Part shown: piece by piece, positions 1-41,875 of the stretch
Numbering within the stretch: position 1 is the stretch's first letter
Layout of the letters: each line of letters starts with the position of its first letter
Source: Candidatus Cloacimonadota bacterium
Lineage (GTDB): Bacteria > Hydrothermota > E44-bin80
Assembly: GCA_004375965.1 (NCBI GenBank)
Contig: SOIS01000018.1
Coordinates: 1 to 41,875, forward strand
DNA: 41,875 nucleotides
Direction of reading: 5' to 3'
Translations under genes and position numbers: made by a program
Notes under the pieces: model-generated
What the model was told of the DNA's origin: nothing
What the model saw: only the letters and a program-made list of their open reading frames with translations
Database searches by the model: none

Positions 1-367
1 TTAAACTACCTCAGCCGCCGGTTGTCAAGACGCAAAAAAGCCGGCCTTTTTTAAATGTATCTTTACTGGTAATAAGCATATCAAGAGGTTAAATAGGAAA
101 TACAGAGGAAGAAATGCACCAACAGATGTCCTTACCTTCTCTTTTATTGAAGGGGAGGGTTCTAAATATAGAAAAGGTATGTTCGGGGATATCTACATTT
201 CTATTGAAATGGCTCAGGATAATGCTAAAAAGTACGGGCATAGTTTTAACGAGGAGATAAAGCTGCTTTTTGTACATGGCATGCTTCATCTTTTGGGTTA
301 TGATGACGAGAGTGAAAGTGACAGAGAGGTTATGAGGTCGAAGGAGAAAGACTATATAAATAAATGA
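1..367 (+). CDS. ybeY: Endoribonuclease YbeY (rRNA maturation factor), 5' end outside the window, probable single-base frameshift near 47-52
   Basis: Translation LNRKYRGRNAPTDVLTFSF...HGMLHLLGYDDE matches the YbeY TDVLSF and HGxLHLxGYDH motifs. The reading frame extends upstream of the listed ORF start at 179. Confidence 0.88.
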
Positions 368-1620
368 TGAAAGTCGTTGTTTTTTTTCTTATTTGCATTA
401 TCTTACTCGTTCTATCTGCATTTTTTTCTGGTTCAGAAACTGCTCTTTTTTCCCTCAGCGAGCCAGAGATTGAATGTATTAAAACTGACGAAAAGAGGAG
501 AAAACACTTTTTTGAGAATCTTCACCAATTTCCTCACAATCTGCTTACAACAATACTATTATCAAACACTGTTGTTAATGTTGCCTTCTCGGTTCTAATA
601 ACCCTTGTTTTCCTTGAACTTGTTGCGTATCTCCATTTAAATGTAAAATTATGGATGCTACTTAATACAGTTCTTATTACCACTTTTCTTTTAATTTTCG
701 GTGAATTTACTCCAAAGTTTTATGCATTAAGGAGAAAAAAAGAACTTTCAAAAAAGAGCGTAATTCCACTCTTTTACATTGTATTATTACTGCGTCCTTT
801 CGTCTTTCTTCTCAATCTTTTAAGTAGTTGGATTATCAGTATTATGAAGAAAAAAATAAAGGAAGAGATCTCATATAGTGAGCTTAAAACATTGTTTGAA
901 ATAAGTGAAAAAGAAGGAATTTTTAAGGGAAAAGAAAAAGAGATGATAAATTCACTTTTTACATTAAACGAAAGTGTTGTATCTGAGATAATGACGCCGA
1001 GAACGAAGGTCTTCTTTATCAGTGACGATATGAAGATCGGAGAGGTATATTCATTGTTGTTGCAGAAACCATATTCCCGTATTCCAGTATATTCAACAGG
1101 TGAAGAAAAAATTGATGGAATCCTTTATCTGAAGGACCTTCTTATATATAGGAAAGAAGAGGATAGGAAGGTTAAGACTATCTTAAGGGATGCACTGTTT
1201 ATCTCCGAAAAAATGAGATTAAAAGACCTTTTTCTTGAATTCAGGAAGAAGAGAGTGCATTTTGCAGTTGTTGTTAACGAATTTGGTGGAGTTGAAGGTG
1301 TAGTAACAATGAATGATATATTGGAAGAGATCTTAGGGAACATAAAGGATGAATATCACAAAGTAAGCATTCCGGTCTATAGATACATTTCAAAGGACGA
1401 GATATTGGTGGATGGAGAACTAAAAATCGATGACTTTCCTATCAAGTTTTATAAACAACTTCCTCGGGGTGATTACGAGACTATCGGTGGATTTATTTTA
1501 TTAAATATGGGTAGGGTTCCGAAAGAGGACGAGTCTTTTGTCTATAGGGATTTAGTTTTTACAGTAGTAAAATCGGATGGAAGGAAACTGGAGAAAATTC
1601 TTATCAAGAAGAGAGGATAA
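364..1620 (+). CDS. HlyC/CorC family transporter (DUF21/CNNM + CBS pair + CorC_HlyC domain)
   Basis: N-terminal TM block with FSGSETALFSLS; CBS region VSEIMTPRTKVFFI...YSRIPVYSTGEEKIDGILYLKDLL; VVVNEFGGVEGVVTMNDILEEILG. Confidence 0.9.
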   Translation: MMKVVVFFLICIILLVLSAFFSGSETALFSLSEPEIECIKTDEKRRKHFFENLHQFPHNLLTTILLSNTVVNVAFSVLITLVFLELVAYLHLNVKLWMLLNTVLITTFLLIFGEFTPKFYALRRKKELSKKSVIPLFYIVLLLRPFVFLLNLLSSWIISIMKKKIKEEISYSELKTLFEISEKEGIFKGKEKEMINSLFTLNESVVSEIMTPRTKVFFISDDMKIGEVYSLLLQKPYSRIPVYSTGEEKIDGILYLKDLLIYRKEEDRKVKTILRDALFISEKMRLKDLFLEFRKKRVHFAVVVNEFGGVEGVVTMNDILEEILGNIKDEYHKVSIPVYRYISKDEILVDGELKIDDFPIKFYKQLPRGDYETIGGFILLNMGRVPKEDESFVYRDLVFTVVKSDGRKLEKILIKKRG

Positions 1621-2859
1621 GTGCCCTATTTTGTTCTTATTTCAATTTTCTTGTTGTTTGTTATTTTCTTTACTGCTACTGAGATTGCCTTAATCTCAGC
1701 AAGTCCGATTAAGATAAGGCATAGAGCAAAATCAGGAGACAGAAGAGCAAAGCAAGTAATTAGATTTTTCTCACAACCAGAAGATTATATCGCTACGATA
1801 CTTATTGGAACTAATTTCTTTGAAGTTGCTATTACTGTTATAGCTACAAGGGCTTTTTCATTATACTGGGGTTTTGCAGGTAAGGTTCTAACAACTTTCA
1901 TTGTCTCTTTTTTAATACTCCTTCTCGGTGAGATAATTCCTAAATCCTTATCAAGGATTCATGCTAATAATGTTGCGGTAATTAACTTTCCTTTACTGAA
2001 AGGCTTCCATATTCTTTTTTTCCCTTTTTCCTGGATAGTTAGAACAATTTCACGTCTTATACTGTTCAGAATTGATGGAAATAAAAAACAAATGTTTAAA
2101 GAGGATATTAACCGTGAAACCTTAAAATGGGCTTTGAATAGAACTGTGATAGGTGATAAAATCAAGAAGATTGATAAGGAAATTTTCTCAAAGATTTTCC
2201 AGTTTAGTGAGAGGCCCGTATCCGATATAATGATCCCTCGGGTTAAAATGAAAATGATAAGGTATCCTTTTAAGGTCAAAGATGTGTTAAGAATGGCAGA
2301 AATGACAGGTTTATCACGGTTTCCTGTTTACAAAAAAGACCCTGATATGATAATCGGAATATTAACAGTAAAGGACGTTTTTACAAAAGAGAGTGGAAAG
2401 ATAAGTAGAATGATCAGACCTGTTAAGTTTGTCCCTCCAAATAAAAGATGTGATATGCTTCTAACTGAATTGAAGGATGAGGTGCCACAGATAGCTGTTG
2501 TTGTTAATGAGTATGGCGAAACCGAGGGCCTTGTCACTTTAGAAGATCTTGTTGAGGACCTCTTCGGTGAGATAGTAGACGAGTTTGATTTAAGGGTTAA
2601 AGAAGAAATGATAAAGAAACTAAATGACAGGGAATATCTCGTTAGTGGTTTAACCAAGGTTGATGAAATAAATGAAGAATTGCATATTGGCATTCCAATA
2701 GGTGACTATGATACAATAAGCGGTTTCATTATGGATCATCTCAAGGAGCTCCCAAATAAGGATACAATGATCGAGGGGGAAAAATTCAGATTAATTGTGA
2801 AGGAGATGGACGGACAGAAGATCAAAAAGGTCAGTGTAGAAATTAAAGAAGAAAGGTAG
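1621..2859 (+). CDS. HlyC/CorC family transporter, tandem paralog (GTG start)
   Basis: TATEIALISASPIKIR; VSDIMIPRVKMKMI; LSRFPVYKKDPDMIIGILTVKDVF; VVVNEYGETEGLVTLEDLVEDLFGEI. GTG directly follows the TAA of the upstream gene. Confidence 0.9.
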   Translation: MPYFVLISIFLLFVIFFTATEIALISASPIKIRHRAKSGDRRAKQVIRFFSQPEDYIATILIGTNFFEVAITVIATRAFSLYWGFAGKVLTTFIVSFLILLLGEIIPKSLSRIHANNVAVINFPLLKGFHILFFPFSWIVRTISRLILFRIDGNKKQMFKEDINRETLKWALNRTVIGDKIKKIDKEIFSKIFQFSERPVSDIMIPRVKMKMIRYPFKVKDVLRMAEMTGLSRFPVYKKDPDMIIGILTVKDVFTKESGKISRMIRPVKFVPPNKRCDMLLTELKDEVPQIAVVVNEYGETEGLVTLEDLVEDLFGEIVDEFDLRVKEEMIKKLNDREYLVSGLTKVDEINEELHIGIPIGDYDTISGFIMDHLKELPNKDTMIEGEKFRLIVKEMDGQKIKKVSVEIKEER

Positions 2860-2913
2860 AGTTCATTTGTGGGTGATATAATATTTTGAAAAAAGAGAGG
2901 AGGTTTCTCGATT

Positions 2914-3348
2914 ATGAGTTATGGTGGAACATGGTACCTTACTGTAGTTCCAATTCTCAGTGCAGCCATTATGCATGCAGCTAATACTTCCAGGATGAAT
3001 AAAACCTATGCAGCAATTAAGGGAACAATACGGACAAGAATGGATCTCAACCTCGTTCGGGATGCTATCAATCTCAGTATGAAGCTGGCCGTCATGTACA
3101 TTGCGCTTTTTGTCATCCTGATTCTTGCGCTTTTTGGTTTCGTTTTCTTACTTAGGATATCGATCTTCACAGGAGCTGCCCACCTTTTCGTTTTTGGAAT
3201 TGTTACCCTTCCTCTGGGATTATGGAGCAGGATGGCTGAGAGGACAATTAAAACACTTCAGGTGGAATCAGATAATCCTGAAATAGAGAAGAAATACCGT
3301 GAATTCCTTGTAAAGTGGGAACAGCCTAGGATAAAGCTGCCAGAGTGA
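2914..3348 (+). CDS. Hypothetical membrane protein (about 2 TM segments)
   Basis: Good ORF with agaggagg RBS upstream; two hydrophobic stretches (LAVMYIALFVILILALFGFVFLL, HLFVFGIVTLPLGLW). Confidence 0.65.
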   Translation: MSYGGTWYLTVVPILSAAIMHAANTSRMNKTYAAIKGTIRTRMDLNLVRDAINLSMKLAVMYIALFVILILALFGFVFLLRISIFTGAAHLFVFGIVTLPLGLWSRMAERTIKTLQVESDNPEIEKKYREFLVKWEQPRIKLPE

Positions 3349-3729
3349 ATTATGAAAAATTGTATACACTGTAATTTTGTGGGATTAAGAGTATCTGAAA
3401 AGAAAATATTAGCCTTTATGTGTTCACACCAAACAATTTTTTTCACATGTTCTAAAACACTAAACTTTACTCCTTCTTTTGGTTTGGGGAAATATACATC
3501 AGTCATTAGAAATCGTCAAGGAAAATCTGTGAGATATTTGAAAACTTCTCAGAGACCACTAATTATTTACCCATCAGATAATTTCTTATCGAACGGAGGA
3601 ACCATGGAAAATTGATAATTGATATATAAATATTAGTTTATCTGTGCCTTCTCTGGAAACTCTGAGTGCTCTCTGGTTTAGTATAAAATATACCGACAGA
3701 AAGTTTTTTTTAATTAGTGAATTTTTTAC

Positions 3730-3758
3730 TTGACAAAAAGTGTATCTTTCTATATAAT
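3730..3758 (+). promoter_or_regulatory. Consensus sigma70-type promoter TTGACA-N17-TATAAT upstream of the HTH/pil operon
   Basis: TTGACA 3730-3735, 17-bp spacer, TATAAT 3753-3758, read directly. Confidence 0.8.
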
Positions 3759-3810
3759 TATAAATAATTAATGATAGTTATAGATAATTATTAAATAGTA
3801 TCAATAATTA
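3751..3810. repeat. Six tandem 10-bp units, consensus NNNATAATTA
   Basis: tatATAATTA taaATAATTA atgATAGTTA tagATAATTA ttaAATAGTA tcaATAATTA; exact 10-bp period ending at the start codon at 3810. Confidence 0.85.
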
Positions 3811-3995
3811 TGGCTATTTCGCTAAAGAGGATAGATCCAAATAAATTTTATACAATAGAAGAGATTTCGAATTTTCTTGACCTTAGTTCCCAAACGATAA
3901 GAAAGTTTTTGAGGTGTAGGAGAATAAAAGGGAAAAAGATTGGTAGAAGATGGCACATACTTGGGAAAACTGTAATTGATTTTGTTAAGGAATAG
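3810..3995 (+). CDS. Excisionase/MerR-like helix-turn-helix DNA-binding protein
   Basis: TIEEISNFLDLSSQTIRKFLRCRRIKGKKIGRRWHILGKTVIDFVKE resembles HTH_17/excisionase-family domains. Confidence 0.8.
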   Translation: MAISLKRIDPNKFYTIEEISNFLDLSSQTIRKFLRCRRIKGKKIGRRWHILGKTVIDFVKE

Positions 3996-4003
3996 AGGTA
4001 ATT

Positions 4004-5038
4004 ATGTTTGGAAAAAAGAAATTTGTTGTTGGGCTTGACATTGGTAGTTCACAAATTAAAGTAGTAGAGCTTACGGGTTACCCGAAAGCAACTACAATCT
4101 TGACAGTGGGAATTGCCCCACTTTTACCCGATGCTATTGTAGATGGTGAGGTGATGGACAGGGAGGTAGTCATTGATACAATTAAGACTCTGTTTGATAA
4201 ATACAAAATCCAGGCACGGGATGTTGCAACAGCAATTTCAGGAAGGGGAGTTATTGTTAAGAAGATAAAAATGGACAAGATGAAAAAAGCAGAAGTTTCA
4301 GATCAAATTAGATGGGAAGCGGAACAATATGTCCCATTTGATATTGATAATGTATCCCTTGATTTTGAGATTGTTAATCCCGACATAGGCGGAGGTCAAA
4401 TGGAAGTGCTCCTAGTGGCTGCAAAAAGCGAGGTTGTTAATTCGTATGTTAGTCTTATAAAGGAGATTGGTCTTAACCCTGTTGTGCTTGATATTTCTTC
4501 ATTCGCAATACAGAATGTTTACGAATTCAACTATCCTCTGTTGCCTGACAAACTGGTGGCACTTATTGCTATAGGAGCAGAGATAACAAATATTAGTTTT
4601 ATAATTAATCATGTAAATCATTTCACGAGGGATATCTTCTCAGCTACTAACAGTTGTTCTCAAAAAATACAGAGAGAGCTTGGATTGAATAGAGCCCAAG
4701 CCGAGCAGCTCATAAAAGGAGAAACAGTTGAAGGAGTGGCACCTGAAGATGTAGATAAATACTTTCAAGCGTTTGCAGAAGAAGTATCAGTAGGTGTCGA
4801 TAAGGTCATTCCTTTTTTGCCAGGCGAAAAGGAAAAAATTGACAGGATTGTGCTCTGTGGTGGTGGCGCTTTGATCCGTGGGCTTGTTGATTATTTAAAG
4901 AATAGATTTGATACAGAGGTTATTATTATCAATTCTTTGAAAAATATAAAATACGAGCCAGCGATTTTTGAAGAGGAGAGAGCAGAGAAAATTTCTCCTG
5001 TTATTGCAGAAGCAATTGGACTTGTTTTGAGAGGTTAG
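4004..5038 (+). CDS. pilM: Type IV pilus assembly protein PilM
   Basis: VVGLDIGSSQIKVVEL actin-like ATPase start; IRWEAEQYVPFDIDNVSLDFEIV; GGGALIRGLVDYL; first gene of a pilMNOPQ cluster. Confidence 0.93.
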   Translation: MFGKKKFVVGLDIGSSQIKVVELTGYPKATTILTVGIAPLLPDAIVDGEVMDREVVIDTIKTLFDKYKIQARDVATAISGRGVIVKKIKMDKMKKAEVSDQIRWEAEQYVPFDIDNVSLDFEIVNPDIGGGQMEVLLVAAKSEVVNSYVSLIKEIGLNPVVLDISSFAIQNVYEFNYPLLPDKLVALIAIGAEITNISFIINHVNHFTRDIFSATNSCSQKIQRELGLNRAQAEQLIKGETVEGVAPEDVDKYFQAFAEEVSVGVDKVIPFLPGEKEKIDRIVLCGGGALIRGLVDYLKNRFDTEVIIINSLKNIKYEPAIFEEERAEKISPVIAEAIGLVLRG

Positions 5039-5076
5039 ATTTAGAAAATATTGTGTAATAAAAGATAGGAGCAAAA

Positions 5077-5718
5077 ATGGTTAGGATAAACCTTCTTCCA
5101 AAGGAAGAAAAGGTTAGAGCAAGAGTTGAAATTCCAAGACCTGTGATTAAGATGCCAACAGGGATTGGTAACTATTTAGGAATAGTTCTCATAATATTGA
5201 TTGTAATTATTTTAAGTGTTATTCATATAAGACAGAAAAGAGCCATTGCTCAGCTGAAAATAAATATTGAAGAGACGAGAAGAGAACTCAGAAAACTTGA
5301 TGAAGTTGTAAAACTTGTTAAAGAGCTTGATAGAAAACGGAGGGATTTAGATGCAAGAATAGAAATAATAAGAGACCTGAACAGAGGAAGATTTGAGAAA
5401 GCTAAATTTCTCTATACGTTAAGTTCTTTACTTCCTGATTATTGCTGGATTCAAAATTTAGATGTGAAAGGAAAGACTGTTTCAATTAAGGGTATTACTT
5501 TTTCAAATCAGGTTATTGCTGCTTTCATGAGAAAGCTTCAGGGTGAGAGAATGTTTCAAAATGTAGAACTGAAAAGCATTGTTGGAAAAGAGGTAGAGAA
5601 ACATAGCGTTATGGAATTTGACCTTTCGACTTCTATTGTATCAGTACCCAGTTCTCACATGGAAAAAACAATGCCAAAAGTAAGGAGTTCAAAATCTAGA
5701 AAAGGAATAACAAAATGA
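5077..5718 (+). CDS. pilN: PilN-like pilus assembly protein
   Basis: Starts MVRINLLPKEEK, single TM, coiled coil, fimbrial assembly fold; between pilM and pilO. Confidence 0.88.
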   Translation: MVRINLLPKEEKVRARVEIPRPVIKMPTGIGNYLGIVLIILIVIILSVIHIRQKRAIAQLKINIEETRRELRKLDEVVKLVKELDRKRRDLDARIEIIRDLNRGRFEKAKFLYTLSSLLPDYCWIQNLDVKGKTVSIKGITFSNQVIAAFMRKLQGERMFQNVELKSIVGKEVEKHSVMEFDLSTSIVSVPSSHMEKTMPKVRSSKSRKGITK

Positions 5719-6284
5719 AAGCTATAGCAAAATTACTTATATTCCTTGGTTTATCAATCATTCTTGTTGTTTTGTATATTTTTCTCATCCACACAAAATC
5801 ATCAAAGGAGATAAGTATATTAAGGGATACCTTTACTACAGTTAGTGATTCCTTAAACAAAGCCCAACAGATAGCAAGTCGTTTGCCAGAGACACAAAGA
5901 GAATATAATTTTTTAAAGAAACAATGGGAAATTGCGCAGGGTATGCTGCCAACTGCAAAGGAGACTGAGCGTCTGTTGAGTATTATTTCTAGGTCTGCAA
6001 CTAAGAACCACATAAAAATCCTTTCCTTCAAACCTGGTAAACTTACAACTAGACAAAATTTTCAGGAATATCCCTTGAATATTACAATCTTAGGGGAATA
6101 TCATAATATCGGGATTTTTTTTAGCGATATCGGAAATCTTAAAAGAATTATAAGGATTGGTGATGTCAGGATGATGGAGAAGAAAGAAGAAGGAATAGAA
6201 ACAATCTTTACAGCATCAAGTTATGTTTACGCTGGTATTCGCACACAACCTCAGGTTCCGAAAAGGGAAGGTGTTAAAAAATGA
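5715..6284 (+). CDS. pilO: PilO-like pilus assembly protein
   Basis: Single N-terminal TM, coiled coil (LPETQREYNFLKKQWEIAQGMLP), C-terminal ferredoxin-like region; ATGA overlap with pilN. Confidence 0.85.
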   Translation: MKAIAKLLIFLGLSIILVVLYIFLIHTKSSKEISILRDTFTTVSDSLNKAQQIASRLPETQREYNFLKKQWEIAQGMLPTAKETERLLSIISRSATKNHIKILSFKPGKLTTRQNFQEYPLNITILGEYHNIGIFFSDIGNLKRIIRIGDVRMMEKKEEGIETIFTASSYVYAGIRTQPQVPKREGVKK

Positions 6285-6841
6285 AAAAAATAAACACTAT
6301 TTTGCTTTTTATCCTTCTTTCAATCTTCAGTTTTTTCCATGCTGGATGTAAAGGAGGAAATCCCTTTAATTTCATTATTGGGAAGATGACAAAATCTGTT
6401 GAGAAGGAACAACTGACCGTACAAAAGGATGTAAAAGAGAAAGTAGGAATAGTTCCTGGAGATTTACCGGAAAAACCCTCTGAGATTCAGGCTGCAATAA
6501 GTGAGGAAGATTCTTTAGCAATTCTTGAAATAGCACTCGGAATCGAACGTTTCCGTTACAGGAGTGGAGGGAGAAGGGATCCTTTTGAAACACTATTCAA
6601 GGGAAAAGAGTTAAATGTTGAAAATGTAAAACTTGTAGGTACTATATGGGGGCCAAAAGGAAGATTTGCTCTCCTCAAGGAGCCAGGGGGTTCTGGTTTT
6701 GTTGTTGGTATCGGAGATAGAATCGCTGATGGAAGGGTTATTGATATAACAAGTTCCAGTGTAACATTTCAAATAAGTAAATTTGGGGTCACCTCAAAAG
6801 TAACCCTAATGTTGGAAGAGAAAATAGGAAAATTAAAGTAG
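6281..6841 (+). CDS. pilP: PilP-like pilus assembly lipoprotein
   Basis: Lipobox HAGC; RRDPFETLFK; KLVGTIWGPKGRFALLKEPGGSGFVVGIGDRIADGRVIDI. Confidence 0.82.
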   Translation: MKKINTILLFILLSIFSFFHAGCKGGNPFNFIIGKMTKSVEKEQLTVQKDVKEKVGIVPGDLPEKPSEIQAAISEEDSLAILEIALGIERFRYRSGGRRDPFETLFKGKELNVENVKLVGTIWGPKGRFALLKEPGGSGFVVGIGDRIADGRVIDITSSSVTFQISKFGVTSKVTLMLEEKIGKLK

Positions 6842-6854
6842 AGAGGTGGTAAAA

Positions 6855-8450
6855 ATGACTGAAAAGAGAGTTTTTTTCTTGAAGATTACACTTCCTTTTC
6901 TTCTACTGCTTGTGAGTTTTTGTCCGCTTTATAGTATACAGTTGCTTGATATAACGGTAAAAGGCACAGCAGTGGAAACCGAAATAACAGTTAATTTTGA
7001 TAGTCCTGTTAATTACACAGAGTTTACAATGGAAAACAAATTGATATTCGATCTTCTAAAAACTGAAAGCGGACTTGAAGGTAATAAATTTGTAGGGATA
7101 AATCGTGGTGGAGTTAATTCGATTACTCTCATTCCATTTTACACTGCTAATCTTTTAAGGTTGACAATTGAACTGATAGGAACCGAAACATATACTGCAT
7201 TCACTGATGGTAATAAATTGTTTATTAGTTTTGCAAACCCTGAAGGGAAACCCTTTGAACCATGGTCTGCCTCTGAGCAAGAGATTACTCCATCAAATCT
7301 TGGTTATGAGGAGACATATGAGGTTCCAGGGTTAATTTCTCTAGATCTTGAGAATGCGGATATTCAGACTATACTGAGGGCGATGGCTCATTACGGTGGT
7401 AAGAATATTGTTGCAGGTGACGAGGTTAAGGGTACCATAACAATGAAGCTGACCAATATAACGTGGAAGCAGGCATTTGATGTGATTGTAAAGACTTCTG
7501 GTTATTCGTACAGAGAGGAAGAAAACATCATTCGTGTAGCACTCGGTATAACTTTTGACAAGGAGAGGGAAAGCAGTGAGTTAGCCCAACCAGTTGTTTA
7601 CAGAGTATATAAACTTTCATTTGCAGATCCCAGAGAAGTGAAGGTCAACGTGGATAAACTGACTTCTAAAAAGGGTAAAGTTGAGGTCGATGGGAGAACA
7701 AACTCTCTTATCGTTACAGATATTGAATCAAGACATCAAGATATAAAAGACTTACTTGATATCCTTGATGCCCCAAATCCACAGGTAGATATAGAGATAA
7801 GGGTTGTAGACATAGACTATGATTATGGAAGGGACCTTGGGATAAGTTGGAGCCTCAGCAATCTAAGAAGTAAGAGACATAACGTAACAGCTGCAGGAAC
7901 CTTGCTTACCCCAGCGCCTAGTTATTTTGATATCACTATTGGAACTGTAAGAAATTTTGCAAAGATTAATGCGTTACTAAATTTCTCTGAGAGGGAAGGT
8001 AAAACAAAGACAATTGCAAATCCAAGAATAACTGCCCTGAACAACAGGGAAGCGGAAATTCTTGGAGGGAGGAAATTTCCTGTTAATGTTCTTGACGAGG
8101 CAGGAAATCTTGTAACAAGATACTTTGAAGTAGGAACAAAACTCAGGGTTACCCCCCACATAAATTCTAAAGATGAGATTACGATGGATATCCATGCCGA
8201 GTTAAGCAGCGTTGATCCTACTACATTAATCATTACCTCCACTGAGGCAAAAACAAGACAGTTGGTAAATGATGGAGAGACCGTTGTTCTCGGTGGATTT
8301 ATTCGTGAGGAAGAACAGCGATCCGAAGCAGGTATACCCATTTTGAGGAGTATACCTATTCTTGGTTATTTTTTCAAAAGAACAGGAAGATCGACGTCAA
8401 AAAGAGAGGTTTTGATTTTCTTAACTCCACATATTATTAAGTACTATTAA
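6855..8450 (+). CDS. pilQ: Type IV pilus secretin PilQ (AMIN + STN + secretin)
   Basis: Secretin motifs VEVDGRTNSLIVTDI, PRITALNNREAEILGGRKFPV, VLGGFIREEEQRSEAGIPILRSIPILGYFFKRTGRSTSKREVLIFLTPHII. ATG at 6855 follows gagaggtgg; the listed 6846 start is GTG. Confidence 0.94.
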   Translation: MTEKRVFFLKITLPFLLLLVSFCPLYSIQLLDITVKGTAVETEITVNFDSPVNYTEFTMENKLIFDLLKTESGLEGNKFVGINRGGVNSITLIPFYTANLLRLTIELIGTETYTAFTDGNKLFISFANPEGKPFEPWSASEQEITPSNLGYEETYEVPGLISLDLENADIQTILRAMAHYGGKNIVAGDEVKGTITMKLTNITWKQAFDVIVKTSGYSYREEENIIRVALGITFDKERESSELAQPVVYRVYKLSFADPREVKVNVDKLTSKKGKVEVDGRTNSLIVTDIESRHQDIKDLLDILDAPNPQVDIEIRVVDIDYDYGRDLGISWSLSNLRSKRHNVTAAGTLLTPAPSYFDITIGTVRNFAKINALLNFSEREGKTKTIANPRITALNNREAEILGGRKFPVNVLDEAGNLVTRYFEVGTKLRVTPHINSKDEITMDIHAELSSVDPTTLIITSTEAKTRQLVNDGETVVLGGFIREEEQRSEAGIPILRSIPILGYFFKRTGRSTSKREVLIFLTPHIIKYY

Positions 8451-8453
8451 ATA

Positions 8454-8481
8454 AAAACGCTCGCAATTGCGAGCGTTTTTT
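8454..8481. terminator. Rho-independent, probably bidirectional terminator between pilQ and purQ
   Basis: AAAACGCTCGC-AATT-GCGAGCGTTTTTT; perfect stem flanked by A and T tracts between convergent genes. Confidence 0.92.
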
Positions 8482-8519
8482 GGTTTAACCAATATTGTGA
8501 CTGACCTTGATATTTCCAG

Positions 8520-9311
8520 TTAAAGGAGGGTTGTTTTAATATAGTTTACGGCATTTTCGATGATGGTAGAACCCATCATAGAACTCTTTATCTTGTTTCT
8601 TCTCCAGTCAGGGTACTGTGTTTGTAATACTGCACGCTCTGGATGAGGCATCATTCCGAGTACCCTGCCCGTCTCATCACAGATTCCAGCAATATTTCTC
8701 ACAGAGCCATTCGGATTTGCCGGGTGTCCTGTTATCTTTCCATTCTTATCTACATATTGAAATATAACCTGGTCTTTCTTAAATAGCTTTTTAAGTATTT
8801 CTTCATCCTTAGTAATAAATTTTCCTTCAGTATGTGCTACAGGGATAAGGAGAAGACCTTCTAAGTCATTAACAAAGACAGTCTTTGTTGAGCATTTTTT
8901 TAAGTATACCCACCTGTCTTCGTATCGTGCTGAATCATTACAAATCAGCGAAACTGATTGGTCAATTTTCCCATTAAGAGCCGGAAGCAGTCCAAGCTTA
9001 ACGAGCACCTGGAAGCCATTGCAGATACCAAGAATAAGTTTACCTTCTTTTATAAATTGCTTGAGTTTATCTATGAAGAAATGTTTTATTTCCGTTGCCC
9101 ATACCTTTCCTGCTGCAATGTCATCTCCGTAACTGAACCCTCCGGGGAAAATCAATATATGAAACCTTTCCAACTTTTTCTTATTCGTATAAAGATCTTG
9201 TGTGTAGACGATTTCTGCGTTGGCACCTGTAAGTTCAAATGCAATTCTTGTCTCTTCATCACAATTTGTCCCTGCAGATTTTAGGACAAGCACATGTGGT
9301 TTTTTTACCAT
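8520..9311 (-). CDS. purQ: Phosphoribosylformylglycinamidine synthase glutaminase subunit PurQ
   Basis: PHVLVLKSAGTNCDEETRIAFELTGA; LILGICNGFQVLVKLGLLP; GMMPHPERA. Start chosen at MVKKPHVLV (AAAGGA upstream), overlapping the purL stop; the ORF track begins at 9329. Confidence 0.93.
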   Translation of the reverse strand: MVKKPHVLVLKSAGTNCDEETRIAFELTGANAEIVYTQDLYTNKKKLERFHILIFPGGFSYGDDIAAGKVWATEIKHFFIDKLKQFIKEGKLILGICNGFQVLVKLGLLPALNGKIDQSVSLICNDSARYEDRWVYLKKCSTKTVFVNDLEGLLLIPVAHTEGKFITKDEEILKKLFKKDQVIFQYVDKNGKITGHPANPNGSVRNIAGICDETGRVLGMMPHPERAVLQTQYPDWRRNKIKSSMMGSTIIENAVNYIKTTLL

Positions 9312-12163
9312 GTAATCCTTTGTTTCCATTTTTTGACGATTGTATCAATATCAAGTTCAACTGCCTTTTTCTTCTTCGTATAAATAGTGAGTTTTTTGGA
9401 ATACTGCACTTCTCCTATCGGTGCATATGGGATACCTTTAATGCAATTCTCAAAGGCCTTCCTTCTCTTCTCTGGTATTTCCACTATGAACCTCGAATTG
9501 GATTCCGAAAAGAGCAGTTCATCATCTCTTAAATTTCCTTCCCGGATAATCTTTTCAAGATACATTACAGCGCCAAGCCTTCCACCAATTATCATCTCTG
9601 AAATTGCAACTCCAATCCCACCTTCTGAGCAATCGTGGATTGCGCTAACATAACCTTTTTTTATTGCGCGATGAATCTTTTTAAGAGTTTTATATGATTG
9701 TTTGAAATCGAGTTCAGGAACTGCATTGCCTGTTCTATTGAAAAGTTTGAAGTAGTGCGAACCTCCCATTTCTTTTTTTGTCTTTCCAATAATATAGATG
9801 AGATTTCTTGCTTGCTTAAAATTACTTGAAGGACTTTTGGTGACATCATCGCAGATGCTAACGCAGGATATTAGGAGTGTTGAGAGTATTGATTTCTTTT
9901 TACCTTTGAGCGAAAATACATTATTCAAGCTGTCCTTTCCAGAAATAAAGGGCACCTTCAATGCAACAGCCGTATCATAGCATCCATAAGATGTACGAAC
10001 GAGTTCACCGAGTATCTTTGGGTTGTTTACATCTCCCCAGGAGAAATTATCAAGTATTGCTGCTTTGTTTGGATTGCCGCCACAAGCAACAGAATTCCTC
10101 ATTGCTTCTTCTATAGATGATGCTGCCATCCAGTATGGATCAATTTTGCCATAGTATGGATTGATCCCACACGTTATAACAATTCCTCTTTTTGAGTCAG
10201 GAAAAGGACGGAGGACTGCACCATCAGAAGGGCCATCGTTTTCCCAACCAACCAGTGGTTTGAGAGCACTCATTCCTTGAACCTCGTGGTCATACTGCCG
10301 TATAACAATTTCCTTGCTTGCAATATTGGGATGTGAAAGGAGTTTAAGAAGTATTTCACCGAGACGTAGCTTTTTAGGTAGCACAGGTTCTGCAAAACGT
10401 TCTCTCTTCCAGTATGCCTTTTTTCTTGAGAGAGGACATTTATTATGAAGGAAGTCCATATCGAGCTCTCCAACCTTCTCATTTTTATAGAGTAACTTGA
10501 GCTTACCTGTATTTTCGAACCTTCCGATTGGCGCAAAATCAACATTATGTTTAGAAAAGACCTGTTTCAACCTGTCCATATCCTTTTGGGGAACAGCAAT
10601 AAGCATCCGTTCCTGTGATTCCGAAATCCATATCTCGTCATACTTAAGTCCTTTGTATTTCAAAGGAACCTTTTCAAGATGAACTACCGCTCCGAGTTCT
10701 TTACCCATCTCTCCTACTGCTGAAGATAAACCGCCACCTCCACAATCAGTAATGGCGTTATAGAGATGTTCATCCCTTGCCTCGATAAGGGCATCAACAA
10801 GTTTCTTCTCAGTTATAGGATTTCCAATCTGAACAGCACCAGATGATGTGATCTCGGAAGTTTCATCAAGTTCCTGTGAAGCAAATGTAACTCCGTGAAT
10901 ACCATCCTTCCCAGTTTTTCCTCCACAGACTACAATTACATCACCATCCCGTGGTGCTTTGAAGCAAAGACTTGCAGGAATAATGCCAATATTGCCGCAG
11001 TAAACAACTGGATTGTAGAGATATTCTTTATCGAATAAAATAGCTCCATTTACTGTCGGAATCCCCATTCTGTTTCCATAATCCCTCACGCCTGCAATTA
11101 CTCCTTTGAATATTCTTTTGGGATGTAAAACACCGGAAGGAAGATTTTTAATTGAAATGTTCATTGGACCAAAACAGAAAATATCTGTGCTTGCAATGGG
11201 TTTTGCACCAAGACCAGTTCCGAGTGTATCCCTTATGACACCTCCTATTCCAGTTCCTGCACCACCGTAAGGTTCAAGAGCAGATGGATGGTTATGTGTC
11301 TCAACCTTAAATGATATGTTGTAATCCCTGTTATATTTAATGATACCAGCATTGTCCTTAAATACTGAAACACAGTAGTCTCTATTTACTTTCTCTGTTG
11401 CCTTCATAATTGTTGTTTTGAGAAGGTTTCTAATCCTTTTCCCGTTATAATCTATTATTCCCTTGAATGTTTTATGAATGCAGTGTTCGCTCCAGGTTTG
11501 GGCAATTGTTTCAAGTTCAATATCAAAGGGTTCCCTTCCATTGTTAAAGAAGTAATCCTGGATGCTTTTCATTTCAACAAGATCAAGGGAGAGCAGCCCT
11601 CTTCTTGAAAGATCAAAGAGTTCTTCATCATTTTTATTTATAATATTGATAGTTCGTTTCTTAAAAGAAAGAATCTTCTTTCTGAAATGAATACTATTTT
11701 TGTCTCTTAACCATATCTGAATGAGGTTATTCATAAGGAGTTTTTTTACAATAAATTCAATCTCTTTTTCATTCACTGCACCAGTTATTTCGTATCGGTT
11801 TCTGGTCTGAACATCTTCTATCTCTTTTATACCAATTTTTTTCATTAGTTTAAGTGTTGTAAGTGCAACGGGGTCCATTACCCCTGGTAGGTATGCTATC
11901 TCTACAAAAGTGATCGTTTTTTCATTACCATGAGTTATGTGATCTGTAAAACTATAGATATCAGAAACCGGATCAGATAATATATCCTTTGCGATCAGAT
12001 CTAATTTCTCTTTTTTGATCTTTTTTGCTTTAAGAATGAAAATTCTTATAAAGCGGATACTCTTGATACCTCTTGACCCAAGATGTTGAACATCCTTCTT
12101 GATTTCTTCACCAATAGGATCTTGGAGTGATGGTTTTGTTGATATCTCAATTCGGTAATACAT
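9305..12163 (-). CDS. purL: Phosphoribosylformylglycinamidine synthase PurL with N-terminal tandem PurS-like domains
   Basis: PurL motifs ETHNHPSALEPYGGAGTGIGGVIRD, DCGGGGLSSAVGEMG, HDCSEGGIGVAISEM. Two PurS-like units in residues ~1-165. MYYRIEI start preferred to 12199, which lies in repeat DNA. Confidence 0.92.
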   Translation of the reverse strand: MYYRIEISTKPSLQDPIGEEIKKDVQHLGSRGIKSIRFIRIFILKAKKIKKEKLDLIAKDILSDPVSDIYSFTDHITHGNEKTITFVEIAYLPGVMDPVALTTLKLMKKIGIKEIEDVQTRNRYEITGAVNEKEIEFIVKKLLMNNLIQIWLRDKNSIHFRKKILSFKKRTINIINKNDEELFDLSRRGLLSLDLVEMKSIQDYFFNNGREPFDIELETIAQTWSEHCIHKTFKGIIDYNGKRIRNLLKTTIMKATEKVNRDYCVSVFKDNAGIIKYNRDYNISFKVETHNHPSALEPYGGAGTGIGGVIRDTLGTGLGAKPIASTDIFCFGPMNISIKNLPSGVLHPKRIFKGVIAGVRDYGNRMGIPTVNGAILFDKEYLYNPVVYCGNIGIIPASLCFKAPRDGDVIVVCGGKTGKDGIHGVTFASQELDETSEITSSGAVQIGNPITEKKLVDALIEARDEHLYNAITDCGGGGLSSAVGEMGKELGAVVHLEKVPLKYKGLKYDEIWISESQERMLIAVPQKDMDRLKQVFSKHNVDFAPIGRFENTGKLKLLYKNEKVGELDMDFLHNKCPLSRKKAYWKRERFAEPVLPKKLRLGEILLKLLSHPNIASKEIVIRQYDHEVQGMSALKPLVGWENDGPSDGAVLRPFPDSKRGIVITCGINPYYGKIDPYWMAASSIEEAMRNSVACGGNPNKAAILDNFSWGDVNNPKILGELVRTSYGCYDTAVALKVPFISGKDSLNNVFSLKGKKKSILSTLLISCVSICDDVTKSPSSNFKQARNLIYIIGKTKKEMGGSHYFKLFNRTGNAVPELDFKQSYKTLKKIHRAIKKGYVSAIHDCSEGGIGVAISEMIIGGRLGAVMYLEKIIREGNLRDDELLFSESNSRFIVEIPEKRRKAFENCIKGIPYAPIGEVQYSKKLTIYTKKKKAVELDIDTIVKKWKQRITW

Positions 12164-12172
12164 TTTCAATTT

Positions 12173-12263
12173 AGACTTTAGATATGAGACATAAGACATA
12201 AAACTTTGATAGGAGAGAAATTAGGAAGTGGGTCTGTAGTCTTAAGTCTAAGGTCTTATGTCT
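12173..12263. repeat. Opposed arrays of 7-bp AGACNNN repeats (5 heptads on +, 5 on -)
   Basis: + 12173-12207: AGACTTT AGATATG AGACATA AGACATA AAACTTT. - 12263-12229: AGACATA AGACCTT AGACTTA AGACTAC AGACCCA. Confidence 0.85.
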
Positions 12264-12276
12264 GATTTTTTGATAT

Positions 12277-13098
12277 TTACATTCTGAACCCAAGTGCAAT
12301 ACCGTAAAACCCGTATGACTGGGATCTTCCAAATTCGAGGTTAACATCTATGAGTTCTACAGGAACAGTCAATCCAAAGTAAAATTTGTTGATGGTACCT
12401 GGTTTAAATGTTATATCTCCTGCAGCATCATTAACTTCATAGTTACCTTTCAGTGTCGTTGATATCCACCCAATGCCAGTATATATTTCGACCAATCTAA
12501 GATTCTCGCGTATGTCAAGATGGTAATAGAGGGTCTTAAGGTTGAAGGAACAATATGCTGTCTCCTCTGTTTGTTTGTCAAAAAATTTGAATTGTCCATC
12601 AAACAGGTAACTATATTCAAAAGAAAAGGAGATTGCTGGAATAAATCCGTAGTTTTTTAGTAGATTTAATTTGGTTATAAAGGAAAGGCTGTAAGGATAT
12701 TTCTCCTTGTATTGATTGAGAGTTCCTAAAAGCGGGGATATAGATCCCTTTATGCCTGTTTCGATTCCCATAAATCCTTTCCAGGAAGGAATTGGAGCAA
12801 ATCCCTTAAAAACTCCCATACTTCCTTTCAGGTGAAACATAGAGATGGAAGTTTTTATAGTTCCTTCTCCCTCGGGATTCTTTATACTTGATTCTAAACT
12901 TGATACACCTGTTTCTATATTAAAATGTGGTGTACCTGCAAGATAGAATGATGAATTGAAATTGCCACCATTAATGGTAAGAGCAAAAGGCTTATTTATT
13001 TCATCAAGAAAGATTGTCAAATCTTCCTCCGAAGGGATTCCAGCAAAGAGTAGTGTAGGTATGAAAAGAGACATGAAAACTAAAAGAAATAGTCTCAT
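12277..13098 (-). CDS. Hypothetical secreted / outer-membrane beta-barrel-like protein
   Basis: Signal peptide MRLFLLVFMSLFIPTLLFA; alternating beta-rich sequence; aromatic-rich C-terminus YGFYGIALGFRM. Confidence 0.6.
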   Translation of the reverse strand: MRLFLLVFMSLFIPTLLFAGIPSEEDLTIFLDEINKPFALTINGGNFNSSFYLAGTPHFNIETGVSSLESSIKNPEGEGTIKTSISMFHLKGSMGVFKGFAPIPSWKGFMGIETGIKGSISPLLGTLNQYKEKYPYSLSFITKLNLLKNYGFIPAISFSFEYSYLFDGQFKFFDKQTEETAYCSFNLKTLYYHLDIRENLRLVEIYTGIGWISTTLKGNYEVNDAAGDITFKPGTINKFYFGLTVPVELIDVNLEFGRSQSYGFYGIALGFRM

Positions 13099-13268
13099 TT
13101 ATTATCACCCTTCTGCCTGAGTTTTTTAGATCTTAAACCTGCCCAGGTCGAGAAGATAATTATAATGATACCAAAACAGACATTGTGCCATTTAACAGGT
13201 TTACCAAACAGAAAACCTGAGTAAGCAATCCATAGACCGACATAGAGAAGAACCCAGTTCTGCCACAT
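13095..13268 (-). CDS. 57-aa SPW-repeat-like small membrane protein (missing from the ORF track)
   Basis: MWQNWVLLYVGLWIAYSGFLFGKPVKWHNVCFGIIIIIFSTWAGLRSKKLRQKGDNK*; AGGAGGG RBS about 3 nt upstream of ATG; TGA overlaps the ATG of the next gene (ATGA). Confidence 0.75.
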   Translation of the reverse strand: MWQNWVLLYVGLWIAYSGFLFGKPVKWHNVCFGIIIIIFSTWAGLRSKKLRQKGDNK

Positions 13269-13295
13269 AATCCCTCCTTTTTACGTTGTTAAAAA

Positions 13296-13431
13296 TAGAA
13301 ATTAGAAATTGCGAAATTAAGAAATTGAAATGCTCAAAACACGAAATTTCGAAACTAGGAAATTGGAAATTGTTTCTTGTATCTTTTGTTTTGATTTTCG
13401 TAATTTTCATTTTCGTATTTTCGTAACTTAA
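13296..13431. repeat. Degenerate 7-8 bp GAAATTN repeats followed by TTTCGTA repeats
   Basis: agaaattagaaattgcgaaattaagaaattgaaatg...cgaaatttcgaaactaggaaattggaaattg ... ttcgtaattttcattttcgtattttcgtaac. Confidence 0.7.
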
Positions 13432-13544
13432 GTACAGTTGTACATTTTTATAATTTCGGATTTTCTGATTTTCATCTTTTTTTCATCGTCTTGATTCTCT
13501 TTTAATCCCGTTTGATTTTCTCCTTGTTATACATTGGTCCGTTC

Positions 13545-16500
13545 TTAGAACTTAAATTCAATCCACACATCCAGACCTGTTGTGCTTGATTTTGTATCCT
13601 GTTTTTTGTCGTTCATTATCGAATAGTTACCTATCAATCCTCCTGTGATATTTTCAGAAAAGTTATAACTAAGGCGTGGGGTAATCATATAGTTGATAAT
13701 ATGGTTTGTTGGTCCAGACTGTCTGGAAGAAATGGAATAACTCTTTGAGTAATTGAAATCAAGCCCAGCATCAAGGTTACTCGAAAACTGTATTCTACGT
13801 CCGAGCAATGGGAACTTCAAACCGGTTGGTGCCCTGAAGGAATATGAAATGGAGACATTATACCCTGATGTTTTTGTTGTGGTTTGATAAAATATTGGAG
13901 AGTAATTGTTAGATTTGTTTACTGTAAAATTGGCGGAGAGATTTGTCCTCACATCCCTGGTCCAGGTCATCTGAAACGATGGACCCCAGGATACATTATT
14001 TGATTCAGATTGAGTGCCTTTCCCAACAGTTTCGTTAGAACCCTTATACTTTCTATAATTAATAGAAGCCGAGGCATTTTTAAGAGCATTATTTTTTGGC
14101 AAAAATTTTGTTAGTTGTGGAAATTGCAGATTTATGTCAGGCCAGGTGGTTGACCTTGATATTTGCTGGCTACTCGCTGTGATATTCCTATTCTTGTTTG
14201 TAGTATATGAGGTATTAAGAGTAAAGATGCTTGTATTAATACCGCTCGAGATTGTGAGGTTGTCTGTAGTGCTCTTCTGGTTGTTTGGGTTAGATTGAGG
14301 ATTAGGATGTTTTAGATCTTTAGGAATTCCTTCCCTTAAACCAAATTGGTATTCCCAGCCAGGTCTTTTTGTGAGAAGACCGAATGATGTGTTCCTGTTC
14401 CTGCTGAGCGACATGTTTGGCCTTGTTATATAATTTGAGAATTGCTCCAGTTTAATTGCAACCCATTGGGGGCTTCCAGTTATTGCTGTAGTATCCTTAG
14501 ATTCGTCGCGAATCCGTGCAATCATTTTCAGTAGTTTTGAAATGGCGAAATCAAATGAGAGTGAAAGAATATTGCTATTCCCGACATTTCTCACAGGGAA
14601 TGAATCTTCCACCATAGTACGATTATTAGGATTTCTATCTTCTGAATAACTTGTGGAAAAGGTGAGTGATGGTCTTGACCACTCCCCGAATGTTGGTGAA
14701 AGGGATGATGAAAATGTCTTTTTGAGGTTTATAACCTCGCCAAATCTTTTTTTCAAGGAATCATTTTCATAGTTTATGTCCAGATCCCTTATTTCATCAT
14801 CGGAATAGTTACCAGTAAAAATAGCTATAGGATTATACTTAATACTTTTTGAAATGGTCAGGTATCGTTTTAGATTGTGTGTGGTCAATTTCCATCCCGT
14901 TGCCTGGCTTGTATAACGTCTTGACCAATTTCTCTTGTACCCCGCACTCGTACCAAAAGATCGAGGAAAATAGTAGAAATTAAAAAGATTCAGTAGTTTG
15001 AGAGGTTTGATTCCGGGTGAAAAACTGTAACTTCCTGTAATACTTCTATGTTTTATTGAATCCATACTTGTCGGTGTCTGGGAATAACTGCTATTATTAG
15101 ATGCATTTATCTTTACAGGATCAATTAAAATGTGACTAAGAAGATTGGTGGATTTTGAAACCTTACTGAAACCGATAGCTTCAGTTCGAGAACCACTCAT
15201 GCTTCTCTCTTTCTTTGCCTGTTCGCTATCGAGTATTACATCTGAGCCGGTTTTGTATTTTGGATAACCAACAGATTTGCTTTTACTGTGGCTCAATGGT
15301 ATATTAAACCCCCATAGCTTGGGGAAGAGTTTTCCAAGTGCAATGGTTCCTGTGTAATGATAGTCTGTTACGTTCGACTGTGCTACCTTGTTCATATTGA
15401 GCTGCTGAAAATCTGCATCGGTTCTTGAAGCAGAGCCACTGAGTGTTAAAAAATCAGCTATTCTTAGTTCCCCTGATATATTCATTTTCATCCCTTTATC
15501 CCTTCTTGGTGATGTTAATCTCAACTCATCTATCCAGAATTCGCCACTTACATCACTATTCCCTTCATTAATAAATCCGAGTTCAAGGTATTTAACATTG
15601 GTTAGGCTTGGATTGTTCCTGAAAGAATAGTTTCCTTTCTTATAATGCGTCGAATCTTCTGGTGCTTCAAGCTTTAAATCTGTCAACGCCTTAAATGGGA
15701 TGGTGATCTCTTTCCATGAAGATGAGATAGTTTCCTCAAATTGATAGTATGTTGTTGAATCACCTCCTATTCTGAAATAGAATTTTAGTGGTCCTCCTTC
15801 ATTGCATTGCACATAAAACTTCATAGTTTTATATGTTGTATAATCGTCTGCTTTACCCATTTGCATAAAGATCGAGCCTTTATGTTGCGGTCTCACATTC
15901 TGAAATTGTAACACAAGAGATTGTTCTCTCTTTCTTCTTCCAAGCTGGTCTTTGCCAGGGTCAAAAGGAGGATTATAATCCGGATTCTCTTCTGTGTTTT
16001 TCTGTGTTACAAATAGTTTCTCATCTGGCTGGACACTGCTAAGGGTATCCAGGGTAGATATACCCATATTTTCCCATGTGGTACCAGTTATTTCTATAGA
16101 GTAAAACTGGAGACTGTCTCTTTGTGAGAATCCATCAATCCATAATCTTACATATTTAACATATTCCCAATCCATCACTCCTATCTTTGTGCCTATTATA
16201 GTATCATCAAGTGGAATCCTGAAGAGTCTCCAGCCATTTGCATGTTCTTCGGCAACATATATGGAATCAGGATTTTCGAGAGAGATTGTATATTCTATAT
16301 ATCGAGAATTTGTATTCAATGCCCCGTCCCTATCAAGATCTTCTGTATCAAGACGGGCATTGTTCTCTGTTCCATTGAGTTTACGATAATCGGATTTGGT
16401 AATGGCATGCTGCGGATAATCGTCGTTACCATCGTCACCTGGAATATTGTCGCTATCTTTCCCCTGTATACCATCGAGACCTGTATCTTCGTTTTTATCG

Positions 16501-19085
16501 AGCAGACCATCCTTGTTTTTATCCTCAGAATCAATTGTACCGTTGTAGCCAACAATAGTTCCTTCCTTTGTCCATCTCGGTATATCTTCAGGGATACTTC
16601 TACCGATGTCAAAATGGAGTGTTCCGCGTGTTCCCTTTACCCAGAATTCAAGAAACCTCAACTTTGAAAGATCTTCACCAGTCTTTGAAATCAGGTTCAG
16701 TAGACTTAACCAGGAGCTCGGGTCGTTATTTTTTGGATAAAAAACAATACGTAAATATGAGGTCAAATCATCCTTCTGGTCTTCGGGTAGATTTGGAAAT
16801 ATATCACCCCTTTTTATCCACTCATCCCTTATGGGTTCGTACCAGTAATACTTTCCAATTGTGCTTGTGTCTTTACCCTGTGGAATGCTTCCATAATGCC
16901 ATAACCACATTGATGTCCCAATATCGGATGTCTGTTTCACACCCTCCATGTCATCTATATAGACCTCTCCCATCGAATTGGGGTCGGGCATTGAGAGAGC
17001 AACAACCCCATTTATTTTTGCTTGAGAGGGCTGTTCAGTTTCTATAAGAGGAAGTTTATCACAGAGTGTTGTTAGAAAATTGGGGTGCGTGGTGAAACTC
17101 CCATCAATCTCACCCACTACTACACTTCTTGGTTCCTGTCCCAGTTTTGGTCTTTCATCAAATGTTGATATATTTCTGTAGATCCAGCTTGTTCCTATTT
17201 TGTTATTTTGCGAAAGATTATATTCCCCACGGATTCCAATAAGTGATTTTGAAGCAGTCGAGAAGAAAGGTGCATACTGGTAATCAATCGTCAGCTTTGC
17301 ATTTGGTTGAGCCATAAGTTCTTTTCCTCTTCCTTTAAATTCAACACTTCCCGTATTGTAATCTATCGTGTATTCAATATCTCTCTGGAGTGTGATACCG
17401 TTAACACTCACCACTTCAGAACCCTCTATAATATTGAGCTGACCGAGAAATATCATGGTTTGCGCACCTTTATATGTCATTTCTATATAGTACTTGCGAA
17501 GGTTTGCATTCGTTGATGTTGTATCGTAAATAACAGTATTGGGATCGTTTAGTATGGTGGAATCTGCAAATGGACGTAAACTTGGGAATCTAATAAGTCC
17601 TCTCTCGTTATCAACAAACTGTCTATCAATATATCCATCTTCATTTTCATCTATACCAAGTAAAAAAGAATATTCTATAGTATTCTGTGTTGTTGAATCT
17701 TCCCCTTCGCCAGAAGAATATTTTTTTATTATAATACTAATTCGGTCCGGGTTCGGAATTTTTGATGCTCCGAAGGAATAATAATTTCTCAGTTCGTAAT
17801 TCCAAGTTTCGTAAGAAGGATTGTTATTTTCGGGCTTTAACAATTTTAGCATAAATGTATCACCTGGAGGATACGAACCGATGGTATCTATCTGATTTGT
17901 AACTCTGTTCTTTTTTATATACCGTACTGCCAGGACATATTCGTTTACTAATGGTACATTAAGATAGAGTAAATTTCCAAAGAGTTCATAATCCGCTGTC
18001 GGTAGCTTTTCATCAAACATCCCCATATAAAATAGGAGTGTATCCAGTGTATCTGCATTGAGATAGACCTTTGCAGGTACAGCCATAGTATCATTAGTAT
18101 AATTTCTGTCATCAATATAAACATCAAATTCAAGAATAGTATCATTACTAACAAAATTCATATCTAAGTAAAAAAATCTTCTCCTTTCATAATCAATATC
18201 ATTCCTTACTATGGTATCCTGTCGTGACTGACCAATAAATGTTGTCTGGTCGCTCTCTCCCTGTTCCTTGCTTGCTACTGCTGTAATATCGAGCGGTCCT
18301 ATCTTCGCAAGAGCTTTTATACCAAATAGACCTTTATAACTTGGTGGGGCACCAATAACCATTGTCCCTGGTAGGCTCATATCTGTATCACCAGCTTCTA
18401 TCAACTGGATGATTTCGTCCTCCTCACCCTTGTACTGGAGTTTTATCTTATTTTGCAGGTCAGATTCCGCTTCACTGTTGTGGTCTATAAAGACATGTAT
18501 TTTCTGACCAACCGTTCCCTGGAGATTCACATTTAATATCTGTTTCATCTTTAGTTCGGGAAGAATAGACCTGCTTTCATTTGGACGATGAGTCCTGTCA
18601 TAAAATGTTGTTTTTTGACCACCGAAATCAATCTTCTCGCTTCCCCGAACAGAAAGCTTACCTCCTTCACCTATAATTCCAGATATGGGTGTTTTTATCC
18701 TGGGCAGTTCAAGATCAGGGACAAGCCCCTGAGTGTATGCTGTCCCTTTCGTCTGGACTGCCTTTTGTGTCTCCTCAAACCAAAGCTTTCTCATAGAGAG
18801 TTCTGAATAGTGTCTTATGAAATCTTTCATACTCTCTATTTTATAAAAATCAAGGAAGATATTATACTTATAAAGTTCGTATGTTATCATTTGATTTTCA
18901 AAATAGGGATGAAAAACCTTTTTTACTGGTGATAGTTTTGAAAAATATGAATCTGCAAAATCTTCCCATGATAAATAAACAGTCGTTGAATCTATTTTAA
19001 GAGTGTCGATATTACTCTCCTGTGTAAAAGATAGGACTGAAAGAGATATAAGTATAGTTGCAGATATTAATATTATTCTTGTCAT
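13545..19085 (-). CDS. sprA: SprA-type giant cell-surface / outer-membrane translocon protein (T9SS-associated)
   Basis: 1846 aa with signal peptide; GLVPDLELPRIKTPISGIIGEGGKLSVRGSEKIDFGGQ; repeated beta-strands; EF-hand-like DKNKDGLLDKNEDTGLDG and DLDRDGALNTN; C-terminus WIEFKF. Resembles the SprA family. Confidence 0.82.
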   Translation of the reverse strand: MTRIILISATILISLSVLSFTQESNIDTLKIDSTTVYLSWEDFADSYFSKLSPVKKVFHPYFENQMITYELYKYNIFLDFYKIESMKDFIRHYSELSMRKLWFEETQKAVQTKGTAYTQGLVPDLELPRIKTPISGIIGEGGKLSVRGSEKIDFGGQKTTFYDRTHRPNESRSILPELKMKQILNVNLQGTVGQKIHVFIDHNSEAESDLQNKIKLQYKGEEDEIIQLIEAGDTDMSLPGTMVIGAPPSYKGLFGIKALAKIGPLDITAVASKEQGESDQTTFIGQSRQDTIVRNDIDYERRRFFYLDMNFVSNDTILEFDVYIDDRNYTNDTMAVPAKVYLNADTLDTLLFYMGMFDEKLPTADYELFGNLLYLNVPLVNEYVLAVRYIKKNRVTNQIDTIGSYPPGDTFMLKLLKPENNNPSYETWNYELRNYYSFGASKIPNPDRISIIIKKYSSGEGEDSTTQNTIEYSFLLGIDENEDGYIDRQFVDNERGLIRFPSLRPFADSTILNDPNTVIYDTTSTNANLRKYYIEMTYKGAQTMIFLGQLNIIEGSEVVSVNGITLQRDIEYTIDYNTGSVEFKGRGKELMAQPNAKLTIDYQYAPFFSTASKSLIGIRGEYNLSQNNKIGTSWIYRNISTFDERPKLGQEPRSVVVGEIDGSFTTHPNFLTTLCDKLPLIETEQPSQAKINGVVALSMPDPNSMGEVYIDDMEGVKQTSDIGTSMWLWHYGSIPQGKDTSTIGKYYWYEPIRDEWIKRGDIFPNLPEDQKDDLTSYLRIVFYPKNNDPSSWLSLLNLISKTGEDLSKLRFLEFWVKGTRGTLHFDIGRSIPEDIPRWTKEGTIVGYNGTIDSEDKNKDGLLDKNEDTGLDGIQGKDSDNIPGDDGNDDYPQHAITKSDYRKLNGTENNARLDTEDLDRDGALNTNSRYIEYTISLENPDSIYVAEEHANGWRLFRIPLDDTIIGTKIGVMDWEYVKYVRLWIDGFSQRDSLQFYSIEITGTTWENMGISTLDTLSSVQPDEKLFVTQKNTEENPDYNPPFDPGKDQLGRRKREQSLVLQFQNVRPQHKGSIFMQMGKADDYTTYKTMKFYVQCNEGGPLKFYFRIGGDSTTYYQFEETISSSWKEITIPFKALTDLKLEAPEDSTHYKKGNYSFRNNPSLTNVKYLELGFINEGNSDVSGEFWIDELRLTSPRRDKGMKMNISGELRIADFLTLSGSASRTDADFQQLNMNKVAQSNVTDYHYTGTIALGKLFPKLWGFNIPLSHSKSKSVGYPKYKTGSDVILDSEQAKKERSMSGSRTEAIGFSKVSKSTNLLSHILIDPVKINASNNSSYSQTPTSMDSIKHRSITGSYSFSPGIKPLKLLNLFNFYYFPRSFGTSAGYKRNWSRRYTSQATGWKLTTHNLKRYLTISKSIKYNPIAIFTGNYSDDEIRDLDINYENDSLKKRFGEVINLKKTFSSSLSPTFGEWSRPSLTFSTSYSEDRNPNNRTMVEDSFPVRNVGNSNILSLSFDFAISKLLKMIARIRDESKDTTAITGSPQWVAIKLEQFSNYITRPNMSLSRNRNTSFGLLTKRPGWEYQFGLREGIPKDLKHPNPQSNPNNQKSTTDNLTISSGINTSIFTLNTSYTTNKNRNITASSQQISRSTTWPDINLQFPQLTKFLPKNNALKNASASINYRKYKGSNETVGKGTQSESNNVSWGPSFQMTWTRDVRTNLSANFTVNKSNNYSPIFYQTTTKTSGYNVSISYSFRAPTGLKFPLLGRRIQFSSNLDAGLDFNYSKSYSISSRQSGPTNHIINYMITPRLSYNFSENITGGLIGNYSIMNDKKQDTKSSTTGLDVWIEFKF

Positions 19086-19289
19086 AAATTATCATTCCTT
19101 AATTTCATATGCAAATATAACACAAAATCCTACAAAATCAAGAAAAAAATCAGCCTTAGAAATATCAGAGTTTTCAAAGATTCCCCATAGAAAAAAATCT
19201 GATTATCAACATGACTATAAGAGATTTAAAGAAATTGTTATTTTTTGTTTCTTTCTCAATAGTATCCACGGTTTCTTGGAAAAATTTTG

Positions 19290-19318
19290 TTGACAAAAAA
19301 GAGTATGCTTGTTATAGT
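19290..19318 (+). promoter_or_regulatory. Promoter TTGACA-N17-TATAGT directly upstream of the first LptF/G gene
   Basis: TTGACA 19290-19295, TATAGT 19313-19318, ATG at 19325. Confidence 0.75.
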
Positions 19319-19324
19319 TTATGT

Positions 19325-20536
19325 ATGTCAATACTATATAGATATTATGTAAAGGAGCATATAACACCATTTTTTCTTGCACTCATCGTTCTCACCTTTA
19401 TATTAATAATGAATAGAGTTTTCGAACTTGTTTATAACATAGTAGGAAAGGGATTGAGTCCTTACATTGTGCTTAAGGTATTTATCCTGAGCCTTCCTTT
19501 TATTATCGCCCTTACCGTTCCTATGGCAGTTTTGGTTGCTGTAATTACTGTTTTTGGCAGATCGAGTCAGGATTTCGAAATTATAGCACTCAAAACAGGT
19601 GGCATAAACCTCTACAAACTTATAATACCTGTTCTTATCACAGTAACTCTTCTTAGTATGGGAATGGTCTATTTTAACAATCATATACTCCCTGAATCAA
19701 ATCATACAGTAAAGAATCTACTTATAGATATAAGTGAAAAGAAACCGACATTAAGACTGAAGGAGGGTATTTTCACAAGTCCATTCAAGGGATATGACAT
19801 ATACATAAGGAAGATAAACCCGCGAACATCCCTCTTATACGATATGCTGATTTATGAAAGTAAAAAGGGGAAGATTACTAAAGTAGTTATTGCAGATAGT
19901 GGAAGGATGGGGACAAGTCAAGATATGATTGTGTTGACCCTTTTAGATGGAGAAATACATGAAATCGACCCGAAGGATCCTCTTCATTACAGAAAGCTTT
20001 CATTTAAGAAGCAAATAATCACATTTCCTATAAATGATGAGTTTATTGAAAAGGAACGTTCTTACAGAAGCGATAGGGAATTGAGTGCAAAAGCAATGCG
20101 GCAAAGGATAGCAACCGTTAAAGATGAAATAGAGAAACTTGAAAAAGAGCATGGTGTAGCAAGTAAAGATATAGAGAGAAGGATTAAAATAAAGCGAAAA
20201 GAGATCAGTAGATACGCTGTAGAAATCCATAAGAAGTATTCTATTCCCTTTGCCAGTGTCGTCTTCCTTTTTCTTGGTGTTCCGCTTGGCATAAAGACGA
20301 GGAAGGGCGGAGTTGCAGTTGCAACAGCAGTAAGTATTTTCTTCTTTGTCATTTACTATATTTTTCTTGTAGGTGGAGAAGAGCTCGCAGATAGAGGGTA
20401 TATATCGCCATTCATGGGAATGTGGCTACCAAATATTGTTTTTTTCATTATTGGAATTCTTCTTACACATAAGAGTGTTTATGAAAATAGTTTCCACAGG
20501 ATTACAAAGATTTTTAAAAAAAGTAGACATGATTAA
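19325..20536 (+). CDS. lptF: LptF/LptG family LPS export permease (first copy)
   Basis: YYVKEHITPFFLALIVLTFILIMNRVFELV...LSLPFIIALTVPMAVLVAVITVFGRSSQDFEIIALKTGGINLYKLIIPV; C-terminal TM block. Start revised from 19211. F/G assignment by gene order only. Confidence 0.87.
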   Translation: MSILYRYYVKEHITPFFLALIVLTFILIMNRVFELVYNIVGKGLSPYIVLKVFILSLPFIIALTVPMAVLVAVITVFGRSSQDFEIIALKTGGINLYKLIIPVLITVTLLSMGMVYFNNHILPESNHTVKNLLIDISEKKPTLRLKEGIFTSPFKGYDIYIRKINPRTSLLYDMLIYESKKGKITKVVIADSGRMGTSQDMIVLTLLDGEIHEIDPKDPLHYRKLSFKKQIITFPINDEFIEKERSYRSDRELSAKAMRQRIATVKDEIEKLEKEHGVASKDIERRIKIKRKEISRYAVEIHKKYSIPFASVVFLFLGVPLGIKTRKGGVAVATAVSIFFFVIYYIFLVGGEELADRGYISPFMGMWLPNIVFFIIGILLTHKSVYENSFHRITKIFKKSRHD

Positions 20537-20548
20537 TGGGAAAATATT

Positions 20549-21631
20549 ATGAAAATACTCGATAAGTATCTCTTAGTTGAATTCTTAAAAGCACTTTTTT
20601 TTATCCTCATCGCTTTTATATTTATTTTTGTTATTGTTGACCTCTTTGATGACCTTTCTAAGTTTATTGAAAAGAAGGTAGCAATATTTGACATTTTTCT
20701 TTTCTATCTTTATCAAGTTCCTTCAATTGCTATTTTGGTCTTTCCTGTTGCTGTTCTTCTTTCGCTTTTTTTCTCACTTGGGATGATGGCAAAACATTTT
20801 GAGATACTGGCATTGAAAGCAAATGGGATAAGCCTTTATAGAATTTTTCTAACATATTTATTAGCCGGATTTGCAATGAGTTTTATCGTAATTCTTGTAA
20901 ACGAAATTGGAGTTCCTTATGCAAATGAGAAGGTGAGGGATCATAAAAGGACAAAAATAAATAAACTCCCTCCTATTGATTACCGATTACAGAATAATCT
21001 TAAATATCTCGGCGAAAATGGTTACATATATTCAATAAAAACTTACGATGGAAGGAAAAAAGAGATAAGGAGAGTGAGTGTCTTAAAGTTTAGTGAGGGC
21101 AATAGGCTTGTAAGAAGGATTGATGCAAAAATTGGGATATGGAAAGACGATGTCTGGGAATTTCAGGACGGTTACGTAAGGGTATTTACGGATACACTCA
21201 ATCAAAGAGTGATAAGATTTAAGAATAGGGAATTTCCAGAATTGAAGGAGAAACCAGCGGATTTCTCAAGAAGGGTTAAATCTCTCGATGAGATGAAATA
21301 TTCTGAAGTGAAAGGCTATGTGAAAAAATTAAGGAAGACTGGCAAGGATCCTTCAAAAGCCCTTGTTGAACTCTATACAAAGATATCATTTCCATTTGTC
21401 ACCTTTATAATTATCATTCTTGGTGCACCACTATCAGCAGATACGAGAAGAAGTGGACTTGCCTTTGGTTTTGCTCTCTCACTACTGATAAGTTTTATCT
21501 ATTGGGGAGGATTACAGGTTTCTAAAGCATATGGGATAAAGGGGAATGTGCCCCCGGCGCTTGCCGCGTGGGTACCTAATATTATTTTTTTGGTGATTGG
21601 ATTATTCTTGATTATCAGGATAAAGAAATAA
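20549..21631 (+). CDS. lptG: LptF/LptG family LPS export permease (second copy)
   Basis: MKILDKYLLVEFLKALFFILIAFIFIFVIVDLFDDLSKFI; FPVAVLLSLFFSLGMMAKHFEILALKANGISLYRI. Confidence 0.87.
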   Translation: MKILDKYLLVEFLKALFFILIAFIFIFVIVDLFDDLSKFIEKKVAIFDIFLFYLYQVPSIAILVFPVAVLLSLFFSLGMMAKHFEILALKANGISLYRIFLTYLLAGFAMSFIVILVNEIGVPYANEKVRDHKRTKINKLPPIDYRLQNNLKYLGENGYIYSIKTYDGRKKEIRRVSVLKFSEGNRLVRRIDAKIGIWKDDVWEFQDGYVRVFTDTLNQRVIRFKNREFPELKEKPADFSRRVKSLDEMKYSEVKGYVKKLRKTGKDPSKALVELYTKISFPFVTFIIIILGAPLSADTRRSGLAFGFALSLLISFIYWGGLQVSKAYGIKGNVPPALAAWVPNIIFLVIGLFLIIRIKK

Positions 21632-21711
21632 TCAGAATGAACGAGTTTATCTTTCGTTTAGGAGTTAATACCGTTTGATTGTTTAACATTATTCCTCAAT
21701 AAATATTAAAG

Positions 21712-22707
21712 ATGCTGAGAATTGGAGATATAAAACTTCATAATGGATTAATATTAGCACCTCTTGCCGGTATTACAGATTCAAGTTTTAGAAAAATCTG
21801 TAAGTCCTTTGGTGTTGAATTAGTCTTTACAGAGATGGTTTCATCAGAAGGAATAAAGAGAAAAACGGGAAGAACTATTAAATATCTTTATTTTAATGAG
21901 GTGGAAAGGCCTATTGGTATTCAAATTTTCGGCTCAAATGCTGAAAGTATGAAAGAGGCTGCGAGAATCATAGAGACAGATTTCCATCCTGATGTAATAG
22001 ATATAAATCTTGGTTGCCCGGTGAAGAAGGTTACAAAAACAGGTGCTGGAGCAGCACTTCTTAAAGATTTGAGAAAGTTGGAAGGAATAGTCAAAGGAGT
22101 TGTCTCGTCTGTAAATATTCCTGTTTCGGCAAAAATAAGACTTGGCTGGGATAAAAATAATTCAATTAAAGTATCTAAATTACTTGAAGATTGTGGAATC
22201 AGTTTTCTTATCGTCCATGCAAGGAGAGCAAAGGATGGCTATAATATAAAAGCAGACTGGTCTGTTTTTGAGAGAATTAAGAGGAATATTACGATACCCC
22301 TTGTTGCCAATGGAGACATTGAGAAACCAGATGATGCGACGTATCTACTTAATGAAATAGGTGTTGATGCAATAATGATTGGAAGGGGTGCAATTGGAAG
22401 GCCATGGGTCTTCGGGAAAATGAAGGATTTTATTAAGCATGGGAGATGTAGCGCAGAGCCAACATTACATGAAAGAATAAAGGTGTTTCTGAGACAGATT
22501 GAATTGATGGAAGAAAGCATAGATGAGGAGAGGACAGTCAGACGAATAAAGAAACAGATAAGCTATTATCTTAAAGGTATACCTGAAACGAAGAATAAAA
22601 CACATGAAATTCTCACAACAAAAAGACTCGATAAGATGGTATCCCTTATCTCTGGTTTGATATCCAATACCTATATAGCAGGTAGCCGCAGGCTTTACCC
22701 CGTGTAA
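21712..22707 (+). CDS. dusB: tRNA-dihydrouridine synthase (DusB-like)
   Basis: ILAPLAGITDSSFRKICKSFGVELVFTEMVSSEG; IDINLGCPVKKVTKTGAGAALL; GVDAIMIGRGAIGRPWVF. Confidence 0.93.
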   Translation: MLRIGDIKLHNGLILAPLAGITDSSFRKICKSFGVELVFTEMVSSEGIKRKTGRTIKYLYFNEVERPIGIQIFGSNAESMKEAARIIETDFHPDVIDINLGCPVKKVTKTGAGAALLKDLRKLEGIVKGVVSSVNIPVSAKIRLGWDKNNSIKVSKLLEDCGISFLIVHARRAKDGYNIKADWSVFERIKRNITIPLVANGDIEKPDDATYLLNEIGVDAIMIGRGAIGRPWVFGKMKDFIKHGRCSAEPTLHERIKVFLRQIELMEESIDEERTVRRIKKQISYYLKGIPETKNKTHEILTTKRLDKMVSLISGLISNTYIAGSRRLYPV

Positions 22708-22867
22708 TACAAAACTTTTGAGGTAATATGTTATTACATTGGTATTTTGGACTACATCATTTTAATTATTATTATTTCGGACTTTGTGATTCTCCACCTT
22801 TATTTTTTGTTTTATATGAAGAATATTTTGCTTGTATAATTATAAAAAGTATGTTAAAACACGATGT

Positions 22868-24070
22868 ATGAATAGCTTTAATGAATATTTATTTAAAATA
22901 ACACTGTTATTCCTTATAGTTCTTTTTCCCTGTTGTTATTCTACATCAGATTCAAATCTTTCTGATATTGAAACAGAAGAAATAGAGCTTAAATGTGGTA
23001 CCATTGTTAAAAGTGGTGAGAATATTGATTTCATTCTTCAAGAAATGGATGTTGAAAGCAATGAGAGATATAAAATCACTCTGTGTCTTAAAGAATATCT
23101 TGATATGAAGACCTGTATGCTAGGTGATTCAATAATAATTTTTAAAGACATCTCCGGTAACTTTAAAAGATTCGAGTATGTAAAGAATCCTTTTCTGAGG
23201 TTTGAAGTTTCAAAGATAGACACCTGTTATAAGGCGGAAAAGATAGAAATACCTCCATCCATTGCAATTTCTTATGTTAAAGGAACTATATCAAGCAGTC
23301 TATATGAGTCCATTCTAAAGATTGGTGAATCACATAAACTTGTTCTTGATTTTGCTGATATCTTTGCCTGGGTTATTGATTTTTTGACAGAGGTGCAGAA
23401 TGGTGATACATTTGAAATTATTGTTGAGAGGGAATTCTATAAAAATCGATACATAGGGAATAAGAAAATTATTGCAGCGTCCTATAAAGGAGAAATAGGA
23501 GAATATTATGCTTTCTATTTCAAAGACTCTGAGGAAAAAGAGGACTACTATGATGAGGAGGGTAATTCTTTAAGAAAACAGCTTCTTAAAACCCCCCTGC
23601 AGTATAGAAGGATAAGTTCTTATTTCTCGTTGAGACGATTTCACCCAATACTGAGGGTTGTAAGACCACACTATGGTGTTGATTTTGCAACTCCATACGG
23701 CACACCTGTCTCTTGTGTGGGTGATGGTCATATTGTTTTTGCTGGATGGAAGGGGGGATATGGCAAACTTGTCGTAGTCAATCATCCAAACAGTTTCAGG
23801 ACATACTATGGACATTTCTCACGGATAAAGAAGGGGATTATTAGAGGTGCGAAAGTCAAACAGGGTGAAGTAATTGGTTATGTTGGTTCAACAGGTCTTT
23901 CAACTGGACCGCATCTGCATTTCGGTATAAAGAAACAAGGAAGGTGGATAAATCCATTAAAGGTAGATCTCCCACCAGCAGAGCCGATCAATGAAAAATA
24001 CAGAGAGATTTATATGTCAGAGATGAAAAAGATGAAAAATGCAATGTTGTCATGTAGCCGCACCTTTTAA
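22868..24070 (+). CDS. M23 family metallopeptidase (probable lipoprotein)
   Basis: HYGVDFATPYGTPVSCVGDGHIVFAGWKGGYGKLVVVNHP...GPHLHFGIKKQGRWINPL; N-terminal hydrophobic LLFLIVLFPCC. Start at MNSFNEY preferred to 22832. Confidence 0.9.
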   Translation: MNSFNEYLFKITLLFLIVLFPCCYSTSDSNLSDIETEEIELKCGTIVKSGENIDFILQEMDVESNERYKITLCLKEYLDMKTCMLGDSIIIFKDISGNFKRFEYVKNPFLRFEVSKIDTCYKAEKIEIPPSIAISYVKGTISSSLYESILKIGESHKLVLDFADIFAWVIDFLTEVQNGDTFEIIVEREFYKNRYIGNKKIIAASYKGEIGEYYAFYFKDSEEKEDYYDEEGNSLRKQLLKTPLQYRRISSYFSLRRFHPILRVVRPHYGVDFATPYGTPVSCVGDGHIVFAGWKGGYGKLVVVNHPNSFRTYYGHFSRIKKGIIRGAKVKQGEVIGYVGSTGLSTGPHLHFGIKKQGRWINPLKVDLPPAEPINEKYREIYMSEMKKMKNAMLSCSRTF

Positions 24071-24104
24071 CCCCGTAAAATGGCATTTACGGGGTTAAGG
24101 TGCG
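24059..24104 (+). repeat. Long inverted repeat spanning the M23 stop and radical-SAM start
   Basis: CGCACCTTttAACCCCGTAAA (24059-24079) / TTTACGGGGTTAAGGTGCG (24086-24104); about 19 bp stem with a 2-nt bulge. Confidence 0.85.
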
Positions 24105-25434
24105 AAATGTGAAAAAAATTCTTCTCATCAATCCATGGATTTATGATTTTTCTGCCTTTGACCTCTGGCTGAAACCCATTGGTTTACTCTACATTTCGTC
24201 TTTTCTCGAAAAACGAGGTTTCAGGATATCATACCTCGATTGTCTTGACCGTTACCATAATGCTCTAAACGAAGAAAGGAGTAAATCTGTTAATAGAAAA
24301 TATGGAACAGGTAGGTTCCATGCAGAGGTCGTTGAAAAGCCCGATACAATAAAATCTATTCCCCGACGATTTAAGAGGTTTGGTATTCCATACTCTATTG
24401 TTAGGAAAGAATTAAGAAAAGAGAAGGATGCAGATGTAATCCTTATTACTTCAGTTATGACATACTGGTATCAAGGCGTATTTGAGATGATAAAACTTTT
24501 GAGGAAGGAAATCCCCGATGCAAAGATTATACTTGGGGGTATCTATCCAACTCTTCTGACTGAGCATGCTCTAAAAGAGAGTGGGGCAGATGTAGTTATC
24601 CCTGGTTTGGATTTTTATCCTTTGCTTCGTGAACTGGGAGATAATGAAGAAAAGGGGTTTATGCCTGAAGAGTTTTTTAATACATTTTCACCTGCCTATC
24701 ACCTCTATGAAAGACTTCCTTACGTATCTATGCTTACCTCTCTCGGTTGTCCTTTTCATTGCACATACTGTGTTTCAAACCTTCTTGTAAAGAGGTTTTT
24801 TACACTTTCGCACGAGAAAATCTTAGATGAGTTTGATGTATATGTCAAAAAACTGAAGGTGAAAGATATTGCTTTTTGTGATGATGCACTCCTTTATAAT
24901 AGTGAGAAACATTTTCTGCCGCTCTTTGAGGAGGTCATAAAAAGAAAATACAGTGTTAGATTCCATACTCCAAATGGTATCAATGCGAGATTTATAACAA
25001 AGGATGTGGCAGAAATCCTTTACAAGTGTAATTTTAAAACAATACGTATTGGACTTGAGAGTTGCCAGGGAGATTTTCAGAAAGTGACGGGGGGAAAGGT
25101 TACAAACGAGGAGATTTCAATAGCAGTATCAAACTTGGCAGCGGCAGGTATTCCGAAGGAAAATATTGGTATTTACATAATGGCTGGAAGAGAGGATGAG
25201 AAAATAGATGATGTTATAAAAACATTAAGATTTGTTATGCACCTTGGAACTAAGGTTTTTGTGAGTGAGTATTCACCGGTTCCGGGATCAATTGATTGGA
25301 AAAGAGTTGAAAATTTTAAGAGACTCGACCCTATCTGGCAGAATAACTCGATTGCATTCTTAAAAAATGGATGGACGTTTGAAGAGATGCAAAAGGTTAA
25401 AGATATAAAGAATCAAATAAATCGTACTGATTAA
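24100..25434 (+). CDS. B12-binding domain radical SAM protein
   Basis: LLINPWIYDFSAFDLWLKPIGLLYISSFLEKRGF (B12-binding-like), GCPFHCTYC (CxxxCxxC). GTG start at 24100 or 24109. Confidence 0.9.
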   Translation: MRNVKKILLINPWIYDFSAFDLWLKPIGLLYISSFLEKRGFRISYLDCLDRYHNALNEERSKSVNRKYGTGRFHAEVVEKPDTIKSIPRRFKRFGIPYSIVRKELRKEKDADVILITSVMTYWYQGVFEMIKLLRKEIPDAKIILGGIYPTLLTEHALKESGADVVIPGLDFYPLLRELGDNEEKGFMPEEFFNTFSPAYHLYERLPYVSMLTSLGCPFHCTYCVSNLLVKRFFTLSHEKILDEFDVYVKKLKVKDIAFCDDALLYNSEKHFLPLFEEVIKRKYSVRFHTPNGINARFITKDVAEILYKCNFKTIRIGLESCQGDFQKVTGGKVTNEEISIAVSNLAAAGIPKENIGIYIMAGREDEKIDDVIKTLRFVMHLGTKVFVSEYSPVPGSIDWKRVENFKRLDPIWQNNSIAFLKNGWTFEEMQKVKDIKNQINRTD

Positions 25435-25515
25435 GATTACAGAAAATTCTCTACTTCTCAAGATATGTGATTTTGTAGCTTTATACTTTACCGGGGTTTA
25501 CCCTGCAAATGTATT

Positions 25516-25543
25516 GTAGGGGCGTTCAATTGAACGCCCCTAC
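25516..25543. repeat. 28-bp perfect palindrome GTAGGGGCGTTCAATTGAACGCCCCTAC
   Basis: Exact palindrome between convergent genes. Confidence 0.9.
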
Positions 25544-25566
25544 TTTCTCGCAATATTAGAGTGGGG

Positions 25567-26523
25567 TTATTTATTAACAATATTCTTTGGAATTTTGCCT
25601 TCCAGAACATCGATGATACTCTGTGCTGCCATCACCGCCATCTTCGCTCTTGTCTCATAGGATGCACTGCCGATATGTGGTGTCAGGACAACATTGCCAA
25701 GGTTCAAAAGTTTTCTTGTAATGGAGGGTTCCCTTTCATAGACATCAAGTCCTGCACCTGCTATAACGTTTTTTCTTAAGGCATCTGCAAGTGCCATCTC
25801 ATCTATTATAGCCCCCCTTGATGTATTGATAAGGATCACTGTTTTTTTCATACATTCTATTTCTTTATCACCGATGAGATGATAGGTCTCTTTATTAAGA
25901 GGGATATGTACTGAAATATAATCCGATTCCTTGAGGAGTCTATTCATGGTTACCTGTTTTCCTTTGCACTCTTTCTCAACGATGGGATTTCTTTTCTTAT
26001 CGTAGTATAAAACCTTCATATTAAACCCTTTTGACCTCATAGCAAAAGCAGTTCCTATACGTCCTGTTCCAATTACACCAAGCACCTTTCCATAAATATC
26101 GTAGCCAAGCAAAAGCGTTGGTTCCCATCCATCAAACCTGCTTTCTCTTATAAATTTATCACCTTCAACTATCCTTCTTGCAGTTGCAAAGAGCAATGCC
26201 CAGGCAAGGTCTGCAGTCGTTTCAGTGAGGACACCCGGGGTGTTGGTTACTATTATACCCCTTTTTTTTGCTTCGTTTATATCGATATTATCATAACCCA
26301 CAGCATAGTTTGCTATTACCTTTAATCCTTTTGCAGCAGCCATTACTTCTTTATCTATCCTGTCTGAAAGTAGAGAAAGAATTGCATCTATATTCTTTGC
26401 TCTCTTAATAATTTGTTTTTTTGTTAACTGCCTGTCTTCTTTGTTAATGCGAACAGAGTATTTGCTCTTTAGCATCTTTATCGCTATATCAGGAATTTTC
26501 CTTGTAATAAAAACCTTGTGCAT
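25567..26523 (-). CDS. D-isomer-specific 2-hydroxyacid dehydrogenase (glyoxylate/hydroxypyruvate reductase-like)
   Basis: VIANYAVGYDNIDINEAKKRGIIVTNTPGVLTETTADLAWALLFATARRI; VLGVIGTGRIGTAFAMRSKGF; LINTSRGAIIDEMALADAL; GLDVYEREP; LTPHIGSA. Confidence 0.93.
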   Translation of the reverse strand: MHKVFITRKIPDIAIKMLKSKYSVRINKEDRQLTKKQIIKRAKNIDAILSLLSDRIDKEVMAAAKGLKVIANYAVGYDNIDINEAKKRGIIVTNTPGVLTETTADLAWALLFATARRIVEGDKFIRESRFDGWEPTLLLGYDIYGKVLGVIGTGRIGTAFAMRSKGFNMKVLYYDKKRNPIVEKECKGKQVTMNRLLKESDYISVHIPLNKETYHLIGDKEIECMKKTVILINTSRGAIIDEMALADALRKNVIAGAGLDVYEREPSITRKLLNLGNVVLTPHIGSASYETRAKMAVMAAQSIIDVLEGKIPKNIVNK

Positions 26524-26569
26524 AACTGGATTGAGTTCTATGTAATTTTTTTAAACTATAAGTAAAGAC

Positions 26570-26704
26570 TGTCATTGCGACTCATGAACCGTAAGGTTCA
26601 GGACGTGGCAATCTCATAGTGCGAAAAACCAACCTGCCTGTGCCGATGCTACGGCAAACAGGGATTGCTTCGGGAGCAAATAGGAAAAAATACTCGCAAT
26701 GACA
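26570..26704. mobile_element. 135-bp MITE-like / palindromic dispersed element with 11-bp terminal inverted repeats
   Basis: TGTCATTGCGA (26570-26580) and TCGCAATGACA (26694-26704); internal GGCAATCTC / GGGATTGCTTCG and hairpins GAACC-GTAA-GGTTC and TGCCG-ATGCTA-CGGCA. Confidence 0.8.
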
Positions 26705-26726
26705 TATTCATTTAGAAGTTTCATTA

Positions 26727-27125
26727 TTATTTCTTAAGTTTAATAAATAAAAAATATCCAGCAGCTATACCAGCTGCATCCGCAGCTATATCCTTCCAAC
26801 TCCATCCCGTTTTCCTGTATTTAGCATCGATGATTTCTTTTCCAATTCCTGATATCCCTGCAACGGAAAGAGAAAAATATATGCTGTTTCTTTCAGGGTT
26901 GTTGAATTGGCAGTGATAAGAATGATATAATAATCCTGTAATCCCAGCACTTGCAGTGAAATGGAGGAGTTTATCCATTGCTATCCATTTGTCATCCTTC
27001 TCTACTTTTTTTTCTGTTTTTACATTCTCGTTCTCAATCTTTTTTTGCTGTTGAGCGATAGTGGTTGAAATAGAGAAAAGCAGTAAAAAAGCGATTGAAA
27101 AAAATAGGCAAATTACATTCCTCAT
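26727..27125 (-). CDS. YfiM/VanZ-like membrane protein
   Basis: MDKLLHFTASAGITGLLYHS...GKEIIDAKYRKTGWSWKDIAADAAGIAAGY; N-terminal signal sequence. Confidence 0.7.
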   Translation of the reverse strand: MRNVICLFFSIAFLLLFSISTTIAQQQKKIENENVKTEKKVEKDDKWIAMDKLLHFTASAGITGLLYHSYHCQFNNPERNSIYFSLSVAGISGIGKEIIDAKYRKTGWSWKDIAADAAGIAAGYFLFIKLKK

Positions 27126-27153
27126 CTATCTCTTTTTCTCCTTTATCATTTTT

Positions 27154-28500
27154 TCATCCCTTATCTTCACTTTTTTTTCTCTCTTTTGACTTTTTAATAA
27201 GTCTTCTCCATTTTTCAAGCCTTTCTTTTATTTTGCTTTCTCTTCCTCTTTCAAGAGGCTCATAATAGATTCTTCCTTTCAACACATCAGGAAGATATTC
27301 CTCTGGAACAAAAGCTTCGGGATAATTATGTGCATATTTGTAATTCTTGCCATAACCAATTTTCTTCATAAAATAGGTAGGGGCATTTCTTATACGGAAA
27401 GGAACTTCTGCCCCCGGGGTATTATAAACATCCTCCATTGCCTTTGTGTATGCCTTATAGATAGAATTGCTCTTTGGTGATGTAGCAAGATATACCACTG
27501 CCTCTGCAAGAGCAAGGTTGCATTCGGGCATTCCAACAAAATGGACAGCTTCCTTTGCAGAGACTGCAAGTGTTAATGCAAAGGGGTCAGCTAAGCCAAT
27601 ATCCTCAACAGCCATCCTCACAATCCTTCGTGCAATATAGAGTGGATCTTCACCCGATTCAAGCATCCTTGCGAGGTAGTAAAGTGCGGCATCCGGGTCG
27701 CTTCCCCTTATACTCTTATGCAAGGCAGAAATCAGGTTATAATGTTCCTCTTGTTTTTTATCATAGAGAAGTGTCTTCTTTTGTGCTACATCCTCTAGTA
27801 CCTTTATCGTTATCTTTTTCTTTTTATTTCTTACTGGAACTACATTGTAAGCAATCTCGAGAATGTTAAGGGCAACTCGTGCATCTCCGTCTGAAATATT
27901 CGAAATAAAATCAAAACCATCGTCTGTTAGCTCAGCCATTCCTTTGAGTCCTTTTTCAGATTTTATTGCATTCTCAAGGATCTTTCGCGTTTCCTCATTG
28001 TTTAGTTTCTTTAATATGTAAATCTTCACCCTTGAGAGAAGAGGGGAATTTATTTCAAAGGACGGATTCTCTGTGGTTGCTCCAATAAGGATAAGCGTTC
28101 CATCTTCTACATAAGGAAGAAATGCATCCTGCTGAATTCTGTTGAACCTGTGAAACTCATCAACGAAAAGGATAACCTGTTTTCCTTTAAACTCTCGTTT
28201 CATTCTTGCCTCTTCTATTACTCCTCTAATCTCCTTTATACCAGAAAGCACAGCACTGAAATTTATATAATGAGCGTTGGTATATTTCGCTATAAGAAAT
28301 GCAAGTGTTGTTTTGCCGCTCCCTGGCGGTCCCCATAGTATCATTGATGGAATTTTCCCTTTCTCTATTGCTTTTCTCAATGCCCTGCCTTTTCCAATAA
28401 GATGTTCCTGTCCTATGAATTCACTAAGATTCGTTGGTCTTACCCTATCTGCAAGTGGATTTTTTTCTGTCGTTCCATTCCTGGTGAAGAGTTCATTCAT
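27154..28500 (-). CDS. rarA: Replication-associated recombination protein A (RarA/MgsA AAA+ ATPase)
   Basis: LADRVRPTNLSEFIGQEHLIGKGRALRKAIEKGKIPSMILWGPPGSGKTTLA; LFVDEFHRFNRIQQDAFLPYVEDGTLILIGATTENPSFEINSPLLSR. Confidence 0.95.
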   Translation of the reverse strand: MNELFTRNGTTEKNPLADRVRPTNLSEFIGQEHLIGKGRALRKAIEKGKIPSMILWGPPGSGKTTLAFLIAKYTNAHYINFSAVLSGIKEIRGVIEEARMKREFKGKQVILFVDEFHRFNRIQQDAFLPYVEDGTLILIGATTENPSFEINSPLLSRVKIYILKKLNNEETRKILENAIKSEKGLKGMAELTDDGFDFISNISDGDARVALNILEIAYNVVPVRNKKKKITIKVLEDVAQKKTLLYDKKQEEHYNLISALHKSIRGSDPDAALYYLARMLESGEDPLYIARRIVRMAVEDIGLADPFALTLAVSAKEAVHFVGMPECNLALAEAVVYLATSPKSNSIYKAYTKAMEDVYNTPGAEVPFRIRNAPTYFMKKIGYGKNYKYAHNYPEAFVPEEYLPDVLKGRIYYEPLERGRESKIKERLEKWRRLIKKSKERKKSEDKG

Positions 28501-29566
28501 CCTGCTCTGGCCCCCCTGTTAACTCTTCAATACCGTCTTCTTTAATAAGGATTGTTTCTTTTATTTTGACACTTCCCCAATCTGGAAGGTAGAGGGCTGG
28601 TTCTACAACAAAAACCATTCCAGACTTCAATACCTCCTGGTTATTTGGTGAAAGTGAGATACCGCCTTTAACGAGCCCTGTTGATTCTCCGAGTGGGTGG
28701 AAAAAATATTGTGCATGTCCCATCTCCTCGAAGTAGTTTCTGACAACCGCATCAGCTGCTGATGCGATAATACCAGGCTTGATAAATTCCTTCATTTTTT
28801 TATACGCAGAAAGAACAATATTATAAATTTCTTCCTGTTTTGCATCTGTTTCACCATAAAAAAAGGTTTTCGCCATCTCGGCAATATAACCTTTATATAC
28901 AGCTCCCATATCTATCAAAACTATGTCATTATCTCTCAACCCCTCCATTGTAGATACTGGAAAGATATTTGCAGTCTTCTTTCCAAAAGCAACCCTTGTG
29001 GGAAAAGCCCGCCTCTCACTCCCCTCTTGATGAAGTTCAACATCAATGATATTTCTCAGTTCTATCTCACCGCACCCATTTACAATTTTGTCCTTTACTC
29101 TCTTATAGACATTTCTCAAAATTGAAGCGGACTTTCTAATGAATTCAATCTCTTCATCCGTTTTAACTGCTGCAAAATAAGGAATTGGATTTTCTACCCG
29201 CACACATCTATCTGAAACATCAATGTATTTTACACTTGCAAGTCCCATTCGTTCAACCTTTTCTTTCTCTATGACGTCTCTGACTTCTTTTATGTATCTA
29301 AAATGGTTTTCTATGAATGGTGTTGTTTCTGCCTCAATAACTTCAACAATTTCAGGAAGATATTCCTTTATGAGTGATAGAGTCAGTTGGTTTGATATGA
29401 GAATTACCTTATCTGGGGTGAGGAGAAGTATGAAATTTAACTCGATATAATTGAATGATTGGTTTATATGAAGTAGGTATAGTATATCAAATGGTGAATC
29501 AATAAGAAGACATCCTATTTTTTCTTCATTTATGTACTCCCTGATTTTTTCAATTTGTTCATTCAT
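28493..29566 (-). CDS. M24 family (Xaa-Pro) metallopeptidase
   Basis: AAVKTDEEIEFIRKSASI; DNDIVLIDMGAVYKGYIAEMAKTFFYGE; GMVFVVEPALYLPDWGSVKIKETILI. Confidence 0.9.
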   Translation of the reverse strand: MNEQIEKIREYINEEKIGCLLIDSPFDILYLLHINQSFNYIELNFILLLTPDKVILISNQLTLSLIKEYLPEIVEVIEAETTPFIENHFRYIKEVRDVIEKEKVERMGLASVKYIDVSDRCVRVENPIPYFAAVKTDEEIEFIRKSASILRNVYKRVKDKIVNGCGEIELRNIIDVELHQEGSERRAFPTRVAFGKKTANIFPVSTMEGLRDNDIVLIDMGAVYKGYIAEMAKTFFYGETDAKQEEIYNIVLSAYKKMKEFIKPGIIASAADAVVRNYFEEMGHAQYFFHPLGESTGLVKGGISLSPNNQEVLKSGMVFVVEPALYLPDWGSVKIKETILIKEDGIEELTGGPEQDE

Positions 29567-29590
29567 TTTGAACCTCTTCCTTTAAATATT

Positions 29591-29885
29591 AGCACACAGA
29601 TATTCGCAGATAAAACAGATTTCCACTGATAAATTCATCTAAAGTTCAGACCTAAGACATGAGACCAAAGACATAAGGCTTTTTCCTCCCATTATCCTAA
29701 TTTTTATCTTTAAGGTTTTCGAACTCTGACAAGCGTAGTATAACTCTTTCCAAAACAGAGAAAAAGTCGTTGGGAAGAGCGGATATGGTACTGTGAGACT
29801 TACTTCTTAAGTCGGTTGTTTGAATCCTACTATACATATACATAAGTCTGTGACTATCTTTTTAATCAGTGGTAATCTGTGTGCT
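29591..29885. repeat. Intergenic segment bracketed by inverted copies of AGCACACAGAT...CCACTGATWA
   Basis: AGCACACAGAT 29591-29601 / ATCTGTGTGCT 29875-29885; CCACTGAT 29623-29630 / ATCAGTGG 29865-29872; contains AGAC heptads at 29648-29675. Confidence 0.75.
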
Positions 29886-32195
29886 GGTTTCGGTGTTGTT
29901 TTGGGGCTTCAGATTCCATAAAAGCATATATATCTCTTTTTTTGCAAGCACTCTCTTCACATAACTCCTTGTCTCGCTATATGTAATCATATCAAAATAT
30001 GTTGGGAAATCTTCCCCCCATCTTCTTTTCCACTCTTTGGCTTTTCGCTCACCTGCATTATATGCTGCAAGGCTGAACTCATAACTTTTAAGTTTTCTTT
30101 GAAGTTCTGAAAAATGGGCAGCACCGAGGTCAATACTTAGTTCAGGTTTTTTACTTAACTCTTTTGATCCATCATATTCTATCACGTTGTTTTTTGCAAC
30201 CACTTCAGCAACTGAGGGTAAAAGTTGCGTAAGTCCTACTGCGTTAGCAATGGATACTGCATTTCTTTGAAAAGCACTCTCCTGATGAATAAGAGCAACC
30301 ATAATCTCTGCTTTAACTCCATACATCTTTGATTTTTCAATAATTGTTGGGAGGTAGAGGAGTGGGTATTCTATTTTCAAGAGTTCTTCCGGTGCCTTTG
30401 AAAAATAACTTCCTGGTGATTTCGCTTTTACTTTAAGAGAGTAGATTATTGATTCATAATCAAAACCTTTTTCACTGAAAAGTTTGGCAAGGGAATAAGA
30501 AACATAAGGGGTTTGTTTGATATGAGAAAATGAACTTTTGGCTTTGGAAACAAGACCTATATCAAGAAAAACTTCTCCTCTATGCCAGTATATCTTTTCA
30601 TCCTCTGTTAAGGTTAGAAAAGTATCAGTCCAGGTGGAAAGCCACTTTTTTGTGTCAACTTCAGCGGTAGTAATGTTATTACCACCGAGATAGAATGAAT
30701 AAAAACCGAGAGGGGTTTCCGTTTTAATCATTCCCCATAGAGAATCCCTCCTAACTATGTTATTCCTTTTGTCTTCCAACCTGCCGAGCCAGTAGAGTGC
30801 GGAAACATAGTCACTTCTGCCCTTTCTTGACATATAAAGTGCTTTGTTAAAAAATTCTTCTGCAAGTGATAGCTTGTTCTTTCTGTAACTTAGAATCCCT
30901 CCCCTTAACATCGCCTTGAATATGTAATCACCTTTTACAAATTCTTCTTTCATCTTTTTGTAAATTTTAAGAGCTGAATCAAAATTGCCCTTATTCTCTT
31001 TTAAGAGTGCGGATAAGTAGAGTGCATTATCTGCGAATCTATTCTTTTTATCCCTTCCTACATCGCTATAATCCTTTATTGCACTTTCATAATCACCAAT
31101 CTTTTCCTCTGCCATTCCAAGATAGTATATAATAGTTTGTCTCTTTTCAGGATACCTGTCCTTTAATTTTCTGAATATCGATACTGCGTTTTTATTCTGT
31201 CTCAGTTTGTAGTATGACATGCCAAGAAGGTAAAGAGTATAATTGTTATCGGGTTCCTTAATACATAGCTCAAGAAGATTTCGTGCATTTAAATAATCCT
31301 TCCTGGAGTAACAGAGTTTTGCAAGTTTCATATATTCTTTTTTCTGCAATTTTGATGCTTTCAGGAGTTTGATACCTGCACTGTATGCTCCTCCCCCTCC
31401 ACCATCAAGGATTCTGTGATACAACTGGAAAGCCTTCTCTTCATACTCCATCGCTAAGAATATGTTCGCCTTTTCCAGTTCAAGTATGCTTTTTTTCTCG
31501 GGAGAGTCTTTTTCCATCAAAGAAACAAGTCTGAGTGCTTCATTATATTTTTCATTTTTATAAAAATAGTCTAACAACTCTTTGCCAACTATGTACTTTT
31601 CATTTTTATTCTTGATTACCTTTCCAAGTTTACTGAAGAGGTCAATTATACTTCCAGGAACATCTTTTGCTAACTGACAGTATGCAATCCTTTTACTTAA
31701 AAAACCAGAAATTACATTAAAAGAAGGTGCGAGAACAATATAGAGAGATTCCGCTTTTATCAAATTTCCTGTTTTCTCAAAACAGAGAGCCTTTTTCAGA
31801 GCAGAAATCTTTCCATCACCAAGACAATGTAATGCATTTTCGTAATCTTCTATTCTGTAATAGATTTCACCGAGTATAGAGTCAAAATCCGTATTATTTG
31901 GAACTATATTTTTATAATGTTTGATAAGCTCAATGGCTTTATTGTATTCCCTGAATCTCTCATAAAGTTTTATAAGGTCAAAGATCCCCTCTCTTGAGGT
32001 TTTATCAAAGAAAAGTAATAGGTTATAGAGGTCAAATGCTTCGATAAAGTTTTCATTGTCAACCGCTTTCCGTGCCTCATTCAGAATATTATGTGTAATG
32101 TCATTTCCCTTTTTTGTGTCATAAAAAAAACAACTGAGGATTAATAATGAAAAAATAACAAAGAAGGAATTTATAATAAATTTTTTGATAAACAT
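29862..32195 (-). CDS. TPR-containing soluble lytic murein transglycosylase (Slt-like)
   Basis: MVALIHQESAFQRNAVSIANAVGLTQLLPSVAEVV...FSLAAYNAGERKAKEWKRRW; TPR-type helices; N-terminal hydrophobic LLILSC. Start revised to MFIKKF. Confidence 0.9.
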   Translation of the reverse strand: MFIKKFIINSFFVIFSLLILSCFFYDTKKGNDITHNILNEARKAVDNENFIEAFDLYNLLLFFDKTSREGIFDLIKLYERFREYNKAIELIKHYKNIVPNNTDFDSILGEIYYRIEDYENALHCLGDGKISALKKALCFEKTGNLIKAESLYIVLAPSFNVISGFLSKRIAYCQLAKDVPGSIIDLFSKLGKVIKNKNEKYIVGKELLDYFYKNEKYNEALRLVSLMEKDSPEKKSILELEKANIFLAMEYEEKAFQLYHRILDGGGGGAYSAGIKLLKASKLQKKEYMKLAKLCYSRKDYLNARNLLELCIKEPDNNYTLYLLGMSYYKLRQNKNAVSIFRKLKDRYPEKRQTIIYYLGMAEEKIGDYESAIKDYSDVGRDKKNRFADNALYLSALLKENKGNFDSALKIYKKMKEEFVKGDYIFKAMLRGGILSYRKNKLSLAEEFFNKALYMSRKGRSDYVSALYWLGRLEDKRNNIVRRDSLWGMIKTETPLGFYSFYLGGNNITTAEVDTKKWLSTWTDTFLTLTEDEKIYWHRGEVFLDIGLVSKAKSSFSHIKQTPYVSYSLAKLFSEKGFDYESIIYSLKVKAKSPGSYFSKAPEELLKIEYPLLYLPTIIEKSKMYGVKAEIMVALIHQESAFQRNAVSIANAVGLTQLLPSVAEVVAKNNVIEYDGSKELSKKPELSIDLGAAHFSELQRKLKSYEFSLAAYNAGERKAKEWKRRWGEDFPTYFDMITYSETRSYVKRVLAKKEIYMLLWNLKPQNNTETSTQITTD

Positions 32196-32307
32196 TATGT
32201 TTTGAATGGTTTCTTTCCATTTATGAACTAACAAAACATGCAGTAACTATTTCATAATAAGCCAGTTATATAATACTTCATTGATAGGAGAAAGTCAAGG
32301 AAAAATT

Positions 32308-32339
32308 AGGTGTCTCTGAAAAACTTCTCAGAGACACCT
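32308..32339. repeat. 12-bp perfect-stem hairpin AGGTGTCTCTGA-AAAACTTC-TCAGAGACACCT
   Basis: Direct sequence; followed by two GATTACACAGAT direct repeats (32340-32351, 32361-32372). Confidence 0.85.
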
Positions 32340-32429
32340 GATTACACAGATACAGAAATCGATTACACAGATTTAATACTAAATATCGGTTTTTTTGAAT
32401 GTAGCCACAGACTGAAACCCGCGCAGCGT

Positions 32430-32474
32430 TGTCATTGCGAGTATTATTTCATAATTTCTACCGAAGCAATCCCA
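32430..32474. mobile_element. Partial copy of the TGTCATTGCGA...CGAAGCAATCCC element seen at 26570
   Basis: TGTCATTGCGAG...CGAAGCAATCCC shares the terminus and an internal motif with 26570-26704; no second terminus. Confidence 0.6.
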
Positions 32475-32498
32475 CCCTTTCTTTCCAATGTTTTATGT

Positions 32499-32601
32499 CA
32501 GCGAAGCGTTAATTTACAGCGAATGCGTTTATTTAACAGGCGGAGCCGTTTGTTACACAGCACGAATGTGCATTTGTTTTACAGCGATAGCGTTTATTTT
32601 A
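32499..32601. repeat. Tandem array of five variable mini-hairpins with conserved GTTTATTTTA-CA spacer
   Basis: CA[GC-GAA-GC]GTTAATTTA CA[GC-GAAT-GC]GTTTATTTAA CA[GGC-GGA-GCC]GTTTGTTACA CA[GCAC-GAAT-GTGC]ATTTGTTTTA CA[GC-GATA-GC]GTTTATTTTA. Confidence 0.85.
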
Positions 32602-33231
32602 CTTCGGGAGGATTATATGGGGATACCTTTTGTCCCTCTTTTCTTCTTTCTCCTTCATTTCCGGTTGTTTAATTCCAGGTACTAAAAGTGTCTGTTTTTC
32701 TTCAGGAGTGATTACCTTTTTTGGTAGAAAATCCATTATATATTTCCATATCTTCGGGTCATCTGAAAGCGGGTGATTTTTTACTTGTTTTGCAAAGAGG
32801 ATAAGAAACAATGGTATATATTCGGGTAACATTCCCAATGCAAGAAGTCTGAAATAGGCATCTAAACTCAGTAATAGTTGCTCAGGTGCTTCTCTATTTT
32901 CAACTATAGAAACAAAACATTCTTTTATCTTATTGAGAACATCAGGAGTTATAGTATTTCTTATTCCTTTTCTTATAAAATCAACAGGTTTCTGCTCTGG
33001 CTCTTCCTTTACGGATTTTAGATATTCGTCGAGTTTTGCATTGTCAAACTCAATATCTCTTATTTCTTCTAAATCGGAGAGAGATAGGGTTGCCAGCATC
33101 ATGTTATTGAGTACTTCAGGCTCAATCCTCTTTTTTGAAGTTGGTGGGGGGATTTTCTTTTTTTGCTTTTTTTTACCCCTTTTCTTTGCAAGCCGATCCT
33201 TAACTCTTTTTTTCTTTGTTTTTTTGCTCAT
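32599..33231 (-). CDS. Hypothetical protein, Lys-rich N-terminus
   Basis: 210-aa ORF overlapping the 3' end of valS by 32 bp; basic N-terminus MSKKTKKKRVKDRLAKKRGKKKQKKK. Confidence 0.6.
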   Translation of the reverse strand: MSKKTKKKRVKDRLAKKRGKKKQKKKIPPPTSKKRIEPEVLNNMMLATLSLSDLEEIRDIEFDNAKLDEYLKSVKEEPEQKPVDFIRKGIRNTITPDVLNKIKECFVSIVENREAPEQLLLSLDAYFRLLALGMLPEYIPLFLILFAKQVKNHPLSDDPKIWKYIMDFLPKKVITPEEKQTLLVPGIKQPEMKEKEEKRDKRYPHIILPK

Positions 33232-35872
33232 CCTTTTTCACCTCTACAAGGGAGGTAAGGTTTTTCTGCAGCCTCTCAATCTTTGAGAGGAAATCCGTCC
33301 GTTTTTTCTCTGTCTTTTCTACAACCTCTTTCGGGGCTTTCTTGAGAAATTTTGAATTTGCCAGTTTCTTATCAAGCAGGACTGATTCTTTTTCCAGTTT
33401 CTTTATCTCTTTTGTTAATCGCTCCTTTTCAATTTCAATGTCAATAAGACCTTTTAGAGGAACATAAATCTCCATATCTCCCACCACCCAGGATGCGGAA
33501 AAGGGAGGTTTTTTAATAGTGGATTCAATCGTTAAGGAATCTACCTTTGCTAGTTCTTTAATGTATATTTCATAAGGAGATAACCAGTCAAGTGAAGATG
33601 ATTTTGATGAAGTAATTATGCAAGGTGATGGGCGCTTTGGAGGTATACTCATTTCTCCTCTGATGTTTCTCAAAGCCATAATAATCTCTTTTAAGAGCTC
33701 AAACTCCTTTTCAATATCCCTTTTAATAAATCCCTTCTCGGAAGTTGGCCATGTGCTTACCATTATGCTTTTTTCGCTATGCGGAAGTCTCTGGTAAATT
33801 TCCTCTGTAATAAAAGGCATAAATGGATGAAGGAGTTTTAATAGCGTCTTCATTGCTTGTGTCATAACAGAGCAAATGTTCTGGTTTATCTTCTTGTCAC
33901 CTTGTTTTATGATGGGTTTTATCATCTCGAGGTACCAGTCACAGAATTCGTGCCAGAAAAACTCATAAAGTGTTTTTGCAACGTCGTTAAACCTGTAATG
34001 TCTTAACAAAGAAGTGATTTCGTTGTTAAGCTTCTGGAGTTTTGAAAGAATCCATTCACCCTCTTTTGTCTCTGGTTCAACAACCTGGTCTTTAATTTCT
34101 ATTCCTTCCTTTTCTATAGTTGTTAAAATAAATCTTGCTGCATTCCATATTTTGTTTGCGAAATTTCTGCCCACTTCAATTCTTTCTTTGCTGAAGAGAA
34201 CATCCTGCCCCTCTGGGGTTATAAAAAGAAGTCCAATCCTCAAAGCATCTGCCCCAAACTCTTTAATGAGATCAAGTGGGTCAGGAGAATTACCAAGTGA
34301 TTTGGATAGTTTTACCCTCTTTTCATCCCTGACCATTCCGTTGAAATATACATCCTTGAATGGAATCTTACCGGTAAATTCCAGAGATGCCATAATCATT
34401 CTTGCAACCCAGAGAAAGATTATGTCCCATCCTGTTATAAGAGTATCAGTTGGGTAGAAATAATTGAGTTCTTCTGTTTCATCAGGCCAACCAAATGTGG
34501 AAAAAGGCCAGAGCCAGGATGAAAACCAGGTGTCGAGAACATTCTCGTCCTGTTTAAATTCACAAGACCCGCATTTACCACACTTTTCTGGTTTTTCAAC
34601 GCTTACAAAAAATTCATTGCATTTTTCGCAGTACCATACAGGAATTCTGTGTCCCCACCACAGTTGCCTCGAGATACACCAATCCCTAACATTTTCCAGC
34701 CAGTGGAAATAAACCTTTTTCCATCTGGGCAAGTGAAAGGCAATATCACCTCTCTTTACAACCTCAATTGCCTTTTCTGCAAGCGGTTTCATTTTTACGA
34801 ACCACTGTTCAGAAAGATAGGGCTCAATTATTGTATCGCAGCGGTAACAGTGGCCAACAGAATAGGTGTGCTCTGTGACCTTCTTCAAGAGTCCCATCTC
34901 TTTCAAATCACCAATAAGTGCTTTTCTGGCATTAAACCTATCCATTCCCTTATACTTACCTGCTTCCTCTGTCATTTTTCCTTCACTATCTATAACAAAG
35001 ATTACATCAAGATTATGTCTTTTCGATATCTCGAAATCATTCGCATCGTGTGCTGGAGTGACCTTTACGAGTCCCGTTCCAAATTTTGGGTCTACAAAAT
35101 CATCTTCGATTATCTTTATCTTTCTCCCAATTATTGGGATAACTATCCTCTTATTTTTATAAGGTTTAAATCTTTTATCTCCAGGATGATATGCAAGAGC
35201 TGTATCACCAAGCATCGTTTCGGGTCTTGTTGTAGCTACGGTAAGAAATCCCTTTTTACCTTCAACAGGATATTTTATATAGTATAGACTTCCTTTAATT
35301 TCAATGTGTTCAACCTCATCATTGGAAATCGCAGTTTTACATCGTGGGCAGTAGTTTATGATGTAGTTACCTTTATAGATCAATCCCTTTTCATAGAGTC
35401 TACAGAAAACCTCCTGAACTGCTCTTGAAAGCCCTTTATCAAGGGTAAATCTCTTCCTCCTCCAGTCACACGATGAGCCAAGTCTTTTTAGTTGAGTTAA
35501 AATCCTTTGCTCATATATTTCTTTCCATTCCCACACCTTTTCAATAAACTTTTCTCTTCCCAAATCGTGCCTTGATTTTCCTTCCTTCATAAGTTCCTTT
35601 TCAACCTCATTCTGGGTGGCTATTCCTGCATGGTCTGCTCCTGGCAACCAGAGAGCAGCATATCCCTGCATTCTCTTCCATCGTATCATAATATCCTGAA
35701 GTTCCATATTTAAAACGTGCCCAACTGTGAGAATCCCTGTTACATTTGGCGGGGGGATAAGAATAGTATAAGGTTTTTTGTCTATGTCTATATCAGCGTT
35801 GAAGAGTGATTCCTTTTCCCAAAAATCATACCATTTCTCTTCTATCCCTTTCGGATCATAGAATCTTTCCAT
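33200..35872 (-). CDS. valS: Valyl-tRNA synthetase
   Basis: PPPNVTGILTVGHVLN (HIGH region), RWKRMQGYAALWLPGADHAGIATQ, VKLSKSLGNSPDPLDLI (KMSKS), C-terminal coiled coil. Confidence 0.97.
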   Translation of the reverse strand: MERFYDPKGIEEKWYDFWEKESLFNADIDIDKKPYTILIPPPNVTGILTVGHVLNMELQDIMIRWKRMQGYAALWLPGADHAGIATQNEVEKELMKEGKSRHDLGREKFIEKVWEWKEIYEQRILTQLKRLGSSCDWRRKRFTLDKGLSRAVQEVFCRLYEKGLIYKGNYIINYCPRCKTAISNDEVEHIEIKGSLYYIKYPVEGKKGFLTVATTRPETMLGDTALAYHPGDKRFKPYKNKRIVIPIIGRKIKIIEDDFVDPKFGTGLVKVTPAHDANDFEISKRHNLDVIFVIDSEGKMTEEAGKYKGMDRFNARKALIGDLKEMGLLKKVTEHTYSVGHCYRCDTIIEPYLSEQWFVKMKPLAEKAIEVVKRGDIAFHLPRWKKVYFHWLENVRDWCISRQLWWGHRIPVWYCEKCNEFFVSVEKPEKCGKCGSCEFKQDENVLDTWFSSWLWPFSTFGWPDETEELNYFYPTDTLITGWDIIFLWVARMIMASLEFTGKIPFKDVYFNGMVRDEKRVKLSKSLGNSPDPLDLIKEFGADALRIGLLFITPEGQDVLFSKERIEVGRNFANKIWNAARFILTTIEKEGIEIKDQVVEPETKEGEWILSKLQKLNNEITSLLRHYRFNDVAKTLYEFFWHEFCDWYLEMIKPIIKQGDKKINQNICSVMTQAMKTLLKLLHPFMPFITEEIYQRLPHSEKSIMVSTWPTSEKGFIKRDIEKEFELLKEIIMALRNIRGEMSIPPKRPSPCIITSSKSSSLDWLSPYEIYIKELAKVDSLTIESTIKKPPFSASWVVGDMEIYVPLKGLIDIEIEKERLTKEIKKLEKESVLLDKKLANSKFLKKAPKEVVEKTEKKRTDFLSKIERLQKNLTSLVEVKKDEQKNKEKKS

Positions 35873-35875
35873 ACC

Positions 35876-38494
35876 TTACTCCTCAAGTGATACTTCATAA
35901 AGGAATTTAATAGTTCCACCTTTTGTATCCTTGATTTCGCCTGCATCGGTTATTTTAAGCCCCAGGTCTGAAATAGTTAATTCGGGAATTATCCTTTCAT
36001 CTTTTCCTTCCTCAAGTATCCTGTAACCTATTCTTTTTATTATAAGTCCATAGTTTTCCAGTTTATATGCAACCTTCCGTGTTCTTGCCCTTGCCAATTG
36101 AAATGTTTTATCAAGTAAATACCTGTATATCTCCGTTTCTGAGAATCCGCGTATCTTTTCTTCCTCAACAACTGGTTCAATTATATCTTCATTCAGAAGA
36201 AGATTAAGTAGACTTGAACTATCCATAAGAATAACAGAACTCTCTGGCTGTCTTGCTTTTGAATAGAGATTAGCATCCCTAACAAGATTTCCTGTAATAT
36301 CAGGGTCTCCAAAAGCATTTATGGAAAAATGTACATCCTTTTCAATATGCCCACTTGTTATTCCTATACCTATTTGAAAAATTCTCTTGTATGAAGGAGG
36401 AAGTTGAGCGTAACTCATACCCTTAAAGAATAGTTCTCTCTCCTTCACTTCTTTGAACCAGTCCGAGTACTCGCTCAGATTGTCGCTGACAAATTTCTGA
36501 GCTTCAAGCATCATCTGCTTTGCAGTAAGGATTGCCATCCTTACACTTTCTTCACCTTCCTCCGGTTCCAACTCTTCTTTCTCACATTTCAACCTTATCC
36601 ATTCATTTCCGATCTTTCCAGGTGCAAATATCTTACCACAAAGCTCCCTCGAATTTTGTGAAAAGAAAAGTATTCCACCATCGCCTGTATCTTTTATAGG
36701 AAAAGCGCCATACTCTTCAGCGACTTCTAACATCCTTTCACTAAATTTCTTACGTATGAAACTTTCTTTTTTTGCATTTCCCAGTTTCGTTCCCATAAAG
36801 GTTGAACCTCTTATATCATAAACAAGTACAGAAACCACCCTGGAGAATTTATTAACCAGTTCAGTAATTATAGTAAAATCTTTCTCTTCTTTCTCGGTAG
36901 AGATGGGAAAAGTACCCATTTTCAGGAATTCTTTTTCTGGAATTAAAAAATCGCCTACATAAAGTACTTCTTTTTCAAGATATGGTAAATATTCACTCCC
37001 TTCTTTTATTGTAGCCGGTGGCCAGAGAGAAAAAAATCTTATTAAATTATCCTCTATATAAAGTGGTATAATTGCATCTTCAAAGCATTTTAAGAACCGT
37101 AATATAAATCTATCAGGGAAATATTTCATGCCTATAAAATGTTTCTCACAAAATGTATCGATAATATCTTTGCTCTCTTTTTTTTCAGAGAGTTTTAAGA
37201 TTTTCTCAGCTCCTGCGATGATCTTAGGTGGAAGTTTAGAAATACTTCTACCATAATGCTTTATGAAAGCAAAATAGAAATTTGTTAGGCCTTCAATTTT
37301 TGAAACCTTCTCAATTTCAGAGGAGTATTTTACAAGCTGATCCGTGCTTAGTCCTTCTAACTGCCTGATGTTGCTCATCGTAGTATCGAGTTTCTTCTTC
37401 CTGCTCATAAGTTCCCTGATAGACCACATTTTCTTGGTTATAAAACTACTAAGGACATTTGATCTATTAGTAACTTCATCAAGGTTCGCACTATTCTTTC
37501 CACCCCTTATACTCTCTATTTCTAAATTTATCGAGTTCCATAATAGAATGCTTGTTTCATTAAAACCATCAAAGTTTTTTTCAATTTCTTTCTCAATCTG
37601 ACGTTTTTTTTCCTTAAGACTTGAGAGTTTTTTTATGGCAGACTGTTTTAGTGTTTTAGTAATCTTCTCTGCTAGCGTCTTTGATATTGGTACATCTATA
37701 TTTTCATAAAGGTCCTTTTTACTCTCTATCTTCTGAGAAAAAAGAGCTAGAAGAAGATTTTTCTCTATGGTTTGCCTGAGTTCTTTAGTGAGCATTTCAT
37801 AAAGTTCATTGAAAAGTGTCATCGAGAACCCTTTTAAGAGAAAGATATCTTCGAGTTCATCTAAACCAATCTGAGTGATTGGACGGGAATGTATGGGAAT
37901 CTTAAGAAGAAAACCATCTATAAAACGGGTTACACTCTCTTTCAGAGGAAAACGGCTCTTCTTCCTTACAAATCTAAGAATATTATTTGTCAATGTTGTT
38001 ATTTCATTTTCTACTCTCTTGACAAATTCCCTTGATTTATCCTTTGTTTCGTTTCTAAGAATAGAAGAAAGCATACACTTTATGAGAATATGGAATAGTA
38101 TTGCACCTGGCTTATAACTTCTACTGAATTCCGAAAAATATGGAATAAGTGTCTCCTCAAGGTTTTTCCCTGATTCATTAATACTTAAAAGAAAGGTTTG
38201 CCTATTTGTTTCTTTTTCTAAAATATGAATAATGGTGTTTACATAAGTAGAAACTGACGACCTTAACTTTTCGTCAATAAGAACATATATGGTCCCTATG
38301 TTAATAAAATTCCTTAATAGGTTTATCATCTCTTTGGGAAAACTGGCAAGATTCCATCTGTACTCCAAATTTAGAAGATGTTTTTTGAATTCCTCTTTTT
38401 TTCCAAAGATAGAACTCAAACTCGATTTTCCATTCTCGCTGTATAAGGCGCTTTTCTCAATTTCTTCCATTGATATATTAATTTTTTTATTCAT
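35876..38494 (-). CDS. Large protein with a C-terminal class III nucleotidyl-cyclase-like domain and ~560-aa helical N-terminus of unknown function
   Basis: VVSVLVYDIRGSTFMG...EYGAFPIKDTGDGGILFF...FQIGIGITSGHIEKDVHFSINAFGDPDITGNLVRDANLYSKAR. True start MNKKINISMEE at 38494; upstream ORF is antisense to the methyltransferase. Confidence 0.75.
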   Translation of the reverse strand: MNKKINISMEEIEKSALYSENGKSSLSSIFGKKEEFKKHLLNLEYRWNLASFPKEMINLLRNFINIGTIYVLIDEKLRSSVSTYVNTIIHILEKETNRQTFLLSINESGKNLEETLIPYFSEFSRSYKPGAILFHILIKCMLSSILRNETKDKSREFVKRVENEITTLTNNILRFVRKKSRFPLKESVTRFIDGFLLKIPIHSRPITQIGLDELEDIFLLKGFSMTLFNELYEMLTKELRQTIEKNLLLALFSQKIESKKDLYENIDVPISKTLAEKITKTLKQSAIKKLSSLKEKKRQIEKEIEKNFDGFNETSILLWNSINLEIESIRGGKNSANLDEVTNRSNVLSSFITKKMWSIRELMSRKKKLDTTMSNIRQLEGLSTDQLVKYSSEIEKVSKIEGLTNFYFAFIKHYGRSISKLPPKIIAGAEKILKLSEKKESKDIIDTFCEKHFIGMKYFPDRFILRFLKCFEDAIIPLYIEDNLIRFFSLWPPATIKEGSEYLPYLEKEVLYVGDFLIPEKEFLKMGTFPISTEKEEKDFTIITELVNKFSRVVSVLVYDIRGSTFMGTKLGNAKKESFIRKKFSERMLEVAEEYGAFPIKDTGDGGILFFSQNSRELCGKIFAPGKIGNEWIRLKCEKEELEPEEGEESVRMAILTAKQMMLEAQKFVSDNLSEYSDWFKEVKERELFFKGMSYAQLPPSYKRIFQIGIGITSGHIEKDVHFSINAFGDPDITGNLVRDANLYSKARQPESSVILMDSSSLLNLLLNEDIIEPVVEEEKIRGFSETEIYRYLLDKTFQLARARTRKVAYKLENYGLIIKRIGYRILEEGKDERIIPELTISDLGLKITDAGEIKDTKGGTIKFLYEVSLEE

Positions 38495-38504
38495 AACCTT
38501 TAAT

Positions 38505-38533
38505 ATACTATCAGCGCATTTTATGTTTGTCAA
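38505..38533 (-). promoter_or_regulatory. Promoter TTGACA-N17-TAGTAT for the cyclase-like gene
   Basis: Minus-strand TTGACA (38533-38528), TAGTAT (38510-38505); ATG at 38494. Confidence 0.6.
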
Positions 38534-38559
38534 GAATAAAAAAGCCATGTTCTTTTTCC

Positions 38560-38588
38560 TTGACTGGAAGATTGGTGTGTGATATAAA
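38560..38588 (+). promoter_or_regulatory. Promoter TTGACT-N17-TATAAA for the methyltransferase gene
   Basis: TTGACT 38560-38565, TATAAA 38583-38588; GTG at 38595. Confidence 0.65.
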
Positions 38589-38594
38589 AAATTG

Positions 38595-39533
38595 GTGAAA
38601 AATATAAAAAAAGCTCCTCGAAACAGAACAATAACATTGTCAAATGAAGAAAGAGAAAAATACAGGTCACATCTTCTGAAATTAACAGGACCTGCTTCTG
38701 TAGAAAACATATTGAACAGTGTTATCAACCATGACATATTTAAAGTAGTCGATCTTCTGCCTTCTGGTTTCGTTGACCTGCTCTTTATTGACCCACCATA
38801 TAATTTAACTAAGAGATTCAATCTTAATACTTTTAGAAGAATGGGAGTAGAGGAATACAAAAAATGGATGGATTCCTGGCTCAGTAAGATGATAAGGTTA
38901 CTGAAACCTTCAGCTTCTATATATATCTGTGGAGACTGGGGGTCTTCTTCAGCAATACATTTACTCTGTGAAGAATATTTTATCATAAGAAACAGGATTA
39001 CATTTGAACGGGAAAAAGGGAGGGGAAGTAAAAGGAACTGGAAAAACAATTTAGAAGATATTTGGTTTTGTACGGTTTCTGATAATTACACTTTTAACTC
39101 TGACAAAATAAAGTTAAAAAGAAGGGTGATTGCACCATATCGGCAGAATGGGAAACCAAAGGGTTGGACAGATGAAGCAAAGGGAAAATATAGATTGACC
39201 TATCCATCAAACATCTGGACAGATATTACCATTCCTTTCTGGTCTATGCCAGAAAACACTCCCCATCCAACACAAAAACCTGAAAAACTGTTAGCAAAGA
39301 TTATTCTTGCAAGTTCAAAGAAGGGTGATACTATCTTTGATCCTTTTTCTGGGGTTGGGACTACAGGCGTTGTGGCGAAGAAATTGGAAAGGAATTTCGT
39401 TATCGTAGAGATAGACGAGGAATTCTGCTTTTATGCTTTAAAACGTTTAGAGATGGCTGAGAAAGATACTACTATACAGGGGTATTCCAATGGCATTTTC
39501 TGGGAAAGAAACACAAACCCTCAGACGGAATGA
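38595..39533 (+). CDS. DNA methyltransferase, N6/N4 amino type, beta class (DPPY before FxGxG)
   Basis: VDLLFIDPPYNLTKRF (motif IV), later HPTQKPEKLLAKIILASSKKGDTIFDPFSGVGTTGVVAKKLERNFVIVEID (motifs X/I). TTG at 38592 or GTG at 38595. Confidence 0.88.
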   Translation: MKNIKKAPRNRTITLSNEEREKYRSHLLKLTGPASVENILNSVINHDIFKVVDLLPSGFVDLLFIDPPYNLTKRFNLNTFRRMGVEEYKKWMDSWLSKMIRLLKPSASIYICGDWGSSSAIHLLCEEYFIIRNRITFEREKGRGSKRNWKNNLEDIWFCTVSDNYTFNSDKIKLKRRVIAPYRQNGKPKGWTDEAKGKYRLTYPSNIWTDITIPFWSMPENTPHPTQKPEKLLAKIILASSKKGDTIFDPFSGVGTTGVVAKKLERNFVIVEIDEEFCFYALKRLEMAEKDTTIQGYSNGIFWERNTNPQTE

Positions 39534-39570
39534 ATAATCATGCATAATAGAAATTTTACTGTATTCTATA

Positions 39571-40069
39571 ATGATAGGGATTTCATTCTATTATAAGATA
39601 ATTACTGCATGGTTCATACTGTCATGCATTATTTTCTTTGTTTTGCTCAGGATTCCAGCACCGTATGGAAGAAACACACGTCCTGAGTGGGGGCCCTTAT
39701 TCATCTCCCTATCCAATTAAGTGGTTGCTGGATGTAAGATTTATATGTGGTGTTATTTTTTTCTTAACAGGTTTTATTATAAACGTAATTTCCGATACTA
39801 TTTTAAGAAAAATACGGAGTAATAATGAAAAAGGTTATCGTATACCCTCTGGTTTCCTTTTTAGTTTCGTATCATGTCCTAATTACTTAGGGGAAATAAT
39901 CGAATGGCTTGGGTGGGCTATTCTTACATGGTCAATTGCTGGATTGAGCTTCTTTATATGGACAGTTGCCAATCTCTTACGAAGAGCTCTTTCTCACCAC
40001 AAGTGGTACAAAAAGGAATTTTCCAATTATCCTCCAAAAAGGCAAGCACTCATTCCATTTGTGCTCTAA
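39571..40069 (+). pseudogene. Steroid 5-alpha-reductase C-terminal-domain-like membrane protein, frame-broken and internally deleted
   Basis: Frame 1 MIGISFYYKIITAWFILSCIIFFVLLRIPAPYGRNTRPEWGPLFISLSN* then another frame LLDVRFICGVIFFLTGFIINVISDTILRKIRSNNEKGYRIPSGFLFSFVSCPNYLGEIIEWLGWA...WYKKEFSNYPPKRQALIPFVL. Confidence 0.7.
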
Positions 40070-40104
40070 CCCTTAAATCCATCATGACAAATCTGGGGTC
40101 AGAT

Positions 40105-40152
40105 TTTGATAATTTGATATTGTGAGTTTTTTTTTCTACTTTTTCCTTGTAA
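40105..40152. repeat. Direct repeat, copy 1 (TTTGATAATTTGATATTGTGAG-T(n)-CTACTTTTTCCTTGTAA)
   Basis: Near-identical to 41296-41342 apart from one T. Confidence 0.93.
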
Positions 40153-40176
40153 AATTCCTGATTTCTAAATATTATT

Positions 40177-40257
40177 GACATATATCTCTCAATCATACCG
40201 GGGGTGCAGGTGCATTCATGGAACGGGTCTGCAAATCACCCACAGGGGCATGGGTTC
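40177..40257 (-). pseudogene. 81-bp decayed fragment of comM (internal stop)
   Basis: About 91% identical (7 differences by eye) to 41795-41875; minus translation NPCPCG*FADPFHECTCTPGMIERYMS. Confidence 0.88.
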
Positions 40258-40323
40258 GTTACACTTTTTCCACAACGCAAGGTTAGTGATTAAAATGAGT
40301 TATGGAAGAGAGCAAAAAAGTGC

Positions 40324-40353
40324 TTGACATTAGAGGGAAGGAAGAGGTATAAT
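40324..40353 (+). promoter_or_regulatory. Promoter TTGACA-N18-TATAAT upstream of the GNAT gene
   Basis: TTGACA 40324-40329, TATAAT 40348-40353. Confidence 0.65.
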
Positions 40354-40586
40354 CTATGTGGAAAATGGTATAGTATATATAACCTGAGAAGTGTCTATTA
40401 AAAAACCGTAAATTTTTCCAATTTTGCCTGAAATATAACAGGAAATACAAAAGAATATAATGGCAAGAATTGTACTTTCTATATTGAAAAATATCCAAAA
40501 ATTAGAGGGTTGCAAGTTACAGGTACTGGTAACTCAAGACTCGTGACCTAAAACTTGAAACTATTAGATAGGAGGAATAAGAATCA

Positions 40587-41186
40587 ATGTTACGAGATTA
40601 TCCAAAAGAAGTTATCTTAAAAAGTGGAGAAAAAGTCATTCTCCGTCCTATGGTCGAGGAAGATAAGCAGAAACTGCTTGAATTCTTCTTAAGACTCCCT
40701 GAAGAGGATAGGTTATTCTTAAAAGATGATGTCACAGACCCCAAAGTTATTGAATCATGGGTTAAAAATCTGAATTACGACCATGTGATTCCAATATTAG
40801 CGGAGATAGATGACAGGATTATAGGTGATGCCACATTACATCGAAGAACGACTGACCGACCACCAAAGATAGGAGAGATTCGTATTGTGACGGATAAAGA
40901 CTTTCGCCGCCGTGGATTAGGAACTTTGCTAGCTAAGGAGATCTATTATTTGGCACTCAGTTTAAAATTTAACAAACTTGTTGCAGAGGTAGTTGAAGAC
41001 CAACATACAGTGCTAAAAACATGTGAATCTCTTGGCTTTCGGCAAGAAACAATTTTAAAAAACAGAGCAATTGATATTCATGGTAAAAAACATAATCTTG
41101 TAGTTATGACCGAAGATGTTGATGCTTTATGGAAAGCGATTGAGGATCTCATACACAAGGACGTTTCACATTATTCAAGAGAATAA
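40587..41186 (+). CDS. GNAT family N-acetyltransferase
   Basis: IGEIRIVTDKDFRRRGLGTLLAKEIYYLALSLKFNKLVAEVVEDQHTVLKTCESLGFR; aggaggaata RBS. Confidence 0.88.
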   Translation: MLRDYPKEVILKSGEKVILRPMVEEDKQKLLEFFLRLPEEDRLFLKDDVTDPKVIESWVKNLNYDHVIPILAEIDDRIIGDATLHRRTTDRPPKIGEIRIVTDKDFRRRGLGTLLAKEIYYLALSLKFNKLVAEVVEDQHTVLKTCESLGFRQETILKNRAIDIHGKKHNLVVMTEDVDALWKAIEDLIHKDVSHYSRE

Positions 41187-41295
41187 GTACTTATTCCACT
41201 TGTGGGCAAAAACCTTGGATCAGTCCCCATTAGAAATATGAGATTTCTAACCACGATATGATTTGGAAATATCATACGTGGCACGCGGGGTAAAC

Positions 41296-41342
41296 TTTGA
41301 TAATTTGATATTGTGAGTTTTTTTTCTACTTTTTCCTTGTAA
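41296..41342. repeat. Direct repeat, copy 2 (see 40105)
   Basis: Same sequence with one fewer T; followed by CTAATTC-type heptads 41348-41375. Confidence 0.93.
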
Positions 41343-41379
41343 GGTTCCTAATTCTCAATTTCTAATTCCTAATTATCCT

Positions 41380-41875
41380 TTACGCATGTAGCCAGAATTT
41401 TCTATCGAGGCTTCTGTACTGTATTGCCTCTGATATATGCTCAGGTCTTATATTCTCAACATTGTCAATGTCTGCTATAGTTCTTGCAACCTTCAGTATC
41501 CTGTCATAAGCCCGTGCAGATAATCCGAATTTCTCAACTGCAAGAAGGAGTAGATTTTTAGATTCAGAATCGAGGGAACAGAATTTTCTCACATCCTTTG
41601 GTCCAAGGTGTGCATTACAGTAAATATCTTCTCTATCCTTATATCGCTCTATCTGTTTTTTTCGCGCTCTGTTGACTCTTTCTCGTATAGTTGCTGAGTT
41701 CTCTCCAGTTGGCTTTTCTCCGAGTTCATCAGAGGTGAGTCGAGGCACCTCTATATGTATGTCAATCCTATCGAGTAAAGGACCTGAAATCCTGGACATA
41801 TATCTCTCTATCATACCGGGTGTGCAGGTACATTCATGGAATGGGTCTCCAAACCATCCACAGGGGCATGGGTTC
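41380..41875 (-). CDS. comM: ComM/YifB-type Mg-chelatase-like AAA+ ATPase, 5' part outside the window
   Basis: NPCPCGWFGDPFHECTCTPGMIERYMSRISGPLLDRIDIHIEVPR...LSARAYDRILKVARTIADID; ORF continues past the listed start to the window edge. Confidence 0.93.
   Translation of the reverse strand, partial: NPCPCGWFGDPFHECTCTPGMIERYMSRISGPLLDRIDIHIEVPRLTSDELGEKPTGENSATIRERVNRARKKQIERYKDREDIYCNAHLGPKDVRKFCSLDSESKNLLLLAVEKFGLSARAYDRILKVARTIADIDNVENIRPEHISEAIQYRSLDRKFWLHA

Follow-up and report, generated by a model that had tools for sequence, protein, structure and literature searches.

Small regulators acting on phased direct repeats

Proteins of the BldC type are monomers in solution. The Streptomyces protein BldC recognizes AATTXXXX(C) repeats, binding head to tail to DNA repeats of 9 to 10 bp (PMC5859096). 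Its binding is cooperative, the number of its sites varies, with two at whiI and four at smeA-sffA, and it represses targets such as whiI (PMC5859096). Apl of phage 186 binds seven direct repeats placed at 10 to 11 bp between promoters, where it represses transcription in a highly cooperative manner that requires at least three sites (PMC7498355). RdfS assembles head to tail into filaments and exerts negative control over its own gene (PMC11963761). With regard to pili, Mlut_14660 of Micrococcus luteus is a member of the HTH_17/excisionase family that adjoins pilus genes; a screen for changes in com gene expression recovered mutations in it (PMC8467076).

The window analyzed here is the whole stretch of 41,875 nucleotides, one contig (C245) of a 2.29-Mb genome, in which a gene for a small helix-turn-helix (HTH) protein precedes pilus assembly genes. 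By analogy with the above proteins, and judging from a structural model, its mode of action would match that of BldC and Apl, and its fold that of Xis and RdfS. Like BldC, it is short, consists essentially of one MerR-like winged HTH and has no dimerization or effector domain; its predicted target also consists of AT-rich direct repeats one helical turn apart, in six to seven units, many of which contain AATT. However, BldC is a global developmental regulator, whereas the window protein is a putative local regulator encoded beside its own operator. Furthermore, the BldC motif contains a C-G pair that is read by Arg30, whereas the motif found here, TARTTAT, has no fixed G/C; there are six or seven repeats; and the two proteins share 14% identity (the BldC sequence agrees with PDB entry 6ama). 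Apl likewise acts on direct repeats about one turn apart, but its role is in phage lysis-lysogeny and excision, whereas the array in the window precedes a pilus operon with no integrase among the inspected genes. RdfS (8dgl) and Pukovnik Xis (4j2n), the best Foldseek matches, belong to the same HTH group 17 but are mobile-element excision factors, and RdfS has no consensus site. Mlut_14660, which stands beside Flp pilus genes and emerged from the com-expression screen, provides a precedent for a link between HTH_17 proteins and pili; its neighbors, however, are the Flp (tad) pilus genes cpaB and cpaE of an actinobacterium and not pilM, and the accessible part of that report describes no operator array (PMC8467076). 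The features of the locus in the window are as follows.

3730 to 3735, + strand: -35 box TTGACA, read directly from the sequence
3753 to 3758, + strand: -10 box TATAAT, at a 17-bp spacer from TTGACA
3750 to 3809, + strand: putative operator array of six 10-bp units, from the -10 box to the start codon
3810 to 3995, + strand: gene of the HTH_17 protein (61 aa), an excisionase/BldC-type winged HTH and candidate autoregulator; heads the operon
4004 to 5038, + strand: pilM (PilM_2, 3.8e-63; TIGR01175 above cutoff)
5077 to 5718, + strand: pilN (PF05137, 6.3e-18)
5715 to 6284, + strand: pilO (PF04350, 2.6e-28)
6281 to 6841, + strand: pilP-like lipoprotein gene (PF04351, 6.2e-4, under the gathering cutoff; named also from its operon position)
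6846 to 8450, + strand: pilQ secretin (Secretin, 8.1e-44; AMIN; STN; TIGR02515, 2.8e-82, slightly under cutoff)

A consensus promoter and a 10-bp array precede the HTH gene

An earlier note on this DNA had pointed to a consensus promoter, and the stretch from 3730 to 3758 indeed matches the sigma-70 consensus at 12 of 12 positions (TTGACA-17-TATAAT), which is unique at that score within positions 2800 to 9400. The units of the array are, in order, CTATATAATT, ATAAATAATT, AATGATAGTT, ATAGATAATT, ATTAAATAGT and ATCAATAATT, and the ATG follows directly at 3810. Their TARTTAT cores start at 3755, 3765, 3775, 3785, 3795 (degenerate) and 3805. Four of the units (1, 2, 4 and 6) match ATAATTA exactly; unit 3 (ATAGTTA) differs from it at one position and unit 5 (AATAGTA) at three. 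Thus, the six consecutive 10-mers in exact register that the earlier note had reported hold for the register, which is unbroken between the -10 box and the ATG, but not for the quality of the copies. Similarly, its placement of all units on one face of the helix is only approximate, since a 10.0-bp spacing against 10.5 bp per turn causes a drift of about 0.5 bp per unit, or roughly 85 degrees across the array, unless the protein alters the twist.

Among the 60-bp stretches of the window, the array had the highest period-10 score (48, versus a shuffle mean of 36.1 with an SD of 2.4). None of 20,000 dinucleotide shuffles of its own 60 bases equaled this score, which argues against a chance origin, and Tandem Repeats Finder detected the array independently (period 10, 5.8 copies). 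The array extends into the start codon of the HTH gene, ahead of which a Shine-Dalgarno sequence is absent, whereas pilM has one (AGAGG). At the start of pilM (3999 to 4006), TAATTATG is found in all four genera of the family as a further copy of the operator core beside the Shine-Dalgarno sequence; this copy may merely reflect AT-rich spacing. Short tandem repeats of 7 to 16 bp (AGAAATTG, TTTTCATTTTCGTAA) occur in the intergenic region from 13292 to 13473. An Rfam search of positions 3000 to 5200 gave two weak, implausible snoRNA-type matches and nothing else.

The HTH gene heads a pilus operon

In agreement with the earlier note, the gene of the 61-aa protein heads the pilus operon, with pilM starting 8 bp downstream. 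The operon is taken to end at about 8450, since the next gene is convergent. The neighbors searched comprised CNNM/CorC transporters, pilMNOPQ, a purine-synthesis amidotransferase and SprA. The transporters form an adjacent pair of CNNM/CBS/CorC paralogues (364 to 2859; 418 and 412 aa) directly upstream of the pilus operon. Close to the operon, at 13545 to 19085 on the - strand, there is a gene for an 1846-aa SprA_N protein (PF14349, 3e-21), which is a homologue, in a WOR-3 genome, of the very large gliding/type IX secretion translocon.

The HTH protein matched Pfam family HTH_17 (PF12728) with an E value of 7.7e-8 (32.9 bits, against a gathering cutoff of 27), as did 15 of 15 relatives. An AlphaFold2 model generated with 15 relatives (pLDDT 88.9) consists of a helix-turn-helix, a two-strand wing and a last helix, a single domain without a coiled coil or effector domain. 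A sequence search of the PDB returned weak matches only. In a Foldseek search of the PDB, the top ranks were occupied by Pukovnik Xis (4j2n), RdfS (8dgl) and the BldC-DNA complexes 6ama and 6amk, with TM scores of 0.64 to 0.76 and E values of 8.6e-3 to 0.1, modest values that are expected for 61 residues. The BldC complexes matched with TM scores of 0.69 to 0.72, rmsd values of 1.6 to 2.8 and E values of only 0.05 to 0.2, and ranked below Xis and RdfS. An hhalign comparison with BldC gave a probability of 57% over 34 columns, covering the HTH part alone. In the alignment, Thr29 corresponds to Thr27 of BldC and the basic wing is retained, and the position of the guanine-reading Arg30 is occupied by Lys32, which we infer to fit a motif without fixed G/C. 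Judged by sequence and model, the protein appears to fit most of the testable features of the BldC family, but not the Arg30-C motif.

Other identities were considered. The term excisionase-like, used in the earlier note, is appropriate for the fold, given the rank of Xis and RdfS, but not for membership in the excisionase family: the TIGR01764 score was 26.4 bits, under the cutoff of 28.8, and no integrase was found among the neighbors searched, so that the name is unsuitable; the linkage to pilM is moreover kept across families. The MamR model NF040990 was one of the two best NCBIfam matches for all 15 members (best E value, 8.9e-11), all under the cutoff; the window protein scored 38.9 bits against an equivalog cutoff of 100, and MamR differs in its magnetosome context. 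MamR itself might control its own operon as an autoregulator of the BldC type. Classical MerR activators bind a palindromic site in an over-long promoter spacer of 19 to 20 bp and possess a dimerization helix. In the window, the promoter spacer is 17 bp, the direct repeats lie downstream of it and the dimerization helix is absent.

The array is conserved in four genera

We compared the window with three further genera of its family (G001 to G003; L003, L004 and L005), which contain the same HTH-pilM pair and promoter. The earlier note had named loss of the periodicity in relatives as one outcome that would speak against it; the 10-bp register is instead exact in these three genera. Counted back from the ATG, the leaders of all four genera consist of whole 10-bp units up to the -10 box with zero remainder. 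Measured from the first base of the -10 box, this leader portion is 57 bases long in three genomes and 67 in L003, which is exactly one extra unit, and the unit numbers are 6, 7, 6 and 6. This long array was seen in four genera only, and all genomes are metagenome assemblies. The consensus of the unit is ATnnnTARTT (21 units), with T at position 10 in 21 of 21. Between-genome identity was 0.63 to 1.0 (mean, 0.83) at the core columns 1, 2, 6, 7, 9 and 10, whereas it was 0.30 to 0.57 at the spacer columns 3, 4, 5 and 8, with 0.30 at column 3. The four-fold synonymous sites of pilM in the same genomes are near saturation, with identities of 0.32 to 0.59. Since the core columns were kept while these sites diverged, selection holds the core and not the spacer. 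The spacer bases vary among the units of one genome as much as across genomes, which disfavors a recent tandem duplication. In the wider group, every WOR-3 relative examined, L028 included, has TTGACA and a TATAAT-like box at a spacing of 16 to 18 bp upstream of the HTH gene.

Spaced sites accompany the HTH gene in some other families

Strong matches to the HTH protein were obtained in 16 of 147 WOR-3 genomes, and in 16 of 16 the gene lay immediately 5' of pilM; a pilM-like gene (E<=1e-20) was present in 106 of the 147. Two further small phyla also have the HTH-pilM pair (L126, L127 and L130). The N terminus MAIS/MALS.. is common across families, which supports the annotated ATG, although the family of the window lacks a Shine-Dalgarno sequence at the HTH gene; other families do have one.

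A site matrix was built from the units of the window's family alone and used to score site pairs at spacings of 5 to 15 in other HTH-pilM leaders. A spacing of 10 was the best of the 11 (Fisher p=7.4e-7 over nine genus representatives outside the family); the form of the motif had been spotted by eye in relatives beforehand, which the family-only matrix and a control without the HTH gene were meant to offset. The runner-up spacings of 14 bp (6.6e-4) and 6 bp (2e-3) probably follow from the near-palindromic nature of TAnnTAT. In L006, four units share the register of the array in the window, and with the -10 box removed, p<=0.03 was still obtained for L006, L008, L009, L010 and L016. The control consisted of 17 pilM promoters from genomes without the HTH gene, in which pilM follows an equally good promoter. 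None of these 17 reached p<0.05 at a spacing of 10, compared with 7 of 12 HTH-containing loci outside the family (Fisher p=5e-4); since loci are not independent, the count by genus was 4 of 9 versus 0 of 12 (about 0.02, hand-computed).

The array search at related HTH-pilM loci proposed in the earlier note was thus successful in part: the register is found within the family and a shorter form in f10 and f17, but the array is missing or reduced to a single site in f5, f13, f35 and the other phyla. On the sequences compared, multi-site operators are accordingly a trait of the AT-rich families f1, f10, f17 and perhaps f9. In f36 (L097, L098 and L099), which has no HTH gene, the long pilM leader contains an inverted repeat of the GGGGGAATAGCCCC type, possibly another leader control.

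A search for further arrays genome-wide (three units, at most three mismatches) gave 19+21 matches, several of which were the array itself, versus 23+24 for a reversed-pattern control. The array matches being no more common than this control, no regulon was found, and the regulator looks local, as a second array was not found in the genome. In G002, the matches were mostly to a different dispersed repeat. This AT-rich repeat (AGTGTATTNGTAGTTATTGNTAGTTATTTGT..), with an inner spacing of about 10 bp, is found on contigs C21, C436, C462, C469, C654, C63, C87 and C427.

Proposed mechanism and alternative explanations

We consider it likely that a BldC/Xis-like monomer assembles on the array and autorepresses HTH-pilMNOPQ. 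The 61-aa protein would act on its own as a winged-HTH regulator with a mechanism of the BldC/Xis type. Its monomers would occupy the TARTTAT units in one orientation, one per 10 bp, and would touch head to tail, a contact from which cooperative filling is proposed to arise. The resulting filament would extend over the -10 box, the start site of transcription and the start codon, blocking RNA polymerase at a near-ideal promoter. Repression is preferred to activation, given that the sites overlap a promoter whose boxes already match the consensus at a 17-bp spacing. With the HTH gene in first place, negative feedback would reach the whole operon and could keep HTH-pilMNOPQ expression at a set level. 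The cooperative autoregulatory operator envisaged in the earlier note gains from the array being kept in relatives and missing from pilM promoters that lack the HTH gene. In a bolder version, which we regard as unlikely, the filament would act as a switch and not as a mere brake: the six or seven phased sites, which also take the place of the ribosome-binding site, would put the entire type IV pilus alignment/secretin operon under steep, possibly bistable on/off control, and the threshold would evolve as whole 10-bp units are gained or lost.

It is rather improbable that a different factor, such as a nucleoid-associated or global regulator of AT-rich phased DNA, binds the array while the HTH protein acts elsewhere. 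Many proteins are drawn to AT-rich phased tracts, but the spaced sites go with the HTH gene (7/12 loci outside the family vs 0/17 pilM promoters without it), and the genome search returned no second array. Control at the level of the mRNA leader, with the repeated UAAUUAU governing translation of an HTH gene that has no Shine-Dalgarno sequence, has little likelihood. The units of the window's family do occupy the place of a Shine-Dalgarno sequence and extend to the ATG; however, the first unit shares bases with the -10 box, ahead of any transcript, and in f10 and f17 the units are at the -10/start region, with a separate purine-rich Shine-Dalgarno site by the ATG. In addition, the folds predicted for the leaders are no better than those of shuffles (z of -0.75 to 0.87).

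That intrinsic curvature from phased AATT tracts sets promoter strength with no bound protein is extremely unlikely. AATT recurs every 10 bp, but many units have AGTT or AAGT in its place, which preserves TAnnTAT without forming an A-tract, and the estimated wedge-model curvature was not above shuffles in the window (7.8 degrees, p=0.95) or in three relatives (p of 0.08 to 0.39), so that the intrinsically bent DNA suggested in the earlier note was not borne out. A neutral minisatellite that arose by chance in the leader is just as hard to credit. Other short AT-rich repeats exist in the genomes of the family, such as dispersed TAGTTATTNGTAGTTATT stretches in G002, but the core columns are fixed over four genera despite near-saturated synonymous sites while spacers vary freely, and other families have shorter versions of the array.

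Significance of the HTH-pilM pairing

In the literature searched, from which most subscription journals were excluded, we found no report of an HTH-pilM pairing or of a six- to seven-unit operator, nor a dedicated in-operon regulator gene for pilMNOPQ. The type of regulator is known from BldC and phage excisionases; what is unreported in that literature is its use on a pilus assembly operon. The locus provides a small, self-contained system from an uncultured phylum, made up of one 61-aa protein and one putative operator of 60 bp, in which the number of sites, their spacing and cooperativity are open to testing in a laboratory host. It would also offer a second natural family of BldC-type filament regulators, and the contrast between genomes with and without the HTH gene in one phylum allows the gain or loss of the regulator to be compared directly.
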